Shown: positions 1 through 64,000 of the stretch, one piece after another
Position numbering within the stretch: position 1 is the first letter of the stretch
How the letters are laid out: each line of letters starts with the position of its first letter
Virus record (IMG/VR): IMGVR_UViG_3300021335_000006
Span: 62,001 to 126,000 of that record
DNA: 64,000 bases
From: a virus
Reading direction: 5' to 3' (one strand)
Made by a program: the position numbers and the translations under genes
The notes under the pieces: generated by a model
What the model saw: only the letters and a program-made list of their open reading frames with translations
Told to the model about the DNA's origin: nothing
The model's database searches: none

Positions 1-2206
1 TAAAATCATCGTAGAAGGCGTAACTTCTAATTACGCAATTGCTCAAGATCTCGCAGACGCAGGTACATTTGCTGAAGGTCCTGTAGTTGACAGTGCCGCT
101 CGTGCCGCATTTTCAACTAATTTCCAAGCAAAGTATCAAGGTCGTCTTGGTAATAGTCTTGCTGTTTCTTACTGCTCAACTCAAGCAAATGGCACAAGTG
201 CATTTGAAGCTGTTGATGCAGGCTACACAATTGCTATCACTCCGTTTGATTCTGTAAATCCTTCAGTCGTTTCTGGTTTTACAACTGAGACGGAAGCCCA
301 AAACTTTGCTGATGTAGGCGATAATGTAATTCTGGAAGACGGAACAAATCTTAAGATCGAAAGTATTGCCGCTGTTCAAGTAGAAGATAACATTGGTGCT
401 ACTGCTCTGAACATCGTGAATAGCGATGCGAACGTGGTAGATTCTGTCACTGGCACTGGTTTTATTTTTACTACAGGTCCAGAAACAATTGCGTCTCCAA
501 CTCAAGACTTTACAGTTTTCCAGCCCGGCGAAACAATTGTTATTAGTGGTGCAACAGAAGCTGGTAACAACGGTACATTTACAGTCGTAAGTGCTGTAGA
601 TGATACTGGCGGATCAGGTAATTACATCTTGACTGTTTCTGGTGGAACGCTAACTGCTGATGCTGGTGACGCAAACGCAATCACAATTACTGGTGAGCCT
701 AACGGATCTGTATACACGGCTACTGATACTTTCTTCATCAAGAATCACGGTCTGACAACAGGTGATGCTGTTCAGTATAACGTAGGTGGCGGTAATAACG
801 ATGCTATCGACGGTCTTGAAGACGGAACTGTGTACTACGCAATTGTAGTTGATACAAATAACTTCAAGCTGGCTACAACATACGAAAATGCTGAAGCAGG
901 AACTGCAATCAATATCACTTCATTCGGTGGAGTCGATGGCGGCGTTACTCAAACGTTTGGTATCTCTGATAGCTGGTCAGCGAACGTCACGTTCGAAAAT
1001 GTGTATACTGGAGCAACTACTTACGATTCTGGATTCAGCGTACAGTGGGCGGACGCAGGTCTTTTCCTCACTAAGCCAACTGCAAGCCACGTACACGTTG
1101 TTGTAAGAGATCTTGACGGATCAATTACTGGTGTAGTTAATCAGATCTTGGAAGTTTACGAAGACGTAAGCACTGTTCCAGGCGCTACAAAGTCAGATGG
1201 TTCAGTTAACTATCTTGCTGACGTACTTACTGATAAGTCAAACTACATTGCTTGCTCTAGCCCTTCAGCGCTTGTTGCAACTGCTACTTCTGAGCAACAA
1301 TCACTAACTCTCGGTTACGACGGTGATGATGAAGCTAATATCAGCATCGGTAAAGTTGCTGAAGGTTATGATCTGTACAAAGATGCTTCTACAGTTGACA
1401 TTGCACTTGTTATGCAAGGTAAAGCAAGAGGTACAACTCTGGGTAATTACATCACAAACAATATTGCAGAGTCTAGAAAAGACTGTGTTGCGTTTGTATC
1501 ACCCGAAGAGTCTGACACAACAGTCAGTGCTGTAATTGACTTTGCAGGCACATTGACAGGAAGCACATACATGATCGTCGATACTGGATACAAGTATCAA
1601 TACGATAAGTTCAACGATGTATATCGTTGGGTGCCTCTCAACGGCGATATCGCTGGTCTTTGTGCGAGAACAGACGAAGTTCGTGATCCTTGGTTCTCTC
1701 CTGCTGGATTGAATAGAGGTGTTATCAAGAATGTTGTGAAGCTGAGAATCAATCCTACTAAAGCAGAAAGAGACTTATTGTACGTAAATAATGTCAACCC
1801 TGTTGTCTCAGAGCCTGGCGCTGGAACAATTCTGTTTGGTGACAAGACGTTCGCTACGACTGCAAGCGCATTCGATAGAATCAATGTCCGAAGATTGTTC
1901 ATTGTTCTTGAGAAGGCTATCTCGATTGCTTCTAAGTCATTGTTGTTCGAATTCAACGATGAGTTCACGAGAGCGCAGTTTAAGAATCTCGTGGAGCCCT
2001 TCTTACGTGAAGTACAGGGTCGTCGTGGAATTTACGACTTCAAGGTCGTGTGTGACGAAACTAACAATACCGCAGAAGTAATTGACGGTAATCAGTTTGT
2101 TGGAGACATCTTCATCAAGCCTGCTCGTGCGATCAATTTCATTCAGCTAAACTTCGTTGCTGTTAGAACTGGTGTAGAATTCGAAGAAATCGTTGGTTCA
2201 GTATAA
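1..2206 (+). CDS. 18: Contractile tail sheath protein gp18 (5' end outside window)
   Basis: The reading frame is open from base 2, so the start lies upstream; about 734 codons are present. The C-terminal third is typical T4-like sheath, with RRGIYDFKVVCDETNNT and then a segment ending in NFVAVRTGVEFEEIVG, the region that wraps the tail tube. Family knowledge: gp18 polymerises on the gp19 tube and contracts during injection. The middle of the protein, about bases 490-960, carries two beta-rich modules: one with GDxIxISG and NNGTFTV features, and one with HGLTTGDAVQY and GTVYYAIV. Related modules occur in other virion proteins here (5834 and 53733 genes), so they are probably surface decorations inserted into the sheath. 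It is followed at 20 bp by gp19 behind a strong ribosome site (AAGGAG). The identity is secure; the role of the inserts is inference. Confidence 0.93.
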   Translation, partial: KIIVEGVTSNYAIAQDLADAGTFAEGPVVDSAARAAFSTNFQAKYQGRLGNSLAVSYCSTQANGTSAFEAVDAGYTIAITPFDSVNPSVVSGFTTETEAQNFADVGDNVILEDGTNLKIESIAAVQVEDNIGATALNIVNSDANVVDSVTGTGFIFTTGPETIASPTQDFTVFQPGETIVISGATEAGNNGTFTVVSAVDDTGGSGNYILTVSGGTLTADAGDANAITITGEPNGSVYTATDTFFIKNHGLTTGDAVQYNVGGGNNDAIDGLEDGTVYYAIVVDTNNFKLATTYENAEAGTAINITSFGGVDGGVTQTFGISDSWSANVTFENVYTGATTYDSGFSVQWADAGLFLTKPTASHVHVVVRDLDGSITGVVNQILEVYEDVSTVPGATKSDGSVNYLADVLTDKSNYIACSSPSALVATATSEQQSLTLGYDGDDEANISIGKVAEGYDLYKDASTVDIALVMQGKARGTTLGNYITNNIAESRKDCVAFVSPEESDTTVSAVIDFAGTLTGSTYMIVDTGYKYQYDKFNDVYRWVPLNGDIAGLCARTDEVRDPWFSPAGLNRGVIKNVVKLRINPTKAERDLLYVNNVNPVVSEPGAGTILFGDKTFATTASAFDRINVRRLFIVLEKAISIASKSLLFEFNDEFTRAQFKNLVEPFLREVQGRRGIYDFKVVCDETNNTAEVIDGNQFVGDIFIKPARAINFIQLNFVAVRTGVEFEEIVGSV

Positions 2207-2225
2207 CAGATAAGGAGAAACGAAA

Positions 2226-2771
2226 ATGGCTTTTAATATCAATGAAATTAGACAACAGATGACATTCGGGGGTGCGAGAGCATCCCTGTTTGAAGTCCGA
2301 ATGGCTAACCCAATTAATACAACTGGGGACATTAAGCTGTCTTTCATGGCTAGAGCTACAACTCTCCCTGCATCGAATCTCGGAACTGTAATTGTTCCTT
2401 ATTTCGGTCGCCAGGTTAAGTTCGCAGGAAACAGAACTTTTGAGCAGTGGTCAGTAACAGTCATGAATGATGAAGACTTCCTCGTAAGAAATGCTATGGA
2501 AGATTGGATGTCTAGCATCAACTCTCACGTAGGTAACTTGAATCTAGAGGCACCTGGTGTTAACTATAAGTCTCAGGCACAAGTCCTTCAGTACTCTAAG
2601 AGCGGATCTTTAATTCGTGAGTACAACTTCAATGGTATGTTCCCCGTTGCGCTTAGTGCAATCAACAACGATTGGGAATCTGAAGAAATTCAAACGTTTG
2701 AAGTTACATTCGAGTACGATTGGTGGAACGTTTCTGGCGGTGTCACTGGAGACGCTGGCACAAACGCCTAA
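2226..2771 (+). CDS. 19: Tail tube protein gp19
   Basis: 181 residues, close to the T4 tube subunit length. The pattern is characteristic of the family: an N-terminal region with ASLFEVRMANP, a central LPASNLGTVIVPYFGR strand pair, then the FEQWSVTVMNDEDFLVRNAM helix and a final EVTFEYDWW strand. The protein stacks in hexameric rings to form the inner tube through which DNA leaves the capsid. It lies directly after sheath gp18 and before portal gp20, the conserved T4-like order. Start ATG with AAGGAG 7 bp upstream. It is closed by a strong intrinsic terminator 25 bp after the stop. A second, divergent tube-like protein is encoded at 18220. Confidence 0.96.
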   Translation: MAFNINEIRQQMTFGGARASLFEVRMANPINTTGDIKLSFMARATTLPASNLGTVIVPYFGRQVKFAGNRTFEQWSVTVMNDEDFLVRNAMEDWMSSINSHVGNLNLEAPGVNYKSQAQVLQYSKSGSLIREYNFNGMFPVALSAINNDWESEEIQTFEVTFEYDWWNVSGGVTGDAGTNA

Positions 2772-2794
2772 TCTTTATAGCTTGATTCCTAAGC

Positions 2795-2820
2795 AAAGGG
2801 AGGTTTCGGCCTCCCTTTTT
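2795..2820 (+). terminator. Intrinsic terminator after gp19
   Basis: A perfect stem AAAGGGAGG / CCTCCCTTT closes a TTTCGG loop and runs into five or more T residues. It separates the sheath/tube unit from the portal unit. Seen directly in sequence. Confidence 0.9.
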
Positions 2821-2833
2821 GGTTTTTAGGTCT

Positions 2834-2841
2834 TATAAATA
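2834..2841 (+). promoter_or_regulatory. T4-type late promoter upstream of gp20
   Basis: Exact TATAAATA, the consensus -10 element recognised by T4-type late sigma gp55, about 40 bp before the gp20 start and just after the gp19 terminator. There is no -35, as expected for this class. Confidence 0.85.
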
Positions 2842-2880
2842 GTATGAGACTTTTATACTTTTCACTTAAAGGAACTTGTA

Positions 2881-4558
2881 ATGGCAATTGAACTGTTTGG
2901 CTTTGAAATCAAAAGAAAGGAAGATGAAAACAAAAACATCACGTCTTTTGTTGAGCCTACCAATGATGACGGCGCTGTCAATATCGCCGTAACTGGATCA
3001 GTATCTAGCTCTTTCCTTGACTTGGACGGAGCCGCAAAGAGTGAAGCTGAACTTGTACAAAGATATCGCACTATGCTTCAGCAACCCGAAGTATCTCAAG
3101 CTGTAGATGATATTGTAAACGAAGCGATTTCAATCACTGATGACAAGAAAGTAGTTGATTGTATCACTGATGATGTGGACCTTCCCGATAATATTAAAAA
3201 GAAGATTCGAGAAGAATTTGACAATGTTATAAAACTGCTAGACTTTGGTAATACTGGATACGATACTTTTCAGAAGTGGTACGTCGATGGTAGAATCAAC
3301 TATCATGTAATGATCGACGAAAAATCACCCAGAAAAGGAATTCAAGAACTTCGCTATATTGATCCAAGAAAAATTCGTAAAGTTCGTGAGTATGATAAAG
3401 CGCCTGCTGGTAGTGATCAAAATAAGTTTATTGTTAAGAAAATCAAGAACGAGTATTTCATCTATAACGAGCGTGGATTCAATAATTTAAACACGTCTCA
3501 CGTTCAACAGTTTAGCGGCGGGGATATCAAGGGTCTAAAAATTGCAAAAGACTCTATCGTAAACGTCACGTCTGGCTTGCTAAACGAAAACGGAAATCTA
3601 GTACTATCTTATCTTCATAAAGCATACAAGCCTTTGAATCAGTTGAGAATGATGGAGGATGCTGTTGTTATCTATCGTATCTCACGAGCACCAGAGCGTC
3701 GAATCTTTTATATTGATGTGGGCAATCTCCCCAAATTGAAGGCTGAGCAACATCTACGTGATATGATGGTCAAGCATAAGAATCGTTTAGTCTACGATGC
3801 TGGAACTGGCGACATCAAAGATGATCGTAGACATATGGCCATGACAGATGATTTCTGGCTTCCAAGAAGAGAAGGTGGAAGGGGAACTGAAATCACAACA
3901 TTGCCCGGTGGTCAGAATTTGGGCGAAATCGAAGATATTCTGTATTTCCAAAAGAGACTACTTAAAGCATTGAATGTCCCCATCACTAGAATGGAGTCTG
4001 AGGCTGGATTCTCGCTTGGACGTGCATCAGAAATCTCTAGAGATGAGGTGAAATTTTCTAAGTTTATCGCACGACTACGTTCAAGATTTGCAATTCTTTT
4101 TGATAAATTACTTGAAAAGCAATTGATTTTGAAGGGAATTGTTTCTGTTGAAGATTGGCCAGCAATTCAAGCAGCCCTTCGATACGATTTTGTAACTGAT
4201 AATCATTTCTCAGAATTGAAACAGTCTGAAATTTTACAGAATCGCTTACAGCTTCTGAGAGACATCGATGAGTATCGTGGAACTTACTTCTCTAAAGATT
4301 GGGTACAGAAGCAAGTACTTTATATGTCTGAAGATGAAGTGGAAGAGATTAAGGATCAGATCGAACAAGAAAAGGCGGAAGAGCCTGAGGAAGAAGAAGA
4401 TCTGAACATGGATTACACGCCAGAAGCTCCTGTCATTCCTGATCATGGAACTTTGACGGTGGATATAGAAGAGGATAATGAACTGAAAGAAGAAGATAGA
4501 AAATTGATTGAAAATTTTTCATCAATGATCGATCAACTTATAACAGAAGAAAGTGATA

Positions 4559-4566
<8 letters not shown>
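2881..4566 (+). CDS. 20: Portal vertex protein gp20
   Basis: 561 residues, similar to other T4-like portals. Recognisable blocks are MEDAVVIYRISRAPERR, the segment ending HKNRLVYDAGTGD and the DDRRHMAMTDDFWLPRR block, followed by TEITTLPGGQNLGEI and LLKALNVPITRM, all hallmarks of gp20. The protein forms the dodecameric ring through which DNA is packaged and ejected and which nucleates prohead assembly. The C-terminus is strongly acidic (EEPEEEEDLNMD and onwards). Start ATG follows AAAGGAAC. The stop overlaps the start of the collagen-like gene, an unusual neighbour because marine T4-like phages normally continue directly to prohead genes. Confidence 0.96.
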
Positions 4567-5785
<1,219 letters not shown>

Positions 5786-5788
5786 TTT

Positions 5789-5796
5789 TATAAATA
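5789..5796 (+). promoter_or_regulatory. T4-type late promoter
   Basis: Exact TATAAATA 38 bp upstream of the 829-residue structural gene, immediately after the collagen-like gene stop. Confidence 0.85.
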
Positions 5797-5833
5797 GTAT
5801 AGAACAACAACCCGTTTATAATCGGAGGATTAA

Positions 5834-8323
5834 ATGGCTATCATTACTTCTGGTGGTGATCTATCAAGAACAGAATTACAGATAGATGCCGCAACAAGAG
5901 ACATTTCACTAGCACTAGCCGGAGGTCTTTCTCCAGACGGTGTTACTCTTCAGGCAATGTACTCATATCTCAAGAAGGTGTGGCGAGTACGAAACTTTAC
6001 AATTGGCGTAACTTCTGGAGCGTCCGGTCAAGCTGATCTTGTACTCGATCAAGCCGCTGGCCCTTCTTCGGAAGAAATTCTGCCAGGAATGACTGTCATA
6101 GTCGCTTCTGGTTCTGGTGTTCTTTTAGACGCCACTGAAGTTGCTAGTGTTAGCGGAACAACAGTAACACTAAACAAAAATATTGATACAACCTTTACTG
6201 GCACAGATACAGTAACGTTTATCAACCATCTGATCGAATATCCTTTCCCGCTCGTGGCAATTACTCCAGAGCAGTTTGAATTTTCGTTTGATTGGACTCC
6301 AAACTCAGATGCAACACGAAAGTTGATTCGTACTGCTGGATGGAGAGAGATCACAACTACTGGTACTGTACTTGCTGAGTATGTGGGAGTTATCTCACTG
6401 GGTACTGTTGATGGTAAAGCGATCACAAATATCACTGCGACTGACATTTCCTTCTCCGGTGCCACTATCACGTCAACAGGAGAAAACTTTGGTATTTTTG
6501 TAACTGGGGATACTATTACCGTAAGCGGTAGCGCAAACGGAAATGATGGCACATATGTTGTAACTAACGTCACTTCAGACGGTGCTGGCGGTACTGCTGA
6601 CGTACTTACAGTTAAAGATTACATTTCAGACACAGCAACAGCATTCACCGCAGAAACTGTTGGTGCTTCCGTTACAATTGGCGGCGGTGACACTGTTTAC
6701 TACGCATTCCGTCCCGCTCTCAGAAAAGCTGGACTTGTTATCACGGCTACTAATACAATTACAGGTGCGGCTGGAGATTTTGATTCGTTCTCTAATGGAG
6801 ATATCATCGTCATTTCTGGAACATCGGGTGGAACGAATGACGGCCAATTTACAATTGCTACAGCCGCTAGTAACAACATTGTATTGACGGGAACACCGTT
6901 GACTAACACAACTGAAGCTGATGTTGTTAATATTCGAAATATTAATTACGGAACGACTGCTGACTTTACATATGCTGGTGCCGTAAACGAAGCAATTCAA
7001 ACGTTTGATGGAACTACGGATAACAGAACTAACGAACTTTCTCTCTTCGTTCGTGAAGAAGGTAAGACGTTTGGTAAGTCAGACTCAGTGTCGATTGGTA
7101 TCGCATCTGGTGCGGCTGTAAACTATCAGGTATTCCGATTCCCACTTGCGGAGTTGAGAGATCTTGATTATACAATTTCTGACAAGGTTATCGAAGCCGC
7201 TGATGGTGCTAACGAAAAGTATGATGTTGCGGCTGGTAATGGTCCAGAGATCAACTATCTCGCCGCTGACGTTTCTTCCGCTACACTCTACTCTGGTGGA
7301 GTTGATCTTAACACATCCAGAAACTTTGGTGTAACGATCAGTGCGGAGAATGGCACTGGAACTGGCAATCTTACACTTCAAGAGCTATATTCTTGGGTTA
7401 AGTATCGTCTACGTAGAACAACTAACGTCGATGACGAAGGTGCGGATTCAATCGTTCAGGTTGGTAAGACTTCTGACGAATTGTTGACATTCGTTGGACC
7501 AACTCTACAGACATTGCTTGTAGAACACGCTGACGGCGCTACAAACGATGCTGGTGTTGCTATCATTAACTTCTCTAGTGGAGATATTGGTAACTTAGCA
7601 TTCCGATACACTGGTGGTGGTGGATCGCTAGAACTCTTCCCGAAGATTGCTTCTGGTACGATCTCATTCAACGACAACTTAATTAACGATAGCGAACCTT
7701 CGTTTACAGTCTACTATGAGTATACTCGTGAGTTTGATGTTACGGCACTTTCCGTTACATCTGCTTCAGGTCAAACTGCTACAATTACAGACGGTGGTAC
7801 TAATAATATGCCAGAAGTGACAGTCGGAGACTATCTTGACTTCTCTGGATTCACTAATGCTGGAAACAATGGAGTTTGGGAAGTTACTGGAAGCATCGTA
7901 GCTGGTAGTGCGGCTGATACAACTGCATCCTTTGCGGCAACTAAGTTAGATGACGATAATCCAAATGGAGCGGTCACTAACGAAGCTCAAACTACTGGAA
8001 CTGAAAACTTCCGTTTTAATCCTGTTAACTCGCCTGATGCGATTATTGTACTTCAAGCAAATGGTACAAGTGAAATATCAGGCTCTGGTTCTGGAAGCAT
8101 CAATGCTAATGGATTCGCATTCGACTACGCTTTCACTGGTGACACGACTCCCAACTCTGCAAACGGAGAAGAAAATCGACTTTCTGATACTGCGGTAAAT
8201 ACAGTAATTAGAGCAGTTGGTACTGATACAGCACAGTGGGTATCAACGCCCTTCATAATTAACGAAGGTAACGCTAATAATATTACTGTGGTAGCGCCTC
8301 TCGAAAGAAACTATGCTCCATAA
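5834..8323 (+). CDS. Large virion structural protein with repeated beta modules
   Basis: 829 residues, start ATG behind CGGAGGA. Not assignable to a T4 gene. It resembles large structural proteins of marine T4-like phages in composition: Gly/Thr/Ser/Asn/Asp rich, few Cys, many beta strands. Two segments with related openings are visible: ISLALAGGLSPDGVTLQAMY near the N-terminus and GTGNLTLQELYSWVKYRLRR near residue 520. Between and after them are three copies of a module of the form GDxIxVSG...NNGxxxVxxV (around residues 220, 315 and 665), also present in the sheath and the 30520 protein. Its late promoter and its place among fibre genes support a tail-fibre or neck-appendage role, which is inference. 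Confidence 0.7.
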   Translation: MAIITSGGDLSRTELQIDAATRDISLALAGGLSPDGVTLQAMYSYLKKVWRVRNFTIGVTSGASGQADLVLDQAAGPSSEEILPGMTVIVASGSGVLLDATEVASVSGTTVTLNKNIDTTFTGTDTVTFINHLIEYPFPLVAITPEQFEFSFDWTPNSDATRKLIRTAGWREITTTGTVLAEYVGVISLGTVDGKAITNITATDISFSGATITSTGENFGIFVTGDTITVSGSANGNDGTYVVTNVTSDGAGGTADVLTVKDYISDTATAFTAETVGASVTIGGGDTVYYAFRPALRKAGLVITATNTITGAAGDFDSFSNGDIIVISGTSGGTNDGQFTIATAASNNIVLTGTPLTNTTEADVVNIRNINYGTTADFTYAGAVNEAIQTFDGTTDNRTNELSLFVREEGKTFGKSDSVSIGIASGAAVNYQVFRFPLAELRDLDYTISDKVIEAADGANEKYDVAAGNGPEINYLAADVSSATLYSGGVDLNTSRNFGVTISAENGTGTGNLTLQELYSWVKYRLRRTTNVDDEGADSIVQVGKTSDELLTFVGPTLQTLLVEHADGATNDAGVAIINFSSGDIGNLAFRYTGGGGSLELFPKIASGTISFNDNLINDSEPSFTVYYEYTREFDVTALSVTSASGQTATITDGGTNNMPEVTVGDYLDFSGFTNAGNNGVWEVTGSIVAGSAADTTASFAATKLDDDNPNGAVTNEAQTTGTENFRFNPVNSPDAIIVLQANGTSEISGSGSGSINANGFAFDYAFTGDTTPNSANGEENRLSDTAVNTVIRAVGTDTAQWVSTPFIINEGNANNITVVAPLERNYAP

Positions 8324-8326
8324 ATA
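8319..8326 (+). promoter_or_regulatory. Variant late promoter (CATAAATA)
   Basis: One mismatch from TATAAATA, overlapping the stop of the upstream structural gene, 52 bp before the 99-residue gene. The same C variant occurs at 50731, which adds some weight. A hairpin lies between it and the gene. Confidence 0.45.
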
Positions 8327-8334
8327 ACTTTGAC

Positions 8335-8357
8335 GGGGGAGCTAGTCTCCCCCATTT
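8335..8357 (+). terminator. Hairpin terminator after the 829-residue structural gene
   Basis: Perfect 7-bp stem GGGGGAG / CTCCCCC with a CTAGT loop, followed by only a short ATTTAA tract. It may be a partial terminator or processing site, since the next gene has only a variant late promoter. Confidence 0.55.
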
Positions 8358-8377
8358 AACCTTTACGAGGATTTATT

Positions 8378-8677
8378 ATGAGAATCAACATTCAAGTTGC
8401 CGCAGACATTCTTGCATTGACGGAAGATGAGCTACTTATGGAAGCTCAGCAGGTCGATGAACTCACTGCGCATTTCGTTCCCCCCACAGATATGATCTAT
8501 AACGATGACGGAACCGTTCGCTTTGTCGATGATGGGGATTCTGAGTCTACGTGGGAGTTTGAGATGGATGAAGTTCTTGCGCATAAAAAAGTGCTTGACG
8601 AAAAGAAAGAAACTGAGCGAGATGCTAAAATCCGTAAAGCTGTAAGAGAAGCAAACGAAGAAATGATCGAGGGCTAA
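8378..8677 (+). CDS. Small acidic virion-region protein, unknown
   Basis: 99 residues, start ATG behind ACGAGG. The N-terminus INIQVAADILALTEDELL is amphipathic; the C-terminus is a charged helix rich in Lys and Glu (HKKVLDEKKETERDAKIRK). There is no recognisable domain. It abuts the next structural gene (TAA then ATG), so it is translated from the same late transcript and may be a chaperone or connector for the 699-residue fibre-like protein. That role is a guess from position only. Confidence 0.6.
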   Translation: MRINIQVAADILALTEDELLMEAQQVDELTAHFVPPTDMIYNDDGTVRFVDDGDSESTWEFEMDEVLAHKKVLDEKKETERDAKIRKAVREANEEMIEG

Positions 8678-10777
8678 ATGGCAGTTCCATCATACGGTAC
8701 AGACATTGTTACACTAGACGGCTCAGTCTATACTGCGACAGGTGGAACTTCTCTTGTTGTCAATGATTATGCCGCTGTTGGCGGAGGACAGGCTGGTCTT
8801 AACGAAGAAACAGATTACTATCTAATTGGAACAGAATGTATTTCTAAAAACGCATTTGGTAACGGTTCTCAAGAAAAGGGTATTGTTGACGATACAAATG
8901 CGGGTGGAAATATTGCGACAACACTCGCATCAGGTAATAATCCTGGCGGTAATCAGTACGTGTATATTTGGATGTTCTTTAATGCTCCTGCCTCGTTAGC
9001 TACAGCGGTATTGCCCCTCAACCAACGAGGTGGACTACACGCAATCATTGGGCCGAATACAAATAACTATAACGCATATTCCGTTTCCGGCTCAGATTTA
9101 CAGGACTATGGTGCTGACTGGGTTTGTGGATCTATTGACGTTAATGTTACTCCCGCAAATGGTCTTGCGCTAACCACCGTCGGAAATGGCGCAGGAGGAA
9201 ACTATAGTGTTTTCGGCGCAGGAGCAAGCATTCCCACACAAGGCCCGACGAAAGGTGCTCCTTTTGCGATTGAAGGTATTCGAAGAGGTGCATACATTGA
9301 TGCTGTAGAAGGCGAAACGGCCAACCCAGTTACTTTTGCGGGCTTAGAGGGATTTGACGGTGGTGACAACATCAATGGTCGCTTAGGTGTTTTTACTGAA
9401 CGAAGAGGCGTATACATTCTAAACACTGAAGTAAGACTAGGAAGTTCAACTCAGCTTTGTTTTATGCGTGATACATCTGGTGTTACTATTCGAAGACAAA
9501 ATGATGCTACACCTTGGTATTCAAATACTGAAACCGACGGCGGAAAACATAGAATACAAATACTCAATTCTTCTTCTGAGATTGAATGGGAAAATGTAAC
9601 TATTCTTGAAGATGCGATTGATATTCTTATTAATTCGACTGACAATCCTATCGTTAAGTTTACAGCTTGTTCTTTTTTTGGTGTTAGATTACTTCAGTGC
9701 GGTGGTGCGAACACAGAACTGACTCGTTGCACATTTGGAACAACTTCAGCGACGATTACATCTAATACAATGGCTGGAACAAACACTGAAGCAAGAGTTA
9801 TCCAAAATGGTGCTACTATTACTTCTTGTACAGTTAATGGGACAAGCAACACGGCGGAAACATCCGGAATTGAAGTTAGTGGGACTAATGCTACAGATCT
9901 TTCTAAGATCACTAACTGTAACTTTACAGGAAATGGTAGAGCGCTATTACTTGGTCAAATTGCTGGTGGACAAGGAGATGTAACAGTCATATATGATGGG
10001 CATTCATTTACTCCAAACGCACAACTTGGATATAATGATGGAGCAGTTCAATCAGCAACTACAGGCCCGCAAGGAAATTCCGGTGCTGTTATTGAAGTTG
10101 AAGTTTTATCGGGAACAAATTTAATAATTTCTGTATCTAATACAAGTCAGATACCTTCAGTGTATAATACTGGAAGCGGTCAAGTCACTATTCAGGCAGA
10201 TGTTTCGGTGTCAATATCAGGTGTATTAGGAAACTCCGAAGTATCGATAATGCAAAGCCCTTCTCCTTACAGTCAAAACGGAGCAACACGAACTACTTTG
10301 TTCAATGAAGACACTGTGGCTGCTGTAACAGGAACTGATATTGAATTCGTTACTGTACCTCAGGGTGCCGGTCCGGTATTGTTCATAGATAGTACGACAA
10401 CAGATTTTACAAACATTACTGGATTAGCTGTTACAACGCCACCCCAAGTGATTCGTGTAACTCATAGAGATAATCTTGCTTTATTTGATGAGTTCGAGGT
10501 AGTTTCAATATCTGCAAATACTATCGGTGTGACTGCCGTTGGACAAAGCTCTATTAAGCAACAAGATCTGGTAGATTCGCCTGGTGAAACTGTTACTGTA
10601 GAAAAAGTAGATGCGACTTACACATTTAATGTGCCGTCAGGAACTGACATTGATGTGCTTATTTATAGAGTGGGTAGCTTACCTGTTTACTTATTAGAAC
10701 AAACAATTACAACAGAAAATGCGTCTTTTCCTATTTCTCAGTCACTAGATAGAAATTACGATTCGTTTGAAGTGTAG
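8678..10777 (+). CDS. Fibre-like structural protein with beta-helix-like middle
   Basis: 699 residues. The middle, about residues 260-450, has short repeated strand patterns (GVYILNTEVRLG, SSEIEWENVTIL, NPIVKFTACSFF, TELTRCTFGT, ATITSCTVNG, LSKITNCNFTG) typical of right-handed parallel beta-helix fibre or depolymerase proteins. No catalytic residues can be assigned. Start ATG directly follows the preceding stop. The C-terminal part is Ser/Thr/Val-rich beta sequence. It belongs to the structural insertion between gp20 and gp21. A receptor-binding or glycan-binding role is inferred from fold type only. Confidence 0.65.
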   Translation: MAVPSYGTDIVTLDGSVYTATGGTSLVVNDYAAVGGGQAGLNEETDYYLIGTECISKNAFGNGSQEKGIVDDTNAGGNIATTLASGNNPGGNQYVYIWMFFNAPASLATAVLPLNQRGGLHAIIGPNTNNYNAYSVSGSDLQDYGADWVCGSIDVNVTPANGLALTTVGNGAGGNYSVFGAGASIPTQGPTKGAPFAIEGIRRGAYIDAVEGETANPVTFAGLEGFDGGDNINGRLGVFTERRGVYILNTEVRLGSSTQLCFMRDTSGVTIRRQNDATPWYSNTETDGGKHRIQILNSSSEIEWENVTILEDAIDILINSTDNPIVKFTACSFFGVRLLQCGGANTELTRCTFGTTSATITSNTMAGTNTEARVIQNGATITSCTVNGTSNTAETSGIEVSGTNATDLSKITNCNFTGNGRALLLGQIAGGQGDVTVIYDGHSFTPNAQLGYNDGAVQSATTGPQGNSGAVIEVEVLSGTNLIISVSNTSQIPSVYNTGSGQVTIQADVSVSISGVLGNSEVSIMQSPSPYSQNGATRTTLFNEDTVAAVTGTDIEFVTVPQGAGPVLFIDSTTTDFTNITGLAVTTPPQVIRVTHRDNLALFDEFEVVSISANTIGVTAVGQSSIKQQDLVDSPGETVTVEKVDATYTFNVPSGTDIDVLIYRVGSLPVYLLEQTITTENASFPISQSLDRNYDSFEV

Positions 10778-10781
10778 TCGA

Positions 10782-10789
10782 TATAAATA
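10782..10789 (+). promoter_or_regulatory. T4-type late promoter
   Basis: Exact TATAAATA 35 bp upstream of the 895-residue structural gene. Confidence 0.85.
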
Positions 10790-10823
10790 ATTAAAATTAG
10801 AACAATTTTAGCGGGATAATTAA

Positions 10824-13511
10824 ATGGCGCTCGGAGATAAAAGATTTACTAGAATTCCACCAGAGAGTACTGGTGATCGTGTATACATGATCCACACTGC
10901 CGAGATTGAGTTCGGAACGAACACTGGCGGAAATAGCATTGGATACAACTGGAAGATCGGCTCAATGTACACTGTCACAGGATTTGGGATGGTGCATCTT
11001 CACGGTGTTTATGATAAAGGTGACGGTACTGGCGTTCTTGCTGTTCACTACTCAAAAGCAAATAAATTTGAGAATAACGAGCCTAGCGTTGGTCAAACAA
11101 TCGTCGATCCCGACGATGGCGGTGCTACTCGAATTGTGGGTGAAGTTGTTCGATTTTACGATGTCTATATTCCAGCACAAAATATCATGGGATATGACAA
11201 TCCCGAATATGGGCTCGACATTGATCCATATGGATCAGCACTCGTAACACTAGCGGACGGTCGCCCAACTCTCGATGCGTTCGGTAAACTTCGCACAACA
11301 GGCGCAACTCACTTAGGTGAGTATGTTTACTCTAATATTGACGAACTCTTAGAAAACTTTTCGTTGACATATCTTAATACAGGCGCAAGGGCAAAACGAG
11401 AAGCAGATGTCTTTTTTAGTGATACTGGAAAGTACATTGAGCCAAGAGTAAAAGAACAACAAGACTTTGCGGCGGCTTCAAGCAAGACCTATCATCACTA
11501 TATACCCGGCTCTGGTCATTTGTTCATGGGAACAATGTTGTTTAGTGATACTGGCAAAGTAAGTGCATTGCCTGCAACTAATTCAGGTACGGAAAGAAAT
11601 TTTGGACTTTTTGACGCAGACAATGGATTTATGTTTCGTGTCGGCCCAACGGGTGTCCTTTATCTCGTAAGAAGATCAAGTGTATCTGGATCTGTTAAGA
11701 ATTATATTTTAGCATCATCGGATACATCGGACGGATTCGATAACTTCAATGGCGACTTAATTAACGGCTCCAGAACATTGAGCAATCGTAGTCAGATGGA
11801 CTTCGACTTATCAAAGGACAATATCTTCTGGCTTGATATTCAGTGGCATGGCGCAGGTCGAGTAAGATTTGGCACATTTAATGATGGTCAACGTCTCGTT
11901 ATTCATGAATACTTCCACGGTAATCGCAACACAGAATCATTAAGTGCAACAGCATCACTTCCGGCTTGTCAACAACTGTACTACTACAGCGACAGCGAAA
12001 TGCAAAATCATGCTGTTTATGGAGATGGGTCGGGAACAGACGGTAACTTTGGGCCGCTTCCTTCAGACCTTGTTCGTTTGGGCTTAACTTCGTCGAGACC
12101 AGAAGATGCTAACTACGTCTACATGAGAAGTTGGAGTTCATCTGTATGGACGGAAACAGATATCGATTTACAGTCACTAGGTCGTCCAAAAGTTTACACA
12201 TCTGGGCACTTGGCTGTAGATGGTGCTGGATTCAGACCATTGTTTACTCTATCTCCAAAAGAATTGCTTGCTTCGGGTTCAGTAGATCATAGTCTTTTTG
12301 TTCCTACAAAGATCACTGCATATGCATATGATAATAATGTGGATACTGAGGGAGAGATTTCTGCGGGAGCAAATCGTGACGCAATTGTACACTTCCGAAT
12401 AGGTAGAGATTGCGTTCATAGCGGCCACGATTTTCAAGACATCCCAGGCACTAACTTTCAAATTTCAACTGCTGGTACTTCATTCGAAGACACAAACTTA
12501 TCGGGAAATACAAAGAACATCGAATTTGAAGATATGTTCAATGGGCAATTTACAGATATTCTCACAGATCGCTATATTAATCTACAAAACGGTGCTTGGA
12601 AAAATAGACCCGATGATGGTGGTGTAGCAGAACAAGTTATTTCTGATATCGACAATTCAATTGAAACGACAGGAGTGGGAGCGGCTGTTGATGCTGTAGG
12701 TAATAGCACTACGCTTTTACTTGACGATCAGACTGCGACAACTACGACAGTCGGAACAACCGCAATATATTCTACTACAATTGAAGTAGCAGACGCAACT
12801 GGATTTGTTATCGGTGGATCAGTAACCGTTCTTGATTCAAATAATACTCCATTGACATCTGACGGAACAAACATTCTTGATATCAATGGAAGCGTGTTGA
12901 CGCTAACTAAGCCAATTCAGAACAAGGCAATTCCTGCGGCGACTACACTGACGCACATTAAGTTAATCGAAGGTGGTGCGATCAGCGGAACAAACATTCC
13001 CGCAAACACTGTAATTCGTTCAGTGGATAGTGGAACTCAAGTCACATTAAGTTCAGCAACAACCGGAACGTTCTCTGGCGCTGAAACGTTTACGATGACT
13101 CGACCACCAGTCGTTACGATTGATCCGACTGATGCTGAATGTAGACCAGAAACAAGTGATCGTTGGCTGTTAAGAGAACCACAAACAGCAACATTCCCAT
13201 TGAATGAAAATACCGCAGATGGCGCATTGCATTGTCATAGTATCTCTTCTACTGGTATTGCAAATCCATTCCCAAGAACTGTTTTCATTAAGATTGTTAA
13301 CTTGACGAAAGCGTATTTGTATCAAGATCGATTGCTTACGATTCCTGTGGATACAACTGATTTTGCTTTCGATCCTGCGTCAGTGAATCCTGTTATTCAT
13401 GGATTTACAGGATCTCGCTCGACTTGGACTTTCTTTGCACACGAGCAAATTAAGGATATGCAAGATCCTAGAATTATGTTTAGCATTACTTGGAAAGAGA
13501 TACTTCAGTAA
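10824..13511 (+). CDS. Large virion structural protein, unknown
   Basis: 895 residues with late promoter and AGCGGGA-type leader. The first 450 residues are compact and aromatic rich (GYNWKIGSMYTVTGFGMVHL, NIFWLDIQWHGAGRVRFGTF), giving the impression of a lectin- or tailspike-like globular domain. The C-terminal 250 residues are Thr/Val/Ile/Gly-rich beta sequence. I recognise it only as the kind of long structural protein seen in marine T4-like phages and cannot name a T4 counterpart. The stop codon TAA shares its last A with the ATG of the next gene, so the two are translationally coupled. Confidence 0.65.
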   Translation: MALGDKRFTRIPPESTGDRVYMIHTAEIEFGTNTGGNSIGYNWKIGSMYTVTGFGMVHLHGVYDKGDGTGVLAVHYSKANKFENNEPSVGQTIVDPDDGGATRIVGEVVRFYDVYIPAQNIMGYDNPEYGLDIDPYGSALVTLADGRPTLDAFGKLRTTGATHLGEYVYSNIDELLENFSLTYLNTGARAKREADVFFSDTGKYIEPRVKEQQDFAAASSKTYHHYIPGSGHLFMGTMLFSDTGKVSALPATNSGTERNFGLFDADNGFMFRVGPTGVLYLVRRSSVSGSVKNYILASSDTSDGFDNFNGDLINGSRTLSNRSQMDFDLSKDNIFWLDIQWHGAGRVRFGTFNDGQRLVIHEYFHGNRNTESLSATASLPACQQLYYYSDSEMQNHAVYGDGSGTDGNFGPLPSDLVRLGLTSSRPEDANYVYMRSWSSSVWTETDIDLQSLGRPKVYTSGHLAVDGAGFRPLFTLSPKELLASGSVDHSLFVPTKITAYAYDNNVDTEGEISAGANRDAIVHFRIGRDCVHSGHDFQDIPGTNFQISTAGTSFEDTNLSGNTKNIEFEDMFNGQFTDILTDRYINLQNGAWKNRPDDGGVAEQVISDIDNSIETTGVGAAVDAVGNSTTLLLDDQTATTTTVGTTAIYSTTIEVADATGFVIGGSVTVLDSNNTPLTSDGTNILDINGSVLTLTKPIQNKAIPAATTLTHIKLIEGGAISGTNIPANTVIRSVDSGTQVTLSSATTGTFSGAETFTMTRPPVVTIDPTDAECRPETSDRWLLREPQTATFPLNENTADGALHCHSISSTGIANPFPRTVFIKIVNLTKAYLYQDRLLTIPVDTTDFAFDPASVNPVIHGFTGSRSTWTFFAHEQIKDMQDPRIMFSITWKEILQ

Positions 13512-14122
13512 TGCCTTCGATTCATCAGTTTTATGGGACTCGATGGAATTGGCTTCCTGCTGATGAGGGTGGATACCCAAATCAAAAGGTTGCATTCGAT
13601 GGGCCAACAAGAACGATATTTGTAGATGAAGGAGTGACAACGTTAGACGTAAAGACGGATTTGTATTCCGCTTGGAAAGAATGGAATATTGCATCGACGG
13701 AAGCACCCGATGCTAGAGTTTGGGATAAAGCATTTACTGCTGTTGGTGGTGACCCGATTACTGAAGATAGAGATCTTGGTGTCACATACTTTCTTGAGAA
13801 TGGATGGAGGATACAGCCCTTTGCTTCAAAGTCATCATATACATTGACGATTGAAGGAAACTTATATACACGAGAAGCGGGTCAGACTCCGTTTTACTTT
13901 GCGGAAGGTGTTTCTGTTTCGCTTGTAAGATCGAATATCGTTGATTTAATTACTGTAGAAGCTGTTGGTGTGAGTTTGACAGATCAGGATATTACGAACA
14001 TTGCAAATGCTGCCGCAGATCAAGTTTGGGATGAGCAATTAAATTCGCATCAAACAGCAGGATCTACGGGTAAAAAGCTGAAAGATAACTTAAAGCGTAA
14101 CTCGTATATCGCCAGAATATGA
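13511..14122 (+). CDS. Virion structural protein of the DLYSAWKEW type
   Basis: 203 residues from the ATG that overlaps the previous stop (TAATG). The signature VKTDLYSAWKEWN, followed by GGDPITEDRDLG and TYFLENGWRIQPF, recurs in structural proteins of many tailed phages. The C-terminal VWDEQLNSHQTAGSTGKKL resembles the oligomerisation tail of those proteins. Function is unassigned; fibre or neck appendage is likely from context. A longer GTG-initiated form from 13490 is possible but would overlap the upstream gene without a ribosome site. Confidence 0.65.
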   Translation: MPSIHQFYGTRWNWLPADEGGYPNQKVAFDGPTRTIFVDEGVTTLDVKTDLYSAWKEWNIASTEAPDARVWDKAFTAVGGDPITEDRDLGVTYFLENGWRIQPFASKSSYTLTIEGNLYTREAGQTPFYFAEGVSVSLVRSNIVDLITVEAVGVSLTDQDITNIANAAADQVWDEQLNSHQTAGSTGKKLKDNLKRNSYIARI

Positions 14123-14128
14123 GTTTAT

Positions 14129-14136
14129 TATAAATA
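14129..14136 (+). promoter_or_regulatory. T4-type late promoter for the prohead core genes
   Basis: Exact TATAAATA 30 bp before the gp67-like gene, at the head of the prohead cluster. Confidence 0.85.
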
Positions 14137-14158
14137 ATATACTACAGGAGAAATAATT

Positions 14159-14371
14159 ATGGATAATACTACATTAGATTTAGTGAGACAGGCTATTAAC
14201 TCCAAGCCAGACGAATTTAAAGATACGTTTAACGATATCATGACTAACAAAGTTGCAAATGCAGTCGATATGAAATATGACGAAATGTTTGCTTCCGCTT
14301 CAGAGGAAGAGTCCTTTGAAGAGTCAGAGATGGATGACGTAGAACAAGAAATGGAAATCGAAGGAGAGTAA
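14159..14371 (+). CDS. Prohead core protein, gp67-like
   Basis: 70 residues with a helical N-terminal half and a very acidic C-terminus (EEESFEESEMDDVEQEMEIE). Size, acidity and position just upstream of the gp68-like gene and protease gp21 match T4 gp67, a core component degraded by gp21 to an internal peptide. Sequence similarity to T4 gp67 is too low to see by eye, so the call rests on composition and synteny. ATG behind AGGAGAAAT. Confidence 0.6.
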   Translation: MDNTTLDLVRQAINSKPDEFKDTFNDIMTNKVANAVDMKYDEMFASASEEESFEESEMDDVEQEMEIEGE

Positions 14372-14374
14372 GGT

Positions 14375-14800
14375 ATGAGAACCTTGCAAGACATCATACA
14401 GGAAGCTGTTGATAAGCCTCGTTCAGAAGACGAACAGCGTTTTATCGACAAGCATATTGTAGATAAAAAAGATCATCCAGAAGCTGAAGAAAGTCAATTC
14501 ACTTCTAAGTCTAAAAAGGCTAAGCGCCGGGCAGACAGAGAAGAGGGTAATGACGCTGCAGTTTACGAAGAGCGTTTGCTTGGATTCTCTAATTTTATTT
14601 CTTTAGAGGAGTCAGTCAAACCCGGTAAGATGACCTTGCAAGATGGCTCTTCCGTAATGATTGGCAAAGAAGATGCCTCGGCAATCAAATCTGTAATGGG
14701 ATCTATGAGTGGATCTAGCAAGAAAAAGATGCACGAAAAGATGATGAAGAATAAGAAAGGATTTGAGGAGATTGTAAAATTTGCTAGGGAGGCTGCTTAA
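14375..14800 (+). CDS. Prohead core protein, gp68-like, with capsid-targeting N-terminus
   Basis: 141 residues. The N-terminus MRTLQDIIQEAVDKPR fits the T4 internal-protein targeting pattern (M-K/R-T/S-x-x-x-I/F-I-x-E), with a probable gp21 cut after IQE. A conserved marine T4-like block follows (RFIDKHIVDKKDHP, then KKAKRRADREEGNDAAVYEE). A second candidate site, FISLEESV, lies in the middle. Position between the gp67-like gene and gp21 suggests the gp68 role in prohead shape; sequence identity to T4 gp68 is not evident. It is followed by an overlapping TAATG. Confidence 0.6.
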   Translation: MRTLQDIIQEAVDKPRSEDEQRFIDKHIVDKKDHPEAEESQFTSKSKKAKRRADREEGNDAAVYEERLLGFSNFISLEESVKPGKMTLQDGSSVMIGKEDASAIKSVMGSMSGSSKKKMHEKMMKNKKGFEEIVKFAREAA

Positions 14801-15066
14801 TGCCTAGCGTAGTCAAGCCATTAAGTCCAGCAGAAGATATCGCAAGCGGAGTCTCTGGAGCGGCCAGTGATATCAGCTTGGCTACTTTGGTTTCAGTAAC
14901 AAACATGGATCCAGCACCAGCGCTGGTTATTATAGTGGAAACTGGAAACGGCATATACGTTAGTCCAAATGGAACTGTTTTTATCGAAAAAGAGCCTGCT
15001 CAAACTTTGGATGCTCCAGCCGCCACTACAGTTGTTTGGGCCAGTGCGATTGCATATAGAGCATAA
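14800..15066 (+). CDS. Small virion-associated protein, unknown
   Basis: 88 residues, start ATG overlapping the previous stop. Low complexity, Ala/Val/Pro rich, with alternating hydrophobic strands (TVVWASAIAYRA at the end). No Cys, no membrane segment, no known motif. Its place between the core genes and gp21 suggests a head-associated small protein. It could be a remnant decoration protein. Confidence 0.5.
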   Translation: MPSVVKPLSPAEDIASGVSGAASDISLATLVSVTNMDPAPALVIIVETGNGIYVSPNGTVFIEKEPAQTLDAPAATTVVWASAIAYRA

Positions 15067-15078
15067 GGATAATAATAA

Positions 15079-15759
15079 ATGTCACTACTCATAAAAGAAA
15101 TTGTTGAAGAAGTTCAATATATCACGGAAGAAAACGAGTCTGGTGGTAAGACGTATTTCGTCGAAGGTGTTATCATGCAAGGTAACATCAAGAATAGAAA
15201 CGGGCGCATTTATCCTTCTGAAGTTTTGTTTAACGAAACGAATCGTTATATCAAAAATTACGTAGAAAAGAATCGTGCATACGGTGAGTTAGGACATCCC
15301 GCTGGTCCCACAATCAATTTGGATCGTGTGTCTCACATGTTCACCGAGTTGCGAACAGAAGGTGACAATGTAGTTGGTCGAGCAAAAGTCATGGGAACTC
15401 CGATGGGCGAGATTGTTAAAAGTCTCATCGACGAAGGCGCTGTAATCGGAATTTCTTCTCGTGGAATGGGCTCGCTTAAGCAAAATAAAAGTGGCATCAT
15501 GGAAGTCCAAAAGGATTTCATGCTTGCTACAGCAGGTGATATCGTTGCTGATCCATCTGCGCCAGATGCATTTGTCAAAGGTGTAATGGAAGGAGTTGAT
15601 TGGGTATATGACATAGCTTCCTCTACATGGGAGAGAGCTAATGCTTTTGATCAAATTGAACAAGAAATTAAAGAAACTGCGAAAGTGTCTAGCAAAGATT
15701 TAGAAGCTAAGGCCGGCGTCATGTTCGAAAGATTTCTATCATCTTTAACAAAGATATAG
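15079..15759 (+). CDS. 21: Prohead core scaffold protease gp21
   Basis: 226 residues. It contains the two catalytic blocks of the T4 prohead protease family: GELGHPAGPTINLDRVSHM with the catalytic His, and VIGISSRGMGSL with the nucleophilic Ser, in the herpesvirus-assemblin-like fold. In T4 this serine protease degrades scaffold and trims gp23 and internal proteins after (L/I)-x-E sequences. That specificity matters here because many other late proteins in this window carry such motifs. It sits in the order gp21-gp22-gp23, with its own stop just before a late promoter. Confidence 0.94.
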   Translation: MSLLIKEIVEEVQYITEENESGGKTYFVEGVIMQGNIKNRNGRIYPSEVLFNETNRYIKNYVEKNRAYGELGHPAGPTINLDRVSHMFTELRTEGDNVVGRAKVMGTPMGEIVKSLIDEGAVIGISSRGMGSLKQNKSGIMEVQKDFMLATAGDIVADPSAPDAFVKGVMEGVDWVYDIASSTWERANAFDQIEQEIKETAKVSSKDLEAKAGVMFERFLSSLTKI

Positions 15760-15763
15760 TTTT

Positions 15764-15771
15764 TATAAATA
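15764..15771 (+). promoter_or_regulatory. T4-type late promoter for gp22
   Basis: Exact TATAAATA 37 bp upstream of gp22. Confidence 0.85.
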
Positions 15772-15807
15772 ATAGATAAACTATAACTAATAGTAAGGAG
15801 AATTCAT

Positions 15808-16764
15808 ATGAGTGAACAATACATTGAAGACGCTGATCTTATCAACGAGATCAAAGCTGATGGTGAGGATTCTGAATCTGCTGATCCCGTAGCTCCTGCT
15901 GGTGGCACTGGTGTTAAGCGTAAAGCTGACAAGCACCAAGGCGACATGAAGGCAGACGAGATCGAAGACGATGTAAAAACTCCCCAAGGCAAGGAAGGCG
16001 TAAAAGCCGCTCCACGTCATGCAGACAAGAAGAGCATGAAAGAGTCTATCGAAGGTATTTTCGAAGGTTCAGATCTTTCAGAAGATTTCAAGCAACGCAC
16101 TGTTGCTATCTTTGAAGCTGCAGTACAAGAAAAAGTTGTTGCTGTTCAAGAAGAACTTGAAGCTAAGTTTGAGCAAGATCTTGAAGAGCAAGTCCATCAA
16201 GCAGTTAACGATGTAGTCGAGAAAGTTGATGCATATCTCGATTATGTAGTTGAGTCTTGGATGAGCGAAAACGAACTTCAGGTTGAAAGCGGTATCAAGC
16301 TTGAAGTTGCGGAATCATTGATGGATGGTCTTAAGGCTTTGGCCTCTGAGCATAACCTCAATATTGATCAAGAAGAAATTGATCGTGTTGCGGAAATAGA
16401 AGCCAAGCTCAAAGAGCAGACCGAAGAATACAATGAAATTTTCGAGCAGTTACTTGAAGCTCGAAATGAAAAAGAATCTCTTGAGCGTGACATTGCGTTT
16501 AAGCAGGTTGTTGAAGGACTGACTGATACACAAGCTGAAAGGCTCCGTGTTCTTTCAGAAGGAGTCTCTTACGAATCAGTAGAAGAATTTACTCAGAAGA
16601 TCGAAGTTATTCGTGATCAGTTTGTTTCTGAGTCTGTAGCTCAACCTGTTTCTGAGGAAGAATCCGATGATCTTCTGCAAGAAGAGACAGAAGAAAAGGC
16701 CTACACTGATCCTTCGGTTTCGGCTTACGTAGAGTCTCTCAGCCGCTTTGCAGCTAAGAACTGA
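15808..16764 (+). CDS. 22: Prohead scaffolding protein gp22
   Basis: 318 residues, highly charged and almost entirely predicted helix or coiled coil (for example AKLKEQTEEYNEIFEQLLEA). Composition, length and place between protease gp21 and capsid gp23 identify the scaffold. In T4 it forms the prohead core and is cut to small peptides by gp21. The N-terminal 90 residues are low complexity with KTPQGKEGVKAAPRHADKKS. Several LxE and VxE motifs are available for processing. Start ATG behind AAGGAGAATT. Confidence 0.88.
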   Translation: MSEQYIEDADLINEIKADGEDSESADPVAPAGGTGVKRKADKHQGDMKADEIEDDVKTPQGKEGVKAAPRHADKKSMKESIEGIFEGSDLSEDFKQRTVAIFEAAVQEKVVAVQEELEAKFEQDLEEQVHQAVNDVVEKVDAYLDYVVESWMSENELQVESGIKLEVAESLMDGLKALASEHNLNIDQEEIDRVAEIEAKLKEQTEEYNEIFEQLLEARNEKESLERDIAFKQVVEGLTDTQAERLRVLSEGVSYESVEEFTQKIEVIRDQFVSESVAQPVSEEESDDLLQEETEEKAYTDPSVSAYVESLSRFAAKN

Positions 16765-16768
16765 TTTT

Positions 16769-16776
16769 TATAAATA
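16769..16776 (+). promoter_or_regulatory. T4-type late promoter for gp23
   Basis: Exact TATAAATA 34 bp upstream of the capsid gene. Confidence 0.87.
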
Positions 16777-16809
16777 GTAATAGACAAAATCTCAATAAGG
16801 AGAACAACT

Positions 16810-18120
16810 ATGAGAAATGAAGAATTACTTCAAAAGTGGAAGCCAGTTCTGGAGCATGAAGCTCTTCCTGCAATTGGCAACTCCCACAAGCAGGCAGTAA
16901 CTGCTACTCTTTTGGAAAACACAGAAAACGCCATTCGTGAAGAAGGCGGCGCTACTATGTCTCTCATGGAAGCACCTGCTACTTCTGACGGAAACGTATT
17001 CGGTTCTGGTGCCAACCGTGGTACTTACGATCCCGTATTGATCTCTCTCGTTCGTCGTGCAATGCCTAACCTCATCGCATATGACATCGCTGGCGTTCAG
17101 CCTATGACTGGTCCTACTGGACTGATCTTCGCTATGCGTTCAGAGTACGAGACAGACGCCGCTGGCAATGATCGTAACGTAGAAGCAATGTACAACGAAG
17201 CTGATACTGATTTCTCTGGAAACGGTGCTGCAGACGGTGTACAGGGTAATGCTACAGGTACTGCTGGATCTGATGACATCGCTAACACTGGAACTGGTAT
17301 GACTACTGCTCAAGCTGAAGCTCTGGGTGATGGTGCTGGTACTAACTTTGCTGAAATGTCTTTTGCAATCGAGAAGGTTTCAGTAACTGCTAAGTCACGT
17401 GCGTTGAAAGCTGAGTACACTTCTGAACTCGCTCAAGATCTGAAAGCAATCCACGGTCTTGACGCTGAGCAAGAGCTTGCTAACATGCTCTCTGCTGAGT
17501 TGCTTGCTGAAATCAACCGTGAAGTTGTACGCACAATCTACTCTTCTGCTGTAACTGGTTCCGCAGACACTGCATCCGCTGGTACTTTCAACTTGGACGT
17601 TGATGCTAACGGTCGTTGGTCAGTAGAGAAGTTCAAGGGCTTGATGTTCCAAATCGAGAAAGAAGCAAACGCAATTGCCAAGGCGACTCGTCGTGGTAAG
17701 GGCAACATCATCGTTTGTTCTTCAGACGTTGCTTCTGCTCTTCAGATGGCTGGCGTTCTGGATTACACTCCTGCTCTTAACGCTAACAACCTGAACCCCG
17801 ATGACACTGGCAATACATTCGCTGGTGTACTGAACGGACGTTTCCGTGTATACGTCGATCCGTATGCAGGTTCTAACTACATGGTAGTAGGCTACAAGGG
17901 TGCAAGCGCATTTGACGCTGGTATCTTCTACTGCCCATATGTTCCTCTGCAGATGGTTCGTGCAGTCGGTGAGAACAGCTTCCAATCTAAGCTGGGCTTC
18001 AAGACTCGCTACGGTATGGTTGCTAATCCCTTCGCTGAAGGTACCAACCAAGCGTATGGTGTTATTAGTAATAATAGCAACGTTTACTATCGTCGTAGCT
18101 TGGTCACCAACTTGCTATAA
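16810..18120 (+). CDS. 23: Major capsid protein gp23
   Basis: 436 residues, shorter than T4 gp23 (about 520), as usual in marine T4-like phages. Diagnostic regions are ISLVRRAMPNLIAYDIAGVQ, GPTGLIFAMRSEY, VTAKSRALKAEYTSELAQDL, AIAKATRRGKGNIIVCSSDV and the C-terminal FKTRYGMVANPFAEG. The N-terminal propeptide (about 50 residues, with VLEHEALPAI and NAIREEGG) probably contains the gp21 cleavage site. Capsid hexamers are built from the mature form. Own late promoter, strong AAGGAG, and a strong terminator downstream point to high expression. No vertex protein gene (gp24) follows. Confidence 0.97.
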   Translation: MRNEELLQKWKPVLEHEALPAIGNSHKQAVTATLLENTENAIREEGGATMSLMEAPATSDGNVFGSGANRGTYDPVLISLVRRAMPNLIAYDIAGVQPMTGPTGLIFAMRSEYETDAAGNDRNVEAMYNEADTDFSGNGAADGVQGNATGTAGSDDIANTGTGMTTAQAEALGDGAGTNFAEMSFAIEKVSVTAKSRALKAEYTSELAQDLKAIHGLDAEQELANMLSAELLAEINREVVRTIYSSAVTGSADTASAGTFNLDVDANGRWSVEKFKGLMFQIEKEANAIAKATRRGKGNIIVCSSDVASALQMAGVLDYTPALNANNLNPDDTGNTFAGVLNGRFRVYVDPYAGSNYMVVGYKGASAFDAGIFYCPYVPLQMVRAVGENSFQSKLGFKTRYGMVANPFAEGTNQAYGVISNNSNVYYRRSLVTNLL

Positions 18121-18150
18121 TAAAAAGATCCGTCTTAACGGACACTTTGA

Positions 18151-18177
18151 GGGAGGCTCCGGCCTCCCTTTTTTTTG
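18151..18177 (+). terminator. Intrinsic terminator after gp23
   Basis: Stem GGGAGGC / GCCTCCC with a TCCG tetraloop followed by a run of eight T. Very strong; it isolates the capsid transcript. Confidence 0.93.
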
Positions 18178-18179
18178 CT

Positions 18180-18187
18180 TATAAATA
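18180..18187 (+). promoter_or_regulatory. T4-type late promoter for the second tube-like gene
   Basis: Exact TATAAATA directly after the gp23 terminator and 33 bp before the 18220 start. Confidence 0.83.
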
Positions 18188-18219
18188 GTAGATACAACAA
18201 CACTTGAGACTTTAGAAAT

Positions 18220-18705
18220 ATGGCTACTTCTAATTTTCTATCACCAATTGAGTTTAGACTTGTAATTGATAGATTACCCGAGACTCGTTTTTATGTGCAG
18301 TCAGTAAATCTACCTGGCTTCAACACGAGTCCTGCGGCCACAGGAACTCCGTTTAAGACGCTCCCCTTTCCAAGTGTAAAGCTTGAATACGATGATCTCG
18401 TTGTGAGTGTGATAGCAGATGAAGATCTCAAAGCATTCCGAGAAGTTTCAGATTGGCTTATATCGCTGACATTCCCCAAAGAGTATAAGCAGTACGATGA
18501 TCTACAGCAGTCTCCGCAGTCGACCCTTTCCGACATGTCTCTAGTAATACTTGATAGCACAAAGAATGCTAACATCACAATCAACTTTATTAACGTGTTT
18601 CCGGTATCAATAAGCGGTATACAGATGGATACGAGAAACGCAGATGTAACTCCGCCCACATTTGACGTTTCGTTTAGGTATGATTCATATAATATTGTAG
18701 TGTAA
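18220..18705 (+). CDS. Second tail-tube-like protein (gp19 superfamily; gp3 or gp54 role possible)
   Basis: 161 residues with the same strand and helix layout as gp19: an N-terminal FRLVIDRLP strand, LPGFNTSPA, a central KLEYDDLVVSVIADEDLKAF segment, then FPVSISGIQ and a final FDVSFRYDSYNIVV strand. In cyanophages the gene after gp23 is often annotated gp3 (tail completion), and T4 gp54 is also gp19-related, so it may cap the tube or start it at the baseplate. The late promoter supports a virion role. Exact T4 equivalence cannot be set by eye. Confidence 0.65.
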   Translation: MATSNFLSPIEFRLVIDRLPETRFYVQSVNLPGFNTSPAATGTPFKTLPFPSVKLEYDDLVVSVIADEDLKAFREVSDWLISLTFPKEYKQYDDLQQSPQSTLSDMSLVILDSTKNANITINFINVFPVSISGIQMDTRNADVTPPTFDVSFRYDSYNIVV

Positions 18706-18723
18706 ACTTTTTTGTGTTATAAT
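18695..18723 (+). promoter_or_regulatory. Sigma70-like promoter for uvsY-uvsW
   Basis: TTGTAG, a 17-bp spacer, then TATAAT with an extended -10 (TGTTATAAT). The start site would fall about 25-30 bp before uvsY. It marks the change from late to early transcription units. Confidence 0.65.
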
Positions 18724-18758
18724 TGATACTATTTAAGTTATTAGGTATGGAGAAGTGA

Positions 18759-19196
18759 ATGAAGATTGAAGATATTGTGCGTGAATGGGAAGGCGACTGC
18801 GAAATTGATATGACTAACATTGCATATGAAAGCGCATCAATTCCCAAGCTACATAATAAGTACTTCAAGATTTATATGGGAGAAGGATACATTCTCAAGA
18901 AGCTTAAAGCCGATCATAAGCAGTTGCTCAAACTCAAAACAGAGTACTACAAGGGTGAACTGAGTTCCGAAGAATTAAACGAGTACGGTTGGGACCCTCA
19001 GCCATTGAAAATTCTTCGTCAAGATATTCCGACATATCTGGATTCAGATTCCGAAATAATCGAGCATTCTTTGAAGATTGGAAGACAAGATCAGAAGATT
19101 GAATATCTAGAGTCCATAATAAAAATGATCAATAATCGTGGCTATCAGCTAAAGACGATTCTTGATTACGAAAGATTTAAGAGTGGAATGAATTGA
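18759..19196 (+). CDS. uvsY: Recombination mediator UvsY
   Basis: 145 residues, close to T4 UvsY (137). The opening EDIVREWEGDCEIDMTNI and the helix LHNKYFKIYMGEGYILKKL are typical. The protein loads UvsX recombinase on gp32-coated single-stranded DNA. It directly precedes uvsW as in T4; the genes overlap by 4 bp with the uvsW TTG start embedded in the uvsY stop region. Start ATG behind TGGAGAAG, after a sigma70-like promoter. Confidence 0.9.
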   Translation: MKIEDIVREWEGDCEIDMTNIAYESASIPKLHNKYFKIYMGEGYILKKLKADHKQLLKLKTEYYKGELSSEELNEYGWDPQPLKILRQDIPTYLDSDSEIIEHSLKIGRQDQKIEYLESIIKMINNRGYQLKTILDYERFKSGMN

Positions 19197-20653
19197 TAAA
19201 AGAAACTGTCAGAGTCGAAAAAGTAGATGACGTATATGTCCGTGTAGTCGCTGAACCAGGCGTCAAGATGGAGATGTCTGAGTACTTTACCTTTTTTGTT
19301 CCCGGCTACAAATTTATGCCCGCATATAAGTCTAGGGTTTGGGACGGAAAGATTAGACTCTTGAATACAATGACGGGAATCATCTATGGTGGTCTTGTTG
19401 CATACATAGCAAAGTTTTGCATGAACAGATCTTACGATTGTATCATTGACGAAGCACTTTATCCCGAGGTGAACGTAGATCCAGAAGAAGCATACAATAT
19501 TGCGGAATACTTCAAATCAACGTTTATTCCTAGAGACTATCAGAATGATGCTGTTGTACATGCGCTCAAGAAAAATAGAGCGCTTTTACTCTCTCCTACA
19601 GCGTCCGGTAAGTCTTTCATTATCTACTTGCTGACACGCATTCGTATGGCTGATGATCTTAGAACTCTGATTATTGTTCCCACAACATCGTTAGTCGATC
19701 AAATGGCATCAGACTTTATTGAGTATAACAATGGAGAAAAGCTAGACATCCACAAAATTCGTGGTGGTGCTGACAAAAACGTAGACGCAAAAGTCGTAAT
19801 ATCAACTTGGCAGTCAATTTACAAACTAGACAAGTCTTGGTTTGATAAGTTTGACATGGTGATTGGTGACGAAGCGCATTTGTTTAAGGCCAAGTCTTTG
19901 ACCAAGATTCTTGAGAAGATGCCCAACTGTAAATACCGCTATGGGTTTACTGGAACTCTCGACGGAACTCAAACGCACAAACTTGTGCTAGAAGGAGTGT
20001 TTGGCCCCGTATACGAAGTCACTACTACTAAGAAGCTAATGGATGACAACACGCTAGCGAATCTAAAAATTGTTGGACTTGTTTTAAAGTATCCTCTTGA
20101 AACGTGTGATCTTAATAAAGGTAGATCATATCAAGATGAAATAGATTGGATCGTAACAAATGACGCAAGAAATAAATACATTCGAAATCTAGCACACTCT
20201 ATAAAGGGCAACACGCTGATTCTTTTTCAGTTTGTTGAAAAGCATGGAAAGATTTTACACAAGATGCTCGATAGCGAAGAGCATAGCGTTCACTTTGTTC
20301 ATGGCGGAGTGAATACAGAAGAACGGGAAGAAGTACGAAGGATAACAGAAGAAACAGATAACAACATTATCTTGGCTTCGTATGGTACATTTTCTACCGG
20401 TATAAATATTAAGAAGCTAGATAATGTTATATTTGCATCACCGTCCAAGTCAAAAATCAGAAATCTACAATCTATTGGAAGAGGTCTGAGAAAAGGAAAC
20501 GGCAAAACAAAAGCAACTCTTTATGATATTGTCGATGATCTTAGATATAAAAGTCATGTGAACTTTGCATTTAGACACTTTGCTGAAAGAGTCAAAATTT
20601 ACAACGATGAAAGTTTTCAATACAAGATTTACGATATTGATATAAAGGAGTAG
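19193..20653 (+). CDS. uvsW: Recombination DNA-RNA helicase UvsW
   Basis: 486 residues from a TTG start overlapping the uvsY stop; this start keeps the full N-terminal UvsW domain (YFTFFVPGYKFMPAYKSRVW). Superfamily 2 motifs are Walker A LSPTASGKSF, GDEAHLF (motif II), GFTGTL (motif III) and QSIGRGLRKG (motif VI). In T4 the enzyme unwinds branched DNA and R-loops and shifts replication to the recombination-dependent mode. The later ATG at 19268 would delete conserved residues. In T4 uvsW is a late gene; here it follows a sigma70-like promoter, so timing may differ. Confidence 0.94.
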   Translation: MIKETVRVEKVDDVYVRVVAEPGVKMEMSEYFTFFVPGYKFMPAYKSRVWDGKIRLLNTMTGIIYGGLVAYIAKFCMNRSYDCIIDEALYPEVNVDPEEAYNIAEYFKSTFIPRDYQNDAVVHALKKNRALLLSPTASGKSFIIYLLTRIRMADDLRTLIIVPTTSLVDQMASDFIEYNNGEKLDIHKIRGGADKNVDAKVVISTWQSIYKLDKSWFDKFDMVIGDEAHLFKAKSLTKILEKMPNCKYRYGFTGTLDGTQTHKLVLEGVFGPVYEVTTTKKLMDDNTLANLKIVGLVLKYPLETCDLNKGRSYQDEIDWIVTNDARNKYIRNLAHSIKGNTLILFQFVEKHGKILHKMLDSEEHSVHFVHGGVNTEEREEVRRITEETDNNIILASYGTFSTGINIKKLDNVIFASPSKSKIRNLQSIGRGLRKGNGKTKATLYDIVDDLRYKSHVNFAFRHFAERVKIYNDESFQYKIYDIDIKE

Positions 20654-20655
20654 TC

Positions 20656-21033
20656 ATGAATTTAATGCACATCAAGCTTCGGTCTGGAGAAGAACTCGTT
20701 GCAGACATTATCAATCAAAAGATTGCAGACGAAGAAGGACCAGCATGTCTTTTGCTCAGCAAGCCTGTTCAAGTAATTCCTACAGGGAACGGTATCTCTG
20801 CACGAGAGTGGCTTTATTTCTCAGAGACAAACGAAGTTTGGTTGTCCGTCAATGATATGATGTATATCAACGAAGCCAATGAAGATGCAATTGAATTCTA
20901 CGATAGAATTGTTCTAATGAGAGAAGACCATGAGTCTGCAAAAAAGCATGAGCGTCTCGATGATATGGATATGGATGATATTCGTGAACTCTTCGACACC
21001 TTGGTAGAGTCAAAGAACTCTATAAAACATTAA
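20656..21033 (+). CDS. Conserved marine T4-like hypothetical protein, possible Sm-like fold
   Basis: 125 residues, ATG behind AAAGGAGTAG, 2 bp after uvsW. The N-terminal 80 residues look like a small beta barrel (IKLRSGEELVADIINQ, then LLLSKPVQVIPTGNGIS), reminiscent of LSm or YlxS-like barrels; the rest is an acidic helix (HERLDDMDMDDIRELFDTL). No catalytic motif. It may bind nucleic acid or a protein partner of the recombination genes. The fold suggestion is inference. Confidence 0.6.
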   Translation: MNLMHIKLRSGEELVADIINQKIADEEGPACLLLSKPVQVIPTGNGISAREWLYFSETNEVWLSVNDMMYINEANEDAIEFYDRIVLMREDHESAKKHERLDDMDMDDIRELFDTLVESKNSIKH

Positions 21034-21107
21034 TATTTTTTCCTGCGTTAACAGGATTATACTGAACATATAAGCATCTGTCAATAGAAAATTAAAACTT
21101 TTTGCTA

Positions 21108-21136
21108 TTGACTCAACACTATTTTTCCCGTATACT
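21108..21136 (+). promoter_or_regulatory. Sigma70-like promoter for gp55
   Basis: TTGACT, 17-bp spacer, TATACT; predicted start about 20 bp before the gp55 start codon. The preceding 70 bp are A+T-rich with a small TCCTG/CAGGA hairpin. Confidence 0.8.
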
Positions 21137-21160
21137 GTGTAAAAATGTCAGAGGTATAAC

Positions 21161-21706
21161 ATGTCTAAAAATTATGTAAATAACGCTGAGTTCCTTGAAG
21201 CGATAATCTCGTATAAAGAGGTTTGTAGAAAAGCAGAAAGCGAAGGAAAAAACAAGCCTCAGATTCCTAATTATATCGGAGATTGTATTTTACAGATCTC
21301 AAGAAGACTATCAAGCAAGCCTAATTTTGCTGGCTACTCGTATAAAGATGAGATGATCTCTGACGGCCTTGAAAACGCAGTACAAGCGCTCGACAACTTT
21401 GATCCAAACAAATCGAAGAATCCCTTTGCATACTTTACGCAAATTATCTGGTTCGCATTCCTTCGACGAATTGAAAAGGAAAAGAAGCAACTCTATATCA
21501 AACACAAAGTCATTGAGCATTCAATCATGACCGACAGTGTAGTCGATTCAGATGGATCTGATGATACATTTGACATGACGAATACTGAGTTTGCGAACGA
21601 CTACATGAACGATTTCGTAAAAACATACGAAAAGAAAATTGATGAAAAGAAAAAAGCACAAGCCAAGAATAAGAAGAGTGTAGACTTAAGTGAATTCATA
21701 GGATAG
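21161..21706 (+). CDS. 55: Late-promoter sigma factor gp55
   Basis: 181 residues, near T4 gp55 (185). The region-2-like helix block includes GYSYKDEMISDGLENAVQAL and FAYFTQIIWFAFLRRIEKEK, with the typical aromatic residues for opening an A+T-rich -10. The C-terminal lysine-rich tail (EKKIDEKKKAQAKNKKSVDL) precedes the clamp-binding end. It directs host RNA polymerase to TATAAATA promoters, of which this window has many exact copies. It acts with sliding clamp gp45 (encoded at 27216). The coactivator gp33 was not recognised in the window. Confidence 0.94.
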   Translation: MSKNYVNNAEFLEAIISYKEVCRKAESEGKNKPQIPNYIGDCILQISRRLSSKPNFAGYSYKDEMISDGLENAVQALDNFDPNKSKNPFAYFTQIIWFAFLRRIEKEKKQLYIKHKVIEHSIMTDSVVDSDGSDDTFDMTNTEFANDYMNDFVKTYEKKIDEKKKAQAKNKKSVDLSEFIG

Positions 21707-21714
21707 GAGTTTCT

Positions 21715-22785
21715 ATGCAGATTGCCATTCTAAATGACACACATTGGGGTGCTCGTAATGACTCTAAAGCCTTTGCCGATTACTTTCATCGATTCTATGA
21801 TGAGGTGTTCTTTCCTTATCTAATCGAAAACAATATCAAGACTATTTTTCACTTGGGAGATGTCTTTGATCGACGTAAGTATGTGAACTTTGTTACAGCC
21901 GCAAATTTTGAAAAGCATTTCATTCGTCCTTGTGCGGAGAACGATATCGAACTGTATATGATTGCTGGAAATCATGATACGTTCTATAAAAATACGAACG
22001 AAGTCAATAGCATTCGACAGCTATATCAAAACACAGCGTATGATAACATTCATCTATATTGGCAAGATCCTGTGGAGGTAGATTTAGACGGATGTAAAAT
22101 TCTGCTCTCTCCGTGGATTTGTGCAGATAATGAAGAGTCTACAATGAAAGCACTTGAAGACACGTCTGCTCAAGTTGTTATGGGACACTTTGAAATCGCT
22201 GGCTATGAAATGATGAGAGGTATGTTGTGCGAGCATGGCCTCAATAAAGATATCTTTAGAAAGTTTGACTCCGTTTATTCTGGTCACTTTCATCATCCGT
22301 CTTCTCATGGAAACATTACGTATCTGGGTGCTCAATATGAGATGACCTGGTCAGACTACGATCAAGTCCGTGGGTTTAGTGTTTTTGATACAGACACCCG
22401 TGAGATGAGCTACGTCAAGAATCCTCTCAAGATGTTTCATAAGCTATTCTATGACGATACAGACATGACGATGGAAGATGTTGCGGCTCTCGACTTTAAT
22501 GACTTGACAAACACGTATATAAAAGTTATAGTACAGACTAAGAGCAATCCATACTTTTTCGACATGTATTTGGATAAGATTCAAGAAGTAGGGCCTGCTG
22601 ATATTAAAGTAGTTGAAGATCACAAGAACTTGGACGGCATCGATGAAGACGAACTTGTTGATGAGGCTCAAGATACGTTAACTATCTTGAAGAACTATAT
22701 TGACAATATTGATGTGAACGGCAAGAAAGAAAAAATCGAAAAGCTTTTGGGTGAATTGTATCATGAGGCGATAAGCATCGAATGA
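21715..22785 (+). CDS. 47: Recombination endonuclease subunit gp47 (SbcD/Mre11 family)
   Basis: 356 residues, similar to T4 gp47. Calcineurin-like phosphoesterase motifs in order: NDTHWGARND, HLGDVFDRRK, MIAGNHDTF, MGHFEIAGYE and YSGHFHHPS, giving the metal-binding Asp, His and Asn set. It forms a complex with ATPase gp46 that resects DNA ends for recombination and degrades host DNA. The next small gene overlaps its stop by 4 bp, and the cluster 47-ORF-46 is continuous. Confidence 0.96.
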   Translation: MQIAILNDTHWGARNDSKAFADYFHRFYDEVFFPYLIENNIKTIFHLGDVFDRRKYVNFVTAANFEKHFIRPCAENDIELYMIAGNHDTFYKNTNEVNSIRQLYQNTAYDNIHLYWQDPVEVDLDGCKILLSPWICADNEESTMKALEDTSAQVVMGHFEIAGYEMMRGMLCEHGLNKDIFRKFDSVYSGHFHHPSSHGNITYLGAQYEMTWSDYDQVRGFSVFDTDTREMSYVKNPLKMFHKLFYDDTDMTMEDVAALDFNDLTNTYIKVIVQTKSNPYFFDMYLDKIQEVGPADIKVVEDHKNLDGIDEDELVDEAQDTLTILKNYIDNIDVNGKKEKIEKLLGELYHEAISIE

Positions 22786-23012
22786 GTAAAAAGTATATTC
22801 ATGTAAATCAGCATAAAATTCGTGCAAACAAAAAGCATGGAACTGATGAGCCTGTGATCACAATCAAAGAAGGCCGAAGTAACACATATTGTCATGAAGT
22901 CAAAATTCATGGTGAATCGGTAGTGCGATACGGAGGAAGCGACAAGCCTATTCTTTCGTGTGGTGCTCGTGTTGTTATTGAGACTGAAGCTGACATTGAG
23001 ATTATTAGATGA
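22782..23012 (+). CDS. Small protein between gp47 and gp46, unknown
   Basis: 76 residues, starting ATGA-overlapped with gp47 and ending ATGA-overlapped with gp46. A basic N-terminus (KKYIHVNQHKIRANKKHG) is followed by beta-rich sequence (VKIHGESVVRY, ARVVIETEADIEII). The same position is often occupied by a small gene in marine T4-like phages. It may modulate the gp46/47 complex; no motif shows how. Confidence 0.65.
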   Translation: MSKKYIHVNQHKIRANKKHGTDEPVITIKEGRSNTYCHEVKIHGESVVRYGGSDKPILSCGARVVIETEADIEIIR

Positions 23013-24718
23013 TAGTATTCAAAACCGTTAGATGGAAGAATTTTCTATCTACAGGGAATGTATGGACGGAAGTCCAACTCAACAAGAATAAATCTACTCT
23101 TGTTGTGGGTGAGAACGGAGCGGGTAAGTCTACAATGCTAGACGCCATCTGCTTTGCTCTTTATGGCAAACCCTTTAGAAAGATCAACAAGCCTCAGTTG
23201 ATGAACAGCATCAACAAAAAGGGACTTGAGACCGAGATTGAATTTACTAACAAGGGTAAAACATATCTTGTTCGTCGTGGTATCAAGCCAGCGATCTTTG
23301 AAATTTACTGTGATGGAAAGCTACTTAATCAAGACGCTGCAGCCAGAGATTATCAAGCGTATCTTGAAGATACGATTCTGAAGCTCAGTTACAAGTCTTT
23401 TGGACAGGTCGTTGTACTTGGATCTTCTACGTTTATTCCTTTCATGCAACTAAGTGCAAAAGATCGACGTGAGGTCATTGAGGATCTTCTTGATATTCAA
23501 ATCTTCACTACGATGAACACGTTACTCAAAGAACATGTTTCTACAAACAAGAGTGGTATTGATGAAAACAAGTATCAGATTTCACTTGTAGAGAACAAGA
23601 TTGACTCCGCAAAAGATCACAACGAGTCTATTCGCAAGTTGCATGAAAATAAAATTGACGATCTAAAGGAAAAGATCAAAGAACAAGTGTCGCAGGTTGA
23701 GGAACAGCGGGAACTAGCCGATACAATCGATGTTGAGATACAGTCACTTCTAGGATCAATATCTGACAAGGATAGCATTAAGAAAAAGCTAAAGAATGCT
23801 CAAAACATTGATCAAGATCTAAAAAACAAGTTACGGACGTTGGTGAAAGATATCTCTTTCTATGAGAATCATGATGAATGTCCTACTTGTCAGCAAGACA
23901 TTGATTCAGACTTTAAAGAAAGTCATGTCGGTGTGCAAAATAAGAAGCGTATTGAACTCGAAAATGGCTTAGATTCTTTACAAGAAAAGTTAGACGAACT
24001 CAACAAGCGTATCGATGAGATATCAGATATTGAAGATGATATTAATAAAAAGCATTTGTTAATGAGAGAACATGTTGCGAATCAAAAATTTGCAATGAAC
24101 TCGCTAAAAGGAATAAAAAATGATTTGGAGTCAGCAGAAAAAGAGGCTGAAGAAATTGACACTACGACTATCGAAGCCATGCAGGACGAACTCAATGAAA
24201 AGATTGCAGAACAACAGGAGCTAATGGACAAGAGAGAAGTCTTGGCAATCGTTAGTACAATGCTCAAGGATGGTGGCATTAAGACAAGGATTATCAAGCA
24301 GTATGTTCCAATCATGAACAAACTGATAAATAAGTACCTTGCTGCGATGGACTTTTTTGTTCAGTTTGAACTTGATGAAAGCTTTAACGAAACAATTAAG
24401 AGTCGATTCCGTGACGAGTTTTCTTACGCTTCTTTTTCTGAGGGTGAAAAACTTAGAATTGATCTGTCTTTGATGTTTACTTGGAGAGCGGTGTCTAAAT
24501 TGAGAAACTCAGTAAGTACGAATCTACTAGTTATGGATGAGATCATGGATTCATCGCTGGATAGCTCTGGAACAGATGAATTCCTAAAGATCATTAATGA
24601 GTTGACAGCAGACTCTAATGTGTTTATAATTAGCCACAAGAGTGAACAACTTTATGAAAAATTTGAAAACACCCTTCGCTTTGAGAAGGTCAAGAACTTT
24701 AGTAGGTTAGTAGCATGA
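23009..24718 (+). CDS. 46: Recombination endonuclease subunit gp46 (SbcC/Rad50 family)
   Basis: 569 residues. Walker A VVGENGAGKSTML near the N-terminus, two long coiled-coil arms around a zinc-hook CPTC motif (in HDECPTCQQDID, middle of the protein), the ABC signature SFSEGEKLRIDLSLM, and Walker B LLVMDEIMDSSLD with the D-loop. It pairs with gp47. The stop overlaps the following methyltransferase start (ATGA), which ties the accessory genes 24715-27167 to the core recombination operon. Confidence 0.96.
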   Translation: MIVFKTVRWKNFLSTGNVWTEVQLNKNKSTLVVGENGAGKSTMLDAICFALYGKPFRKINKPQLMNSINKKGLETEIEFTNKGKTYLVRRGIKPAIFEIYCDGKLLNQDAAARDYQAYLEDTILKLSYKSFGQVVVLGSSTFIPFMQLSAKDRREVIEDLLDIQIFTTMNTLLKEHVSTNKSGIDENKYQISLVENKIDSAKDHNESIRKLHENKIDDLKEKIKEQVSQVEEQRELADTIDVEIQSLLGSISDKDSIKKKLKNAQNIDQDLKNKLRTLVKDISFYENHDECPTCQQDIDSDFKESHVGVQNKKRIELENGLDSLQEKLDELNKRIDEISDIEDDINKKHLLMREHVANQKFAMNSLKGIKNDLESAEKEAEEIDTTTIEAMQDELNEKIAEQQELMDKREVLAIVSTMLKDGGIKTRIIKQYVPIMNKLINKYLAAMDFFVQFELDESFNETIKSRFRDEFSYASFSEGEKLRIDLSLMFTWRAVSKLRNSVSTNLLVMDEIMDSSLDSSGTDEFLKIINELTADSNVFIISHKSEQLYEKFENTLRFEKVKNFSRLVA

Positions 24719-25932
24719 ATGAATACAAGCCATATACAGTCGAGGATGTAATCAATGCGTCTAACGAAAATAGATTTAGTGTCATTAGTTGTTTTGCTGG
24801 CGGCGGTGGGAGTAGCACTGGATATCGTCTCGCTGGTGGAAAAGTTCTTTTAATCAACGAGTTTGTTGAAGAAGCGATTGCGTCATACAAGCAAAACTAT
24901 ACTGACACGAAAATCCTAGTTGATGATATTAAGAAGTATACTGGAGAAGATTTTCTTTCTCTTGCAAATATTAAAAAGGGTGAGCTTGATATCCTAGATG
25001 GATCGCCTCCTTGTTCTGCGTTTTCTGTTTCGGGTAAGCGTGAGAAAGGCTGGGCTGGTTACGTAAAAGACACACGCAAGTCTTACTTCGATGAGAATGG
25101 AGACATTGTTCACGAAGGTGAGATAGTCGTACAGGATGGAGTAAAGAAATACTCAGACAACAAGGTTCAAGAAGGTATTGAAGATCTGTTTTTAGAGTTT
25201 GTTCGGATTGCAAAAGATATTCAGCCAAAAGTGATCATCGCTGAGAACGTTAAGGGAATCACTATGGGCGAAGCAAAAGGTAAGCTTGTTGAGTTTATCA
25301 ATGCATTTGAAGAAATTGGATACGAGGTTACGTATCAAGTGATGAATGCGGCTGATTATGGCACAGCACAGAATCGTGAGCGCACCATCTTTGTTTGTAT
25401 TCGACAAGATGTATTTGATTCAATTGATATGAATGTGCTAACGATGAATCGAGTGTTTCCAGAGAGAACCTCTGATAAGATTCCTATGGAAAGCGCACTA
25501 TCTGGTATTGAAAATGATCCAGAAGAGATCCAAATGTTGCTCGACTACGTACAAAGAACCTATCAGAAAAAGTTTATCGAGAACTTACCATTTCGACCAC
25601 ATAAGACACTGAACCCAAGTCAGCCTGAGTTCGCTGATTGGAATCCAACAGGATCGTGTTTTAATATGAAACGGCCTTCTCCCTATCATCCTTGTCCAAC
25701 ACTAACTCAGTTAGGTCAACAGATGACTACTTCCGGAGTGTTTCACTATGATTATAATCGTAAGTTTACGATACCAGAACTCAAGAGATTGATGGGATTG
25801 CCCGAGGACTATCAACTGACGGGAACCTTCAATCAGAAAGCGGAGCGAATTGGTCGAATGGTTGCTCCTAAGATGATGGCTGAACTTGCAAAGTCCGTCT
25901 ATGAAAATGTGATAAAGCCTTACAATGCTTAG
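24715..25932 (+). CDS. DNA cytosine-C5 methyltransferase family protein with altered motif X (candidate carboxymethyltransferase)
   Basis: 405 residues. C5-cytosine methyltransferase motifs are all present: motif I CFAGGGGSSTGYRLAGG (about 26-42), motif IV DGSPPCSAFS with catalytic Cys100, motif VI IIAENVKG (Glu177), motif VIII AQNRERTIF (219-226), motif IX PCPTLTQLG and motif X RIGRMVAPKMM. In ordinary enzymes motif X reads GN(A/S)V; here Asn is replaced by Arg381. That residue lies in the cofactor pocket. As I recall, changing it to a basic residue in M.MpeI lets the enzyme use carboxy-SAM. With a CmoA homologue two genes downstream, the likely product is 5-carboxymethylcytosine rather than 5-methylcytosine; this is inference. 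The gene overlaps gp46 by 4 bp and the next gene by 8 bp. Confidence 0.9.
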   Translation: MNEYKPYTVEDVINASNENRFSVISCFAGGGGSSTGYRLAGGKVLLINEFVEEAIASYKQNYTDTKILVDDIKKYTGEDFLSLANIKKGELDILDGSPPCSAFSVSGKREKGWAGYVKDTRKSYFDENGDIVHEGEIVVQDGVKKYSDNKVQEGIEDLFLEFVRIAKDIQPKVIIAENVKGITMGEAKGKLVEFINAFEEIGYEVTYQVMNAADYGTAQNRERTIFVCIRQDVFDSIDMNVLTMNRVFPERTSDKIPMESALSGIENDPEEIQMLLDYVQRTYQKKFIENLPFRPHKTLNPSQPEFADWNPTGSCFNMKRPSPYHPCPTLTQLGQQMTTSGVFHYDYNRKFTIPELKRLMGLPEDYQLTGTFNQKAERIGRMVAPKMMAELAKSVYENVIKPYNA

Positions 25933-26467
25933 TCAACGAATACGAGAGCATAATGGCGAAAACTGCTATGATGATTCTTATCAGAGAGACGCATTAGTAA
26001 ATCTGATTCACACAGATAATGAATTTCGAGAGTACATAAAAGCGCAGTTTAATATCACGGATGAAGCAAACACTAAGATATGCAAAGACCCGCTTGGCGA
26101 TTACAAAGTAGATCTCGGCGTGAAGCAAAATGGTGAGTTGATCGGTCTGATAGAAGTCGATTACTATATCAAGTGGGATCCCGACTGGCCTGAGAACTAT
26201 CGATGGTGTCACGCACTCGCAAGAAAGATTAAGTACTGGAAAGAAGAGGGACTACCCTACATAGGTTGTACACTTAACAAGCAAGGTGATAAAGCGCTCG
26301 TGAGTACAGATGAAATGCAAAGAAAGTATATGTGGACAATGAAGCGAAAGAAAGTTTATCTCAATAATGAATGGATAGACGATAAGTTTATAGAGATACC
26401 CTTACGAGTAGCAAAGAAGTTTGGTAACTGGACAGATGATGAACTGAGGAGAGTGAACAATGCCTGA
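25925..26467 (+). CDS. Unknown protein between the cytosine methyltransferase and CmoA homologue; possible PD-(D/E)xK-like fold
   Basis: 180 residues, overlapping both neighbours by 8 bp, so it is translated in a coupled series. A segment DYKVDLGVKQNGELIGLIEV followed by DYYIKW resembles the core of restriction-endonuclease-like folds: Asp63, a turn, then Glu77-Val-Asp79 with Lys83 nearby. The usual E-x-K is E-x-D here, so activity is uncertain. Aromatic-rich segments follow (HALARKIKYWKEEGLPYIG). It could be a nuclease paired with the DNA modification, an accessory to base modification, or an unrelated protein. I do not recognise the family. Confidence 0.6.
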   Translation: MLSQRIREHNGENCYDDSYQRDALVNLIHTDNEFREYIKAQFNITDEANTKICKDPLGDYKVDLGVKQNGELIGLIEVDYYIKWDPDWPENYRWCHALARKIKYWKEEGLPYIGCTLNKQGDKALVSTDEMQRKYMWTMKRKKVYLNNEWIDDKFIEIPLRVAKKFGNWTDDELRRVNNA

Positions 26468-27167
26468 TTTTACCTTTGCACATAGAGACGAAGGATTCGA
26501 TGATCATATCGACAAATCTATTCGTGGCTATAGTGTTTTACATGATGATATAGTGAATCTTAGTAGATACTTTGTTGAAGACGATACAAACGTAATTGAT
26601 CTTGGTTGTTCAACAGGCAAGACTATTCATGCGATGATGAGACAAAACAACGAATTTGCTCCCAACGCAACATACGTGGGAATTGAGTATGCTGATGGAT
26701 TTATTCCTGCTCTCGACGAACGTGAAAAGCAAATGCGTGAAGAGTTTGGTGGTGTCGAAGGAAAGGTTGAGTTTCATATTGGCGACATTCGCAACTATGA
26801 TTTTGTGAATGCAAATCTAATCACTTCGATCTTCACCCTACAATTCATGCCCCCCACATCTCGTCGTGATGTACTCAAGAAGATTTACAATTCACTGAAC
26901 AAGAATGGTGCGTTTATCTTTGCTGAGAAAACGGTTGCTCAAGATCCAAGACTACAAGAAATGATGACGTTTACATATTACGATTACAAGCGGGAAAACT
27001 TCTCAGACAAAGACATTTTGGACAAAGAACAAACTCTTCGAAATATGTTGAAGCCAATGACATGGAAAGAAATACAATCTGCTCTCGCTACGGCGGGATT
27101 TGGGTTTGACAAAATTCAACCGTTCTGGCAGAATCATTTATTTGTCGGAGCTATTGCCATCAAGTGA
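26460..27167 (+). CDS. cmoA: CmoA-family SAM enzyme (candidate carboxy-SAM synthase)
   Basis: 235 residues, close to bacterial CmoA (247). Family landmarks: FDDHIDKSIRGYS near the N-terminus (CmoA: ...RSVPGYS), motif I VIDLGCSTGKT (45-55), FTLQFMPP (125-132), FAEKT (154-158), then FTYYDYKRENFSDKDI and the C-terminal AGFGFDKIQPFWQNHLFVGA. Bacterial CmoA makes S-adenosyl-S-carboxymethyl-homocysteine from SAM and prephenate for tRNA wobble-uridine modification by CmoB; no CmoB is visible here. The Arg of the bacterial QKRSMLEN helix (Arg199) aligns with Glu190, but Arg194 one helical turn later may replace it, by ungapped alignment from memory. Its overlap with the DNA methyltransferase operon suggests it supplies that enzyme. 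Confidence 0.85.
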   Translation: MPDFTFAHRDEGFDDHIDKSIRGYSVLHDDIVNLSRYFVEDDTNVIDLGCSTGKTIHAMMRQNNEFAPNATYVGIEYADGFIPALDEREKQMREEFGGVEGKVEFHIGDIRNYDFVNANLITSIFTLQFMPPTSRRDVLKKIYNSLNKNGAFIFAEKTVAQDPRLQEMMTFTYYDYKRENFSDKDILDKEQTLRNMLKPMTWKEIQSALATAGFGFDKIQPFWQNHLFVGAIAIK

Positions 27168-27182
27168 TTTTTGTGATAAACT
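27154..27182 (+). promoter_or_regulatory. Possible sigma70-like promoter for gp45
   Basis: TTGCCA, 17-bp spacer, TAAACT, within the end of the CmoA homologue and about 30 bp before the gp45 start. Moderate match only. Confidence 0.45.
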
Positions 27183-27215
27183 CTCTTTTAAATCTTGAAA
27201 AAAGGATTATATCTT

Positions 27216-27866
27216 ATGCAATTTAGTGACAATACAATTTCAGTACTTAAAAATTTCTCTCAGATCAATCCCAGTATTATGTTTCGATCTGGAAGTGTCT
27301 TGAGAACTATCTCGCCCCAGAAGACAGTCATGGCTGCAGCCGAAATCGACGAATCATTCGAGAAGTCAGTCGGCGTATACAATCTCGGTCGTTTTCTGGC
27401 AACCCTTTCCTTGTTTGATGAGCCGGAGATTGCACTTGAGGAAACTCAGTTTGTCATCGGTGATGCGAAGAGTACTGTTAAGTATACGTACACTTCAGAG
27501 AACATGATTGTTTCTCCACCCGATAAGGATATTAATGTTCCTGATATTGTTGCTGACATCAACATCACTTGGGAAGAAATCAAGAAGGTTCGAGACGCTG
27601 CAGCTGTCCTTGGACTTCCTGAGATTTCTTTCTCTAGTTCTGGTCGAGGTGTCTTACTTTCAGCCGTCGATAGCAAAAACTCTACAGCGGATACTTTCAG
27701 CATTATCTCCGCACCCGACGAAACGTTTGAGCCATTTGATATGATTATCAAAACAGACTATCTCAAACTGCTGGAGCAAGACTACCAGGTAGCCCTTTCG
27801 ACCAAGGGAATGGCACACTTCCGTTCTAATGGAGTCAACTACTGGATCGCAATCGAATCTCGGTAG
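27216..27866 (+). CDS. 45: Sliding clamp gp45
   Basis: 216 residues from the ATG at 27216, which has AAAAGGA at good spacing; a TTG at 27195 would add seven residues but lies before the ribosome site. The opening MQFSDNTISVLKNFSQINPS, VYNLGRFLATLSLF and the end AHFRSNGVNYWIAIESR match T4-like clamps (T4 gp45 is 228). The trimeric ring tethers polymerase gp43 and also activates late transcription with gp55. In most relatives it follows gp46 directly; here three accessory genes intervene. Confidence 0.95.
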   Translation: MQFSDNTISVLKNFSQINPSIMFRSGSVLRTISPQKTVMAAAEIDESFEKSVGVYNLGRFLATLSLFDEPEIALEETQFVIGDAKSTVKYTYTSENMIVSPPDKDINVPDIVADINITWEEIKKVRDAAAVLGLPEISFSSSGRGVLLSAVDSKNSTADTFSIISAPDETFEPFDMIIKTDYLKLLEQDYQVALSTKGMAHFRSNGVNYWIAIESR

Positions 27867-27868
27867 CC

Positions 27869-27897
27869 TTGACTACTAGCTTTTCTTATGCTAGAAT
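27869..27897 (+). promoter_or_regulatory. Sigma70-like promoter
   Basis: TTGACT, 17-bp spacer, TAGAAT, starting right after the gp45 stop and about 28 bp before the 27925 gene. It opens the small early-gene block. Confidence 0.72.
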
Positions 27898-27924
27898 TGT
27901 GTCATTAATCTGCGGAGGATAGAT

Positions 27925-28224
27925 ATGGGAATGCTCTATGGTTCTATGCGTCATACATCAACAGGACGCAAGAAGAAAACTAATCACTGGAAAACTGCTC
28001 GGAAAACTAAAGCCCCGTTCGTAGAACTGAAAGCTGAACCAGTGTACTATAGAGAAACACCATACTATCCTTCAGCAGATTCCAAATCTTCCCACGAGGA
28101 ATATTCCTCGCTTTCTCGTGAAGAAAAACTTGAGATTAGCTCCGGCTATACTGTAGCTCCCGCTTACAACAAGGGAGCGTATCAAGTTATATCCAAAGAG
28201 AATATAGAACACATAGGCAAATAA
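27925..28224 (+). CDS. Conserved small early protein, unknown
   Basis: 99 residues, ATG behind GCGGAGGAT. Basic N-terminal half (GRKKKTNHWKTARKTK) and a C-terminal segment SSGYTVAPAYNKGAYQVISK that I recognise as a recurrent ending of small proteins in marine T4-like phages. No enzymatic motif. Promoter and position suggest early expression; a nucleic-acid or RNA polymerase contact is possible but not shown. Confidence 0.6.
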   Translation: MGMLYGSMRHTSTGRKKKTNHWKTARKTKAPFVELKAEPVYYRETPYYPSADSKSSHEEYSSLSREEKLEISSGYTVAPAYNKGAYQVISKENIEHIGK

Positions 28225-28315
28225 CAAAAAAGTCTAAAAAATGTTCAATATTTTCACTCCTAAGTCATTGATTTTATTAAGAAATAAAACACGTTATAAA
28301 TCAATAGCTTACAGC
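28225..28315. other. A+T-rich intergenic with nested inverted repeats
   Basis: Outer arms ATTGATTT (28267-28274) and AAATCAAT (28298-28305), and an alternative inner hairpin TTTTATT / AATAAAA (28272-28278, 28283-28289). They lie just upstream of a sigma70-like promoter, so they may be an operator or weak terminator. No open reading frame of note. Confidence 0.4.
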
Positions 28316-28344
28316 TTGCAAATTACCCCAATCTATGAGATAAT
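28316..28344 (+). promoter_or_regulatory. Sigma70-like promoter for the 28374 gene cluster
   Basis: TTGCAA, 17-bp spacer, GATAAT with a TGA extension; start about 20 bp before ATG 28374. Confidence 0.6.
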
Positions 28345-28373
28345 TACTCCGTAATTTGAGATGAGAGATTGAT

Positions 28374-28637
28374 ATGCAAGATTCAGTGATCGGTCGTCAA
28401 GTAGAAGCGGACTGGGGTGCGATGATCCCACCTTCTGTTGGCGTCATTGCGGGAACACGTGTGTGCCCCGGCGTGTGGGAGCGTCAAGTTCTGATTAACT
28501 GGGATGACGATTCGTCTGACTGGTACAACATCAAAGAAATCCGTATGCCCGGCTGGCGCTCGGTAAACGGATCTCCCATTGGATTGTACTGGAAAATGTC
28601 CGAGACTTGGATGGAATCATTTGGAGAGGTGAAGTAA
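28374..28637 (+). CDS. Small early protein, unknown
   Basis: 87 residues, Trp-rich (10 or so Trp), beta-type sequence: VIGRQVEADWGAMIPPSVG, WERQVLINWDDDSSDWYNIK, IGLYWKMSETW. It looks like a small barrel of the SH3 or KOW kind, common among uncharacterised phage early proteins. First gene behind a sigma70-like promoter; the next ATG follows one base after its stop. Confidence 0.6.
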   Translation: MQDSVIGRQVEADWGAMIPPSVGVIAGTRVCPGVWERQVLINWDDDSSDWYNIKEIRMPGWRSVNGSPIGLYWKMSETWMESFGEVK

Positions 28638-28638
28638 T

Positions 28639-28989
28639 ATGGCTTATATGAATCAAGAGCGAAAAGCAGAACGTGCACCCAAGATCAAAGCGATCTTGAA
28701 AGAGTACGGTCAGAAGGGCAGCCTGAGCGTTCGACATCACTCTACACTCGTCCTCAAGCTGAAGGATGTTGCTGGAATGTTTGAGTTCAAAGATGAATAT
28801 CAGAAAAGATGGGGCATTTCAATCAACCCTTATCATTTTCAAAATCAGTATGACTGTCCTAAAGTTGTTGAGATGCTGAAGAAGTTGACGGCTGCTATGT
28901 ACGGTGATGACTACTTCGATGAGAGCGACTCGATGATTGACTACTTTCACTGTAGTCACTACATCGACATTGATGTTTTACCTGCTTAG
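28639..28989 (+). CDS. Conserved phage/plasmid protein of the KGSLSVRHHSTLVL type
   Basis: 116 residues. The block APKIKAILKEYGQKGSLSVR then HHSTLVLKLK, and the C-terminal DYFHCSHYIDIDV, are characteristic of a widespread but uncharacterised family in phages and plasmids. The protein is beta-alpha mixed, without Cys clusters or Walker motifs. It lies in a run of closely spaced early genes with short or no gaps. Function unknown. Confidence 0.65.
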   Translation: MAYMNQERKAERAPKIKAILKEYGQKGSLSVRHHSTLVLKLKDVAGMFEFKDEYQKRWGISINPYHFQNQYDCPKVVEMLKKLTAAMYGDDYFDESDSMIDYFHCSHYIDIDVLPA

Positions 28990-28997
28990 GAGGTGCT

Positions 28998-29300
28998 ATG
29001 CTAAAGTTTGAAAATGTTGCTGAGATTGGCGATCTGATTCGTGCTTACGACTTTGAGCCAATACCTGATCGTCCTGACACTTATGTCAGTGGTTGGGTTG
29101 AGAAGAAAGGTCCGATCTTTGTTGAGATTGAAGAAGGTCGTGAAGTCTACATCTGTGATGGTTACACCATCCACTGTCAGTATGACACCAACGGTAGTCG
29201 TGAAGGTGTCAAGATTCACGTTCCGTTTGAGATGGGTTTCACTGACTTTGACGGTCGTGTCGAGAATCTAACTAAAGAAGTGCGTAAGGAGCCTTTGTAA
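28998..29300 (+). CDS. Small early protein, unknown (barrel-like)
   Basis: 100 residues, ATG behind a perfect TAGGAGGT. GDLIRAYDFEPIPDRPDTYV then SGWVEKKG and the EVYICDGYTIHCQ segment resemble a recurring family of small phage proteins with a beta-barrel look. Two Cys, no catalytic motif. Its stop overlaps the next start (TAATG). Confidence 0.6.
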   Translation: MLKFENVAEIGDLIRAYDFEPIPDRPDTYVSGWVEKKGPIFVEIEEGREVYICDGYTIHCQYDTNGSREGVKIHVPFEMGFTDFDGRVENLTKEVRKEPL

Positions 29301-29515
29301 TGATCCGTAAAAAGCAGATCAATTCCCCAATCGTCATTGATCTGACGGGGCCAAATGGAAATGCTTTTGTACTGATTCAGTGTGCTAGGGATCTTAGTCA
29401 TAAGCTGGGTCTCGACTTTACACCCATTCGAGAAGAGATGATGGATGGTGATTATGATCATCTCATCTCAGTTTTTGATTCATACTTTGGGGATTTTGTG
29501 ATTCTCGAAGTTTAA
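29300..29515 (+). CDS. Small conserved phage protein, unknown
   Basis: 71 residues, start overlapping the previous stop. The motif IDLTGPNGNAFVLIQCAR, followed by LGLD and MMDGDYDHLISVFDSYFGDF, recurs in small early proteins of diverse phages. Function unknown; the acidic helical C-terminus suggests a protein-binding role. Confidence 0.6.
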   Translation: MIRKKQINSPIVIDLTGPNGNAFVLIQCARDLSHKLGLDFTPIREEMMDGDYDHLISVFDSYFGDFVILEV

Positions 29516-29520
29516 GTTTT

Positions 29521-29585
29521 GATGGAATGATGTACTTTCGAAAATTGCTACTAATTGCTATGTGGTGCGAGTTCCATCCTTTTTA
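29521..29585 (+). other. Long-range inverted repeat followed by T tract
   Basis: GATGGAA (29521-29527) and TTCCATC (29572-29578) are complementary, enclosing 44 bases, and are followed by CTTTTTATT. It could be an inefficient terminator at the end of the 28374-29515 unit. Confidence 0.3.
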
Positions 29586-29607
29586 TTCTTGACAATAGGA
29601 GTAGTTT

Positions 29608-29844
29608 ATGGATATACTATGGTATGACGCTGAAGCTTTAAACGGCAAGGGAATGCCGGGAGAGTATTCTTCCTCTGAAGAGCAAAATCTCGGACCGAGC
29701 AATGCACGAGAGTGTCCCTGCATTCCTTGTGAGCGAAGCGCTGAATGTAAAGCAAACCTTTTATCGTGCGATGCGTTTCGAAAGTGGTGTAACACTGGAA
29801 ACTATTCGGACGATAGTTTAATGATAAAGTTGAAGAGCATATGA
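29608..29844 (+). CDS. Cys-rich small protein, unknown
   Basis: 78 residues, ATG behind AGGAG at 6 bp. The cluster CPCIPCERSAEC, then LLSCDAFRKWC, gives six Cys spaced for zinc or iron-sulfur binding. This type of small protein is frequent in T4-like early regions and unassigned. It ends ATGA-overlapped with the following MazG/MazZ-like gene. Confidence 0.6.
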   Translation: MDILWYDAEALNGKGMPGEYSSSEEQNLGPSNARECPCIPCERSAECKANLLSCDAFRKWCNTGNYSDDSLMIKLKSI

Positions 29845-30491
29845 TAGTAAAGATAACGCAATGTCCTGATAGATCCAGATGGTATTCTTCTAAGGTTGGT
29901 GAGAACTGGGAAGTATTTGACTTGCAGAATGGAGAGTATTCTTGTCGATCATCTGACGGCTATCTCAATTTCATTTTAGCATCCGACTGTGAACTAGTAG
30001 ACCCCGCTCCAGCCTCTTACATAGATGACTTGATGCAAGAAAGTCATTTGCTGGATATGACAGAAGACATTGAGATTGATGCTGAAGTAGGCGGAACAAG
30101 AGAAGCACTCGGTGTCCCGTACATGAGATTCCTTCCGCTAGAAGCACTTGCTGCAGCAGCCGCATCTTTTGAATACGGCGCTAAGAAGTATGAGTCTAGA
30201 AATTGGGAGAAGGGACTTCCATGGCAACAGATGATCGATAGCCTCAAACGACATATCGATGACTTCGAGCGAGGCATAGATCACGATGATGCTGAAGACG
30301 GATCTGGCTTACATCAGGTCTGTATGATCATGGCTAGTGCTATGATGTTGTCTGCATCTGTCATTCGTGGAATCGGAAAAGACGATAGAACGCCTCTTAT
30401 CAGTCCTACAATGACTGCTAAAGAATGTGCTAGGTGGATTGAAGATCAACTTGCGCTTGCTGATCAGCACTCAAATAAAAGTAATAAATAG
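29841..30491 (+). CDS. dGTP/dATP diphosphohydrolase-like protein (MazG/MazZ-like family)
   Basis: 216 residues in two parts. The N-terminal 75 residues are a small barrel (RWYSSKVGENWEVFDLQNGE, YLNFILASDCEL). The C-terminal domain has the DUF5664-type core: LEALAAAAASFEYGAKKYES then RNWEKGLPWQQM, SLKRHIDDFERGID and GLHQVCMIMASAMMLS, with the Glu/Asp/His metal ligands of all-alpha NTP pyrophosphatases. The family includes MazZ of cyanophage S-2L, which cleaves dGTP to dGMP. Here it may adjust deoxynucleotide pools or remove an unwanted base for modified DNA. Substrate is not inferable. Confidence 0.75.
   Translation: MIVKITQCPDRSRWYSSKVGENWEVFDLQNGEYSCRSSDGYLNFILASDCELVDPAPASYIDDLMQESHLLDMTEDIEIDAEVGGTREALGVPYMRFLPLEALAAAAASFEYGAKKYESRNWEKGLPWQQMIDSLKRHIDDFERGIDHDDAEDGSGLHQVCMIMASAMMLSASVIRGIGKDDRTPLISPTMTAKECARWIEDQLALADQHSNKSNK
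30483..30490 (+). promoter_or_regulatory. Variant late promoter (AATAAATA)
   Basis: One mismatch from TATAAATA, 30 bp before the 30520 virion-like gene. Spacing fits the other late promoters. Confidence 0.5.
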
Positions 30492-30519
30492 TACAGTGTA
30501 ATTAGTCATAGAGTAGATC

Positions 30520-32211
30520 ATGCCACAGTTTACTACAGAAACCACAGAAATTCTGCAAGCTTTTTCTGAGTTAGATTCCGGAATCTTTTTTGATCCCGTA
30601 AATAACTTCGACCTATTTTTAGACGACTCTAATGAAAAGGGCTTGCTCGTTTCTAATGGAGTTGTTCTTAACACTATTGGATCTGATAATCTACAGTGGA
30701 ACAATGCTGTATCTCCAGTCCCGTCAGCAGACTATCTCAATTTCTTTAATCGTCTCGAAGTCAATAATTTTATTGATATCAGTGGTGTTGGAGATTCCAA
30801 CCTCGACGGTCGATGGGAAGTTACATCGTTAACGCCAGGTGGAAATTACGTCATAGGACTTACATATACTGGCACAGTTAACGACAATCAAAACATTACA
30901 AATACTGAGTTGACGATACAAAGAGTGATTGAGTATCCGTCAAACTATTTGCTATCTAATAGCTCTAACGGCTCAATAAGCGCTCAAGCAAACATCCCCA
31001 TACAGTTTGCTAGTCTTGCTCCATTGGGAGATATAAACGGTCTATTGGCAAAGTTTACTCTTTTCGAACTTCCGTTCGTCACTTTTTCTAATCCACAAAG
31101 TAAATTTGATATAACAGAAATCCAATCTGGATCGTCTGCAAAGATAGCCTCGTTTCCGTATGGAAATGCTGCAGACATTCCAGCACAACCAGATGTATCT
31201 CAATTAGATATTTCATCTGACGAAGATGTTACTGTAACGCTGACGAACAACGATATTGACAGGATTAACAACGCTGTTAGTCAATATCAAATAGCAGAAA
31301 GCCAGCAAGGTCTCGATAGCGCAGTATCAGGTGTCACTGCGGAGTTCGATTTTTCTGGATCGTTTGAACTTACTCCAGTTGAAAACGAAAGTGGTTTAGA
31401 TCTAAGTAGTCTTCAATTTAAGTCTGAGCAGTACACTCAAGCCGTTAACGACTACACTCAAGCTGTTGATGACTACAACGCTACAAATCCAAATAGCGTT
31501 ACTGAAATCCCTGCTTTGCAAATAGGGATCAGAGGTCTTACTGGTGGAAACACAGTAACGTTTAATCTAGCGAAAGATAGCGCTGTACTATCAGATCAGT
31601 GGACAATGACTTTACCTGCACCAGGCACTCCGTTTGTAAATGACTTTACGTTTTATGTTGATGCAAGTTTCTTCTCTAAGATACTTTCTGGGATCGACTA
31701 CGAATTGATTCTTTCGAGCCTATTTGAAAGAATGCAATTGACAGGTGAGCTAACTTATGTTAATATAACATACAATCAAAGTGAATTTGATTCAAATATT
31801 TCGTCATTTAATTCTCAGGTCGAACAATTCGAAACTGACATCGAGGCGTATGAAGAGCAAAAGACTCTAGATATACAGGAAAATGATGAAAAGCTTGAAG
31901 ATGCAAAGTTTGCTCTTCGAGATGCAAAACTAGTAGCCATGGCCAATGATCTAAGTGGAAGTGGCGGAACTGGTACATACACGTATGTTGCGCCAACTCC
32001 TGCTGAAGAACTTGCTGAAGCTTTGAACAATGGATACAGCGAAACATATGAAGCTGATTACGATACTACTGGCCCTGGCGCACCGGGTAATGCGAATCCA
32101 CGTCCGAATGATCCAGCGGACCTAGTAGAGACTGACGGAGAAGATACAAGTTATATAAGTAATGTGACCTACTGGACTACAGTAGATTATGTTGATGACT
32201 CAAACCCTTAA
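30520..32211 (+). CDS. Virion structural protein, fibre-like with coiled-coil
   Basis: 563 residues. The N-terminal third has a module NFIDISGVGDSNLDGRWEVT, related to the GDxIxVSG/NNGxxxV modules in the sheath and the 5834 protein. The centre is helical with Gln/Ser-rich segments (YTQAVNDYTQAVDDYNATN); near residue 430 a long coiled coil begins (FNSQVEQFETDIEAYEEQ). The C-terminus is Gly/Pro-rich and acidic. The start has a weak ribosome site (AGTAGATC). The late promoter variant and following virion-type gene support a structural role. Not matched to a T4 gene. Confidence 0.6.
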   Translation: MPQFTTETTEILQAFSELDSGIFFDPVNNFDLFLDDSNEKGLLVSNGVVLNTIGSDNLQWNNAVSPVPSADYLNFFNRLEVNNFIDISGVGDSNLDGRWEVTSLTPGGNYVIGLTYTGTVNDNQNITNTELTIQRVIEYPSNYLLSNSSNGSISAQANIPIQFASLAPLGDINGLLAKFTLFELPFVTFSNPQSKFDITEIQSGSSAKIASFPYGNAADIPAQPDVSQLDISSDEDVTVTLTNNDIDRINNAVSQYQIAESQQGLDSAVSGVTAEFDFSGSFELTPVENESGLDLSSLQFKSEQYTQAVNDYTQAVDDYNATNPNSVTEIPALQIGIRGLTGGNTVTFNLAKDSAVLSDQWTMTLPAPGTPFVNDFTFYVDASFFSKILSGIDYELILSSLFERMQLTGELTYVNITYNQSEFDSNISSFNSQVEQFETDIEAYEEQKTLDIQENDEKLEDAKFALRDAKLVAMANDLSGSGGTGTYTYVAPTPAEELAEALNNGYSETYEADYDTTGPGAPGNANPRPNDPADLVETDGEDTSYISNVTYWTTVDYVDDSNP

Positions 32212-32222
32212 GGAGATAGACT

Positions 32223-32498
32223 ATGAGTGAAGACGTAACCACCGCTGAAGCTGTAGCTGAAGCACCCACCATGCCTGAGATGGATGTACCCCCCGCACCC
32301 GGTGCTCCAGAAGGTGAACCTGTACAACTGTCGTTTGCTGACCTTGCGGCCGCTGTACAAATCATTGACGTTTTTGTAACACGTGGAGCAATCCGTGGTG
32401 AAGAAATGTCTTCAGTTGGTCAAGTGCGAGATCGTTTGCAAGCATTTGTCCAGCAAGCGCAAGCGCAACAGGAGGCTCAACAAGCCGAAGCTGCATGA
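32223..32498 (+). CDS. Small conserved virion-associated protein
   Basis: 91 residues, ATG behind AAGGAGATAG. A disordered Pro/Glu/Ala N-terminus is followed by a conserved helical block, QLSFADLAAAVQIIDVFVTR then GAIRGEEMSSVGQVRDRL, that I associate with a small protein found in many cyanophages, often detected in virions. The C-terminus is Gln/Ala-rich. It closes the unit before a terminator. Confidence 0.6.
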   Translation: MSEDVTTAEAVAEAPTMPEMDVPPAPGAPEGEPVQLSFADLAAAVQIIDVFVTRGAIRGEEMSSVGQVRDRLQAFVQQAQAQQEAQQAEAA

Positions 32499-32532
32499 TC
32501 CTCTCCCAATCAACTTGGGAATGATAACACGG

Positions 32533-32573
32533 CCCCCATCTCATGTCTTCGGAATGAGCTTGGGGGTTCTTTT
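32533..32573 (+). terminator. Terminator after the small virion gene
   Basis: An imperfect long stem pairs CCCCCA-CTCAT with ATGAG-TGGGGG around a GTCTTCGGA loop and is followed by TTCTTTT. It separates late virion genes from the replisome block. Confidence 0.7.
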
Positions 32574-32593
32574 ACAATATGATGGGGTGACAA

Positions 32594-33535
32594 ATGCAAG
32601 ACAACTTTATTTGGGTTGAACGATATCGACCTAAAACAATTCAAGATACTATCTTACCCGACTCTCTGAAAAAAACATTTCAGCAATTTGTCGATCAAAA
32701 TAATGTGCCCAATCTTCTATTGACTGGTCGTGCTGGTATTGGCAAGACTACTGTGGCCAAAGCTATGCTTGAAGAGATTGGCGCTGACTATATTACAATC
32801 AACGGTTCGATGAATGGTAACATCGATACTCTACGTGTTGAAATCGCTAACTTTGCTTCTAGTGTTTCTTTTTCCGGCGGCCGCAAGTATGTCATTCTAG
32901 ACGAAGCTGACTATCTGAATGCAAACTCTACTCAGCCTGCACTTAGAAACTTTATGGAAGAGTTTTCAAAAAACTGCGGCTTTATCCTAACTTGTAACTT
33001 TAAGAACCGTATCATTGAGCCTTTACACTCTCGTTGTAGTGTAGTTGAATTCAATGTAACTGGTGCTGATAAAACCAAACTCGCCGGACAGTTTTTTAAG
33101 CGATGCTGTAAAATACTGGAAACTGAGGATCTTGAATATGATGAAAAATCTGTTGCTGAACTTATCAAAACTTATTTTCCTGATTGGCGTCGAGTCCTTA
33201 ATGAACTACAGCGTTATTCTGCTACTGGCCGTATTGATGCTGGTATATTAGTATCAACTTCAGGCGAGTCTATTGATGACCTGATTAGTAGGATGCGTGA
33301 AAGAAACTTCACAGATGTTCGTAAGTGGGTTGCTGAGAATTCTCATGTTGAGTCAGCGGTACTCTACCGCCAACTCTATGATGTGCTACCCAGCAAACTC
33401 AAGTCTACTCAAAATGTAGCTGACGCAATTGTGATTCTCGCTGAGTATCAGTACAAAGAAGCGTTCGTTGCAAACTCCGAGATAAATAGAGTAGCGGCTC
33501 TCGCAACTCTTATGGCGGAGATGGAGTGGAAATGA
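32594..33535 (+). CDS. 44: Clamp loader large subunit gp44
   Basis: 313 residues, similar to T4 gp44 (319). AAA+ motifs: Walker A LLTGRAGIGKTTVAK, Walker B VILDEADYLN, sensor 1 FILTCNF and the Arg-finger SRC in PLHSRCSVVEF. Four copies with one gp62 load clamp gp45 onto primer-template. Start ATG behind TGGGGTGAC. In T4 the order is 45-44-62; here 44 and 62 are separated by two small genes. Confidence 0.96.
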   Translation: MQDNFIWVERYRPKTIQDTILPDSLKKTFQQFVDQNNVPNLLLTGRAGIGKTTVAKAMLEEIGADYITINGSMNGNIDTLRVEIANFASSVSFSGGRKYVILDEADYLNANSTQPALRNFMEEFSKNCGFILTCNFKNRIIEPLHSRCSVVEFNVTGADKTKLAGQFFKRCCKILETEDLEYDEKSVAELIKTYFPDWRRVLNELQRYSATGRIDAGILVSTSGESIDDLISRMRERNFTDVRKWVAENSHVESAVLYRQLYDVLPSKLKSTQNVADAIVILAEYQYKEAFVANSEINRVAALATLMAEMEWK

Positions 33536-33748
33536 ATGGGCATATGGGCTAAGATAAAAAGCTGGATCTTTGGAATACACTGTCTTTTGTGTAGAACAAA
33601 ACTCGATCCCACGAGTGAGTATGTCATAGTCCAATATAGGTGTCTAGATGGCTATGATAATCTTTATCTTTGTACTGAGTGTGCAAAAGATTTTGATGAA
33701 GCCGCATTTGATAGCAATACAGATCCGTCCGCTTTCATTGATATATGA
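33536..33748 (+). CDS. Zinc-ribbon-like small protein between gp44 and gp62
   Basis: 70 residues, ATG immediately after the gp44 stop. Two CxxC knuckles (HCLLCRTKLD and YLCTECAKDF) about 31 residues apart suggest a zinc ribbon. The N-terminus IWAKIKSWIFGIH is amphipathic. Stop overlaps the next gene (ATGA). Perhaps an accessory of the clamp loader or of the adjacent membrane protein; nothing in the sequence decides. Confidence 0.65.
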   Translation: MGIWAKIKSWIFGIHCLLCRTKLDPTSEYVIVQYRCLDGYDNLYLCTECAKDFDEAAFDSNTDPSAFIDI

Positions 33749-34572
33749 AGTATGTAACTCTGCTTACAGCTATTGCGATAGCGGCAGTAGCGGGATACTT
33801 CTCTATCATTGGATTGTCTACAATCTTTGCTGGTGCTTTCTGGGCTGTTGTTATTATGGCGACAGTGCTAGAGATAGGTAAACTTGTTACTGCCGCATAT
33901 CTTCATCTAGAGTGGAAAGATATAAGTACATGGATTAGGACTTATCTAATATCAGCAGTATTTGTCCTGATGATTATCACTTCAATGGGTATCTTTGGAT
34001 ATCTATCGAAGGCTCACTTAGAGCAGACAATAAATCAAGGTGGTAATAATGAATTACTTATCAGCGGCCTCGAGAGAAAGATTGAAAGACAGCAATCGAT
34101 CATCGATGACTCCGAAACGGTCTTGGCGCAACTCGACTCTGCGGTTGAAATACTGCAAGACTATGACCGAATTAGAGGACCTGATGGAGCAATTGCGGTT
34201 CGGAAGGCGCAAGCAGAGGAAAGGACAGAACTCAACAGAACAATCGGATTGGCGTATGATCAGATTGCAGGATTCCAAGAACAACTTCTGCCCCTGCAGA
34301 AACAAACTCTTGAACTTGAAGCAGAAATCGGCCCAATCAAATACATAGCAGAACTAATTTACGGAGAGAACTATGACATCGATAATGCGGTTCGTTTCGT
34401 TATTCTTTTACTTGTGTTTGTTTTCGACCCCTTGGCGATTATACTATTGATAGTATCGACAGCAATGTTCAAACGTGATATCATTGCTAAACCCGAAGTA
34501 AAAAAAAAGTTGAAGACGGACAACTCAATGAATCCGTTAGTGAGCGAACAACAAATTATGGTGATGGAATGA
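33745..34572 (+). CDS. Membrane protein with internal coiled coil, unknown
   Basis: 275 residues. Three N-terminal membrane segments (VTLLTAIAIAAVAGYFSIIG; TIFAGAFWAVVIMATVLEIG; YLISAVFVLMIITSMGIFGY), then about 110 residues of coiled coil (LERKIERQQSIIDDSETVLA and on), then a fourth segment (FVILLLVFVFDPLAIILLIV) and a basic tail. This architecture recurs in marine phages as an uncharacterised membrane protein. Its placement inside the clamp-loader operon, overlapping gp62 by 4 bp, could tie replication genes to the membrane, but that is speculation. Confidence 0.7.
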   Translation: MKYVTLLTAIAIAAVAGYFSIIGLSTIFAGAFWAVVIMATVLEIGKLVTAAYLHLEWKDISTWIRTYLISAVFVLMIITSMGIFGYLSKAHLEQTINQGGNNELLISGLERKIERQQSIIDDSETVLAQLDSAVEILQDYDRIRGPDGAIAVRKAQAEERTELNRTIGLAYDQIAGFQEQLLPLQKQTLELEAEIGPIKYIAELIYGENYDIDNAVRFVILLLVFVFDPLAIILLIVSTAMFKRDIIAKPEVKKKLKTDNSMNPLVSEQQIMVME

Positions 34573-34961
34573 ATCCTTTTGATTATGTGAACTCGATCAC
34601 GCATTCGAAGAAAAATTTAATGCGTGATACTGAAAACGACACACTTGCTGAACGTGGCTATGAGCCATGGCTTTCAAACAACGCACTGTCTTACTTTCCG
34701 GACACCGTTTTACATGCTAATCTTATGAACATGTATAGCGATCTGGATAATCGTCCACAATTCGAATTTTTACTAAATAGTATTAGACCTAGAAAGAGAT
34801 TTTCTAAGTGGATAAAGAAAAGTGATAACGAAGACTTGAAAGCAATATGCGATCATTATCAATGCAACGAAACGGTTGGCCGAGAGTACTTGTCTTTGTT
34901 ATCGTCTGAACAAATAGACGCTATTAAAAAAGAACAAGAACAAGGCGGTTTAAAAAGATGA
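34569..34961 (+). CDS. 62: Clamp loader small subunit gp62
   Basis: 130 residues; T4 gp62 is 187, marine versions are shorter. Features are MNPFDYVNSITHSKKNLM, GYEPWLSNNALSYFPDTVLH and NLMNMYSDLDNRPQFEFLL then SIRPRKRFSKW. It completes the gp44/62 loader. It starts within the upstream stop (ATGA) and overlaps regA the same way, preserving the 62-regA-43 order. Confidence 0.92.
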   Translation: MNPFDYVNSITHSKKNLMRDTENDTLAERGYEPWLSNNALSYFPDTVLHANLMNMYSDLDNRPQFEFLLNSIRPRKRFSKWIKKSDNEDLKAICDHYQCNETVGREYLSLLSSEQIDAIKKEQEQGGLKR

Positions 34962-35356
34962 CGTTATTGATTGAAGATATGGTTGAAGTCTCTTTAACTC
35001 ATGAAGAGAATTTTTTAAAAGTTAAGGAAACCTTAACGAGAATTGGTATTGCTTCTAAGAAGGATAGAAAGCTATACCAATCTTGTCACATCCTGCACAA
35101 GCAAGGAAAGTATTACATCGTTCATTTTAAAGAACTCTTTATGTTGGACGGCAAGGCGCACGATTTTTCAGAAGACGATTGCGCAAGAAGAAACACAATT
35201 GTTACTCTACTTCAAGAATGGGGGTTGATTAAGGTCGTTCGACCCGAAATGATTTCTTCACCTTCTGCCCCTTTATCACAAATCAAGATACTCCCACATA
35301 AAGAAAAGAGCGAGTGGGAACTTGTTGCTAAATATAGCATTGGTAAAAAACGATAA
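34958..35356 (+). CDS. regA: Translational repressor RegA
   Basis: 132 residues, near T4 RegA (122). Matches in order: MVEVSLTHEENFLKVKETLT, RIGIASKKDRKLYQSCHILH, GKYYIVHFKELFMLDG and NTIVTLLQEWGLI. RegA binds initiator regions of early mRNAs and shuts off their translation. It follows gp62 with a 4-bp overlap as in T4; polymerase gp43 comes about 2 kb later instead of next. Confidence 0.93.
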   Translation: MTLLIEDMVEVSLTHEENFLKVKETLTRIGIASKKDRKLYQSCHILHKQGKYYIVHFKELFMLDGKAHDFSEDDCARRNTIVTLLQEWGLIKVVRPEMISSPSAPLSQIKILPHKEKSEWELVAKYSIGKKR

Positions 35357-35366
35357 GGAGAAAGCC

Positions 35367-35654
35367 ATGTTGTGGGACATCATTGTAATTTTGTTCGTAT
35401 CGGGTCTTGTTTTTGGACTCGGATATGTAGCTTGGGTTTGGAACATGAAGGGCCTCGAAGGTGTAGTAGACAAGGCCGAAGAAATCGCAGAAGAAGTAGA
35501 AGAAGCGATTGACGATCTTGAGGATCTTGGTGATAAGCTCAAGAAGATGACTAAAGCAGAACTCGAAGAGTTTGCGCATACGCTTGGTATCAAAGTTGAC
35601 AAGCGTAAGAAAAAAGATGATATGATTAAAAAGATTGTAGACGAAAAAAAATAA
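35367..35654 (+). CDS. Membrane-anchored helical protein with HeH/Rho-N-like end
   Basis: 95 residues from ATG 35367, which has AAGGAG at ideal spacing; an upstream in-frame start at 35322 would lie inside regA. One membrane segment (IIVILFVSGLVFGLGYVAWV), an acidic coiled coil (EEIAEEVEEAIDDLEDL), then MTKAELEEFAHTLGIKVDKR followed by KKKDDMIKKI, which resembles the short helix-extended-helix motif used for nucleic-acid or protein binding. Might tether DNA or an enzyme to the membrane. Unknown function. Confidence 0.65.
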   Translation: MLWDIIVILFVSGLVFGLGYVAWVWNMKGLEGVVDKAEEIAEEVEEAIDDLEDLGDKLKKMTKAELEEFAHTLGIKVDKRKKKDDMIKKIVDEKK

Positions 35655-36017
35655 ATGTACGAATATAAGTGCATCATTAAAAGAGTACTCGATGGCGACA
35701 CAGTTGATGTCGATATCGATTTAGGATTTGGAGTGTGGTTACGTGGACAGCGAATTCGTTTTTATGGAATCGATGCCCCCGAAACTAGAACTCGTGATTT
35801 AGAAGAGAAGGCTCGTGGCCATGTAGCACGAGATTTCGTCTCTCAATTCTTACCAGTCGAATCTATTCAAACACTAATCAGCAGAAAAGATGAAACTGGA
35901 AAGTACGGTCGCATACTTGGCGACTTTGTAGTATACGATGCTGTTTGGGATGCTCAAAGAAACTTGACAGAACTTCTATTGCGTGAAGGTCTTGTCGAGG
36001 TTTATGAATCTAAATAA
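35655..36017 (+). CDS. Thermonuclease (SNase)-like endonuclease
   Basis: 120 residues, ATG directly after the upstream stop. Staphylococcal-nuclease motifs are clear: RVLDGDTVDVDIDLGFG (metal-binding Asp), RIRFYGIDAPETRTRDLEEK (catalytic Arg and Glu region) and ETGKYGRILGDF (second catalytic Arg). No signal peptide, so it acts in the infected cell, possibly on host nucleic acid. Common in marine phages near regA and gp43. Confidence 0.85.
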   Translation: MYEYKCIIKRVLDGDTVDVDIDLGFGVWLRGQRIRFYGIDAPETRTRDLEEKARGHVARDFVSQFLPVESIQTLISRKDETGKYGRILGDFVVYDAVWDAQRNLTELLLREGLVEVYESK

Positions 36018-36029
36018 GCAGTAAAATCG

Positions 36030-36037
36030 TATAAATA
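36030..36037 (+). promoter_or_regulatory. T4-type late promoter for hsp20
   Basis: Exact TATAAATA; the transcript would begin near 36043, giving an 86-base structured leader before the Hsp20 ATG. Confidence 0.82.
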
Positions 36038-36043
36038 AGAAGC

Positions 36044-36129
36044 GATGACAGGGCGATCTTGTCATCCACATCAGTGCGGAATGGTCCGGCTGAGAGACAA
36101 CAACCTTGCTTAATATAAGGAGGCAAAAA
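36044..36129 (+). promoter_or_regulatory. ROSE-like RNA thermometer in the hsp20 leader
   Basis: Hairpin I at the very 5' end: GATGACA (36044-36050) pairs perfectly with TGTCATC (36060-36066). A small second stem is CGGA/TCCG (36077-36088). The last hairpin covers the ribosome site: C104 C105 U106 U107 [G108 bulged] C109 U110 pair with A118 G119 G120 A121 G122 G123 (prefix 36,000), around a 7-base loop, so all of AAGGAGG except its first A is sequestered 6 bases before the ATG. UUGCU opposite AGGA with a bulged G is the signature of ROSE thermometers on small heat-shock genes. Heating would free the ribosome site. A shorter CCUU/AAGG pairing is an alternative. Confidence 0.72.
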
Positions 36130-36555
36130 ATGGTTAATACCCGAACTAAAATGTTTACATTCCCCCATTCACGTTTCATAGGATTTGATCACGTATGGGA
36201 TGAGATTGAGAAACTTACCGCCGTCGGTGCTAACGAGAAAGGATTCCCTAGGCACAATATCGTAAAGCATGATGACACAAACTATTCGATGGAGTTTGCT
36301 TTAGGTGGTTACAAGAGAAAAGATCTGGAAATTGAAGTCCAGCCTGGCGTTCTCATTATTCGAGGTAATCCAGACGAAGACACTAAGCAATATCTTCACA
36401 AAGGTATTACTACGAAAAAGTTCGTAGAAACATTTAGACTCGCTGACCATGTTGTCGTTGATGGAGCTGAATTCGTCAACGGTTTACTAGTCATTAGTTT
36501 GAGAGTTGAACTGCCCGAAGAACAGCGTCCGAGAAAGATCGAAATTAAAATCTAA
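36130..36555 (+). CDS. hsp20: Small heat shock protein Hsp20
   Basis: 141 residues from ATG 36130 behind AAGGAGG. The alpha-crystallin domain runs from about residue 45: DTNYSMEFALGGYKRKDLEI then EVQPGVLIIRG, KKFVETFRLADHVVVDGAEF and NGLLVISLRVELPEE. The N-terminal DHVWDEIEKL helix and C-terminal IEIKI tail (I-x-I oligomerisation motif) are present. It acts as an ATP-independent holdase; Hsp20 genes are common in cyanophages and related T4-like phages, where a role in virion assembly is suspected. Late promoter plus thermometer-like leader suggest late, temperature-sensitive synthesis. Confidence 0.92.
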   Translation: MVNTRTKMFTFPHSRFIGFDHVWDEIEKLTAVGANEKGFPRHNIVKHDDTNYSMEFALGGYKRKDLEIEVQPGVLIIRGNPDEDTKQYLHKGITTKKFVETFRLADHVVVDGAEFVNGLLVISLRVELPEEQRPRKIEIKI

Positions 36556-36575
36556 TCTCAAAAGGACACTGATAA

Positions 36576-36911
36576 ATGAAAAAAGAACTATTTGCCGCAT
36601 GTAGCGGTGTGGTATTCGCTGGCTTAATGTTAGCTCAACCTGTATTAGCTGTAGAATCATACACAGCAAAACTCAACGAAGAAGGCAAATTTTGTGCTAC
36701 AGTAAAAGTCGCCCAGCCGGGTGGATTTTTTATTCGTCGCATGAAGTGTCGTTCTTTGGAAGAGTGGGAAGCTAAGGGATATGAGGTTTCGTATCCAGAA
36801 GGTTTGTCTCCAGAAGAAGTGGCGGCATCTATGAGTGATAGTATTCTCTTAGATTTGGATAAAAGTCTTTTGGCACAAATCAAAGCATCCCTGCAGGTAG
36901 GTAGATCATGA
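36576..36911 (+). CDS. Secreted or periplasmic small protein, unknown
   Basis: 111 residues with a clear signal peptide: MKKELF, a hydrophobic core (SGVVFAGLMLAQPVLA) and cleavage probably after VLA. The mature part has FCATVKVAQPGGFFIRRMKC with two Cys that could form a disulfide outside the cytoplasm, and an acidic helical end. ATG behind AAAAGGACAC. Could be a periplasmic or envelope protein acting in superinfection exclusion or lysis control; unassigned. It overlaps a 50-residue membrane ORF (ATGA). Confidence 0.65.
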   Translation: MKKELFAACSGVVFAGLMLAQPVLAVESYTAKLNEEGKFCATVKVAQPGGFFIRRMKCRSLEEWEAKGYEVSYPEGLSPEEVAASMSDSILLDLDKSLLAQIKASLQVGRS

Positions 36912-37060
36912 AACTAACCCTTTCTGAAAAGCTATCAGCGATTGCTGTATGCACATTTCTAATTGGGTGTATGGTGGCTGGCTTTTATGGACACATTATG
37001 TATCCGGAGTTGTATATGAATGCTACTCCAATGCCATATGTCTATACTCCCATAATTTAA
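36908..37060 (+). CDS. 50-residue membrane protein
   Basis: ATG overlaps the upstream stop (ATGA) and TAA closes at 37060. Translation gives MKLTLSEKLSAI followed by a hydrophobic helix (AVCTFLIGCMVAGFYG) and a short Pro/Tyr-rich tail (MPYVYTPII). Single membrane span with an N-in start, coupled to the secreted protein gene. Function unknown; a small inner-membrane partner is plausible. Confidence 0.5.
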   Translation: MKLTLSEKLSAIAVCTFLIGCMVAGFYGHIMYPELYMNATPMPYVYTPII

Positions 37061-37078
37061 ATGTGAATAGAGGTTTTT

Positions 37079-37120
37079 GTGACGTTCCTCGACCGTTGGT
37101 AAGGTCGCTAAAAACGTCAC
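37079..37120 (+). promoter_or_regulatory. Nested stem structure upstream of gp43
   Basis: Outer arms GTGACGTT (37079-37086) and AACGTCAC (37113-37120) are perfectly complementary; an inner CGACC/GGTCG stem (37090-37094, 37103-37107) closes an 8-base loop. There is no T tract after it, so it is not a simple terminator. It lies in the untranslated gap before the 37-residue ORF. Confidence 0.5.
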
Positions 37121-37139
37121 GCAACTCTTAAGGTAGACG

Positions 37140-37253
37140 ATGTTTAACATAAGCGACACGGCTAAAAGATTAGCAATTTTAGGAATAGTTATACTTCCGT
37201 GGGAACTAGCACTCATCTACTTCTTTACTACAACCGTAGAGAAACTTATATAA
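37140..37253 (+). CDS. 37-residue membrane peptide
   Basis: ATG behind AAGGTAGACG, TAA at 37251. MFNISDTAKR is followed by one hydrophobic helix (LAILGIVILPWELALIYFF) and a short tail. Too short for homology by eye; the clean ribosome site and membrane helix support a real microprotein. Confidence 0.45.
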   Translation: MFNISDTAKRLAILGIVILPWELALIYFFTTTVEKLI

Positions 37254-37257
37254 ATGG

Positions 37258-37287
37258 TTGACATGTCCCCCATGTCTACTATATAAT
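37258..37287 (+). promoter_or_regulatory. Consensus sigma70 promoter for gp43 with an operator-like dyad
   Basis: TTGACA (37258-37263), 18-bp spacer, TATAAT (37282-37287). A perfect dyad GACATG (37260-37265) and CATGTC (37271-37276) starts within the -35 and lies across the spacer, a classic operator position. The transcript would start about 20 bases before the TTG start codon. Confidence 0.82.
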
Positions 37288-37313
37288 GTGGAAAACATTT
37301 TGAGGAATCTATC

Positions 37314-39824
37314 TTGTCGTTTTACACAAACGTGACCCGTTACGGAAACAAGATCTTATATCGTGGATACTCTAGTAAAGGCACTAGAGAAACTAAGAAA
37401 GTAAAATTTCAACCTACACTTTACATTCAGAGCAAAAAGCAAGAATCTGGATGGAAGAGTCTGTATGGTCACACTGTCGATCCCGTTCAATTTCCTTCGA
37501 TGTCTGAAGCAGGTGAGTTTATCAAGCAATATGAAGATGTTGACAACTTCAAGATCTTCGGTAATACAAACTTTGTAGCTCAGTTTGTTGCTGAAGAGTT
37601 CCCTGCTATTATTGACTTCGATCCCAAGTTCATCGATGTCGGCAATATCGATATTGAGGTTGCGTCAGATGAAGGATTCCCCGAACCCGACGAGGCCAAG
37701 TATCCCGTCATCTCAATCGCTTACATGAGTAGTAAGCACAAAGCGTTCTTTGTGTGGGGCCTCGATGACTATGATACAAGTCTTCGAGACTTTGATGACT
37801 CTGGCTATGAGGACTATGAGGTTGTCTATCGGAAGTGTCTGGATGAGAAGAATCTCTTACTAAACTTCTTGCATCACTGGAAGCAATTCACTCCAGATAT
37901 TATCACTGGATGGAACATTCGACTCTTTGACATTCCGTATATTGTGAATCGAATGAATCGAATCCTCGGCGAAGATATCTCTAAGCAAATCTCTCCGTTC
38001 GATGTGATTAAATATCGTCAGATTGCGGTCAAGGGTAAGAGTCTTGATGCATATGAAATTTATGGCGTCCAACAGGTAGACTACTTCGATTTATTTCAAA
38101 AGTTTGGCTATAGCTATGGAACTCTTGCATCGTATTCGCTTGATCACGTTGCATCTGTTGTTCTCGGTGAACGAAAACTATCGTATGAAGAGTACGGCTC
38201 TCTTCACAGTCTATACAAACAAGACTATCAAAAGTTTATCTCGTATAACATTCGAGACATTCTTCTCGTTGACAAAATTGATCGTCAAACTGGATTGATG
38301 CAACTTGCACTCACGATTGCATACAAGGGTGGCGTCAACTATAGTGACACTTTTGGAACAACTGGGATATGGGATAGTATCATCTATCGATTCTTACATC
38401 ATCGTAAGATTACTGTTCCTCCTTCTACTCGAAAAGAGAAGCAATCTTACCCAGGTGGCTATGTGAAAGAGCCTCGTATTGGAATGAGCGAATGGATCAC
38501 TTCGTTTGACTTGAACAGTCTGTATCCTAATTTAATTGTTCAGTACAACATGTCTCCCGAGACACTAGTTGAAGGTATGCTTCCTGACTTTGGAGTAGAT
38601 CATTTTCTGAAAACTACGATTCCTGATGAAATTCGAGAAAAGGATTATGCGGTCGCTGCCAACGGATCAATGTATCGCAAAGATAAGCGTGGAGTTCTTC
38701 CTGAGATCATCGTAGGACTGTATGATGAGCGAAAAGCAATCAAAGGTCAAATGATTAGTAAGAAGAAAGAATATGAGCGTAAGAAAACCAAGCAACTTGA
38801 TATGGAGATCACGCAACTCGACAATCAACAAATGGCAGTAAAGATTCTTCTCAACTCACTCTATGGAGCGCTTGGGAATCAGTATTTTCGATACTTTGAT
38901 ATGCGTATGGCTGAAGGGATTACGCTCTCTGGTCAGTTGGCTATTCGATGGGCGGAGACTGCAATCAATCACTATCTCAATCGAATACTCAAGTCCTATG
39001 ATGAAGACTATGTAATTGCAATTGATACCGATTCGTTGTATGTTGATCTTGCTCCACTAGTGAAGCAGGTGAATCCTAAAGATCCCGTTAACTTTATTGA
39101 CGAGGCTTGTAAGAGTAAATTTGTTCCTCAACTACAAAGGTCTTACAAGGATATGTTTAGTCACATGAATGCGTATGAACCTCGTATGGTTATGGAGCGT
39201 GAAGCAATTGCTGATCGTGGAGTCTGGACTGCTAAGAAAAGATATATACTTAACGTGCATAACAATGAGGGAGTTGCTTACGCTGAGCCTAAACTCAAGA
39301 TCATGGGAATTGAGGCTGTTAAGTCCAGCACGCCTCAAGTGGTGCGGGATAAGTTTGTAAAAGCATATGGAATCATTCTAAACTCTACAGAAAGCGAACT
39401 TCAAGACTTCGTGGCAAACTTCTATGATGAGTTTAAAAGTCTCCCTGCCGAGGATGTTTCTTTTCCTAGAGGCGTGAGTGATATTGAGAAGTGGCAGGAC
39501 AAACACACTGTCTACAAGAAGGGTTGTCCGATTCATGTAAGAGGTGCGCTTGTATTCAATAGATTGTCATCAAAAAATAAGCTTAATGTTGAAGATATTA
39601 AGAACGGAAGTAAAGTCAAATTTTGCTATCTGAAACTTCCAAATCCTTCAATGGAGAATGTGATATCTTTTCCACAGTTCTTACCCAGAGAGTTTGAGCT
39701 AGAACAGTATATCGATTATCAAACTCAGTTTGACAAGACGTTTAAAGAGCCATTGAAACTTGTATCTGATGCAATCAATTGGGATCTTGAAAAACGAAAT
39801 ACACTGGAGTCTTTCTTCTCATGA
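37314..39824 (+). CDS. 43: DNA polymerase gp43 (family B)
   Basis: 836 residues (T4: 898). Start is TTG at 37314 behind TGAGGA; the frame has an in-frame stop at 37284 and no upstream ATG, so a non-ATG start is required. Exonuclease motifs: NIDIEVASDEGF (Exo I), TGWNIRLFDIPYI (Exo II), YNIRDILLVDK (Exo III). Polymerase motifs: SFDLNSLYPNLI (A), KILLNSLYGALGN (B), AIDTDSLYVDL (C). It replicates the phage genome with clamp gp45 and loader gp44/62. A rare start codon and short leader suggest tight control of polymerase level, which T4 achieves by autogenous repression. Confidence 0.97.
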   Translation: MSFYTNVTRYGNKILYRGYSSKGTRETKKVKFQPTLYIQSKKQESGWKSLYGHTVDPVQFPSMSEAGEFIKQYEDVDNFKIFGNTNFVAQFVAEEFPAIIDFDPKFIDVGNIDIEVASDEGFPEPDEAKYPVISIAYMSSKHKAFFVWGLDDYDTSLRDFDDSGYEDYEVVYRKCLDEKNLLLNFLHHWKQFTPDIITGWNIRLFDIPYIVNRMNRILGEDISKQISPFDVIKYRQIAVKGKSLDAYEIYGVQQVDYFDLFQKFGYSYGTLASYSLDHVASVVLGERKLSYEEYGSLHSLYKQDYQKFISYNIRDILLVDKIDRQTGLMQLALTIAYKGGVNYSDTFGTTGIWDSIIYRFLHHRKITVPPSTRKEKQSYPGGYVKEPRIGMSEWITSFDLNSLYPNLIVQYNMSPETLVEGMLPDFGVDHFLKTTIPDEIREKDYAVAANGSMYRKDKRGVLPEIIVGLYDERKAIKGQMISKKKEYERKKTKQLDMEITQLDNQQMAVKILLNSLYGALGNQYFRYFDMRMAEGITLSGQLAIRWAETAINHYLNRILKSYDEDYVIAIDTDSLYVDLAPLVKQVNPKDPVNFIDEACKSKFVPQLQRSYKDMFSHMNAYEPRMVMEREAIADRGVWTAKKRYILNVHNNEGVAYAEPKLKIMGIEAVKSSTPQVVRDKFVKAYGIILNSTESELQDFVANFYDEFKSLPAEDVSFPRGVSDIEKWQDKHTVYKKGCPIHVRGALVFNRLSSKNKLNVEDIKNGSKVKFCYLKLPNPSMENVISFPQFLPREFELEQYIDYQTQFDKTFKEPLKLVSDAINWDLEKRNTLESFFS

Positions 39825-39867
39825 ATGTGTAAAGCAACATCGATTCAAAATGAATTGGAAAACAAGA

Positions 39868-39886
39868 GAAACCCCTAGCTGGTTTC
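39868..39886 (+). other. Small hairpin in the leader of the 87-residue gene
   Basis: GAAACC (39868-39873) pairs with GGTTTC (39881-39886) across a 7-base loop, 12 bases before the AAGGAG ribosome site of the next gene. Possibly a translation or stability element. Confidence 0.35.
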
Positions 39887-39908
39887 AAGTCGCATAAGGA
39901 GAACTAAA

Positions 39909-40172
39909 ATGTCGGATGAATTTTTTGATTTTGGATTCACCGCTGTAACGGAAGATGAGTTGGATGCGGTACGCCAGCTACAAGCACAGACGGAAACGAT
40001 CCAACAAGAATTGGTATCAGTTGACAACAAGGCAAAAGCCTTGTATGATGCTATCATGCCATTACTAGAAAACCTAAAGGCAGATCCCAATAAGGATTAT
40101 ATCTACTGGCCGAATCGATATGAAAAGATTGACGCATTCCAAGATAAGCTTGCGTCTATTATGACATCATAA
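39909..40172 (+). CDS. Conserved small protein upstream of uvsX, unknown
   Basis: 87 residues, ATG behind AAGGAGAAC. An acidic N-terminus (SDEFFDFGFTAVTEDELDAV) is followed by a helix and the conserved block IMPLLENLKADPNKDYIYWP then NRYEKIDAFQDKL. I recognise that block from small proteins of cyanophages and pelagiphages. No catalytic motif. Helical dimer likely. Function unknown. Confidence 0.65.
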   Translation: MSDEFFDFGFTAVTEDELDAVRQLQAQTETIQQELVSVDNKAKALYDAIMPLLENLKADPNKDYIYWPNRYEKIDAFQDKLASIMTS

Positions 40173-40175
40173 ATG

Positions 40176-40221
40176 TTGCATATATTGAACATATGACACT
40201 ATAATGGTCATTATATGACAC
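40176..40221 (+). promoter_or_regulatory. uvsX promoter with repeated ATATGACAC boxes
   Basis: TTGCAT, 18-bp spacer, TATAAT (40200-40205). Identical 9-bp direct repeats ATATGACAC at 40191-40199 and 40213-40221 flank the -10, 22 bp apart (two helical turns), so a dimeric regulator could bind both on the same face. A GTGGG/CCCAC hairpin lies further down the leader (40231-40247). Confidence 0.65.
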
Positions 40222-40281
40222 ATTATCACTGTGGGATAATTCCCCACGTTAAAACAATCAATAACTACTAAGGAAAAAAAT

Positions 40282-41349
40282 ATGTCATCACTACTAGAAA
40301 AGCTTCAGAAATCTGGAGCCATAAAACACACTTCGATATTAAATAAGTCTACATTTTTTAATGTGAAGGATAGTATACCAACTGAAATTCCAATCATTAA
40401 TGTTGCTTTGAGTGGACGGTTAGACGGCGGCTTAACGCCTGGACTAACGTTTCTTGCTGGGGAATCAAAGAGCTTTAAATCTTTGCTCGGACTAATGCTT
40501 GTTAAGGCATACATGAAGAAACATGAAGATGCTGTGTGTTTGTTTTACGATTCAGAGTTTGGTATTACACCAGACTATATCGAGTCAAACGGGATTGACA
40601 CTAGTAGAGTGCTTCATATTCCAATTGAACATCTTGAGCAACTGAAGTTTGACATTTCAAAGAGACTAGAAGAAATAGAGCGTGGCGACAAAGTAATTAT
40701 CTTTGTTGACTCTGTAGGCAATCTTGCTTCTAAGAAAGAAGTGGAAGATGCTTTGGACGGAAAGTCTGTTGCTGATATGTCTCGTGCAAAAGTGATGAAA
40801 TCACTCTGGCGAATTGTAACGCCACACTTGACTACAAAAGACATTCCTTGTGTTGCTGTCAATCACACTTATCAGACAATGGAGCTTTATTCTAAAGCAA
40901 TCATGTCCGGTGGTACTGGAGGCATGTATAGTGCAAATCAAGTATTTGTAATTACAAAAGCCCAAGACAAAGACGGGAAAGAGTTGATGGGTTATAACTT
41001 CACTATCAACATTGAGAAGTCACGCTTTGTTCGTGAGAAATCCAAGTTCCCATTCAATGCTCGATTTGATGCTGGAATCAACAAGTGGTCTGGATTACTC
41101 GATCTTGCAACAGAAGGTGGCTTTGTCGTTAAACCTAGCATGGGTTGGTACTCAAAAGTCGATCCAGAAACAGGTGAAGTCGAAGATAAGAAGTATCGAG
41201 CAAAAGATACTGATACAAAAGATTTTTGGCTTCCCATCTTGACAAGCAAGCGCTTTCAAGAGTATATTAGTGACAGATATCAAATCGCCACACGTTCACT
41301 TGTGGTAGACGAACCAGAAGATTATGAAGAGGCTAATCTAGATGATTGA
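40282..41349 (+). CDS. uvsX: RecA-like recombinase UvsX
   Basis: 355 residues (T4: 391). Walker A LAGESKSFKSL, the strand VCLFYDSEFGITPDYIESNG, Walker B VIIFVDSVGNLASK and the loop region MSGGTGGMYSANQVFVITK are standard. It forms filaments on single-stranded DNA for strand exchange, loaded by UvsY. ATG behind AAGGAAAAA. Own sigma70-like promoter; its stop overlaps gp41 by 8 bp. Confidence 0.96.
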   Translation: MSSLLEKLQKSGAIKHTSILNKSTFFNVKDSIPTEIPIINVALSGRLDGGLTPGLTFLAGESKSFKSLLGLMLVKAYMKKHEDAVCLFYDSEFGITPDYIESNGIDTSRVLHIPIEHLEQLKFDISKRLEEIERGDKVIIFVDSVGNLASKKEVEDALDGKSVADMSRAKVMKSLWRIVTPHLTTKDIPCVAVNHTYQTMELYSKAIMSGGTGGMYSANQVFVITKAQDKDGKELMGYNFTINIEKSRFVREKSKFPFNARFDAGINKWSGLLDLATEGGFVVKPSMGWYSKVDPETGEVEDKKYRAKDTDTKDFWLPILTSKRFQEYISDRYQIATRSLVVDEPEDYEEANLDD

Positions 41350-42724
41350 AAACACAATTCTTGCGTCACTACTTCACAATGAAGAATACATGCGAAGAGT
41401 TGCACCTTTTCTAAGTGAATCTTACTTTTTTGATCTTACTGAGAAGACTGTTTACAGCGCTATTATGTCTTACATCGAAGACTACAATGGCATACCAACA
41501 AAAGAAGCATTGCGAATCAATCTTGAAGAGAAAACAACTCTGACGGAAGATTCCTTTTCTTCTGCTGTTGATATGATCAATGAGTTGAGTTATGATGATC
41601 AGACAGATCTCGACTGGCTAGTAGATAAAACTGAAAAGTTCTGTCAAGACAAGGCCATCTATAATGCAGTCCGTGAATCCATCCTTGTACTAGACAATCA
41701 ACACAAGACTCTAGACAAGGGTGCGATTCCACAATTGCTGAGTGACGCCCTTGGCGTCTCGTTTGATCAGAATGTTGGACACGACTTTCTGGAGCTTTAC
41801 GAAGATCGATATCGCTTTTATCACACGAAAGAAGACAAGATCCCATTCGACATAGATCTGATGAACAAGATCACGAAGGGTGGACTTTCTCGTAAATCTC
41901 TCAGCGTGATTCTTGCTGGAACAGGTGTGGGTAAAACTTTGTTTATGACTCACTGTGCATCTGCTAATCTTCTCTCTGGATTAAATGTTCTGTATATCAC
42001 GATGGAGATGGCTGAAGAACGCATCGCTGAGCGGATCGATGCGAATCTACTTGACGTTACGATGGACACTCTGAGAGAAATGCCTAAAGATGTCTATCTT
42101 AAGAAGGTGCAACGAGTCAAAGAAAAGACTACAGGTAAGTTGATTGTCAAAGAGTATCCAACAGCAAGCGCTGGATCTGGACACTTTCGACATTTGTTAA
42201 ACGAGTTGAAACTGAAAAAGAACTTCACTCCAGATGTTATTTACATTGACTATCTGAATATATGTACAAGTTCTCGTGTGAAGAATGCAAGCGCAAACTC
42301 ATATACAATTGTTAAGGCAATTGCTGAAGAATTGAGAGGGCTTGCTGTCGAGTTTAATGTTCCAATTATGTCTGCGACACAGACTACAAGGAGCGGATAC
42401 TCTAACTCTGATATTGGGCTTGAAGATACCTCTGAGTCTTTTGGACTTCCAGCGACTGCTGACTTCATGTTTGGCGTAGTATCGACAGAGCAACTAGAAG
42501 AGTCTAATCTGGTGATGATCAAGCAATTGAAAAATCGCTGGGGAGATCCAAACTACAAGAAGAGATTCGTTGTCGGCATTGATCGATCTAAGATGAAACT
42601 TTTTGATGCTGATGAGGATGCTCAAAGTGCTGTGATGGATGACTCTGCTCAAGCACCTAAGTCTAACAATGTAGCGACACTCAAAGCGAAAAACTCGAAG
42701 CCAGACTTTTCGAATTTCACATAA
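41342..42724 (+). CDS. 41: Replicative DNA helicase gp41 (DnaB family)
   Basis: 460 residues (T4: 475). RecA-fold motifs: Walker A LAGTGVGKTLF, VLYITMEMAEERIAER, Walker B DVIYIDYLNI, and the downstream SATQTTRSGYS segment (motif H4). It forms the hexamer that unwinds the fork and partners primase gp61, encoded about 13 kb downstream. It overlaps the end of uvsX; a hairpin terminator follows. Confidence 0.95.
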   Translation: MIENTILASLLHNEEYMRRVAPFLSESYFFDLTEKTVYSAIMSYIEDYNGIPTKEALRINLEEKTTLTEDSFSSAVDMINELSYDDQTDLDWLVDKTEKFCQDKAIYNAVRESILVLDNQHKTLDKGAIPQLLSDALGVSFDQNVGHDFLELYEDRYRFYHTKEDKIPFDIDLMNKITKGGLSRKSLSVILAGTGVGKTLFMTHCASANLLSGLNVLYITMEMAEERIAERIDANLLDVTMDTLREMPKDVYLKKVQRVKEKTTGKLIVKEYPTASAGSGHFRHLLNELKLKKNFTPDVIYIDYLNICTSSRVKNASANSYTIVKAIAEELRGLAVEFNVPIMSATQTTRSGYSNSDIGLEDTSESFGLPATADFMFGVVSTEQLEESNLVMIKQLKNRWGDPNYKKRFVVGIDRSKMKLFDADEDAQSAVMDDSAQAPKSNNVATLKAKNSKPDFSNFT

Positions 42725-42729
42725 AAAAA

Positions 42730-42752
42730 GGGGGCGCAATGCCCCCTCTTAT
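42730..42752 (+). terminator. Hairpin terminator after gp41
   Basis: GGGGGC / GCCCCC with GCAAT loop, preceded by seven A and followed by TCTTATAAAT. The A and T tracts suggest it could act in both directions. Confidence 0.75.
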
Positions 42753-42756
42753 AAAT

Positions 42757-42929
42757 CAGACTACGTGGCAGGCCAGAACCCCACTGGCATTTAAAATGCT
42801 ACACCTGCTATTCCTATGTGATTGGGTAATAATTACTCTACACACTTGCCTCTTACGAATACCGTATGAACACGCACCCTGACACTATTTATACAAATTG
42901 ATTTTTCAATGGCTTATATTCTGGATTTT
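42757..42929. other. Intergenic region without recognisable gene
   Basis: About 170 bp between the gp41 terminator and a late promoter. Locally more G+C-rich at 42765-42800 (GGCAGGCCAGAACCCCACTG). I checked for a tRNA cloverleaf on both strands and found no acceptable T arm. No ORF above 40 codons has a ribosome site. Could encode a small RNA. Confidence 0.4.
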
Positions 42930-42937
42930 ATAAATAT
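42930..42937 (+). promoter_or_regulatory. T4-type late promoter for the cargo gene block
   Basis: Exact TATAAATA 25 bp before the 42962 gene, opening the late block that runs to at least 46497. Confidence 0.83.
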
Positions 42938-42961
42938 TATAATACTATTTAAGGGATAGTC

Positions 42962-43678
42962 ATGAGCGCTGCGTCTGATAGATTCGAAAAAATGATAGCA
43001 GAATCTGCAAACTCTATTTCTGGCATAAGAGCTAGTCGGCCTACTGTGGGCACTCAGTACTCAGACGTATTGCTACAAAAGGGGGTCACAAAGACTTGGC
43101 TTGAAGTCAAGATGAATCACACCGACAATCTATCTAATCCTAGAGTATTCTATAAAAATGGAAAGTGGGATACTACTTACACTACCCCCGCTGCGAAAGA
43201 AGCAGTTGATATTCTTAACGATGATCCTAAGACAAAGAAGTTTCTTAAAGATTTGTCTAAGTTTACTGGTATACCCTTAAAACAAATAAAGATACCTACT
43301 ACAAAAGGCGGACTAAAAGAAGAAGGCGCTGTTCCTCTTCATATAATGAAAGCATACTTTGCACAGCCTGGAATCAATCGCTATATAGCAGAGATGAAAA
43401 ACTATGATATGGCGTCTTTAATTACAAAGCATTACACTGTAGGTAAAGCTGAGCCTGCATATTATATGCAAGCCGCAGATGATTTTTATCGGATATCGAG
43501 TAAAAATCCATTTAAAGTGCCTAGTGCTGTTCCCTTGCTAAAAGGTAGCGGTGACTTTAAAGTAAGAATTGCAACTCGTTCGCAGTTTTACGAAGTTCAA
43601 GCGGAATTAAAAATTACGTCAATGCCTAGCAGTAAATACTCGTTAGCGCCTGACTCAAAGAAAAAGAATCCTTTTTAA
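42962..43678 (+). CDS. Late protein with PD-(D/E)xK nuclease-like motif
   Basis: 238 residues, ATG behind AAGGGAT. Near the N-terminus TQYSDVLLQKGVTKTWLEVK, then MNHTDNLSNPRVFY, has an Asp followed 13 residues later by L-E-V-K, the signature spacing of PD-(D/E)xK nucleases, and conserved Asn/Arg/Tyr residues around it. The rest is helical and basic, ending in a Lys/Pro tail. Expressed from a late promoter together with capsid-targeted proteins, it may be packaged in the head or act in DNA processing at packaging. The nuclease assignment is inference. Confidence 0.5.
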   Translation: MSAASDRFEKMIAESANSISGIRASRPTVGTQYSDVLLQKGVTKTWLEVKMNHTDNLSNPRVFYKNGKWDTTYTTPAAKEAVDILNDDPKTKKFLKDLSKFTGIPLKQIKIPTTKGGLKEEGAVPLHIMKAYFAQPGINRYIAEMKNYDMASLITKHYTVGKAEPAYYMQAADDFYRISSKNPFKVPSAVPLLKGSGDFKVRIATRSQFYEVQAELKITSMPSSKYSLAPDSKKKNPF

Positions 43679-43693
43679 GACTAAGTTAAAACA

Positions 43694-43960
43694 ATGAAAT
43701 CATTCAGTCAATACATTACAGAGTATAACGATGAAACTCTTATAAAGAAAATAAAGCACCCTAGTGGGACTTCTTTGATGATCTCTCGTTACAAGAACGG
43801 TCCTGATGAAGGCAAGTATGTTGTTCGAATATCTAGGAGTAATTATGAGCGTGGAAAGCAGAATCGCACGATGCGAGCTATACACGATAAACCGCTTGAT
43901 GCAGAAGCAGCCGTAGCACTTTTTAACAAAAGAAAGAAATCGATCTGGAAGAAAAAATGA
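43694..43960 (+). CDS. Small protein with capsid-targeting N-terminus (A)
   Basis: 88 residues. MKSFSQYITE matches the T4 internal-protein targeting sequence MKTYQEFIAE, with the (L/I)-x-E site at ITE for gp21 cleavage. The mature remainder is basic (KKIKHPSGTSLMISRYKNGP; C-terminal NKRKKSIWKKK), as expected for a DNA-packed internal head protein. It overlaps the next gene by 4 bp. No weak or strong similarity to an enzyme was seen. Confidence 0.65.
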   Translation: MKSFSQYITEYNDETLIKKIKHPSGTSLMISRYKNGPDEGKYVVRISRSNYERGKQNRTMRAIHDKPLDAEAAVALFNKRKKSIWKKK

Positions 43961-44478
43961 AATCGTTTAGTCAATTTATATCAGAAAGAAAAGACTCTTT
44001 TTTCATTGTAAGCTTTGATGGTGTTCTCGACAATAAGCTAGTTTCAGCTAAAGATGCCAAAGATGCAGTAAGCAAATCTAAAATGAAAGAACTAGGAATC
44101 GAACTCAAATATAAGCCTAATGGTATTGTCCACGGAGATGTTAAAAACTATAAAGATACCAGTGGGAAAATTTTAAAGACTTTAGATTTCGAAGATCTTC
44201 TTTTTAAGTTTAGAAACAATCATCCCAAAGCTGGGAATATGAGAGTCGGACATGAAATGAAACCAGGTGAAATTAAAAAGATATGGAAGCAGATTTCTAC
44301 AAAAACAAAACATAGAATAAAGATTGCAAGATTTATTGAAGAAAAGAATTTTGACGAAATGTTTGATTTGTTTTTAATAATGGAGGCAGATAACACATTC
44401 GAAAAATTGGGAGTTAATCCTATTCAAGCAACAATAATCTTCAATTGGGTCAACAAAAATCTATTGAGTAAAAGATAA
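43957..44478 (+). CDS. Protein with capsid-targeting N-terminus (B)
   Basis: 173 residues. MKSFSQFISERK again fits the targeting pattern with a cut after ISE. The body is Lys-rich and mixed alpha/beta: SFFIVSFDGVLDNKLVSAKD, KTLDFEDLLFKFRNNHPKAG and a helical C-terminus ending FNWVNKNLLSKR. It abuts the next gene (TAA then ATG). Likely an internal head protein delivered with the DNA; biochemical role unknown. Confidence 0.6.
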   Translation: MKSFSQFISERKDSFFIVSFDGVLDNKLVSAKDAKDAVSKSKMKELGIELKYKPNGIVHGDVKNYKDTSGKILKTLDFEDLLFKFRNNHPKAGNMRVGHEMKPGEIKKIWKQISTKTKHRIKIARFIEEKNFDEMFDLFLIMEADNTFEKLGVNPIQATIIFNWVNKNLLSKR

Positions 44479-45705
44479 ATGAAATCGTTTAAAACGTTTT
44501 TGAATGAGTCAAAGAACACACACATGACTCACCTTGAAGACTCTATCATTGATAACGGGGTCGATGGTGCTCGTGACACAATTAACTATCTTCGCTCGTT
44601 GCGTGATATGCTCGCAGGCAAGTCAAAGAGTTCTGTCAACGTTACAGTGAAGTGGGACGGAGCGCCTGCAGTGTTCGCTGGTATCGATCCGAGCGATGGC
44701 AAGTTCTTCGTGGCGAAGAAAGGTATCTTCAATAAGAATCCTAAGATATACAAGACAAATGCAGATATTGATGCTGATACAACAGGTGATTTGAATGAGA
44801 AGATGAAAGTTGCATTGAAACATCTTCCAAGTTTAGGTATTAAAGGAGTTGTTCAAGGTGATTTTTTATTTTCGAAAAGTGATTTACAGACGATGGATAT
44901 TGATGGTGAATCGCATATTACTTTCCATCCTAATACGATTGTTTACGCTGTACCGTCAAAAAGCGACCTCGGTAGAAAAATTAGCAGGGCAGACTTCGGT
45001 GTGGTATGGCATACAACATACAGAGGAGAGTCTTTTGAGTCAATGTCAGCAAGTTTTGGAAAGGAGATTGCAAGTGATCTTAAAACTTCAGCAAAGGTCT
45101 TCTCAGTAGACGCAATGTACAAAGATGTCTCTGGCTCAGCTAATTTTAACAAGAAAGAAACAGCAGAGATTACTGCGATTCTATCACAAGCAGGCAAGAC
45201 GTTCAACAAAGTCAAGCGTAGTACGTTTGATATGATCAGTAAGAATGCTGATATTAATATGAGAATGAACACCTTCATTAACGCTAAGATTCGTAACGAT
45301 CAGTTGCCTAATCCAAAGAAAGTTGCTACCGAGTTTGTATCGTATATCGAAGGCATCTATCAGAAAGAAGAAGACAAGCGCAAGAGCGAGAAAGGCAAAG
45401 CGACACAAAGAGCCAAGCGAGACGAAATCTTAAACTTCTTTAAGAGTAGCCCAGTCAAAGAAATCGAAGATCTGTTTACACTATATAATCTCGTAGCAAA
45501 AGCAAAACTCATGATCATTCGCAAGCTAGAGAAGGCGCAAGGGTTGGGAACATTCTTGAAGACTAAAGACGGGCTTGAAGCAACAGGTCAAGAAGGCTTT
45601 GTTGCGATTGATCACACAGGTAAAAATGTAGTCAAGCTAGTAGACAGATTACAGTTTAGTAAAGCAAACTTTTCTCCCGAATATATCAAGGGATGGGACA
45701 AGTAA
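44479..45705 (+). CDS. Nucleic-acid ligase-like nucleotidyltransferase with capsid-targeting N-terminus (DUF6267-like)
   Basis: 408 residues. N-terminus MKSFKTFLNE fits the gp21 targeting/cleavage pattern. The body has covalent-nucleotidyltransferase landmarks: NVTVKWDGAPAVFAG (motif I K-x-D-G, Lys58), GVVQGDFLF (motif III-like), QEGFVAID (motif IV EGxV, about 372) and VVKLVDRLQFSKANF (motif V, about 386). This layout is that of ATP-dependent DNA/RNA ligases and matches a family often labelled DUF6267 in cyanophages. If packaged, it could act on DNA or RNA at the start of infection. Ligase activity is inferred from motifs only. Confidence 0.65.
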   Translation: MKSFKTFLNESKNTHMTHLEDSIIDNGVDGARDTINYLRSLRDMLAGKSKSSVNVTVKWDGAPAVFAGIDPSDGKFFVAKKGIFNKNPKIYKTNADIDADTTGDLNEKMKVALKHLPSLGIKGVVQGDFLFSKSDLQTMDIDGESHITFHPNTIVYAVPSKSDLGRKISRADFGVVWHTTYRGESFESMSASFGKEIASDLKTSAKVFSVDAMYKDVSGSANFNKKETAEITAILSQAGKTFNKVKRSTFDMISKNADINMRMNTFINAKIRNDQLPNPKKVATEFVSYIEGIYQKEEDKRKSEKGKATQRAKRDEILNFFKSSPVKEIEDLFTLYNLVAKAKLMIIRKLEKAQGLGTFLKTKDGLEATGQEGFVAIDHTGKNVVKLVDRLQFSKANFSPEYIKGWDK

Positions 45706-46497
45706 ATGGCTATTTGGAATAAAGACACTCAATCATTTTTAGATAATAATAAGACGCTGTTTGAGGCATTTCAAATGGCAGACAAAGACGGAAATATTAT
45801 TAATTCTTCCGGTGCGGCTTCCAACATTCCAATTGCGGCAGGAGATGTTACTGGCTACTCACATATCAACAAGTTTGGTGCTACAAACGGAGATGTCACT
45901 GCTGGAACAGTTTGGGACGGTAATAGCGGAACAGTTGCTTATCCTTATCCAGCAAATAGCGTACTGACTTTAGCTGGAGCGACTAACACTGCGGATGATG
46001 GAGAGGCTGTAGAAGTTCAAGGTCTTGACGCAGATTATAATCCTGTTATTGAAATTATTAATATCGGCTCGGCGGGATTGACAGTCTTCTCTCGTGTGTT
46101 TCGAGCAAGAATGGTAGCGTCAGAGAATAGTCAAGATATCAACATTTCACAAAGCGGTACAGTTGCAGCCAAGATTCTTGCTGGTCTGGGTCAAACTCTC
46201 ATGGCAGTTTACACTGTGCCAGCAGGAAAGACTGCCTATCTTCTCGATCTGCATTTGGGATCCGATAAAGCATCTACTAACGCTGGGGTGACTTATCGTT
46301 TGTTTGCACGACCATTTGGCGGAGCATTTAACATTAAAGGTAACTTCAATGCCGCAGGTGGTCAGAGTCTCGACATCAATTATCCTGTTCCCCTCAAGTT
46401 TGAAGAAAAGACAGATATCAAGATTGATGTTGTGGCCGGACAGGCAACACAAGTATCAGCAACGTTCGATCTAATACTGGTAGACAATCCAGCTTAA
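45706..46497 (+). CDS. Virion structural protein, beta-rich
   Basis: 263 residues, ATG right after the previous stop. N-terminus MAIWNKDTQSFLDNNKTLFE, then Gly/Ser/Thr-rich beta sequence, TVPAGKTAYLLDLHLGSDKA and a terminal NYPVPLKFEEKTDIKIDVVA. This looks like the small structural or appendage proteins seen in marine myo- and podophages. No enzymatic motif. Followed by a late promoter. Confidence 0.6.
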   Translation: MAIWNKDTQSFLDNNKTLFEAFQMADKDGNIINSSGAASNIPIAAGDVTGYSHINKFGATNGDVTAGTVWDGNSGTVAYPYPANSVLTLAGATNTADDGEAVEVQGLDADYNPVIEIINIGSAGLTVFSRVFRARMVASENSQDINISQSGTVAAKILAGLGQTLMAVYTVPAGKTAYLLDLHLGSDKASTNAGVTYRLFARPFGGAFNIKGNFNAAGGQSLDINYPVPLKFEEKTDIKIDVVAGQATQVSATFDLILVDNPA

Positions 46498-46498
46498 G

Positions 46499-46506
46499 TA
46501 TAAATA
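46499..46506 (+). promoter_or_regulatory. T4-type late promoter for the 1114-residue protein
   Basis: Exact TATAAATA 42 bp upstream of the GTG start at 46548. Confidence 0.83.
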
Positions 46507-46547
46507 ACAACAACAGGTAAGTGTACGCAAAACCCTGAGAGGACAAC

Positions 46548-49500
46548 GTGGAAAAAGAAGAAAAAAAAGAAAATCCGTCTAAGACTAAAAAGAAAGACGA
46601 AACCTTAGTCAAGAACACCATCGAACTCAATCCAACTCTTAATGAGGCAAAAGGTAAAACTGTCGTCCTTGGTTGGGGTCGCATGAATCCAATCACGTCT
46701 GGTCACGAGAAGTTAGCAAACAAAATCAAAGAAGTTGCTAAGAAGCGCTCGGCTACACCCCTTATCTATCTTGGCCAATCACAAGATCCTAAAAAGAATC
46801 CGCTTAGTTACGATGATAAAATAAAGCTAGCGCAAATGGCATTTGGTCGTAATCTTGTAGTCAAGTCAAAAGCAAAGACCATTTTTCAAGTCATGAAAGA
46901 ACTCGAGGCTAAGTTTGACAACGTAATTCTCGTTGTTGGTGCTGATAGAATCTCGGAATTTGATACTCTGCTTAACAAGTACAACGGTAAAGACTTTACC
47001 TTTGACGACATCGAAGTAGTTTCTGCCGGAGAGCGCACAGATCCCGACTCAGATGAAGCTAAGAATATGACTGCTGATACTATGTCTGCTTCTGTTATGC
47101 GTAAGCTAGCGTCTCAGGGCGATCTTGAGGGCTTTAAGAAGGGCCTCCCAAAGAAACTCCAGCGAAACGCTAAGAACATCTACGACATGGTTCGTGGTGG
47201 AATGAAACTCGCTAAACTCGAAGAAGAAATGGAATCACTCGATGAAGTGATGACTATTCAACAACGAAGAAAGCGTGCCCTTACTATGCGTCGATATAAG
47301 ACTAAGATCGCCATGGCTCGTAAGAGAATGCGTAGACGATTTGCAGACGCAAGCAAGCTTAAAACTCGCTCTCGCAAGAAAGCAATTCAACTGATTCGTA
47401 AAAAGGTTGCGGGTAAGCAAGGCGCTAACTATAAAGATCTCAGTCCCGCACAAAAAATGCTCATTGATAAGAAAGTCGCAAAGCGTAAAGCAATCATCGA
47501 CAGAATTGCTAAGAGACTTTTACCTCAGGTCAAGAAAGCTGATCGTCAAAAGTTTATGACGAAAAGCGAAGAAATGAATCCTGTACTGACTCCCGATAAC
47601 GAGACACCAAGACAGAAGCGTTACCATCAGATGTTTAATAAGGAAGGATCAATCAAGCTAGATGGTCGATTCAAAGCATTTAAGAAAAAGCAAAGTCAGT
47701 TTGAAGAAGTCAATGACGTAGAGTTGCTACAGCTTATCGAAGAGATTACTAACACCATCGATGAAAAGTCGCTCAGCGACAATGATCCGTGGGGCATCAA
47801 AAAGCTTAAGTCTGTAACAGTCAATCGAAAGCAATACGCTGTAGCCGCTCAGCTTTTAAAGAAACTACTTGCACGTAAGAAAAAAGAAAAACCCGGTCGT
47901 CATTCTCCAGTTTATTACGCTCAAGTTATTGCAAAGCAATTCGATAATGTAGACGCTAAGACTCTTGCAAAAATGGTTCAAGAAGAAGGTGGCGCAGGTG
48001 ATCGTGGTACTGAAAAAGTAACTAAGCGATACAAGAGAGACACGCCCGGTGAGACTGTCAGCGAGCAAAAGGTTGCACAAGATCCAGACGTAAAAGATCA
48101 GCCTGGGACTCAGCCCAAAAAGTATTACAAGGGACTTTCTGATTCTGAAAAAGAAGCAAGAGCAAAGCAATTCCGTAAAGGCGTAAAAGCGGACGATGAT
48201 AGTCCTAGCTCTTACAAGTCTGCACCGGGCGACGATGATGCGAAGACAAAAGAGTCTAAGCACACTAAAAAGTATCGTCAAATGTATGGGGAGTCTTTGG
48301 AAGAAGGTCCTAACATGGAACGAGCAAAGGATCAGATTAAGAGAATTCGCAATCGAGTCAGAAAAGAGGTTGATCAGATTCAAGATCGTGCGAGAGCTGC
48401 TGATGTTCAGCGTAAGAATCGTAGTACTCGTCCTCGGTTGGCAACTGAAACATATGAGTTGACTGAAGAGTCAAAAGAAGCATTGATGAAAAAGGCTGAT
48501 AAGTCCGGAATTCCATATAGTATTCTCAAAAAAGTTTATGATCGGGGAATGGCAGCGTGGAAGACAGGGCATCGCCCAGGTGCTACTCAACAGCAGTGGG
48601 CGTATGCTCGTGTCAATTCGTTTATCACTAAGGGTAAAGGAACTTGGGGCGGAGCAGATAAAGATCTAGCATCTAAGGTCAAGAAGGAATCGGTCAACGA
48701 AGAAGTCAACATGAAAAATGTTGATAAACTCAAGACTGCCGCCAGAGACTTTAGCAAAAACAAGAGCAGAAACTTTCAGTCAATCGAAGATGCACTATTA
48801 ACGATTGTGCAGTCGATGCGGGTTTTAGGGAAAAGCACTTCTGGGCGGACTGATTATAAGCACGAAGGAATCATTGATAAAGAAATCTCAAGAATCAATA
48901 ATATCTCTAGTAAAGCATACGGTACAGAAGAAGGTAAAGAGATAAAAAGCCTTCTTACTAAACACGGGCTTGTAACTAAGACAGGTAGCACATACAGTCC
49001 AATGATGGATTTGATTTACGAGTCGGTAAATGAAGCAGTTTCTCCCGCACAGCAAGCGGCTATTGCTATCTCTAAGAAAGAGCGAGGCGAAAAGCCTAAG
49101 AAGACTTTTAAAGAAGCTCGCAAGAGTCGAAAAATGTCTGCTCAAGATCGCTTGTGGAAAAGCTATAACGCTTATACCAAAAGAACAACTGGTAAAAGCG
49201 CAGACGAACGTGTAAAAGAACTTGAGCAAATGATCCAAAAAATGAAAAAGGAGCGAGAGGCTCTAGACGAACAAGATCCTTGTTGGGATGGATATAAGCA
49301 AGTTGGAATGAAGAAAGGGAAGAAAGGTAAGCCTGTTCCAAACTGCGTGAAAGAAACTGTTCGAAGCAAGACAATCAAAGTCGGTGAAGACGCTATCGGC
49401 GCTGATGAAACTCACTATGCTCTCGTAAAGGAAAGAGAAGTAGTTGCAATCGGCAATAAAGAGGATATGTTGTCACTTCACAGAGAAGAAGGTGGACGTG

Positions 49501-49892
49501 TTTGGGTATCAACAAAGCAAGTGGGAGATCTTGTTGAAGAAGTTACTCAACAGCAGATCAACGATCTCGAAAAGTTTGCAGATCGCTTGCTCAACAAGTT
49601 TGACGTAGACATCGAATTTACGAGACACTTCGCTGATCGACTCAATGATCCTCGCAACAAGCCTGCTATTACAGTTGCTGAGTTACAACGACTCTTTAAG
49701 AAGATGGCAGACAACAAGGGTAAGCGAATCAAGAAGCACGGTAACGCTGAAGCTGTCCTCAAAGATATGCAATCGGATCTGAATCTTCCCGTTGTTGTAA
49801 ACTGGAAGAACGGTGAGTTCGAAGTTGTAAACAAAACAATCATGCGTAAGAAAGCATTTAAGACGCCTAATCCAGTTATTAAGTACGAGTGA
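46548..49892 (+). CDS. Giant multi-module late protein: nucleotidyltransferase domain plus protease-site-punctuated modules
   Basis: 1114 residues, GTG start behind GAGAGGA. After TLNEAKGKTV comes a cytidylyltransferase/NMNAT-like domain: VVLGWGRMNPITSGHEKLAN (T-x-G-H nucleotide-binding motif) and MSASVMRKLASQG (ISSTxxR-like). Next is a very basic helical region (about 235-330), then modules including AAWKTGHRPGATQQQWAYAR (DUF5824-like), QDPCWDGYKQVGMKKGKKGK and a C-terminal domain with DIEFTRHFADRLNDPRNKP. Modules are separated by ESLDE, ESLEE, ESVNEE, ESVNE and EALDE motifs at about 229, 582, 714, 825 and 904, which resemble gp21 cleavage sites. Probably a capsid-internal polyprotein; inference. 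Confidence 0.7.
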   Translation: MEKEEKKENPSKTKKKDETLVKNTIELNPTLNEAKGKTVVLGWGRMNPITSGHEKLANKIKEVAKKRSATPLIYLGQSQDPKKNPLSYDDKIKLAQMAFGRNLVVKSKAKTIFQVMKELEAKFDNVILVVGADRISEFDTLLNKYNGKDFTFDDIEVVSAGERTDPDSDEAKNMTADTMSASVMRKLASQGDLEGFKKGLPKKLQRNAKNIYDMVRGGMKLAKLEEEMESLDEVMTIQQRRKRALTMRRYKTKIAMARKRMRRRFADASKLKTRSRKKAIQLIRKKVAGKQGANYKDLSPAQKMLIDKKVAKRKAIIDRIAKRLLPQVKKADRQKFMTKSEEMNPVLTPDNETPRQKRYHQMFNKEGSIKLDGRFKAFKKKQSQFEEVNDVELLQLIEEITNTIDEKSLSDNDPWGIKKLKSVTVNRKQYAVAAQLLKKLLARKKKEKPGRHSPVYYAQVIAKQFDNVDAKTLAKMVQEEGGAGDRGTEKVTKRYKRDTPGETVSEQKVAQDPDVKDQPGTQPKKYYKGLSDSEKEARAKQFRKGVKADDDSPSSYKSAPGDDDAKTKESKHTKKYRQMYGESLEEGPNMERAKDQIKRIRNRVRKEVDQIQDRARAADVQRKNRSTRPRLATETYELTEESKEALMKKADKSGIPYSILKKVYDRGMAAWKTGHRPGATQQQWAYARVNSFITKGKGTWGGADKDLASKVKKESVNEEVNMKNVDKLKTAARDFSKNKSRNFQSIEDALLTIVQSMRVLGKSTSGRTDYKHEGIIDKEISRINNISSKAYGTEEGKEIKSLLTKHGLVTKTGSTYSPMMDLIYESVNEAVSPAQQAAIAISKKERGEKPKKTFKEARKSRKMSAQDRLWKSYNAYTKRTTGKSADERVKELEQMIQKMKKEREALDEQDPCWDGYKQVGMKKGKKGKPVPNCVKETVRSKTIKVGEDAIGADETHYALVKEREVVAIGNKEDMLSLHREEGGRVWVSTKQVGDLVEEVTQQQINDLEKFADRLLNKFDVDIEFTRHFADRLNDPRNKPAITVAELQRLFKKMADNKGKRIKKHGNAEAVLKDMQSDLNLPVVVNWKNGEFEVVNKTIMRKKAFKTPNPVIKYE

Positions 49893-49898
49893 TAAATT

Positions 49899-50735
49899 AT
49901 GAGGGTGATTAGAAAAGATCTACTTGAGCAGATCTTGCCTCGCAATAAAGAAATTGATGAGTGGTATGATCTACTCAACGATATGCTAGAAGACTATGGT
50001 ATCACGACACCGGAAAGACTAGCCGCTTTTCTAGCACAGTGTTCTCATGAGAGTTCACAGTTTAAAGTGTTGTCTGAAAACTTAAATTATTCTTCTGATG
50101 CACTTTCCAAGCTATTTGGAAAGTATTTTAAGAATAAGAATGTTGAAGCGTATCATAGACAGCCCGTGAAGATCGCAAATGTAATATATGCGAACCGAAT
50201 GGGTAACGGAGATACAGAGTCTGGAGAAGGATATAAATTCAGAGGAAGGGGAGTGATACAGCTAACGGGCAAAGAAAACTATACTAAGTTTGCAAAGCAT
50301 GTTGGTAAAACTCTGGACGAAACAATCCAATATTTAGAGACAAAGCGAGGTGCGTTACATTCTGCTCTCTGGTATTGGGATACTCGTAATTTAAATGCAT
50401 ATGCTGATCAGCGAGATATTAAGGCGATCACAAGGAAAATTAATGGAGGATACATCGGTTTGACTGAGAGAACAGAACACTATGAAGAAGTCCTAAATTT
50501 AATGGGAATTGACATTCATCATGACACGGATACTTCCATGCACATTGATATGCACATGGGATCTAAAGGAAATCAAGTTGTAGAACTACAAAATCTTTTA
50601 GATATCCCTGCTGATGGTTTTTTTGGAGAAGACACACAAGACGCAGTAATGAGATTCCAGATGGAAAACGATCTGTGTCCAGACGGCATTGTAGGCCCGA
50701 TTACATGGGGTAGAATGAAGTCTCGATTAGCATAA
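49899..50735 (+). CDS. Endolysin: GH19-type muramidase/chitinase-like domain plus peptidoglycan-binding domain
   Basis: 278 residues. N-terminal glycoside-hydrolase-19-type catalytic domain: FLAQCSHESSQFKVLSENLN (catalytic Glu in SHES), VIYANRMGNGDTESGEGYKF, then RGRGVIQLTGKENY. The C-terminal 65 residues form a PG_binding_1 domain (MGSKGNQVVELQNLLDIPAD, GEDTQDAVMRFQMENDL, GIVGPITWGRM). It has no signal peptide, so it needs the holin-like protein at 63328 or another route to the wall. Starts 7 bp after the upstream stop, without a strong ribosome site. Confidence 0.88.
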   Translation: MRVIRKDLLEQILPRNKEIDEWYDLLNDMLEDYGITTPERLAAFLAQCSHESSQFKVLSENLNYSSDALSKLFGKYFKNKNVEAYHRQPVKIANVIYANRMGNGDTESGEGYKFRGRGVIQLTGKENYTKFAKHVGKTLDETIQYLETKRGALHSALWYWDTRNLNAYADQRDIKAITRKINGGYIGLTERTEHYEEVLNLMGIDIHHDTDTSMHIDMHMGSKGNQVVELQNLLDIPADGFFGEDTQDAVMRFQMENDLCPDGIVGPITWGRMKSRLA

Positions 50736-50738
50736 ATA
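50731..50738 (+). promoter_or_regulatory. Variant late promoter (CATAAATA)
   Basis: Same C-variant as at 8319, overlapping the endolysin stop and 36 bp before the 50774 start. Confidence 0.5.
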
Positions 50739-50773
50739 CTAAGAATACTAAACTTTATTAGGGAATTATAAAA

Positions 50774-51652
50774 ATGAAAAAGCAACCAGTACATCCGCTC
50801 CCAGATACATTTATGAGTGCTTTCTCTAAGGCATTAGATCCTACATATAGCGCCGAAGAACAAGCTCCATCTGCGGTAGAAGATGCTGCCAATGTTATGA
50901 GTCAGCACGAGCCTGCACAAGAAACTGTAGAGCAATCTGTCGAAGAGTCATCTTGCGGAGGAAACATTCAAGCTTCTTACGGAAAGAAAAAGATGAAAGA
51001 AGATAAGCTTGATCCCGTAAACAAAAAGGCTGTCAAAAAAGACTTTGATGATCGACAAGATCAAGATATCGATAACGACGGTGACGTTGATTCCTCAGAT
51101 GAGTATCTACACAAGCGCAGAAAGGCTATTTCTAAGGCAGTAACAAAAGAAGAGCAAGATCCGCTGTTGGCTGACGAGAATCCAGTCACTGAAAACGGAC
51201 AAGACGCTATTAGCGAAGAAAAGGAAGACTGCGAGAAGTGCGAAGGCACTGGTGAAGTAGACGGCGAAGAGTGCGATCATTGCGATGGTGAAGGCTATCA
51301 TGATGACGATGATGACGATGATGACGAAGAAGATATGAATGAGTCAACTATGCGTGATCGTCAAGTGGTTAGGGCAATGCGAATCGCTAAAGACATGGCA
51401 GGAAACATGACTGGTGCTACCAAAGCAATCGAGAAGTTAAAGAAAGGATTATCTAGTCATCCTAAAGTCAAAGGCGCATTGCAACTAGCAAACGAAGAAG
51501 TCGAGCAGGTTGATGAAGCAAAGATTGGTAATATGGGCCCATATACTATGGCTCAAGTTCAACAAGCCATGAAGGTCGCCAAGTGTAAAGGTCCTCAAGC
51601 TATTGCTCTCGCTGGCGCACTTCGAGGCATGAAAGAGTATTCCAAGTACTAA
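50774..51652 (+). CDS. Late protein with EF-hand-like loop and DnaJ-type zinc motif
   Basis: 292 residues. The centre has DQDIDNDGDVDSSDEYLHKR, a perfect D-x-D-x-D-G calcium-loop pattern, then CEKCEGTGEVDGEECDHCDG (two CxxCxGxG knuckles of DnaJ zinc-finger type) and an all-acidic run of eight Asp. The C-terminal 100 residues are helical, with a probable protease site EEVEQVDEAKIG at about 242 and a small module GNMGPYTMAQVQQAMKVAKC after it. Likely a head-internal or assembly protein. Expressed from a variant late promoter; followed by a related polyprotein. Confidence 0.6.
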   Translation: MKKQPVHPLPDTFMSAFSKALDPTYSAEEQAPSAVEDAANVMSQHEPAQETVEQSVEESSCGGNIQASYGKKKMKEDKLDPVNKKAVKKDFDDRQDQDIDNDGDVDSSDEYLHKRRKAISKAVTKEEQDPLLADENPVTENGQDAISEEKEDCEKCEGTGEVDGEECDHCDGEGYHDDDDDDDDEEDMNESTMRDRQVVRAMRIAKDMAGNMTGATKAIEKLKKGLSSHPKVKGALQLANEEVEQVDEAKIGNMGPYTMAQVQQAMKVAKCKGPQAIALAGALRGMKEYSKY

Positions 51653-51665
51653 TAGGAAATTACTG

Positions 51666-53687
51666 ATGAAAACGTTAAAAACTTTTTTGAAGACTACTGA
51701 TACAAAAGAGTCAGTTAAACTTGATGAAGCAACTGTGTCACGATCTGATTTTGACAAGTTGAAGAAGGGTTCTAAGATTGAGATTACATACGGTTCTTCA
51801 ATTAGTTCTAGTCAGACACGCACATTTCAAGTCAAGAGCAAGACTCGAAGTGCTAAGCACAATGTCGATAAAGTCAACATGGTTGATCCCAACAAACCAG
51901 GCGGTATGAAGTTTCATCTCTATAGTCGAGATGGCAAAGACGCAACCCTTGCACTAGGTGACATGGGGGCAACCATCAAGTCATACAAGATTCTGAGCGA
52001 GTCAGTCGATCTCGATGAAGCAGTAGACTACTTCAAGGTCGCAAAGGCATTTGATGACTATGCAAAGAAGCATGGTGGTATAGATAAGAAAGATTTCGAA
52101 CGTGTTGGTCAGTTCGTTCGTCAACTTGGTAAAGAGTCAGACGTAAACAAACAGGACAAAACGTTCATGGCAATGCAGAAGTTCATTCGTGGAATGGACA
52201 CTGATCCTCGTGATGGCGTACACCAGATATTCCAGAAGCATGGTATGTGGAAGGGTGGTCGAGTCATGCGTGAGTCAGTCGATCTCGAAGAGTCTGAATT
52301 TGCTGGCTGGATTGCTATGTATGGTGGCAAGAAGGTTGAAATTAAAAAAGGCGAAGCAAAAGACTTGTATGGTGCTAAGATGAAAGCGGCTCAAATGTTG
52401 AAAGTACCCAAGTCTAAAATGGGTCTTTTGGCAATCAAGCCTGCAGTTAATGAGTCAGTCGATCTCGACGAAGGTTACGATGAAGTGAGCATGGCGATTC
52501 GTCAGTTACACTTTATTCAGTATGCCGCTGAAGAAATTTCTGATTATCTCGAAATGTCTGGAGATATGGAAGAGTGGTATCAGAATAAACTTGCAAACGC
52601 ACACAGCATGATGCAAACACTTCACTCATACGCTGAAGGCGACAAGCGTATGACTTCATACGATGATCCATATGGCGCATTCGGAGAAGAAGTCGAGCAG
52701 GTTACTGAAGCTACCTCTATCAGAGTAGATATTCCTTACTTTGATGATGAACCAGCACGAGCCAAAAAGGTTCAAAGAAAATACCGTGTCAAGGTAGTTG
52801 ATAAAGGTAGAGATTATCAAATCACTGGTGATAAAAAGAACATTGTTAAGTTCTTGATGGACAAAGATGCTTTAGAATGGGATAAAGATGAAATTGAAGA
52901 TGAATTTCCAGAACTTTTCGAATCAGTCGTGCAGGTTGACGAAGTAAAAAGAAACGCTGGTCAATCTGCTACAGGATATGACATTTATCACAAGACATAC
53001 TCCGATGCACTACAACACGCATACGCTCATGCTGAGAAGAAGCACAAAGTAAAAGTTGATATGGACGCTGTGCATGACAAAGTTGCAATGGGTCCAAAGA
53101 AGCCTTCTTCGGGTAAGACTAACTCATTTATTCTTCCTACTAACACTAAGAAGAATCTTCACGTCCAAGTATATAACACAGGCAAGAGCTATGAACTCAA
53201 CATGTATGTCGAGTCTATAGAAGAAGCATTTTTACGAACTCTTGCGGAAGAGAATCAGAGTCTCGAAGAGCATCAGATCAAACAAAAACTTGATGAAGCA
53301 CCAAAAGTGCCTGCTGGTATGAAATTTATGATCGGTCATGTCTACAAAGGCACCAGCCACACATATTATAGAAAAGGCAACAAGATGACCGACCCCGTTG
53401 TCGTTCATATTAATGACAAGCCTTGGAAAGAGTTTAGTTCATTACCTAAAGCAAAAGTAGCGGCGATTGCTCATATTAAGTCAATGAAAGAATCAGTTGA
53501 ACTTGATGAGAAAGCAGTTTCTAAATCACAACAGAAGCTCATGGGCATGGCTCTCGCATACAAGCGTGGTGAGATGGATGATGCTTCAGACGAAGTAAAG
53601 AAGATCGCTAGTTCTATGTCTGAAAAGGATCTTGAAGACTTTGCAAAGACTAAGCACAAGGGACTACCCACCAAAGTCGAAGACTAA
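51666..53687 (+). CDS. Candidate head-cargo polyprotein with repeated ESVxLDE linkers
   Basis: 673 residues. N-terminus MKTLKTFLKTTDTKESVKLD resembles the capsid-targeting sequence. The chain is divided by repeats: ESVKLDE (15-21), ESVDLDE (102-108), ESVDLEE (203-209), ESVDLDE (263-269), VEQVTE (343-348), ESVVQVDE (419-426), KLDE (541-544), ESVELDE (609-615). Each ends in (L/V)-x-E, the specificity of the gp21-type protease, and each is followed by a small compact module of 50-100 residues, several basic. The last module (KAVSKSQQKLMGMALAYKRG and FAKTKHKGLPTK) resembles the small DUF3008 proteins. Cleavage would release about eight mini-proteins inside the head; this is inference. Confidence 0.65.
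   Translation: MKTLKTFLKTTDTKESVKLDEATVSRSDFDKLKKGSKIEITYGSSISSSQTRTFQVKSKTRSAKHNVDKVNMVDPNKPGGMKFHLYSRDGKDATLALGDMGATIKSYKILSESVDLDEAVDYFKVAKAFDDYAKKHGGIDKKDFERVGQFVRQLGKESDVNKQDKTFMAMQKFIRGMDTDPRDGVHQIFQKHGMWKGGRVMRESVDLEESEFAGWIAMYGGKKVEIKKGEAKDLYGAKMKAAQMLKVPKSKMGLLAIKPAVNESVDLDEGYDEVSMAIRQLHFIQYAAEEISDYLEMSGDMEEWYQNKLANAHSMMQTLHSYAEGDKRMTSYDDPYGAFGEEVEQVTEATSIRVDIPYFDDEPARAKKVQRKYRVKVVDKGRDYQITGDKKNIVKFLMDKDALEWDKDEIEDEFPELFESVVQVDEVKRNAGQSATGYDIYHKTYSDALQHAYAHAEKKHKVKVDMDAVHDKVAMGPKKPSSGKTNSFILPTNTKKNLHVQVYNTGKSYELNMYVESIEEAFLRTLAEENQSLEEHQIKQKLDEAPKVPAGMKFMIGHVYKGTSHTYYRKGNKMTDPVVVHINDKPWKEFSSLPKAKVAAIAHIKSMKESVELDEKAVSKSQQKLMGMALAYKRGEMDDASDEVKKIASSMSEKDLEDFAKTKHKGLPTKVED
51999..52468 (+). 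repeat. Three identical 17-bp repeats encoding the ESVDL linker
   Basis: GAGTCAGTCGATCTCGA occurs at 51999-52015, 52272-52288 and 52452-52468, all in frame and encoding ESVDL(D/E). Identity at the DNA level, including third positions, indicates recent duplication or recombination between linkers. Confidence 0.85.
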
Positions 53688-53691
53688 ATAA

Positions 53692-53699
53692 GATAAATA
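53692..53699 (+). promoter_or_regulatory. Variant late promoter (GATAAATA)
   Basis: One mismatch from TATAAATA, 34 bp before the 53733 virion gene; the spacing matches the other late promoters. Confidence 0.5.
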
Positions 53700-53732
53700 G
53701 TAAGAATAATTTACTCATAAAGGAGAAACACA

Positions 53733-54587
53733 ATGGCACTATGGGGAAATACAGATACTTTTGCTGATGTGCCTAAGTATCTACAACCTGCAGTAACTTT
53801 TGATGGAACTGCTGTTGCTACTGGCAATGATATCACGCTGACAGCACATTCTTTCGAGAATGGAGACGAAGTGTTGTATACTTCAACTTCCGCTATCACG
53901 GGTTTAGTGACAGGAACACAATATTTTGTTGTTGGTCGAACTGCTGACACAATTCAGCTTGCGGCTACAGAAGGTGGTGCGGCTATTGGCTTGACTACTG
54001 GCGCTGGCGCAACTGACGATTCGCTTCAGAAAGTTGCTGAACCACCTGCATACTTCATCGATGTTGAAGAAGCTGGTGTTAGCACTAACGCTGATCAAGG
54101 TTTGAAGACAGGAGGCTGGAACACGCTTCGCACTTGGACCACAAACGGTGGAGCAGTAACTCGTTACGCCGCTGAGCCTATTGTTGCAATGGGTGTACCT
54201 GCAAGCGTTTCTGGTGATGCTGAAGACGTAGTAACACCTGAAGCTACATTTGCGTTCCTTGCTCAGCCAGCTACAACACTTACAGTTGCTGACGGCGAAA
54301 CTGCTACATTTACAGTAACGACTCAGACTAACTCTGATAGTGCAACTGTTAGCTACACTTGGGAGTACGACCCACTGGGCGGTACAGCTTGGGAAGATGT
54401 TGATTCGATCACTGATATCGAAGAGACAGCAGGCGGATTGGGAGTATTGGAAAGCACAATCTCGTTCCCAGCACCACTTGCATTGAACGGTGCTACGTTC
54501 CGAGTGACTGCTTCAGCGAGCTTCCCTGGCGGAGATGGCGTCACAACTGCTCCGTCAACAACGTCTACGCTAACAGTAACAGCTTAA
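53733..54587 (+). CDS. Virion surface protein with Ig-like and HGF-GD modules
   Basis: 284 residues, ATG behind AAGGAGAAAC. MALWGNTDTFADVPKYLQP is typical of a marine-phage virion protein opening. Residues about 35-90 (TLTAHSFENGDEVLYTSTSA, ITGLVTGTQYFVVGRTADTI) match the second module inserted in the tail sheath. The C-terminal 110 residues look like one immunoglobulin-type domain (TLTVADGETATFTVTTQTNS, VSYTWEYDPLGG, ATFRVTASASFPGG). Probable head or tail decoration protein, comparable in role to T4 Hoc; inference. Closed by a strong terminator. Confidence 0.65.
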   Translation: MALWGNTDTFADVPKYLQPAVTFDGTAVATGNDITLTAHSFENGDEVLYTSTSAITGLVTGTQYFVVGRTADTIQLAATEGGAAIGLTTGAGATDDSLQKVAEPPAYFIDVEEAGVSTNADQGLKTGGWNTLRTWTTNGGAVTRYAAEPIVAMGVPASVSGDAEDVVTPEATFAFLAQPATTLTVADGETATFTVTTQTNSDSATVSYTWEYDPLGGTAWEDVDSITDIEETAGGLGVLESTISFPAPLALNGATFRVTASASFPGGDGVTTAPSTTSTLTVTA

Positions 54588-54605
54588 TATTACATTAGCT
54601 TTAAT

Positions 54606-54630
54606 GCTCCCCTTCGGGGGAGCGCTTTTT
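54606..54630 (+). terminator. Intrinsic terminator after the decoration-protein gene
   Basis: GCTCCCC / GGGGAGC with a TTCG tetraloop, then GC and five T. Very stable. Confidence 0.93.
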
Positions 54631-54650
54631 GATGTGAGTAATGAATAATA

Positions 54651-55025
54651 ATGAGATTAGATGATTCTACTTTTTTGCTATATGCGGCTAAGCATTATGA
54701 TATGAAATCTGCCGCAAGTGCTGAAGACTTTTATGAAGACGCTAAAAGGTTTCAGCATGTAAAACGATTATTTAAGCGATATAAGGAAGATGGGGATCTA
54801 AGAGTACGACTAATATTGAATCATCTCATAATTATTTACAATTGCTTTGGTCCGGCAGCAACAAACATGTTGTTTCTAAAGCTTAAGATGTATCATCATC
54901 ATCTAAAGCCCTTTGTTATTTACTTGAGCTATATGCCGGAATTTATTGAGTATGAAGACGTACAAATAAAGTCTACGGATATTCCGCTAGACATAAACAT
55001 AGTCCAAGAGTTACGGAAAATATGA
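54651..55025 (+). CDS. Conserved T4-like marine protein, unknown
   Basis: 124 residues, ATG preceded by only a weak ribosome site. All helical; the segment LILNHLIIIYNCFGPAATNM then LFLKLKMYHHHLKPFVIYLS is a conserved block I associate with a small protein present in many T4-like marine phages. No catalytic motif. It overlaps the following gene by 4 bp, with which it is usually paired. Function unknown; virion or replication accessory. Confidence 0.6.
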   Translation: MRLDDSTFLLYAAKHYDMKSAASAEDFYEDAKRFQHVKRLFKRYKEDGDLRVRLILNHLIIIYNCFGPAATNMLFLKLKMYHHHLKPFVIYLSYMPEFIEYEDVQIKSTDIPLDINIVQELRKI

Positions 55026-55600
55026 TCGTCGATCTTTTTTTAGTATATCAGTTCATTAAGAGACTTGCGACTCCCTTCAAGGAGTGGAAGGCTTATGAGC
55101 TTGGTATTATCGACGAGAATGGAAATCAACTGAAAAAGCGTAAAGAATTCACTCGTCGAGAAGAAAAAGACGCATTCGGTATATTCGACATCATGATCAT
55201 GAAGTTAAAGCGACTTTTAGAAAAAGTGCCTGGTGGCAAGAGTCGATTAGCTTCTTATGCTGCAGCCCTCTATCTAATCAAAGAGAGCGAAGAAATCCAG
55301 AAATACAAAGAAGACTTACTTACAGAAGAATACGTTGAGTGTAAGTTGGACGAATACATGAGCATGGTAGTTAACATGTATTCCGATGATAGTATTAATC
55401 ATTTATTTGAAAATACTATCGACGAAGAAGTTCCAGCAAATTCGGCTGGTTCGGGTAACGTGGCAGGTATAGGCGTGGGACCTCAAGGAGAACCAGGTGT
55501 CTCCAAGCGGGCTCAGAAACGTCTACAAAAAAAGAAAAAGAACTCTATAATTAAAAGGGTCCTGCACACAGGAGTAAACAAAGATGGACACTCAGAATAG
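55022..55600 (+). CDS. Conserved T4-like marine protein with basic tail
   Basis: 192 residues. Opening VDLFLVYQFIKRLATPFKEW then KAYELGIIDENGNQLKKR, followed by a helical domain. The C-terminal linker contains EVPANSAGSGNVAGIGVGPQ then GEPGVSKRAQKRLQKKKK, a recurrent sequence in structural proteins of T4-like marine phages. Possibly DNA-binding through the basic end. It starts within the previous stop and its end overlaps the next gene by 17 bp. Role unknown. Confidence 0.6.
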   Translation: MIVDLFLVYQFIKRLATPFKEWKAYELGIIDENGNQLKKRKEFTRREEKDAFGIFDIMIMKLKRLLEKVPGGKSRLASYAAALYLIKESEEIQKYKEDLLTEEYVECKLDEYMSMVVNMYSDDSINHLFENTIDEEVPANSAGSGNVAGIGVGPQGEPGVSKRAQKRLQKKKKNSIIKRVLHTGVNKDGHSE

Positions 55601-56039
55601 TATTCATGAAGTAAAGTCTGATGTGGAGATTTTAAAGAGAGACGTTAGTAACATGCAAGGATTATTAGCAAAACTCGACACTGCAATCGACAAAATCGCT
55701 ACAGTATCGTCAGACGTTGGAAAAATATTGGCGGGCCAAGAAACTCGACTTGAGCAAGTAGAGTATGAAAGTAGAGAGTCAAAGCGACTGACCGAAAAAG
55801 AGACCGATCTAATACATGGGCGTATCTCTCAGAAAGAACATGAAGTTCGAATCGATATGGAGCGTAATCATAGAGAGCTTATGGAGTTTCTTCGTGTTCA
55901 TGATGAAAAAAGCACAGATGCCTGGAACAAGGTCGAAGATCGAGTTACTAAGCTAGAAAGCTGGAAGTTCTATGCTATTGGAATTGCTACTGCTCTTGCA
56001 TTCGCCGCTGTACAACTCAAGGATATAATTGCAGTCTAA
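55584..56039 (+). CDS. Coiled-coil protein with C-terminal membrane anchor
   Basis: 151 residues. A long coiled coil (residues 1-120, for example IHEVKSDVEILKRDVSNMQG and MERNHRELMEFLRVHDE) ends in a single membrane segment (KFYAIGIATALAFAAVQL) at the C-terminus. This tail-anchored layout is seen in phage lysis-associated (XhlA-like) and membrane-tethering proteins. A lysis or membrane role is inferred. Starts inside the upstream gene at ATG 55584, without a clean ribosome site. Confidence 0.55.
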   Translation: MDTQNSIHEVKSDVEILKRDVSNMQGLLAKLDTAIDKIATVSSDVGKILAGQETRLEQVEYESRESKRLTEKETDLIHGRISQKEHEVRIDMERNHRELMEFLRVHDEKSTDAWNKVEDRVTKLESWKFYAIGIATALAFAAVQLKDIIAV

Positions 56040-56042
56040 CTA

Positions 56043-56071
56043 TTGACAAGAACACATCTAGATGGTATAAT
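56043..56071 (+). promoter_or_regulatory. Consensus sigma70 promoter for primase
   Basis: TTGACA (56043-56048), exact 17-bp spacer, TATAAT (56066-56071). Predicted start about 30 bp before gp61. Confidence 0.9.
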
Positions 56072-56109
56072 TTTTTTATCGCAAATCATAATATCACCTA
56101 GAGTATTCT

Positions 56110-57147
56110 ATGAATCATGTCGATTTAAAGTACGCCAACATTTTATCATCTCGTCTTGAACTTTTCAAGATCAAACAGAATAGTCCCTATCGAGCGAACT
56201 TTCGCTGTCCTATCTGTGGGGATTCTCAAAAGTCAAAGCACAAGGCTCGTGGCTGGATCTTAGAAAAAGACAATTCAGCTATCTTCTATTGTCACAACTG
56301 TGGCGCATCTCATAATTTGCGTAACTTCCTAAGAGCGGTTGATCATAATCTTTTCAATGATTATGTTATCGATACTGTAGCAGAAAAGTATGAGTCTCCA
56401 AAGCGACTCTACAAGCCGAACGCAAAGCCTCTAGATAAACTAAAACACAAGCGTCCAGCATTTACGAAGAAAGACTCTCCGCTTAGGGGAATCAAAAAAG
56501 TCTCTTCTCTTCCGCATAATCATATGTGTCGTAAGTATATTGAAGAGAGAAAGATTCCTACGAATCAACAATGGCGAATGTACTATGCTCCTAATTTTAA
56601 TTCGTGGGTCAACACTCTGATTCCCAACAAACTTCCAGAGTTAGAAAACGATAGTCCTAGACTCGTGATGCCCTTCATCAATAGAAGAGGAGAAGTTTTT
56701 GGATTTAACGCAAGAGCATTTAATCCATATGAACTACGCTATATAACTATCATGCTAGACGAAGATTCGTCTAAGATTTTTGGCCTTGATGTAGTCGATA
56801 CCACCAAAAAATATTACGTAGCGGAGGGTCCGCTAGACAGCATGTTTATAAGTAATTGTATGGCTATGGCAGGAGCAGATGGAAATGCTTCGGGACTACC
56901 AAATCCAGAAAACGCTGTCTTTATCTTTGACAATGAACCAAGGAATAAAGAGATCGTTTCTAGAATGGAGAAGTGTATTGCATCCGGATATAAATTGTGC
57001 ATCTGGCCAGATAGAGTCGTTGACAAAGACATTAATGATATGATATTATCAGGACTAACAATTCGTGAAGTTCAAGATATTATAAATTCTAATACATATC
57101 ATGGTCTTGAAGGCAAGCTGAAGATAAGTTTCTGGAGAAAGTGTTAA
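56110..57147 (+). CDS. 61: DNA primase gp61
   Basis: 345 residues (T4: 342). N-terminal zinc-binding domain FRCPICGDSQKSKHKARGW then FYCHNCGASHNLRNFL; a TOPRIM-like core with YYVAEGPLDSMFISN (Glu), VFIFDNEPRN (Asp) and IWPDRVVDKDINDMI. It makes primers for lagging-strand synthesis with helicase gp41. Its stop TAA shares a base with the ATG of the following protease-like gene. Confidence 0.95.
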   Translation: MNHVDLKYANILSSRLELFKIKQNSPYRANFRCPICGDSQKSKHKARGWILEKDNSAIFYCHNCGASHNLRNFLRAVDHNLFNDYVIDTVAEKYESPKRLYKPNAKPLDKLKHKRPAFTKKDSPLRGIKKVSSLPHNHMCRKYIEERKIPTNQQWRMYYAPNFNSWVNTLIPNKLPELENDSPRLVMPFINRRGEVFGFNARAFNPYELRYITIMLDEDSSKIFGLDVVDTTKKYYVAEGPLDSMFISNCMAMAGADGNASGLPNPENAVFIFDNEPRNKEIVSRMEKCIASGYKLCIWPDRVVDKDINDMILSGLTIREVQDIINSNTYHGLEGKLKISFWRKC

Positions 57148-57587
57148 TGAAATTAGGCCCCGAAGATCAAATTGTCGCTGAGTTTTCGCAAAAATTCGAA
57201 TACATTAGCGACCGGAATCATTATGACCAACGTGATGCTTGGTATATCATGGAATCAAAAGACGGCAAGTTTTATGGAGACTGTGAGGATTATGCTTTAA
57301 CTCTGCTGTATCTACTGTGCAATCGATCTCTCTTTAGATTCTGGTTTTACTTGTTCACTCGGAGAGCGAAGTTACAGTACTGCAAGACAAAGCGTGACGT
57401 AGGTCACGGAGTTCTTGTTTACAAATCAAAATACGTAGACAACATCCAAAAAAAGTTCGTTACTAAGAAAGATATGATAGACGCTGGATATCGATTTGAG
57501 ACTAATCAATTCTCAGCTACTACTGTAGCAATTCGAATGGGAATCGGGTTCTTGATCCGGCTTTTCAAAGACATGTATTCGTACTAG
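57147..57587 (+). CDS. Transglutaminase-like cysteine protease family protein
   Basis: 146 residues from ATG 57147 (TAATG overlap with primase); a GTG at 57141 adds two residues. DGKFYGDCEDYALTLLYLLC has the Cys of a papain/transglutaminase-like triad, GHGVLVYKSKYVDNIQKKF the His and the following Asp. This matches the bacterial transglutaminase-like cysteine peptidase group (BTLCP-like). No signal peptide. The target, host or phage, is not evident; overlap with primase suggests an early role. Confidence 0.6.
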   Translation: MKLGPEDQIVAEFSQKFEYISDRNHYDQRDAWYIMESKDGKFYGDCEDYALTLLYLLCNRSLFRFWFYLFTRRAKLQYCKTKRDVGHGVLVYKSKYVDNIQKKFVTKKDMIDAGYRFETNQFSATTVAIRMGIGFLIRLFKDMYSY

Positions 57588-57680
57588 TATCTTAGAATGA
57601 ACTCAATTTTTTTACAATTTAATTAAGGTGCTTCCCTGCATAGGGTTAGTAGCCGTTGAATTTAACAATAAGGAACCCAT

Positions 57681-59669
57681 ATGAAAATTAAGATCGATAA
57701 GTCCAAAGATGATCTATTAGCAGATTATGCTATTAACATGCTTAAGGATTTTTATCTTAATAGTTACGAATCATCCCCACAAGAAGGATACGCTAGAGCC
57801 GCTAAAGCATGGTCAGTATACAGAGAAACAATTGATGAAGATCTAGCCCAAAGGTTATACGACTATGTTTCAAAAAAATGGTTTATGTTTGCATCTCCAG
57901 TTCTTAGCAATGCGCCTAATGGACACGGTAAAGGAAAGGGAATGCCTATCTCATGCTTCCTCACATACGTTCCGGACACTCTTGAAGGTCTTATTGATCA
58001 TACTTCTGAACTGCGCTGGCTTAGTGTTTATGGCGGTGGCGTCGGTGGTCACTGGTCTGATGTACGGACAGTCTCTGACATTGCTCCAGGCCCTATCCCA
58101 TTTCTCCACACTGTAGACGCAGATATGATTGCTTACCGTCAAGGTAAGACTAGAAAAGGCTCTTATGCCGCTTATATGGATGTCTCACATCCGGATATCG
58201 TAGAGTTTCTAAACATTCGAATTCCTACGGGTGATGTACAACGCAAGGCATTGAATTTACATAATGCAATCAACATCACTGATGAGTTTATGAATTGCGT
58301 AAAGCATGGCGATTTCTTTGACTTAAGAGATCCTAAAGATGGAACAGTCAAAGACTCAGTTGATGCACGTAAACTATGGGAAAGAATTTTGGAGGTAAGA
58401 TTCAGAACTGGTGAACCTTACTTAAACTTTATCGATACAGCAAACAAGCATTTACCAGAGCCTCTGAAAGAGAAAGGATTAAAGATTCATGGCTCTAATC
58501 TTTGCAATGAGATTCATCTCCCAACATCAGATGAACGTACTGCTGTTTGTTGCTTATCATCTTTAAACTTGGAGTACTATGATGAGTGGAAAGACACAAG
58601 TATTGTACGGGATCTTGTTCGCATGTTGGATAACGTGCTTGAGTATTTCATTGATAATGCACCTGATACTATATCTCGTGCTAAGTATAGTGCCATGCGT
58701 GAACGTAGCATTGGATTGGGGGCAATGGGCTTTCACTCGTTGCTACAAAAGCATGGAGTCGCTTGGGAGTCAGATAAGGCTCGTGAGATAAATGATGTAG
58801 TCTTCTCGCATATTCAGCGAGAAGCAAATGCGGAAACTGAGTGGCTTGCTGTTGAAAGAGGTGAGTATCTTGATGGCGAAGGAAGCGGAAAGCGAAACGC
58901 ACATTTAATCGCAATCGCTCCTAATGCGTCATCTGGAGTGATTTTATCAACGAGTCCTAGCATCGAGCCAATGAAGGCAAATGCTTACACTCATAGAACC
59001 CGAGCAGGGAGTTTTCTAGTTAAAAATCGCTACTTGGAACAATTGCTTGCTGAACGGGAAATGAACAACGAGTCCACCTGGTCATCAATCATCACTAATA
59101 AAGGATCTGTTCAGCATCTTCCATTCTTAACTGAAGGAGAGAAGGCTGTCTTTAAGACGGCACAAGAACTTGATCAGACTTGGGTTGTACAGCACGCCGC
59201 AGACAGACAAAAGTATATCTGTCAAGGTCAGTCTGTCAATTTATTCTTCCCGTCCGGAGTGGCCAGAGGCTATGTGAACAAAGTTCATTTAAAAGCTTGG
59301 CAAGAAGGACTGAAGGGCTTATACTATTTGAGAACGGAAGCTAAATCTCGTGCTGAGACTGTCGCTGACAAAGTGGAGCGAGTTGCTTTACAGGACGATA
59401 ATAGAACTATTATCTACGGTAAGAGTAATTGTCCATTCTGTGAACTTGCAAAGCAAGAGTTGACACTGCAGGGAATCCCATTCGATTACATTGATTTGAA
59501 AGAGATTGGAAAAACTGCAGCAGAGGTCACTGGAAGGAAGGTGAATAGTGTACCTCAAATTTACATTAATGGAAAATACGTTGGCGGTTATGATCAGTTA
59601 ATTGCTTACTTAAATTCTAACACAGTAGCAGCTCAACAAGGCGAAGAATGCCGAGCTTGTGAAGGCTAA
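57681..59669 (+). CDS. nrdA: Ribonucleotide reductase alpha subunit NrdA with inserted glutaredoxin domain
   Basis: 662 residues, ATG behind AAGGAAC. The catalytic part (1-560) has GMPISCFLTYVPDT (redox Cys), YGGGVGGHWSDVR, SNLCNEIHLP (N-x-C-x-E active site) and MRERSIGLGAMGFHSLLQ. It lacks an N-terminal ATP-cone allosteric domain. Residues about 573-648 are a complete glutaredoxin: IIYGKSNCPFCELAKQEL, VNSVPQIYINGKYVGGYDQL. The normal C-terminal swinging tail follows it (EECRACEG, Cys657 and Cys660). So the reductant is built into the chain. A separate partial glutaredoxin gene occurs at 63825. It makes dNTP precursors with NrdB. Confidence 0.93.
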   Translation: MKIKIDKSKDDLLADYAINMLKDFYLNSYESSPQEGYARAAKAWSVYRETIDEDLAQRLYDYVSKKWFMFASPVLSNAPNGHGKGKGMPISCFLTYVPDTLEGLIDHTSELRWLSVYGGGVGGHWSDVRTVSDIAPGPIPFLHTVDADMIAYRQGKTRKGSYAAYMDVSHPDIVEFLNIRIPTGDVQRKALNLHNAINITDEFMNCVKHGDFFDLRDPKDGTVKDSVDARKLWERILEVRFRTGEPYLNFIDTANKHLPEPLKEKGLKIHGSNLCNEIHLPTSDERTAVCCLSSLNLEYYDEWKDTSIVRDLVRMLDNVLEYFIDNAPDTISRAKYSAMRERSIGLGAMGFHSLLQKHGVAWESDKAREINDVVFSHIQREANAETEWLAVERGEYLDGEGSGKRNAHLIAIAPNASSGVILSTSPSIEPMKANAYTHRTRAGSFLVKNRYLEQLLAEREMNNESTWSSIITNKGSVQHLPFLTEGEKAVFKTAQELDQTWVVQHAADRQKYICQGQSVNLFFPSGVARGYVNKVHLKAWQEGLKGLYYLRTEAKSRAETVADKVERVALQDDNRTIIYGKSNCPFCELAKQELTLQGIPFDYIDLKEIGKTAAEVTGRKVNSVPQIYINGKYVGGYDQLIAYLNSNTVAAQQGEECRACEG

Positions 59670-59687
59670 ATTTTAAAAGGAACAATA

Positions 59688-60695
59688 ATGTCATTACTTA
59701 AATTTTCAGAAGCCTACCGTCCGTTCAAGTATGACTGGGCAGTGGACTTATCGGTAAAGCACGAAGAAATACATTGGGTGGAGTCGGAAGCAGAGCTTTC
59801 AGAAGATGTCCAAGATTGGAAAACAAAACTCTCAGAAGCTGAAAAGGAGTTTATCACTCACGTTTTGAGACTATTCACTCAGTCTGATGTGCAAGTTGGT
59901 GAGAACTATCACGAGCTACTCATCCCTAAATTCAAAAACAATGAAGTGCGGAACATGCTCTCGTCCTTTGCGGCACGAGAGGCGGTCCACCAGCGAGCGT
60001 ATGCGCTTCTTAATGATACGCTTGGATTACCAGACGAAGAATTTCATAAGTTCCTAGAGTATAAGGAAATGGCTGACAAAATCGACTTCATGAAAGAGGG
60101 CGATGTCAATACTCACACTGGACTTGCGCTTGCGCTCGCTCAATCAGTCTTCAACGAAGGAATGTCTGTATTTGCATCATTTGTGATGTTACTCAACTTC
60201 CAGCGCTTCGGAAAGATGAAGGGAATGGGAACAATCGTTGAGTGGTCTATTCGTGATGAGTCGATACACGTACAAGGCAATGCAAAGCTATTTCGTACTT
60301 TTTGCGAAGAGCATCCTCGTATTGTTAACGATGAACTTAAGTCCAAGATTTATCAGATGGCCAAGAATGCCGTACAATTAGAAGATAAGTTTATTGATCT
60401 AGCATTCAAGGGTAATGACGTACAGGGAATGACAAAGAAGGAAGTTCGTGACTACATTCGCCATATCGCTGATCGTCGATTACTTCAGTTGGGTATGAAG
60501 CCTAAATTCAATCAAAAGGATAATCCACTTGATTGGCTTGATTGGGTACTCAATGGCGCATCACATGATAACTTCTTTGAGAAGCGAGTTACAGAGTACT
60601 CTGTTAACGGCATGGAAGGAGATTGGGGTTGGAATGACGTTGATCCATCCGCCGCTCAAGTTTGTGGATTAGATAGCAAGTCATGCGCCGCATAG
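59688..60695 (+). CDS. nrdB: Ribonucleotide reductase beta subunit NrdB
   Basis: 335 residues. Carboxylate-bridged di-iron motifs are visible: the helix EKEFITHVLRLFTQSDVQVG, then SFAAREAVHQRAYALL (Glu and His ligands), FNEGMSVFASFVML and IVEWSIRDESIHVQGNAKLF (Glu and His). The radical Tyr or metal variant cannot be fixed by eye. The C-terminal tail for NrdA binding ends with VCGLDSKSCAA. Starts 18 bp after nrdA behind AAAAGGAAC. A short possible ORF overlaps its end and leads to dCMP deaminase. Confidence 0.95.
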   Translation: MSLLKFSEAYRPFKYDWAVDLSVKHEEIHWVESEAELSEDVQDWKTKLSEAEKEFITHVLRLFTQSDVQVGENYHELLIPKFKNNEVRNMLSSFAAREAVHQRAYALLNDTLGLPDEEFHKFLEYKEMADKIDFMKEGDVNTHTGLALALAQSVFNEGMSVFASFVMLLNFQRFGKMKGMGTIVEWSIRDESIHVQGNAKLFRTFCEEHPRIVNDELKSKIYQMAKNAVQLEDKFIDLAFKGNDVQGMTKKEVRDYIRHIADRRLLQLGMKPKFNQKDNPLDWLDWVLNGASHDNFFEKRVTEYSVNGMEGDWGWNDVDPSAAQVCGLDSKSCAA

Positions 60696-60778
60696 TAGAT
60701 AAGTATTGGGTAGAATTTGGGACGCTTATGTTTCTAGTAGACTTGTTACTAGTATGCGGATTTTCAATATATGGATAA
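60683..60778 (+). CDS. Possible 31-residue membrane microprotein
   Basis: ATG 60683 overlaps the end of nrdB and TAA ends at 60778, overlapping the start of the deaminase gene. Translation has a hydrophobic helix (TLMFLVDLLLVCGFSIYG). There is no good ribosome site, so it may serve only to couple translation between the neighbours. Confidence 0.22.
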   Translation: MRRIVDKYWVEFGTLMFLVDLLLVCGFSIYG

Positions 60779-61229
60779 GTGGCAAGCGGCGTATATGGAT
60801 GTTGCTCATCGATTTGCTCAACTATCCACTGCTACCCGACTTAAGGTTGGAGCGATTGCGGTCAAGGACGACCGCATCATTTCAATTGGATATAATGGAA
60901 CGCCTAGCGGCTGGGATAATGAATGCGAAGACTGGGTTCCAAATGAGGGAGTGACTTTTGAAGTTAATCCTGATGATCGAGCCATCTATGGTAGAATGAT
61001 AACAAAAGAAGAGGTAATTCACGCTGAAGCTAATTGCATTGCAAAGTTAGCTAGAAGTACAGAAAGCGGAGAAGGTGCGACTATGTATATTACACACGCT
61101 CCGTGTCTGGGGTGTGCTAAGCAAATATATGGTGCTGGCGTAACTGATGTGTACTACAGAGATGAATATCAATCACTAAGGGGAATTGAGTTCCTTGTAC
61201 AGTGCGGAGTAGGAGTATACCGTATATGA
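60771..61229 (+). CDS. cd: dCMP deaminase
   Basis: 152 residues. Zinc-dependent deaminase motifs: VIHAEANCIAKLARS (His-Ala-Glu) and THAPCLGCAKQIYGAGV (P-C-x-x-C). The N-terminal KVGAIAVKDDRIISIGYNGT then PSGWDNECED is typical of phage dCMP deaminases. It supplies dUMP for thymidylate synthesis; in a phage that modifies cytosine it would also affect the dC pool. Stop overlaps the next small gene (ATGA). Confidence 0.92.
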   Translation: MDKWQAAYMDVAHRFAQLSTATRLKVGAIAVKDDRIISIGYNGTPSGWDNECEDWVPNEGVTFEVNPDDRAIYGRMITKEEVIHAEANCIAKLARSTESGEGATMYITHAPCLGCAKQIYGAGVTDVYYRDEYQSLRGIEFLVQCGVGVYRI

Positions 61230-61372
61230 AAAAAATAGATTTTCTTTGTAGTTTCTGTGGTAACGAATGCACCATCGAAACATTTGGAGTTGATGACGAA
61301 GTGCAGTATTGCCCAATATGCGGCGAGAATCGAGAAGAAGAGCCGGGCGATTTTGATCCCGATTGGGAGTAA
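61226..61372 (+). CDS. 48-residue zinc-ribbon protein
   Basis: ATG overlaps the deaminase stop; TAA at 61370. Translation begins MKKIDFLCSFCGNECTIETF and contains a second knuckle YCPICGENR, forming a two-knuckle zinc ribbon, then an acidic tail ending DFDPDWE. Such small ribbons are common in phage early regions. Function unknown. Confidence 0.65.
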   Translation: MKKIDFLCSFCGNECTIETFGVDDEVQYCPICGENREEEPGDFDPDWE

Positions 61373-61386
61373 ATTTTTCGCATCTA

Positions 61387-61410
61387 TATACTAGACAGTA
61401 TACTAGATAG
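61387..61410 (+). repeat. Tandem 12-bp repeat before the GIY-YIG gene
   Basis: TATACTAGACAG followed immediately by TATACTAGATAG (one mismatch). Both copies contain a TATACT -10-like element and end 10 bp before the ATG of the next gene. Confidence 0.7.
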
Positions 61411-61419
61411 GCGATTATA

Positions 61420-61845
61420 ATGTGGAATTATGAAGGTCGTGAATTTACAAGCGACATGATAGGAGAGTTTGTTGGATTTGTCTACTGCATTACAGACTCT
61501 AGAAATGGGAAAAAATATATTGGTAAGAAGACATTTAAGTCGAGGAGAACTTTACCGCCGCTAAAGGGAAAGACTAGAAGACGTAAAGTCGTAAAAGAAT
61601 CTGATTGGATGATGTACTATGGATCATCTGAAGAAGTCAAGTCTCTAGTTGAAGAACATGGCGGTGAAGTCTTTAATCGAGAAATCCTTCATTTATGTAA
61701 TTCCAAGGGGGAGATGTCTTACTTAGAGTTAAAAGAACAGATTGAGCGAGAAGTGTTATTGTCAGATGAGTATTTCAACGGCATCATAAACTGCAAAATT
61801 CACCGATCTCACGTTCAGTCTTTAGTTGGGAGAGGAAAGAGATGA
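61420..61845 (+). CDS. GIY-YIG-like endonuclease
   Basis: 141 residues. GFVYCITDSRNGKKYIGKK near the N-terminus is the GIY-YIG pattern (VY ... YIG), followed by basic KTFKSRRTLPPLKGKTRRRK, DWMMYYGSSEEVKSLVEEHG and FNREILHLCNSKGEMSYLEL (catalytic Glu candidate ELKEQIEREV). Small single-domain versions are widespread in T4-like marine phages and may be repair or homing-type nucleases. ATG has a poor ribosome site. It overlaps the next gene (ATGA). Confidence 0.7.
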   Translation: MWNYEGREFTSDMIGEFVGFVYCITDSRNGKKYIGKKTFKSRRTLPPLKGKTRRRKVVKESDWMMYYGSSEEVKSLVEEHGGEVFNREILHLCNSKGEMSYLELKEQIEREVLLSDEYFNGIINCKIHRSHVQSLVGRGKR

Positions 61846-61964
61846 TTATAGATGTAAATGTGAAGTTTGACACAGAAAATGAAAAAGACGAAGAAGTTTT
61901 AGAAAAAATTGTAGGGGTGTTAGAGTTAATTAAAGAGAAACTTGAGCGAGAGGGTGATAAGTGA
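61842..61964 (+). CDS. 40-residue helical protein, unknown
   Basis: ATG overlaps the upstream stop and its TGA overlaps the next GTG start, with GAGGAAAGAG before it. Translation is a strand plus one charged helix (EVLEKIVGVLELIKEKLERE). The tight overlaps on both sides support translation. Function unknown. Confidence 0.5.
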   Translation: MIIDVNVKFDTENEKDEEVLEKIVGVLELIKEKLEREGDK

Positions 61965-62302
61965 AATACATTGATTACGAAATTGAAGATGATCGAATGA
62001 TCAGCCTAACCGAACAAATCAAACAATGGCACTACGATAGAAATTTAATCCTAGGTTCTACTGACAAGGATCAAGTATGTAAATTGATCCAAGAAGTAGG
62101 CGAGCTTAGCGACAATGTATGCAAAGGTCGTGATGTCTCAGACGACATTGGAGATTGCATCGTTGTGCTGATAAATATTGCAGAGCGAAATGGTCTATCG
62201 TTATCAGACTGTTTAGAGCAAGCATACAATGATATCAAACATCGTACAGGCCGTATGATCAATGGAGTCTTCGTAAAAGAAGGCGATATTATGGAGGAGT
62301 AA
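61961..62302 (+). CDS. mazG: MazG-like nucleotide pyrophosphohydrolase
   Basis: 113 residues, GTG start overlapping the upstream stop, with AGAGGGTGATAA before it. The MazG core helices are present: VCKLIQEVGELSDNVCKGRD (E-x-x-E metal site) and VSDDIGDCIVVLINIAERNG (D-D-x-x-D/G-D), then DCLEQAYNDIKHRTGRM. Many cyanophages carry MazG homologues, where a role in nucleotide or stringent-response signalling has been proposed. Here it belongs to the nucleotide-metabolism operon after dCMP deaminase. Confidence 0.85.
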   Translation: MKYIDYEIEDDRMISLTEQIKQWHYDRNLILGSTDKDQVCKLIQEVGELSDNVCKGRDVSDDIGDCIVVLINIAERNGLSLSDCLEQAYNDIKHRTGRMINGVFVKEGDIMEE

Positions 62303-62303
62303 A

Positions 62304-62600
62304 ATGAGCTATAAAAAGAATGAAGTTGTAACAGTGATCTCAGTTGCTGGAGAGTATGTGGGTAAATTTCTTAAAAAGGATGATGCTACATTTATCCTTT
62401 CCGATCCCAAGATGCTCGTTCAGGGCGAAAATGGCGTTGGCTTTGCAAACGGAATTTGTGTTACGGGAGAGGAAAATCCCAAGTCAATGACTTTCTATAC
62501 TGGTGGTATTGTCTTTGTAACAAAGACTAGTCAGCCTGTAGAATCTGCTTATTATCAAGCAAGTTCTGGGTTGATCGTAGGGGAAGGAGTCAGTGCGTAG
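62304..62600 (+). CDS. Small beta-barrel-like protein, unknown
   Basis: 98 residues, ATG behind ATGGAGGAGT. VVTVISVAGEYVGKFLKKDD then ATFILSDPKMLVQG reads like an Sm-type barrel strand pattern, similar in style to the 20656 protein. No active-site motif. Its end overlaps a GTG-initiated gene by 8 bp. An RNA- or protein-binding role would fit an Sm-like fold; inference. Confidence 0.55.
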   Translation: MSYKKNEVVTVISVAGEYVGKFLKKDDATFILSDPKMLVQGENGVGFANGICVTGEENPKSMTFYTGGIVFVTKTSQPVESAYYQASSGLIVGEGVSA

Positions 62601-62883
62601 CTTAACGATATCAAGACGAATCAAAAATATTTTGATTGGATTTGATCAATTCGTTTGGGTGTTGATTACATTCGGTGCTGTATATCCAGATGAAACTATT
62701 TCGTCTGCGACATACAGATACGAAAAAGAGGGACACTGGGTTGCTAAAATCGCACGTCCCGTAATCGACGCTTTGTTTTATTTGATCATAAGACAAAAGC
62801 AACATTGCAGACGTGCGTACTTGGCTGAAGTTTTTAGACGACAAATATTTGAGGGTCAACGTAAAGATGGCGGGGAAAGGTAG
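62593..62883 (+). CDS. Conserved phage protein of the PDETISSxxYR type
   Basis: 96 residues from GTG 62593 behind AAGGAG. ILIGFDQFVWVLITFGAVYP then DETISSATYRYEKEG, and VIDALFYLIIRQKQHCRRAY, recur in small proteins of many phages and prophages. It looks like a membrane-associated helix hairpin with conserved polar residues. The function is not established to my knowledge. It overlaps the next gene by 17 bp. Confidence 0.65.
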   Translation: MRSLTISRRIKNILIGFDQFVWVLITFGAVYPDETISSATYRYEKEGHWVAKIARPVIDALFYLIIRQKQHCRRAYLAEVFRRQIFEGQRKDGGER

Positions 62884-63247
62884 CAAGCAACGCCCGATTC
62901 AAGATCGAGCAAAATGGGAAGAGAACTATCATAAAATCTTTGGATACAAAGGAAAAGATCGCTGTCAAGAGTGCGGCGAAGTTGATGGTTTTCATACAGT
63001 GAATTGTAATGTCAGTCCTAAAGACTATCGAACAGTCCAACAGGATATGACTGAACTCAATTCAGATGGAAATCGGACTCGTGGGAGAAACGGGGAAGAT
63101 CTTGACCCATATGAAATGGAGAATCCACTAGAAGGGACAGTAAGCCCCTTCTGGAATCATAATTGCAATTTAAATGGATACATTGCTGTTGAGTCCGGTC
63201 ATGCTTGTAACTGGTGTGGAATGCAAGAAGACGGAACTTATGATTGA
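62867..63247 (+). CDS. Conserved phage protein with MAGKGSKQRP N-terminus and CxxC motifs
   Basis: 126 residues from ATG 62867, preceded by GAGGG; an earlier in-frame GTG/ATG would lie deep inside the previous gene. MAGKGSKQRPIQDRAKWEEN is a recurrent opening of small phage proteins. Two CxxC pairs (RCQECGEVDG and ACNWCGMQED) flank the protein and could bind zinc. Function unknown. Confidence 0.6.
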   Translation: MAGKGSKQRPIQDRAKWEENYHKIFGYKGKDRCQECGEVDGFHTVNCNVSPKDYRTVQQDMTELNSDGNRTRGRNGEDLDPYEMENPLEGTVSPFWNHNCNLNGYIAVESGHACNWCGMQEDGTYD

Positions 63248-63288
63248 TCCAGTATTCGTTTCATGCTGGCTTCTCTTAGAAGACAAAG

Positions 63289-63296
63289 ACTAAATA
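63289..63296 (+). promoter_or_regulatory. Weak late-promoter-like element
   Basis: ACTAAATA, two mismatches from TATAAATA, 32 bp before the holin-like gene. The spacing is right but the match is poor. Confidence 0.25.
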
Positions 63297-63327
63297 ATAT
63301 TGCATATACAAAAATAAGGTTAAAATT

Positions 63328-63792
63328 ATGCTATCATTATTAGGTACATTAGTTGGATTTGCTGGCTCAGCCGTTCCTGCTGTTCTTGGACATTTTGCTG
63401 ACAAAGAGAATAACAAGAAAGAACTCGAAATGATGAAAATGCAGTCGGAGTTGATGAGACAAAATGCTGATATCGACATGACTAAATTTCAACTTCGATC
63501 AGTGGACGATGAACACGCAAGACTCATACAGCATGATATTGCAATGCAAGAAGACAATGGTCCGCTCGCTTGGCTTAGGAAGTCAGTCCGTCCTGTAATC
63601 ACATATCTCTTTTTTGGGTTGTTTGCATCAGTCAAAATCGCTACTCTCATGCATGGTATGGATAGTGGTCAAGACTTTTATGCGGCGATCACAATTGTTT
63701 GGGATGAGGAAACACAAGCAATTTTTGCTGCGATTATCTCATTTTGGTTTGGTTCTAGAGCAATGAGTAGACAATCAAACGTAAAAACTTGA
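63328..63792 (+). CDS. Holin-like membrane protein (GTA_holin_3TM-like)
   Basis: 154 residues. An N-terminal hydrophobic segment (SLLGTLVGFAGSAVPAVLG), a charged helix, then WLRKSVRPVITYLFFGLFAS and a last segment IFAAIISFWFGSRAMSRQS. The RKS-V-RP motif and terminal FWFGSR are typical of the three-span holin group found in gene transfer agents and phages. It would permeabilise the membrane to let the endolysin (49899) reach the wall. Separation from the endolysin gene is unusual but common in T4-like phages. Confidence 0.65.
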   Translation: MLSLLGTLVGFAGSAVPAVLGHFADKENNKKELEMMKMQSELMRQNADIDMTKFQLRSVDDEHARLIQHDIAMQEDNGPLAWLRKSVRPVITYLFFGLFASVKIATLMHGMDSGQDFYAAITIVWDEETQAIFAAIISFWFGSRAMSRQSNVKT

Positions 63793-63817
63793 CACATTCG
63801 CTTTAATGTGATAGAGT
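63789..63817 (+). promoter_or_regulatory. Sigma70-like promoter for glutaredoxin
   Basis: TTGACA, 17-bp spacer, TAGAGT, starting at the stop of the holin-like gene and just ahead of ATG 63825; this makes a very short or leaderless transcript. Confidence 0.55.
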
Positions 63818-63824
63818 ATGACTC

Positions 63825-64000
63825 ATGATTACAATATATGGAACAGATGGATGCCTCGCCTGCTTGAAAGCTAAGCAGTGTGCTGAGATTTTTGAACTTG
63901 AGCATGAGTACATTAGTCTCGCTCGGGCTGACATCGAAACTAAGAAAAAGTTTTATCAAATCGATACTCACTTTGGTATGGTCCCCCAAATAGTATGGGG
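63825..64000 (+). CDS. nrdC: Glutaredoxin (3' end outside window)
   Basis: 58 codons are present before the window ends. ITIYGTDGCLACLKAKQCAE has the C-x-x-C redox site (CLAC, atypical middle residues), and HFGMVPQIVWG contains the cis-Pro of the thioredoxin fold. It would reduce ribonucleotide reductase, although NrdA already carries its own glutaredoxin domain, so this one may serve another acceptor. Confidence 0.8.
   Translation, partial: MITIYGTDGCLACLKAKQCAEIFELEHEYISLARADIETKKKFYQIDTHFGMVPQIVW

Follow-up and report, generated by a model that had tools for sequence, protein, structure and literature searches.

The closest described system to the locus analysed here is that of the Synechococcus phage S-B43, whose CmoX and CmoA proteins were reported in December 2025 to write 5-carboxymethylcytosine (5cxmC), as established by biochemistry and from virion DNA (PMC12783734). 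The S-B43 enzyme, SpCmoX, accepts only carboxy-SAM (Cx-SAM), whose carboxylate is contacted by Arg350. The R350N variant is dead, HhaI is blocked, and the virion DNA is modified (PMC12783734). An engineered enzyme, M.MpeI N374K, is cited in that paper as a carboxymethyltransferase with a CG target. A further point of reference is phage T4, which carries 5hmC DNA, with hmC made at the nucleotide level, and which uses DenA and DenB to degrade host DNA (PMC6071114).

Organization of the locus

The window examined here is a 64,000-nucleotide stretch of viral DNA drawn from a 130.8-kb record. ORF calls place gp46, a C5-cytosine methyltransferase homologue, a 180-amino-acid protein, and a CmoA homologue in one operon, all on the + strand. 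The relevant features are as follows.

23009..24718, + strand: gp46-like recombination/host-DNA-degradation nuclease subunit, upstream neighbour (phrog_77, SbcC-like, E=8e-180)
24715..25932, + strand: cmoX homologue, predicted DNA cytosine-C5 carboxymethyltransferase, 405 amino acids (PF00145, PDB 8yf3)
25003..25014, + strand: SPPC catalytic motif with nucleophile Cys100 (SpCmoX Cys98)
25855..25857, + strand: codon for Arg381 (SpCmoX Arg350; Asn304 in M.HhaI)
25925..26467, + strand: CmoX/CmoA-associated PD-(D/E)XK nuclease-fold protein, 180 amino acids (homologues, AF2 model, Foldseek, alignment)
26460..27167, + strand: cmoA homologue, predicted carboxy-SAM synthase, 235 amino acids (TIGR00740, phrog_4752, identity to S-B43 CmoA)
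27195..27866, + strand: gp45-like sliding clamp, downstream neighbour and end of the cassette (PF09116, E=1e-9; phrog_223, E=2e-65)

These coordinates agree with the original prediction of three genes joined to each other by 8-bp overlaps and to gp46 by 4 bp. The gp46/cmoX overlap is ATGA (4 bp), that between cmoX and the middle gene is ATGCTTAG (8 bp), and that between the middle gene and cmoA is ATGCCTGA (8 bp). The arrangement is best explained as a three-gene DNA-modification cassette that a T4-like phage carries inserted between its gp46 and gp45 genes. The pairing to which the original prediction pointed, of cmoA with a C5 methyltransferase carrying a basic residue in its cofactor pocket, recurs in other genomes. 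Because cmoA lies beside or near cmoX in 77 of 82 related viral loci, the association is not due to chance.

A predicted carboxymethyltransferase and its putative cofactor synthase

The first protein of the cassette had been described as a C5-cytosine methyltransferase-like enzyme in which a basic residue replaces the expected cofactor-pocket Asn, and both features are borne out. The protein matches the C5 methylase family PF00145 (E=1.8e-52) and the S-B43 CmoX entry PDB 8yf3 (E=1.5e-110). It is about 47-50% identical to S-B43 CmoX (49.9% over aligned columns), relative to which it carries an insert of ~20 residues after SPPC. Residues F27, E49, F50, and D71 correspond to the SpCmoX Cx-SAM contacts F25, E47, F48, and D69, the SPPC motif at 97-100 corresponds to S95-C98, and the basic residue, Arg381, aligns with Arg350. 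All of these positions are invariant across the 92 aligned sequences. Asn occupies the position equivalent to Arg381 in M.HaeIII and in ordinary phage C5 methyltransferases, the latter represented by a control set of five enzymes from phages of genera without a listed CmoA match. Arg is present there in the CmoA-encoding Yersinia, Erwinia, TurkishDelight, and PaBG phages.

The third protein is, as predicted, a CmoA homologue. It matches the CmoA model TIGR00740 with E=1.4e-38, although its score of 132.9 bits falls below the equivalog cut-off of 193.3 bits, and it matches phrog_4752 with E=3e-63. Its 53.2% identity to the proven S-B43 enzyme, SpCmoA, supports the predicted function, though not the strict TIGR00740 label. 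Residues Y24, D47, G49, D109, and E156 are equivalent to E. coli Y39, D62, G64, D117, and E164, which are ligand-contact or catalytic residues (PMC3663124). Asn132 of the E. coli protein is replaced by Ile, as in most phage forms. At the position of E. coli Arg199, which forms a salt bridge to the carboxylate (PMC3663124), the protein has Glu190 in place of Arg. A Glu is found at this site in all 75 aligned phage CmoAs, active SpCmoA included, and a near-invariant Arg (R194, E. coli E203) lies four residues further along.

The match to S-B43 and the retention of the CmoX cofactor residues support the original proposal that the phage makes carboxy-SAM and writes 5cxmC. On the basis of these sequence comparisons, it is very probable that CmoA supplies carboxy-SAM and that CmoX uses it to carboxymethylate cytosine in DNA. 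This interpretation is no longer new because S-B43 CmoX/CmoA has been shown to write the same base, and the accompanying statement that no natural DNA carboxymethyltransferase was known is likewise out of date (PMC12783734). In the proposed mechanism, CmoA would convert SAM and host prephenate to carboxy-SAM. CmoX would then flip the cytosine out, with Cys100 attacking C6 and Arg381 holding the carboxylate of the cofactor, and transfer of the carboxymethyl group to C5 would yield 5cxmC. For this virus we infer both enzyme activities, a target that is probably a GC-containing motif, as in S-B43, and protection from restriction, with 5cxmC expected to block restriction enzymes. Base composition gives no sign of GC-motif depletion (GC observed/expected 1.06).

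The classical role of CmoA is in tRNA wobble modification. In a rival reading, an ordinary SAM-dependent 5mC methyltransferase happens to lie next to a CmoA whose product goes into the cmo5U modification of host tRNA, where a host CmoB could take it up. We regard this explanation as highly improbable, given the conserved Arg381 in place of Asn, the recurrent adjacency of cmoX and cmoA, and the rejection of SAM by wild-type SpCmoX (PMC12783734). Moreover, the virus itself lacks a visible CmoB, as had been noted originally: the CmoB family (PF08003) has no match across the 130.8-kb record. There are also no tRNA genes in the window, and a tRNA-modification role for CmoA was rejected on these two grounds.

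The original prediction also allowed for a derivative of 5cxmC, which our analysis does not predict. PF00733, the Pfam family of CmoY, has no match in three records of this virus, namely its own 130.8-kb record and sister records of 143.9 kb and 53 kb, and an HMM of the CmoY family is likewise negative in the 130.8-kb record. With no sign of a CmoY-type ligase, the modification probably ends at 5cxmC, although the records are linear and of unstated completeness and may therefore lack a ligase gene. Alternatively, an unrecognised or host ligase might amidate the carboxymethyl group, such that virion DNA would hold a hypermodified base rather than 5cxmC. CmoY is indeed present in most relatives (67 of 82 loci), including one, L116, that also carries the middle gene. 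However, PF00501 and PF13535 ligases, like PF00733, have no match in this virus or in the 143.9-kb sister, and PF00733 is absent not only from the 53-kb sister but also from S-CRM01 (178.6 kb, complete) and a 200.7-kb record (G051). Amidation is thus quite improbable, and plain 5cxmC remains our preferred reading. The co-occurrence in L116 rules out the middle gene as a CmoY replacement.

A nuclease-fold protein encoded between cmoX and cmoA

The middle protein had been called unknown, and sequence profiles are indeed silent: nothing significant was found in Pfam, PHROGs, NCBIfam, PADLOC, PDB sequences, or by phage tblastn. Peptide-pattern scans returned the same virus only, or nothing. A search with a motif-shaped DNA pattern recovered true homologues, and the idea that the ORF is an orphan was dropped. 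Among 2.9 million viral contigs, the protein belongs to a small family with three other close homologue groups (L106/L119, L109/L118, and L108/L116), all of which sit between cmoX and cmoA. A relative at 26% identity (L122) occurs in a 151-kb record without a CmoX match, and most CmoX loci lack the middle gene. The gene is under purifying selection (pN 0.256 versus pS 0.818).

Structure prediction is where the label of unknown no longer holds. An AF2 model built from the sequence alone was uninformative (pLDDT 40); the one used here has a pLDDT of 82.5 and a pTM of 0.81. PD-(D/E)XK nucleases make up nearly all of its top Foldseek matches in the PDB, the best having an E of 8e-5, with modest TM-scores of only about 0.3-0.5. 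This good model points to a PD-(D/E)XK core fold. In the alignment, the candidate acidic residues D63, E77, and D79 are conserved as acids, and the basic pair R100/K101 is invariant. The protein has an acid-x-acid arrangement (E77-V-D79) and lacks the canonical (D/E)-x-K lysine, and may therefore be inactive as an enzyme or have a role in repair.

The middle protein may distinguish modified from unmodified DNA. Our favoured reading, plausible though short of probable, is that it is a nuclease that cleaves or nicks the DNA of the host or of competitors where this is unmodified and spares the 5cxmC-containing phage DNA; both this activity and its target are what we infer. A broader reading of about the same likelihood is that lytic phages carry a self-contained carboxymethyl restriction-modification module, in which CmoA provides the donor, CmoX writes 5cxmC, and the PD-(D/E)XK nuclease destroys unmarked DNA, whether host chromosome, plasmids, or rival phages.

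A somewhat unlikely alternative is that the protein is inactive on unmodified DNA and guides CmoX as an accessory factor, whether resolvase-like, reading the modification, or devoid of catalytic activity. The non-canonical motif, the archaeal Hjc resolvases among the fold matches, and the occurrence of L122 without CmoX are consistent with such a role. However, acidic residues are conserved where expected on the strands, which together with purifying selection favours a working protein, and acid-x-acid has a precedent in the nuclease BamHI.

Vsr endonucleases, which repair T:G mismatches arising by 5mC deamination (PMC12907096), suggest another role, in which the middle protein would nick mismatches produced by deamination of 5cxmC while the modification itself is unchanged. 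Vsr does likewise for Dcm-made 5mC, the PD-(D/E)XK-type fold fits, the protein is small and its gene overlaps the methyltransferase gene, and the CmoX/CmoA phage PaBG has a gene annotated as Vsr/MutH/HJR-like near its cluster. Against this, Vsr structures do not appear in the first 50 PDB hits for the fold, the middle gene is missing from most CmoX phages, and a short lytic cycle leaves little time for deamination. We consider repair unlikely, and attack on unmodified DNA, following the logic of T4 DenB, is the more likely of the two roles.

DenB itself offers no sequence match, as the middle protein does not match the DenB (T4 endonuclease IV) profile phrog_1360 at E<=10. In one relative, L069, the middle-gene slot is occupied by a DenB-like gene, the product of which does not align with the middle protein. 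A DenB-type nuclease as a general feature of CmoX phages was ruled out, being present in 1 of 48 records.

The new part of this locus is the middle protein, as the CmoX/CmoA chemistry is already known from S-B43. The virus would add an independent natural carboxymethyltransferase, in a CmoY-less setting, to the system first described in December 2025, and some carboxymethylation operons have a dedicated nuclease-fold gene that is absent from the published account (PMC12783734). Should the nuclease tell 5cxmC apart from C, it would constitute a phage analogue of restriction-modification based on an unusual mark and a tool to detect or cut DNA by carboxymethylation.

Comparison with known systems

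The AF2 fold of the middle protein resembles those of the SPARDA effector, SSV D212 (2w8m), DpnI, Hjc, and PvuII/HincII/SwaI, although it shares no detectable sequence similarity with these PD-(D/E)XK nucleases and has acid-x-acid rather than acid-x-Lys. The resemblance to T4 lies in the proposed logic of a modified phage cytosine combined with a nuclease specific for plain cytosine DNA, whereas T4 makes hmC at the nucleotide level. As in M.MpeI N374K, as cited, the cofactor-pocket Asn is exchanged for a basic residue, but that enzyme is engineered, whereas the enzyme described here is natural, uses Arg, and has its own predicted carboxy-SAM supply. Synechococcus phage S-CRM01, a complete genome, similarly encodes CmoX and CmoA without PF00733, but has no nuclease-fold gene and places A before X. 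The greatest likeness is to S-B43, with CmoX 47-50% identical and all key residues retained, CmoA 53% identical, adjacent overlapping genes, and a T4-like myophage background. The window differs in lacking CmoY, the asparagine-synthetase-like glycine ligase of 5gcxmC systems, and in carrying, between cmoX and cmoA, a gene for a PD-(D/E)XK-fold protein that S-B43 does not have, giving the order X-nuclease-A rather than A-Y-X.

Gene order of the cassette

The window covers bases 62001-126000 of a 130,810-base virus record. The virus is T4-like according to its core genes, which include those for the major head protein, late sigma factor, gp47, gp46, gp45, clamp loader, family-B polymerase, UvsX and a UvsW-like helicase. 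A three-ORF cassette lies between gp46 and gp45, and the junctions gp46/cmoX, cmoX/middle gene and middle gene/cmoA are overlaps of 4, 8 and 8 bp. These coordinates and overlaps agree exactly with the layout in the original prediction, which had proposed a candidate carboxymethylation system here.

Features of the cassette and its flanks
23009-24718, gp46, upstream flank
24715-25932, + strand, cmoX, C5 methylase (PF00145)
25925-26467, + strand, middle gene, predicted nuclease-fold protein (AlphaFold2 model and Foldseek)
26460-27167, + strand, cmoA homologue (TIGR00740 match)
27027-27041, CmoA residues E190 and R194, charge swap relative to E. coli Arg199/Glu203 at the carboxylate-binding site
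27195-27866, gp45, downstream flank

The methyltransferase and its predicted cofactor synthase

The first product, METHYLTRANSFERASE (ORF 24715-25932), is a C5 methylase (PF00145, E=1.8e-52). Among PDB entries, 8yf3 is its closest match by a wide margin (E=1.5e-110); this is the S-B43 CmoX, from a Synechococcus phage, and M.HaeIII comes second (2e-22). The S-B43 enzyme carboxymethylates cytosine within a GC motif, with carboxy-SAM as the donor (PMC12783734, December 2025); it refuses SAM in that role, requires Arg350 and blocks HhaI, and a glycine-ligated derivative made by the ligase CmoY is present in S-B43 virion DNA (PMC12783734). The window CmoX retains four cofactor contacts, the SPPC motif with its nucleophile, and R381, each invariant in all 92 aligned sequences. 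R381 is the basic residue that had been noticed where a cofactor-pocket Asn is expected.

As a control, the equivalent position was read in other phage C5-methyltransferases, where the alignment of more distant sequences is approximate. It is Asn in five enzymes whose phages belong to genera with no CmoA match listed (Fusobacterium, Bacillus, E. coli P2-like, Anabaena and Klebsiella phages), and Arg in four phages that encode CmoA (Yersinia, Erwinia, TurkishDelight and PaBG). Moraxella phage Mcat8 (KR093632) has a CmoX-like enzyme with the Arg motif in a record without a CmoA match, and the host CmoA may be the supplier. In the same alignment the residue is Met in FpV9-2.1 and Leu in Methylophilales phage Melnitz-3, whose gene lies near a RimK-like ATP-grasp gene and possibly belongs to another cytosine hypermodification. 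In a staphylococcal SPbeta-like phage (L102:3947-5646, KT429160), cmoA adjoins a C5-methyltransferase with Gly rather than Arg, reflecting either a different route of carboxy-SAM use or an alignment error. Tandem cmoX paralogues, about 50-62% identical within a locus, occur in loci L067 and L071-L081; every aligned copy keeps the carboxylate-binding Arg, and the paralogues may serve two target motifs.

The CmoA homologue matches TIGR00740 (E=1.4e-38, score under the equivalog cut-off) and is 53% identical to S-B43 CmoA, an active carboxy-SAM synthase (PMC12783734). E. coli Arg199, which forms a salt bridge to the carboxylate (PMC3663124), corresponds to Glu190 in the window protein; every one of the 75 aligned phage CmoAs, the S-B43 enzyme included, likewise has Glu there. 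The Glu203 position is R194, a near-invariant Arg in this set. In this alignment the E. coli sequence beyond residue 16 was taken from a PDB alignment, and the numbering fits Arg199 and Asp117 of PMC3663124. S-B43 CmoA is active despite carrying the same swap, so the presence or absence of Arg199 says little about whether a phage protein belongs with CmoA. No CmoB family match is present in the 130,810-base record.

Related loci and the ligase

A scan of viral contigs gave 80 CmoX loci, and 82 were fetched, including two repeats of the window locus; many are near-duplicates, such that the counts are not independent. The original prediction had proposed looking for other genomes in which a C5 methyltransferase with the basic motif neighbours cmoA, and cmoA is present in 77 of the 82. 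The two genes are directly adjacent in 58 of the 74 loci having both, with overlaps mostly of 4 or 8 bp. A PF00733 protein of 263-270 aa, equivalent to CmoY, is found in 67/82. PF00733 is absent from the window virus record and from two sister contigs (143.9 and 53.5 kb), the CmoY family HMM finds nothing in the virus's own record, and AMP-binding and ATP-grasp_4 ligases are absent from that record and the 143.9-kb sister. The same combination, CmoX and CmoA with no PF00733, recurs in the cultured, complete phage S-CRM01 and in a 200.7-kb viral record (G051). Therefore, a CmoY-less branch exists, for which 5-carboxymethylcytosine (5cxmC) is the predicted end product.

Twelve CmoX loci (L005, L008, L009, L012, L017-L019, L024, L026, L040, L042 and L044) encode a separate protein of 461-507 aa that ends in an HNH nuclease domain. 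Within this group, GmrSD_N is matched weakly by one protein and NsnA, also weakly, by a different one. In Pseudomonas phage PaBG, a gene annotated as Vsr/MutH/HJR-like (L103:821-1324), with a weak TnsA-like match, lies directly upstream of a ParB-CmoX-CmoA-asparagine-synthase cluster.

The gene between cmoX and cmoA

The middle gene went unrecognised in every library and sequence search. A context-blind DNA pattern built from its motif (E-V-[DE]-Y..K-W...H...R-K) matched six stretches, two being copies of this virus. The other four encode proteins of unmistakable homology (identities of 48-59%; phmmer E-values from 1e-55 to 5e-74), and all four sit between cmoX and cmoA. An alignment-based rescan returned the same homologues and, in addition, a single relative with 26% identity, whose 151-kb record has no CmoX match. 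Judged from the comparison with viral locus L116 (pN 0.256, pS 0.818), the gene is under purifying selection. A role as a CmoY substitute was rejected because L116 carries both.

AlphaFold2 gave a pLDDT of 82.5 and pTM of 0.81 from a five-sequence alignment, compared to a pLDDT of 40 from the single sequence. In Foldseek searches of the PDB, the model best matches SPARDA effector nucleases (E 8e-5), with further matches to fusellovirus nuclease D212 (E 5e-4, TM 0.49/0.52), DpnI, Hjc resolvases, PvuII, HincII and SwaI, all of which we take to be PD-(D/E)XK enzymes. The model thus places the protein in this superfamily, at the fold-superfamily level only because the TM-scores are modest. In the model, D63, E77 and D79 map to the hairpin where such residues would be expected, and their acidic character is conserved. 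The acid-x-acid arrangement has a counterpart in BamHI. The canonical Lys is absent, and R100/K101 on the next helix are invariant. The protein may instead be inactive or resolvase-like.

Elsewhere in the window, a 238-aa ORF (42962-43678) without a Pfam or PHROG match contains the sequence 'TWLEVKM', which looks similar to a PD-(D/E)XK motif, making it a second possible nuclease of this genome.

Proposed function and comparison with known systems

In the proposed mechanism, CmoA would produce carboxy-SAM, CmoX would use it to write 5cxmC, and the mark would block restriction. Most simply, although we propose this only tentatively, the nuclease-fold protein would act on DNA that lacks the mark. 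A Vsr-like repair endonuclease, for which there is a precedent (PMC12907096), is a less likely identity for it. A DenB-like endonuclease IV gene (7238-7798, phrog_1360 E=1.1e-8) occupies the same cmoX-cmoA slot in IMGVR_UViG_3300007508_000034, with a sequence unrelated to the middle gene. Together with the HNH proteins, this gene forms a pattern of convergence that falls short of proof because DenB is found in only 1/48 records.

The CmoA/CmoX system itself is already known (PMC12783734), and the CmoX partners named there are CmoA, the ligase and ParB. The main text of that paper uses 'nuclease' and 'endonuclease' once each, in unrelated senses, and does not mention a nuclease-fold family tied to CmoX/CmoA; this linked family is the new element. 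In phage T4, phage cytosine is modified, the cytosine-specific endonucleases II and IV (DenA and DenB) initiate host-DNA breakdown, and gp46/47 complete it (PMC6071114). T4 thus provides a precedent for the pairing proposed for the window cassette, in which modified phage cytosine is combined with a nuclease directed against unmarked DNA.
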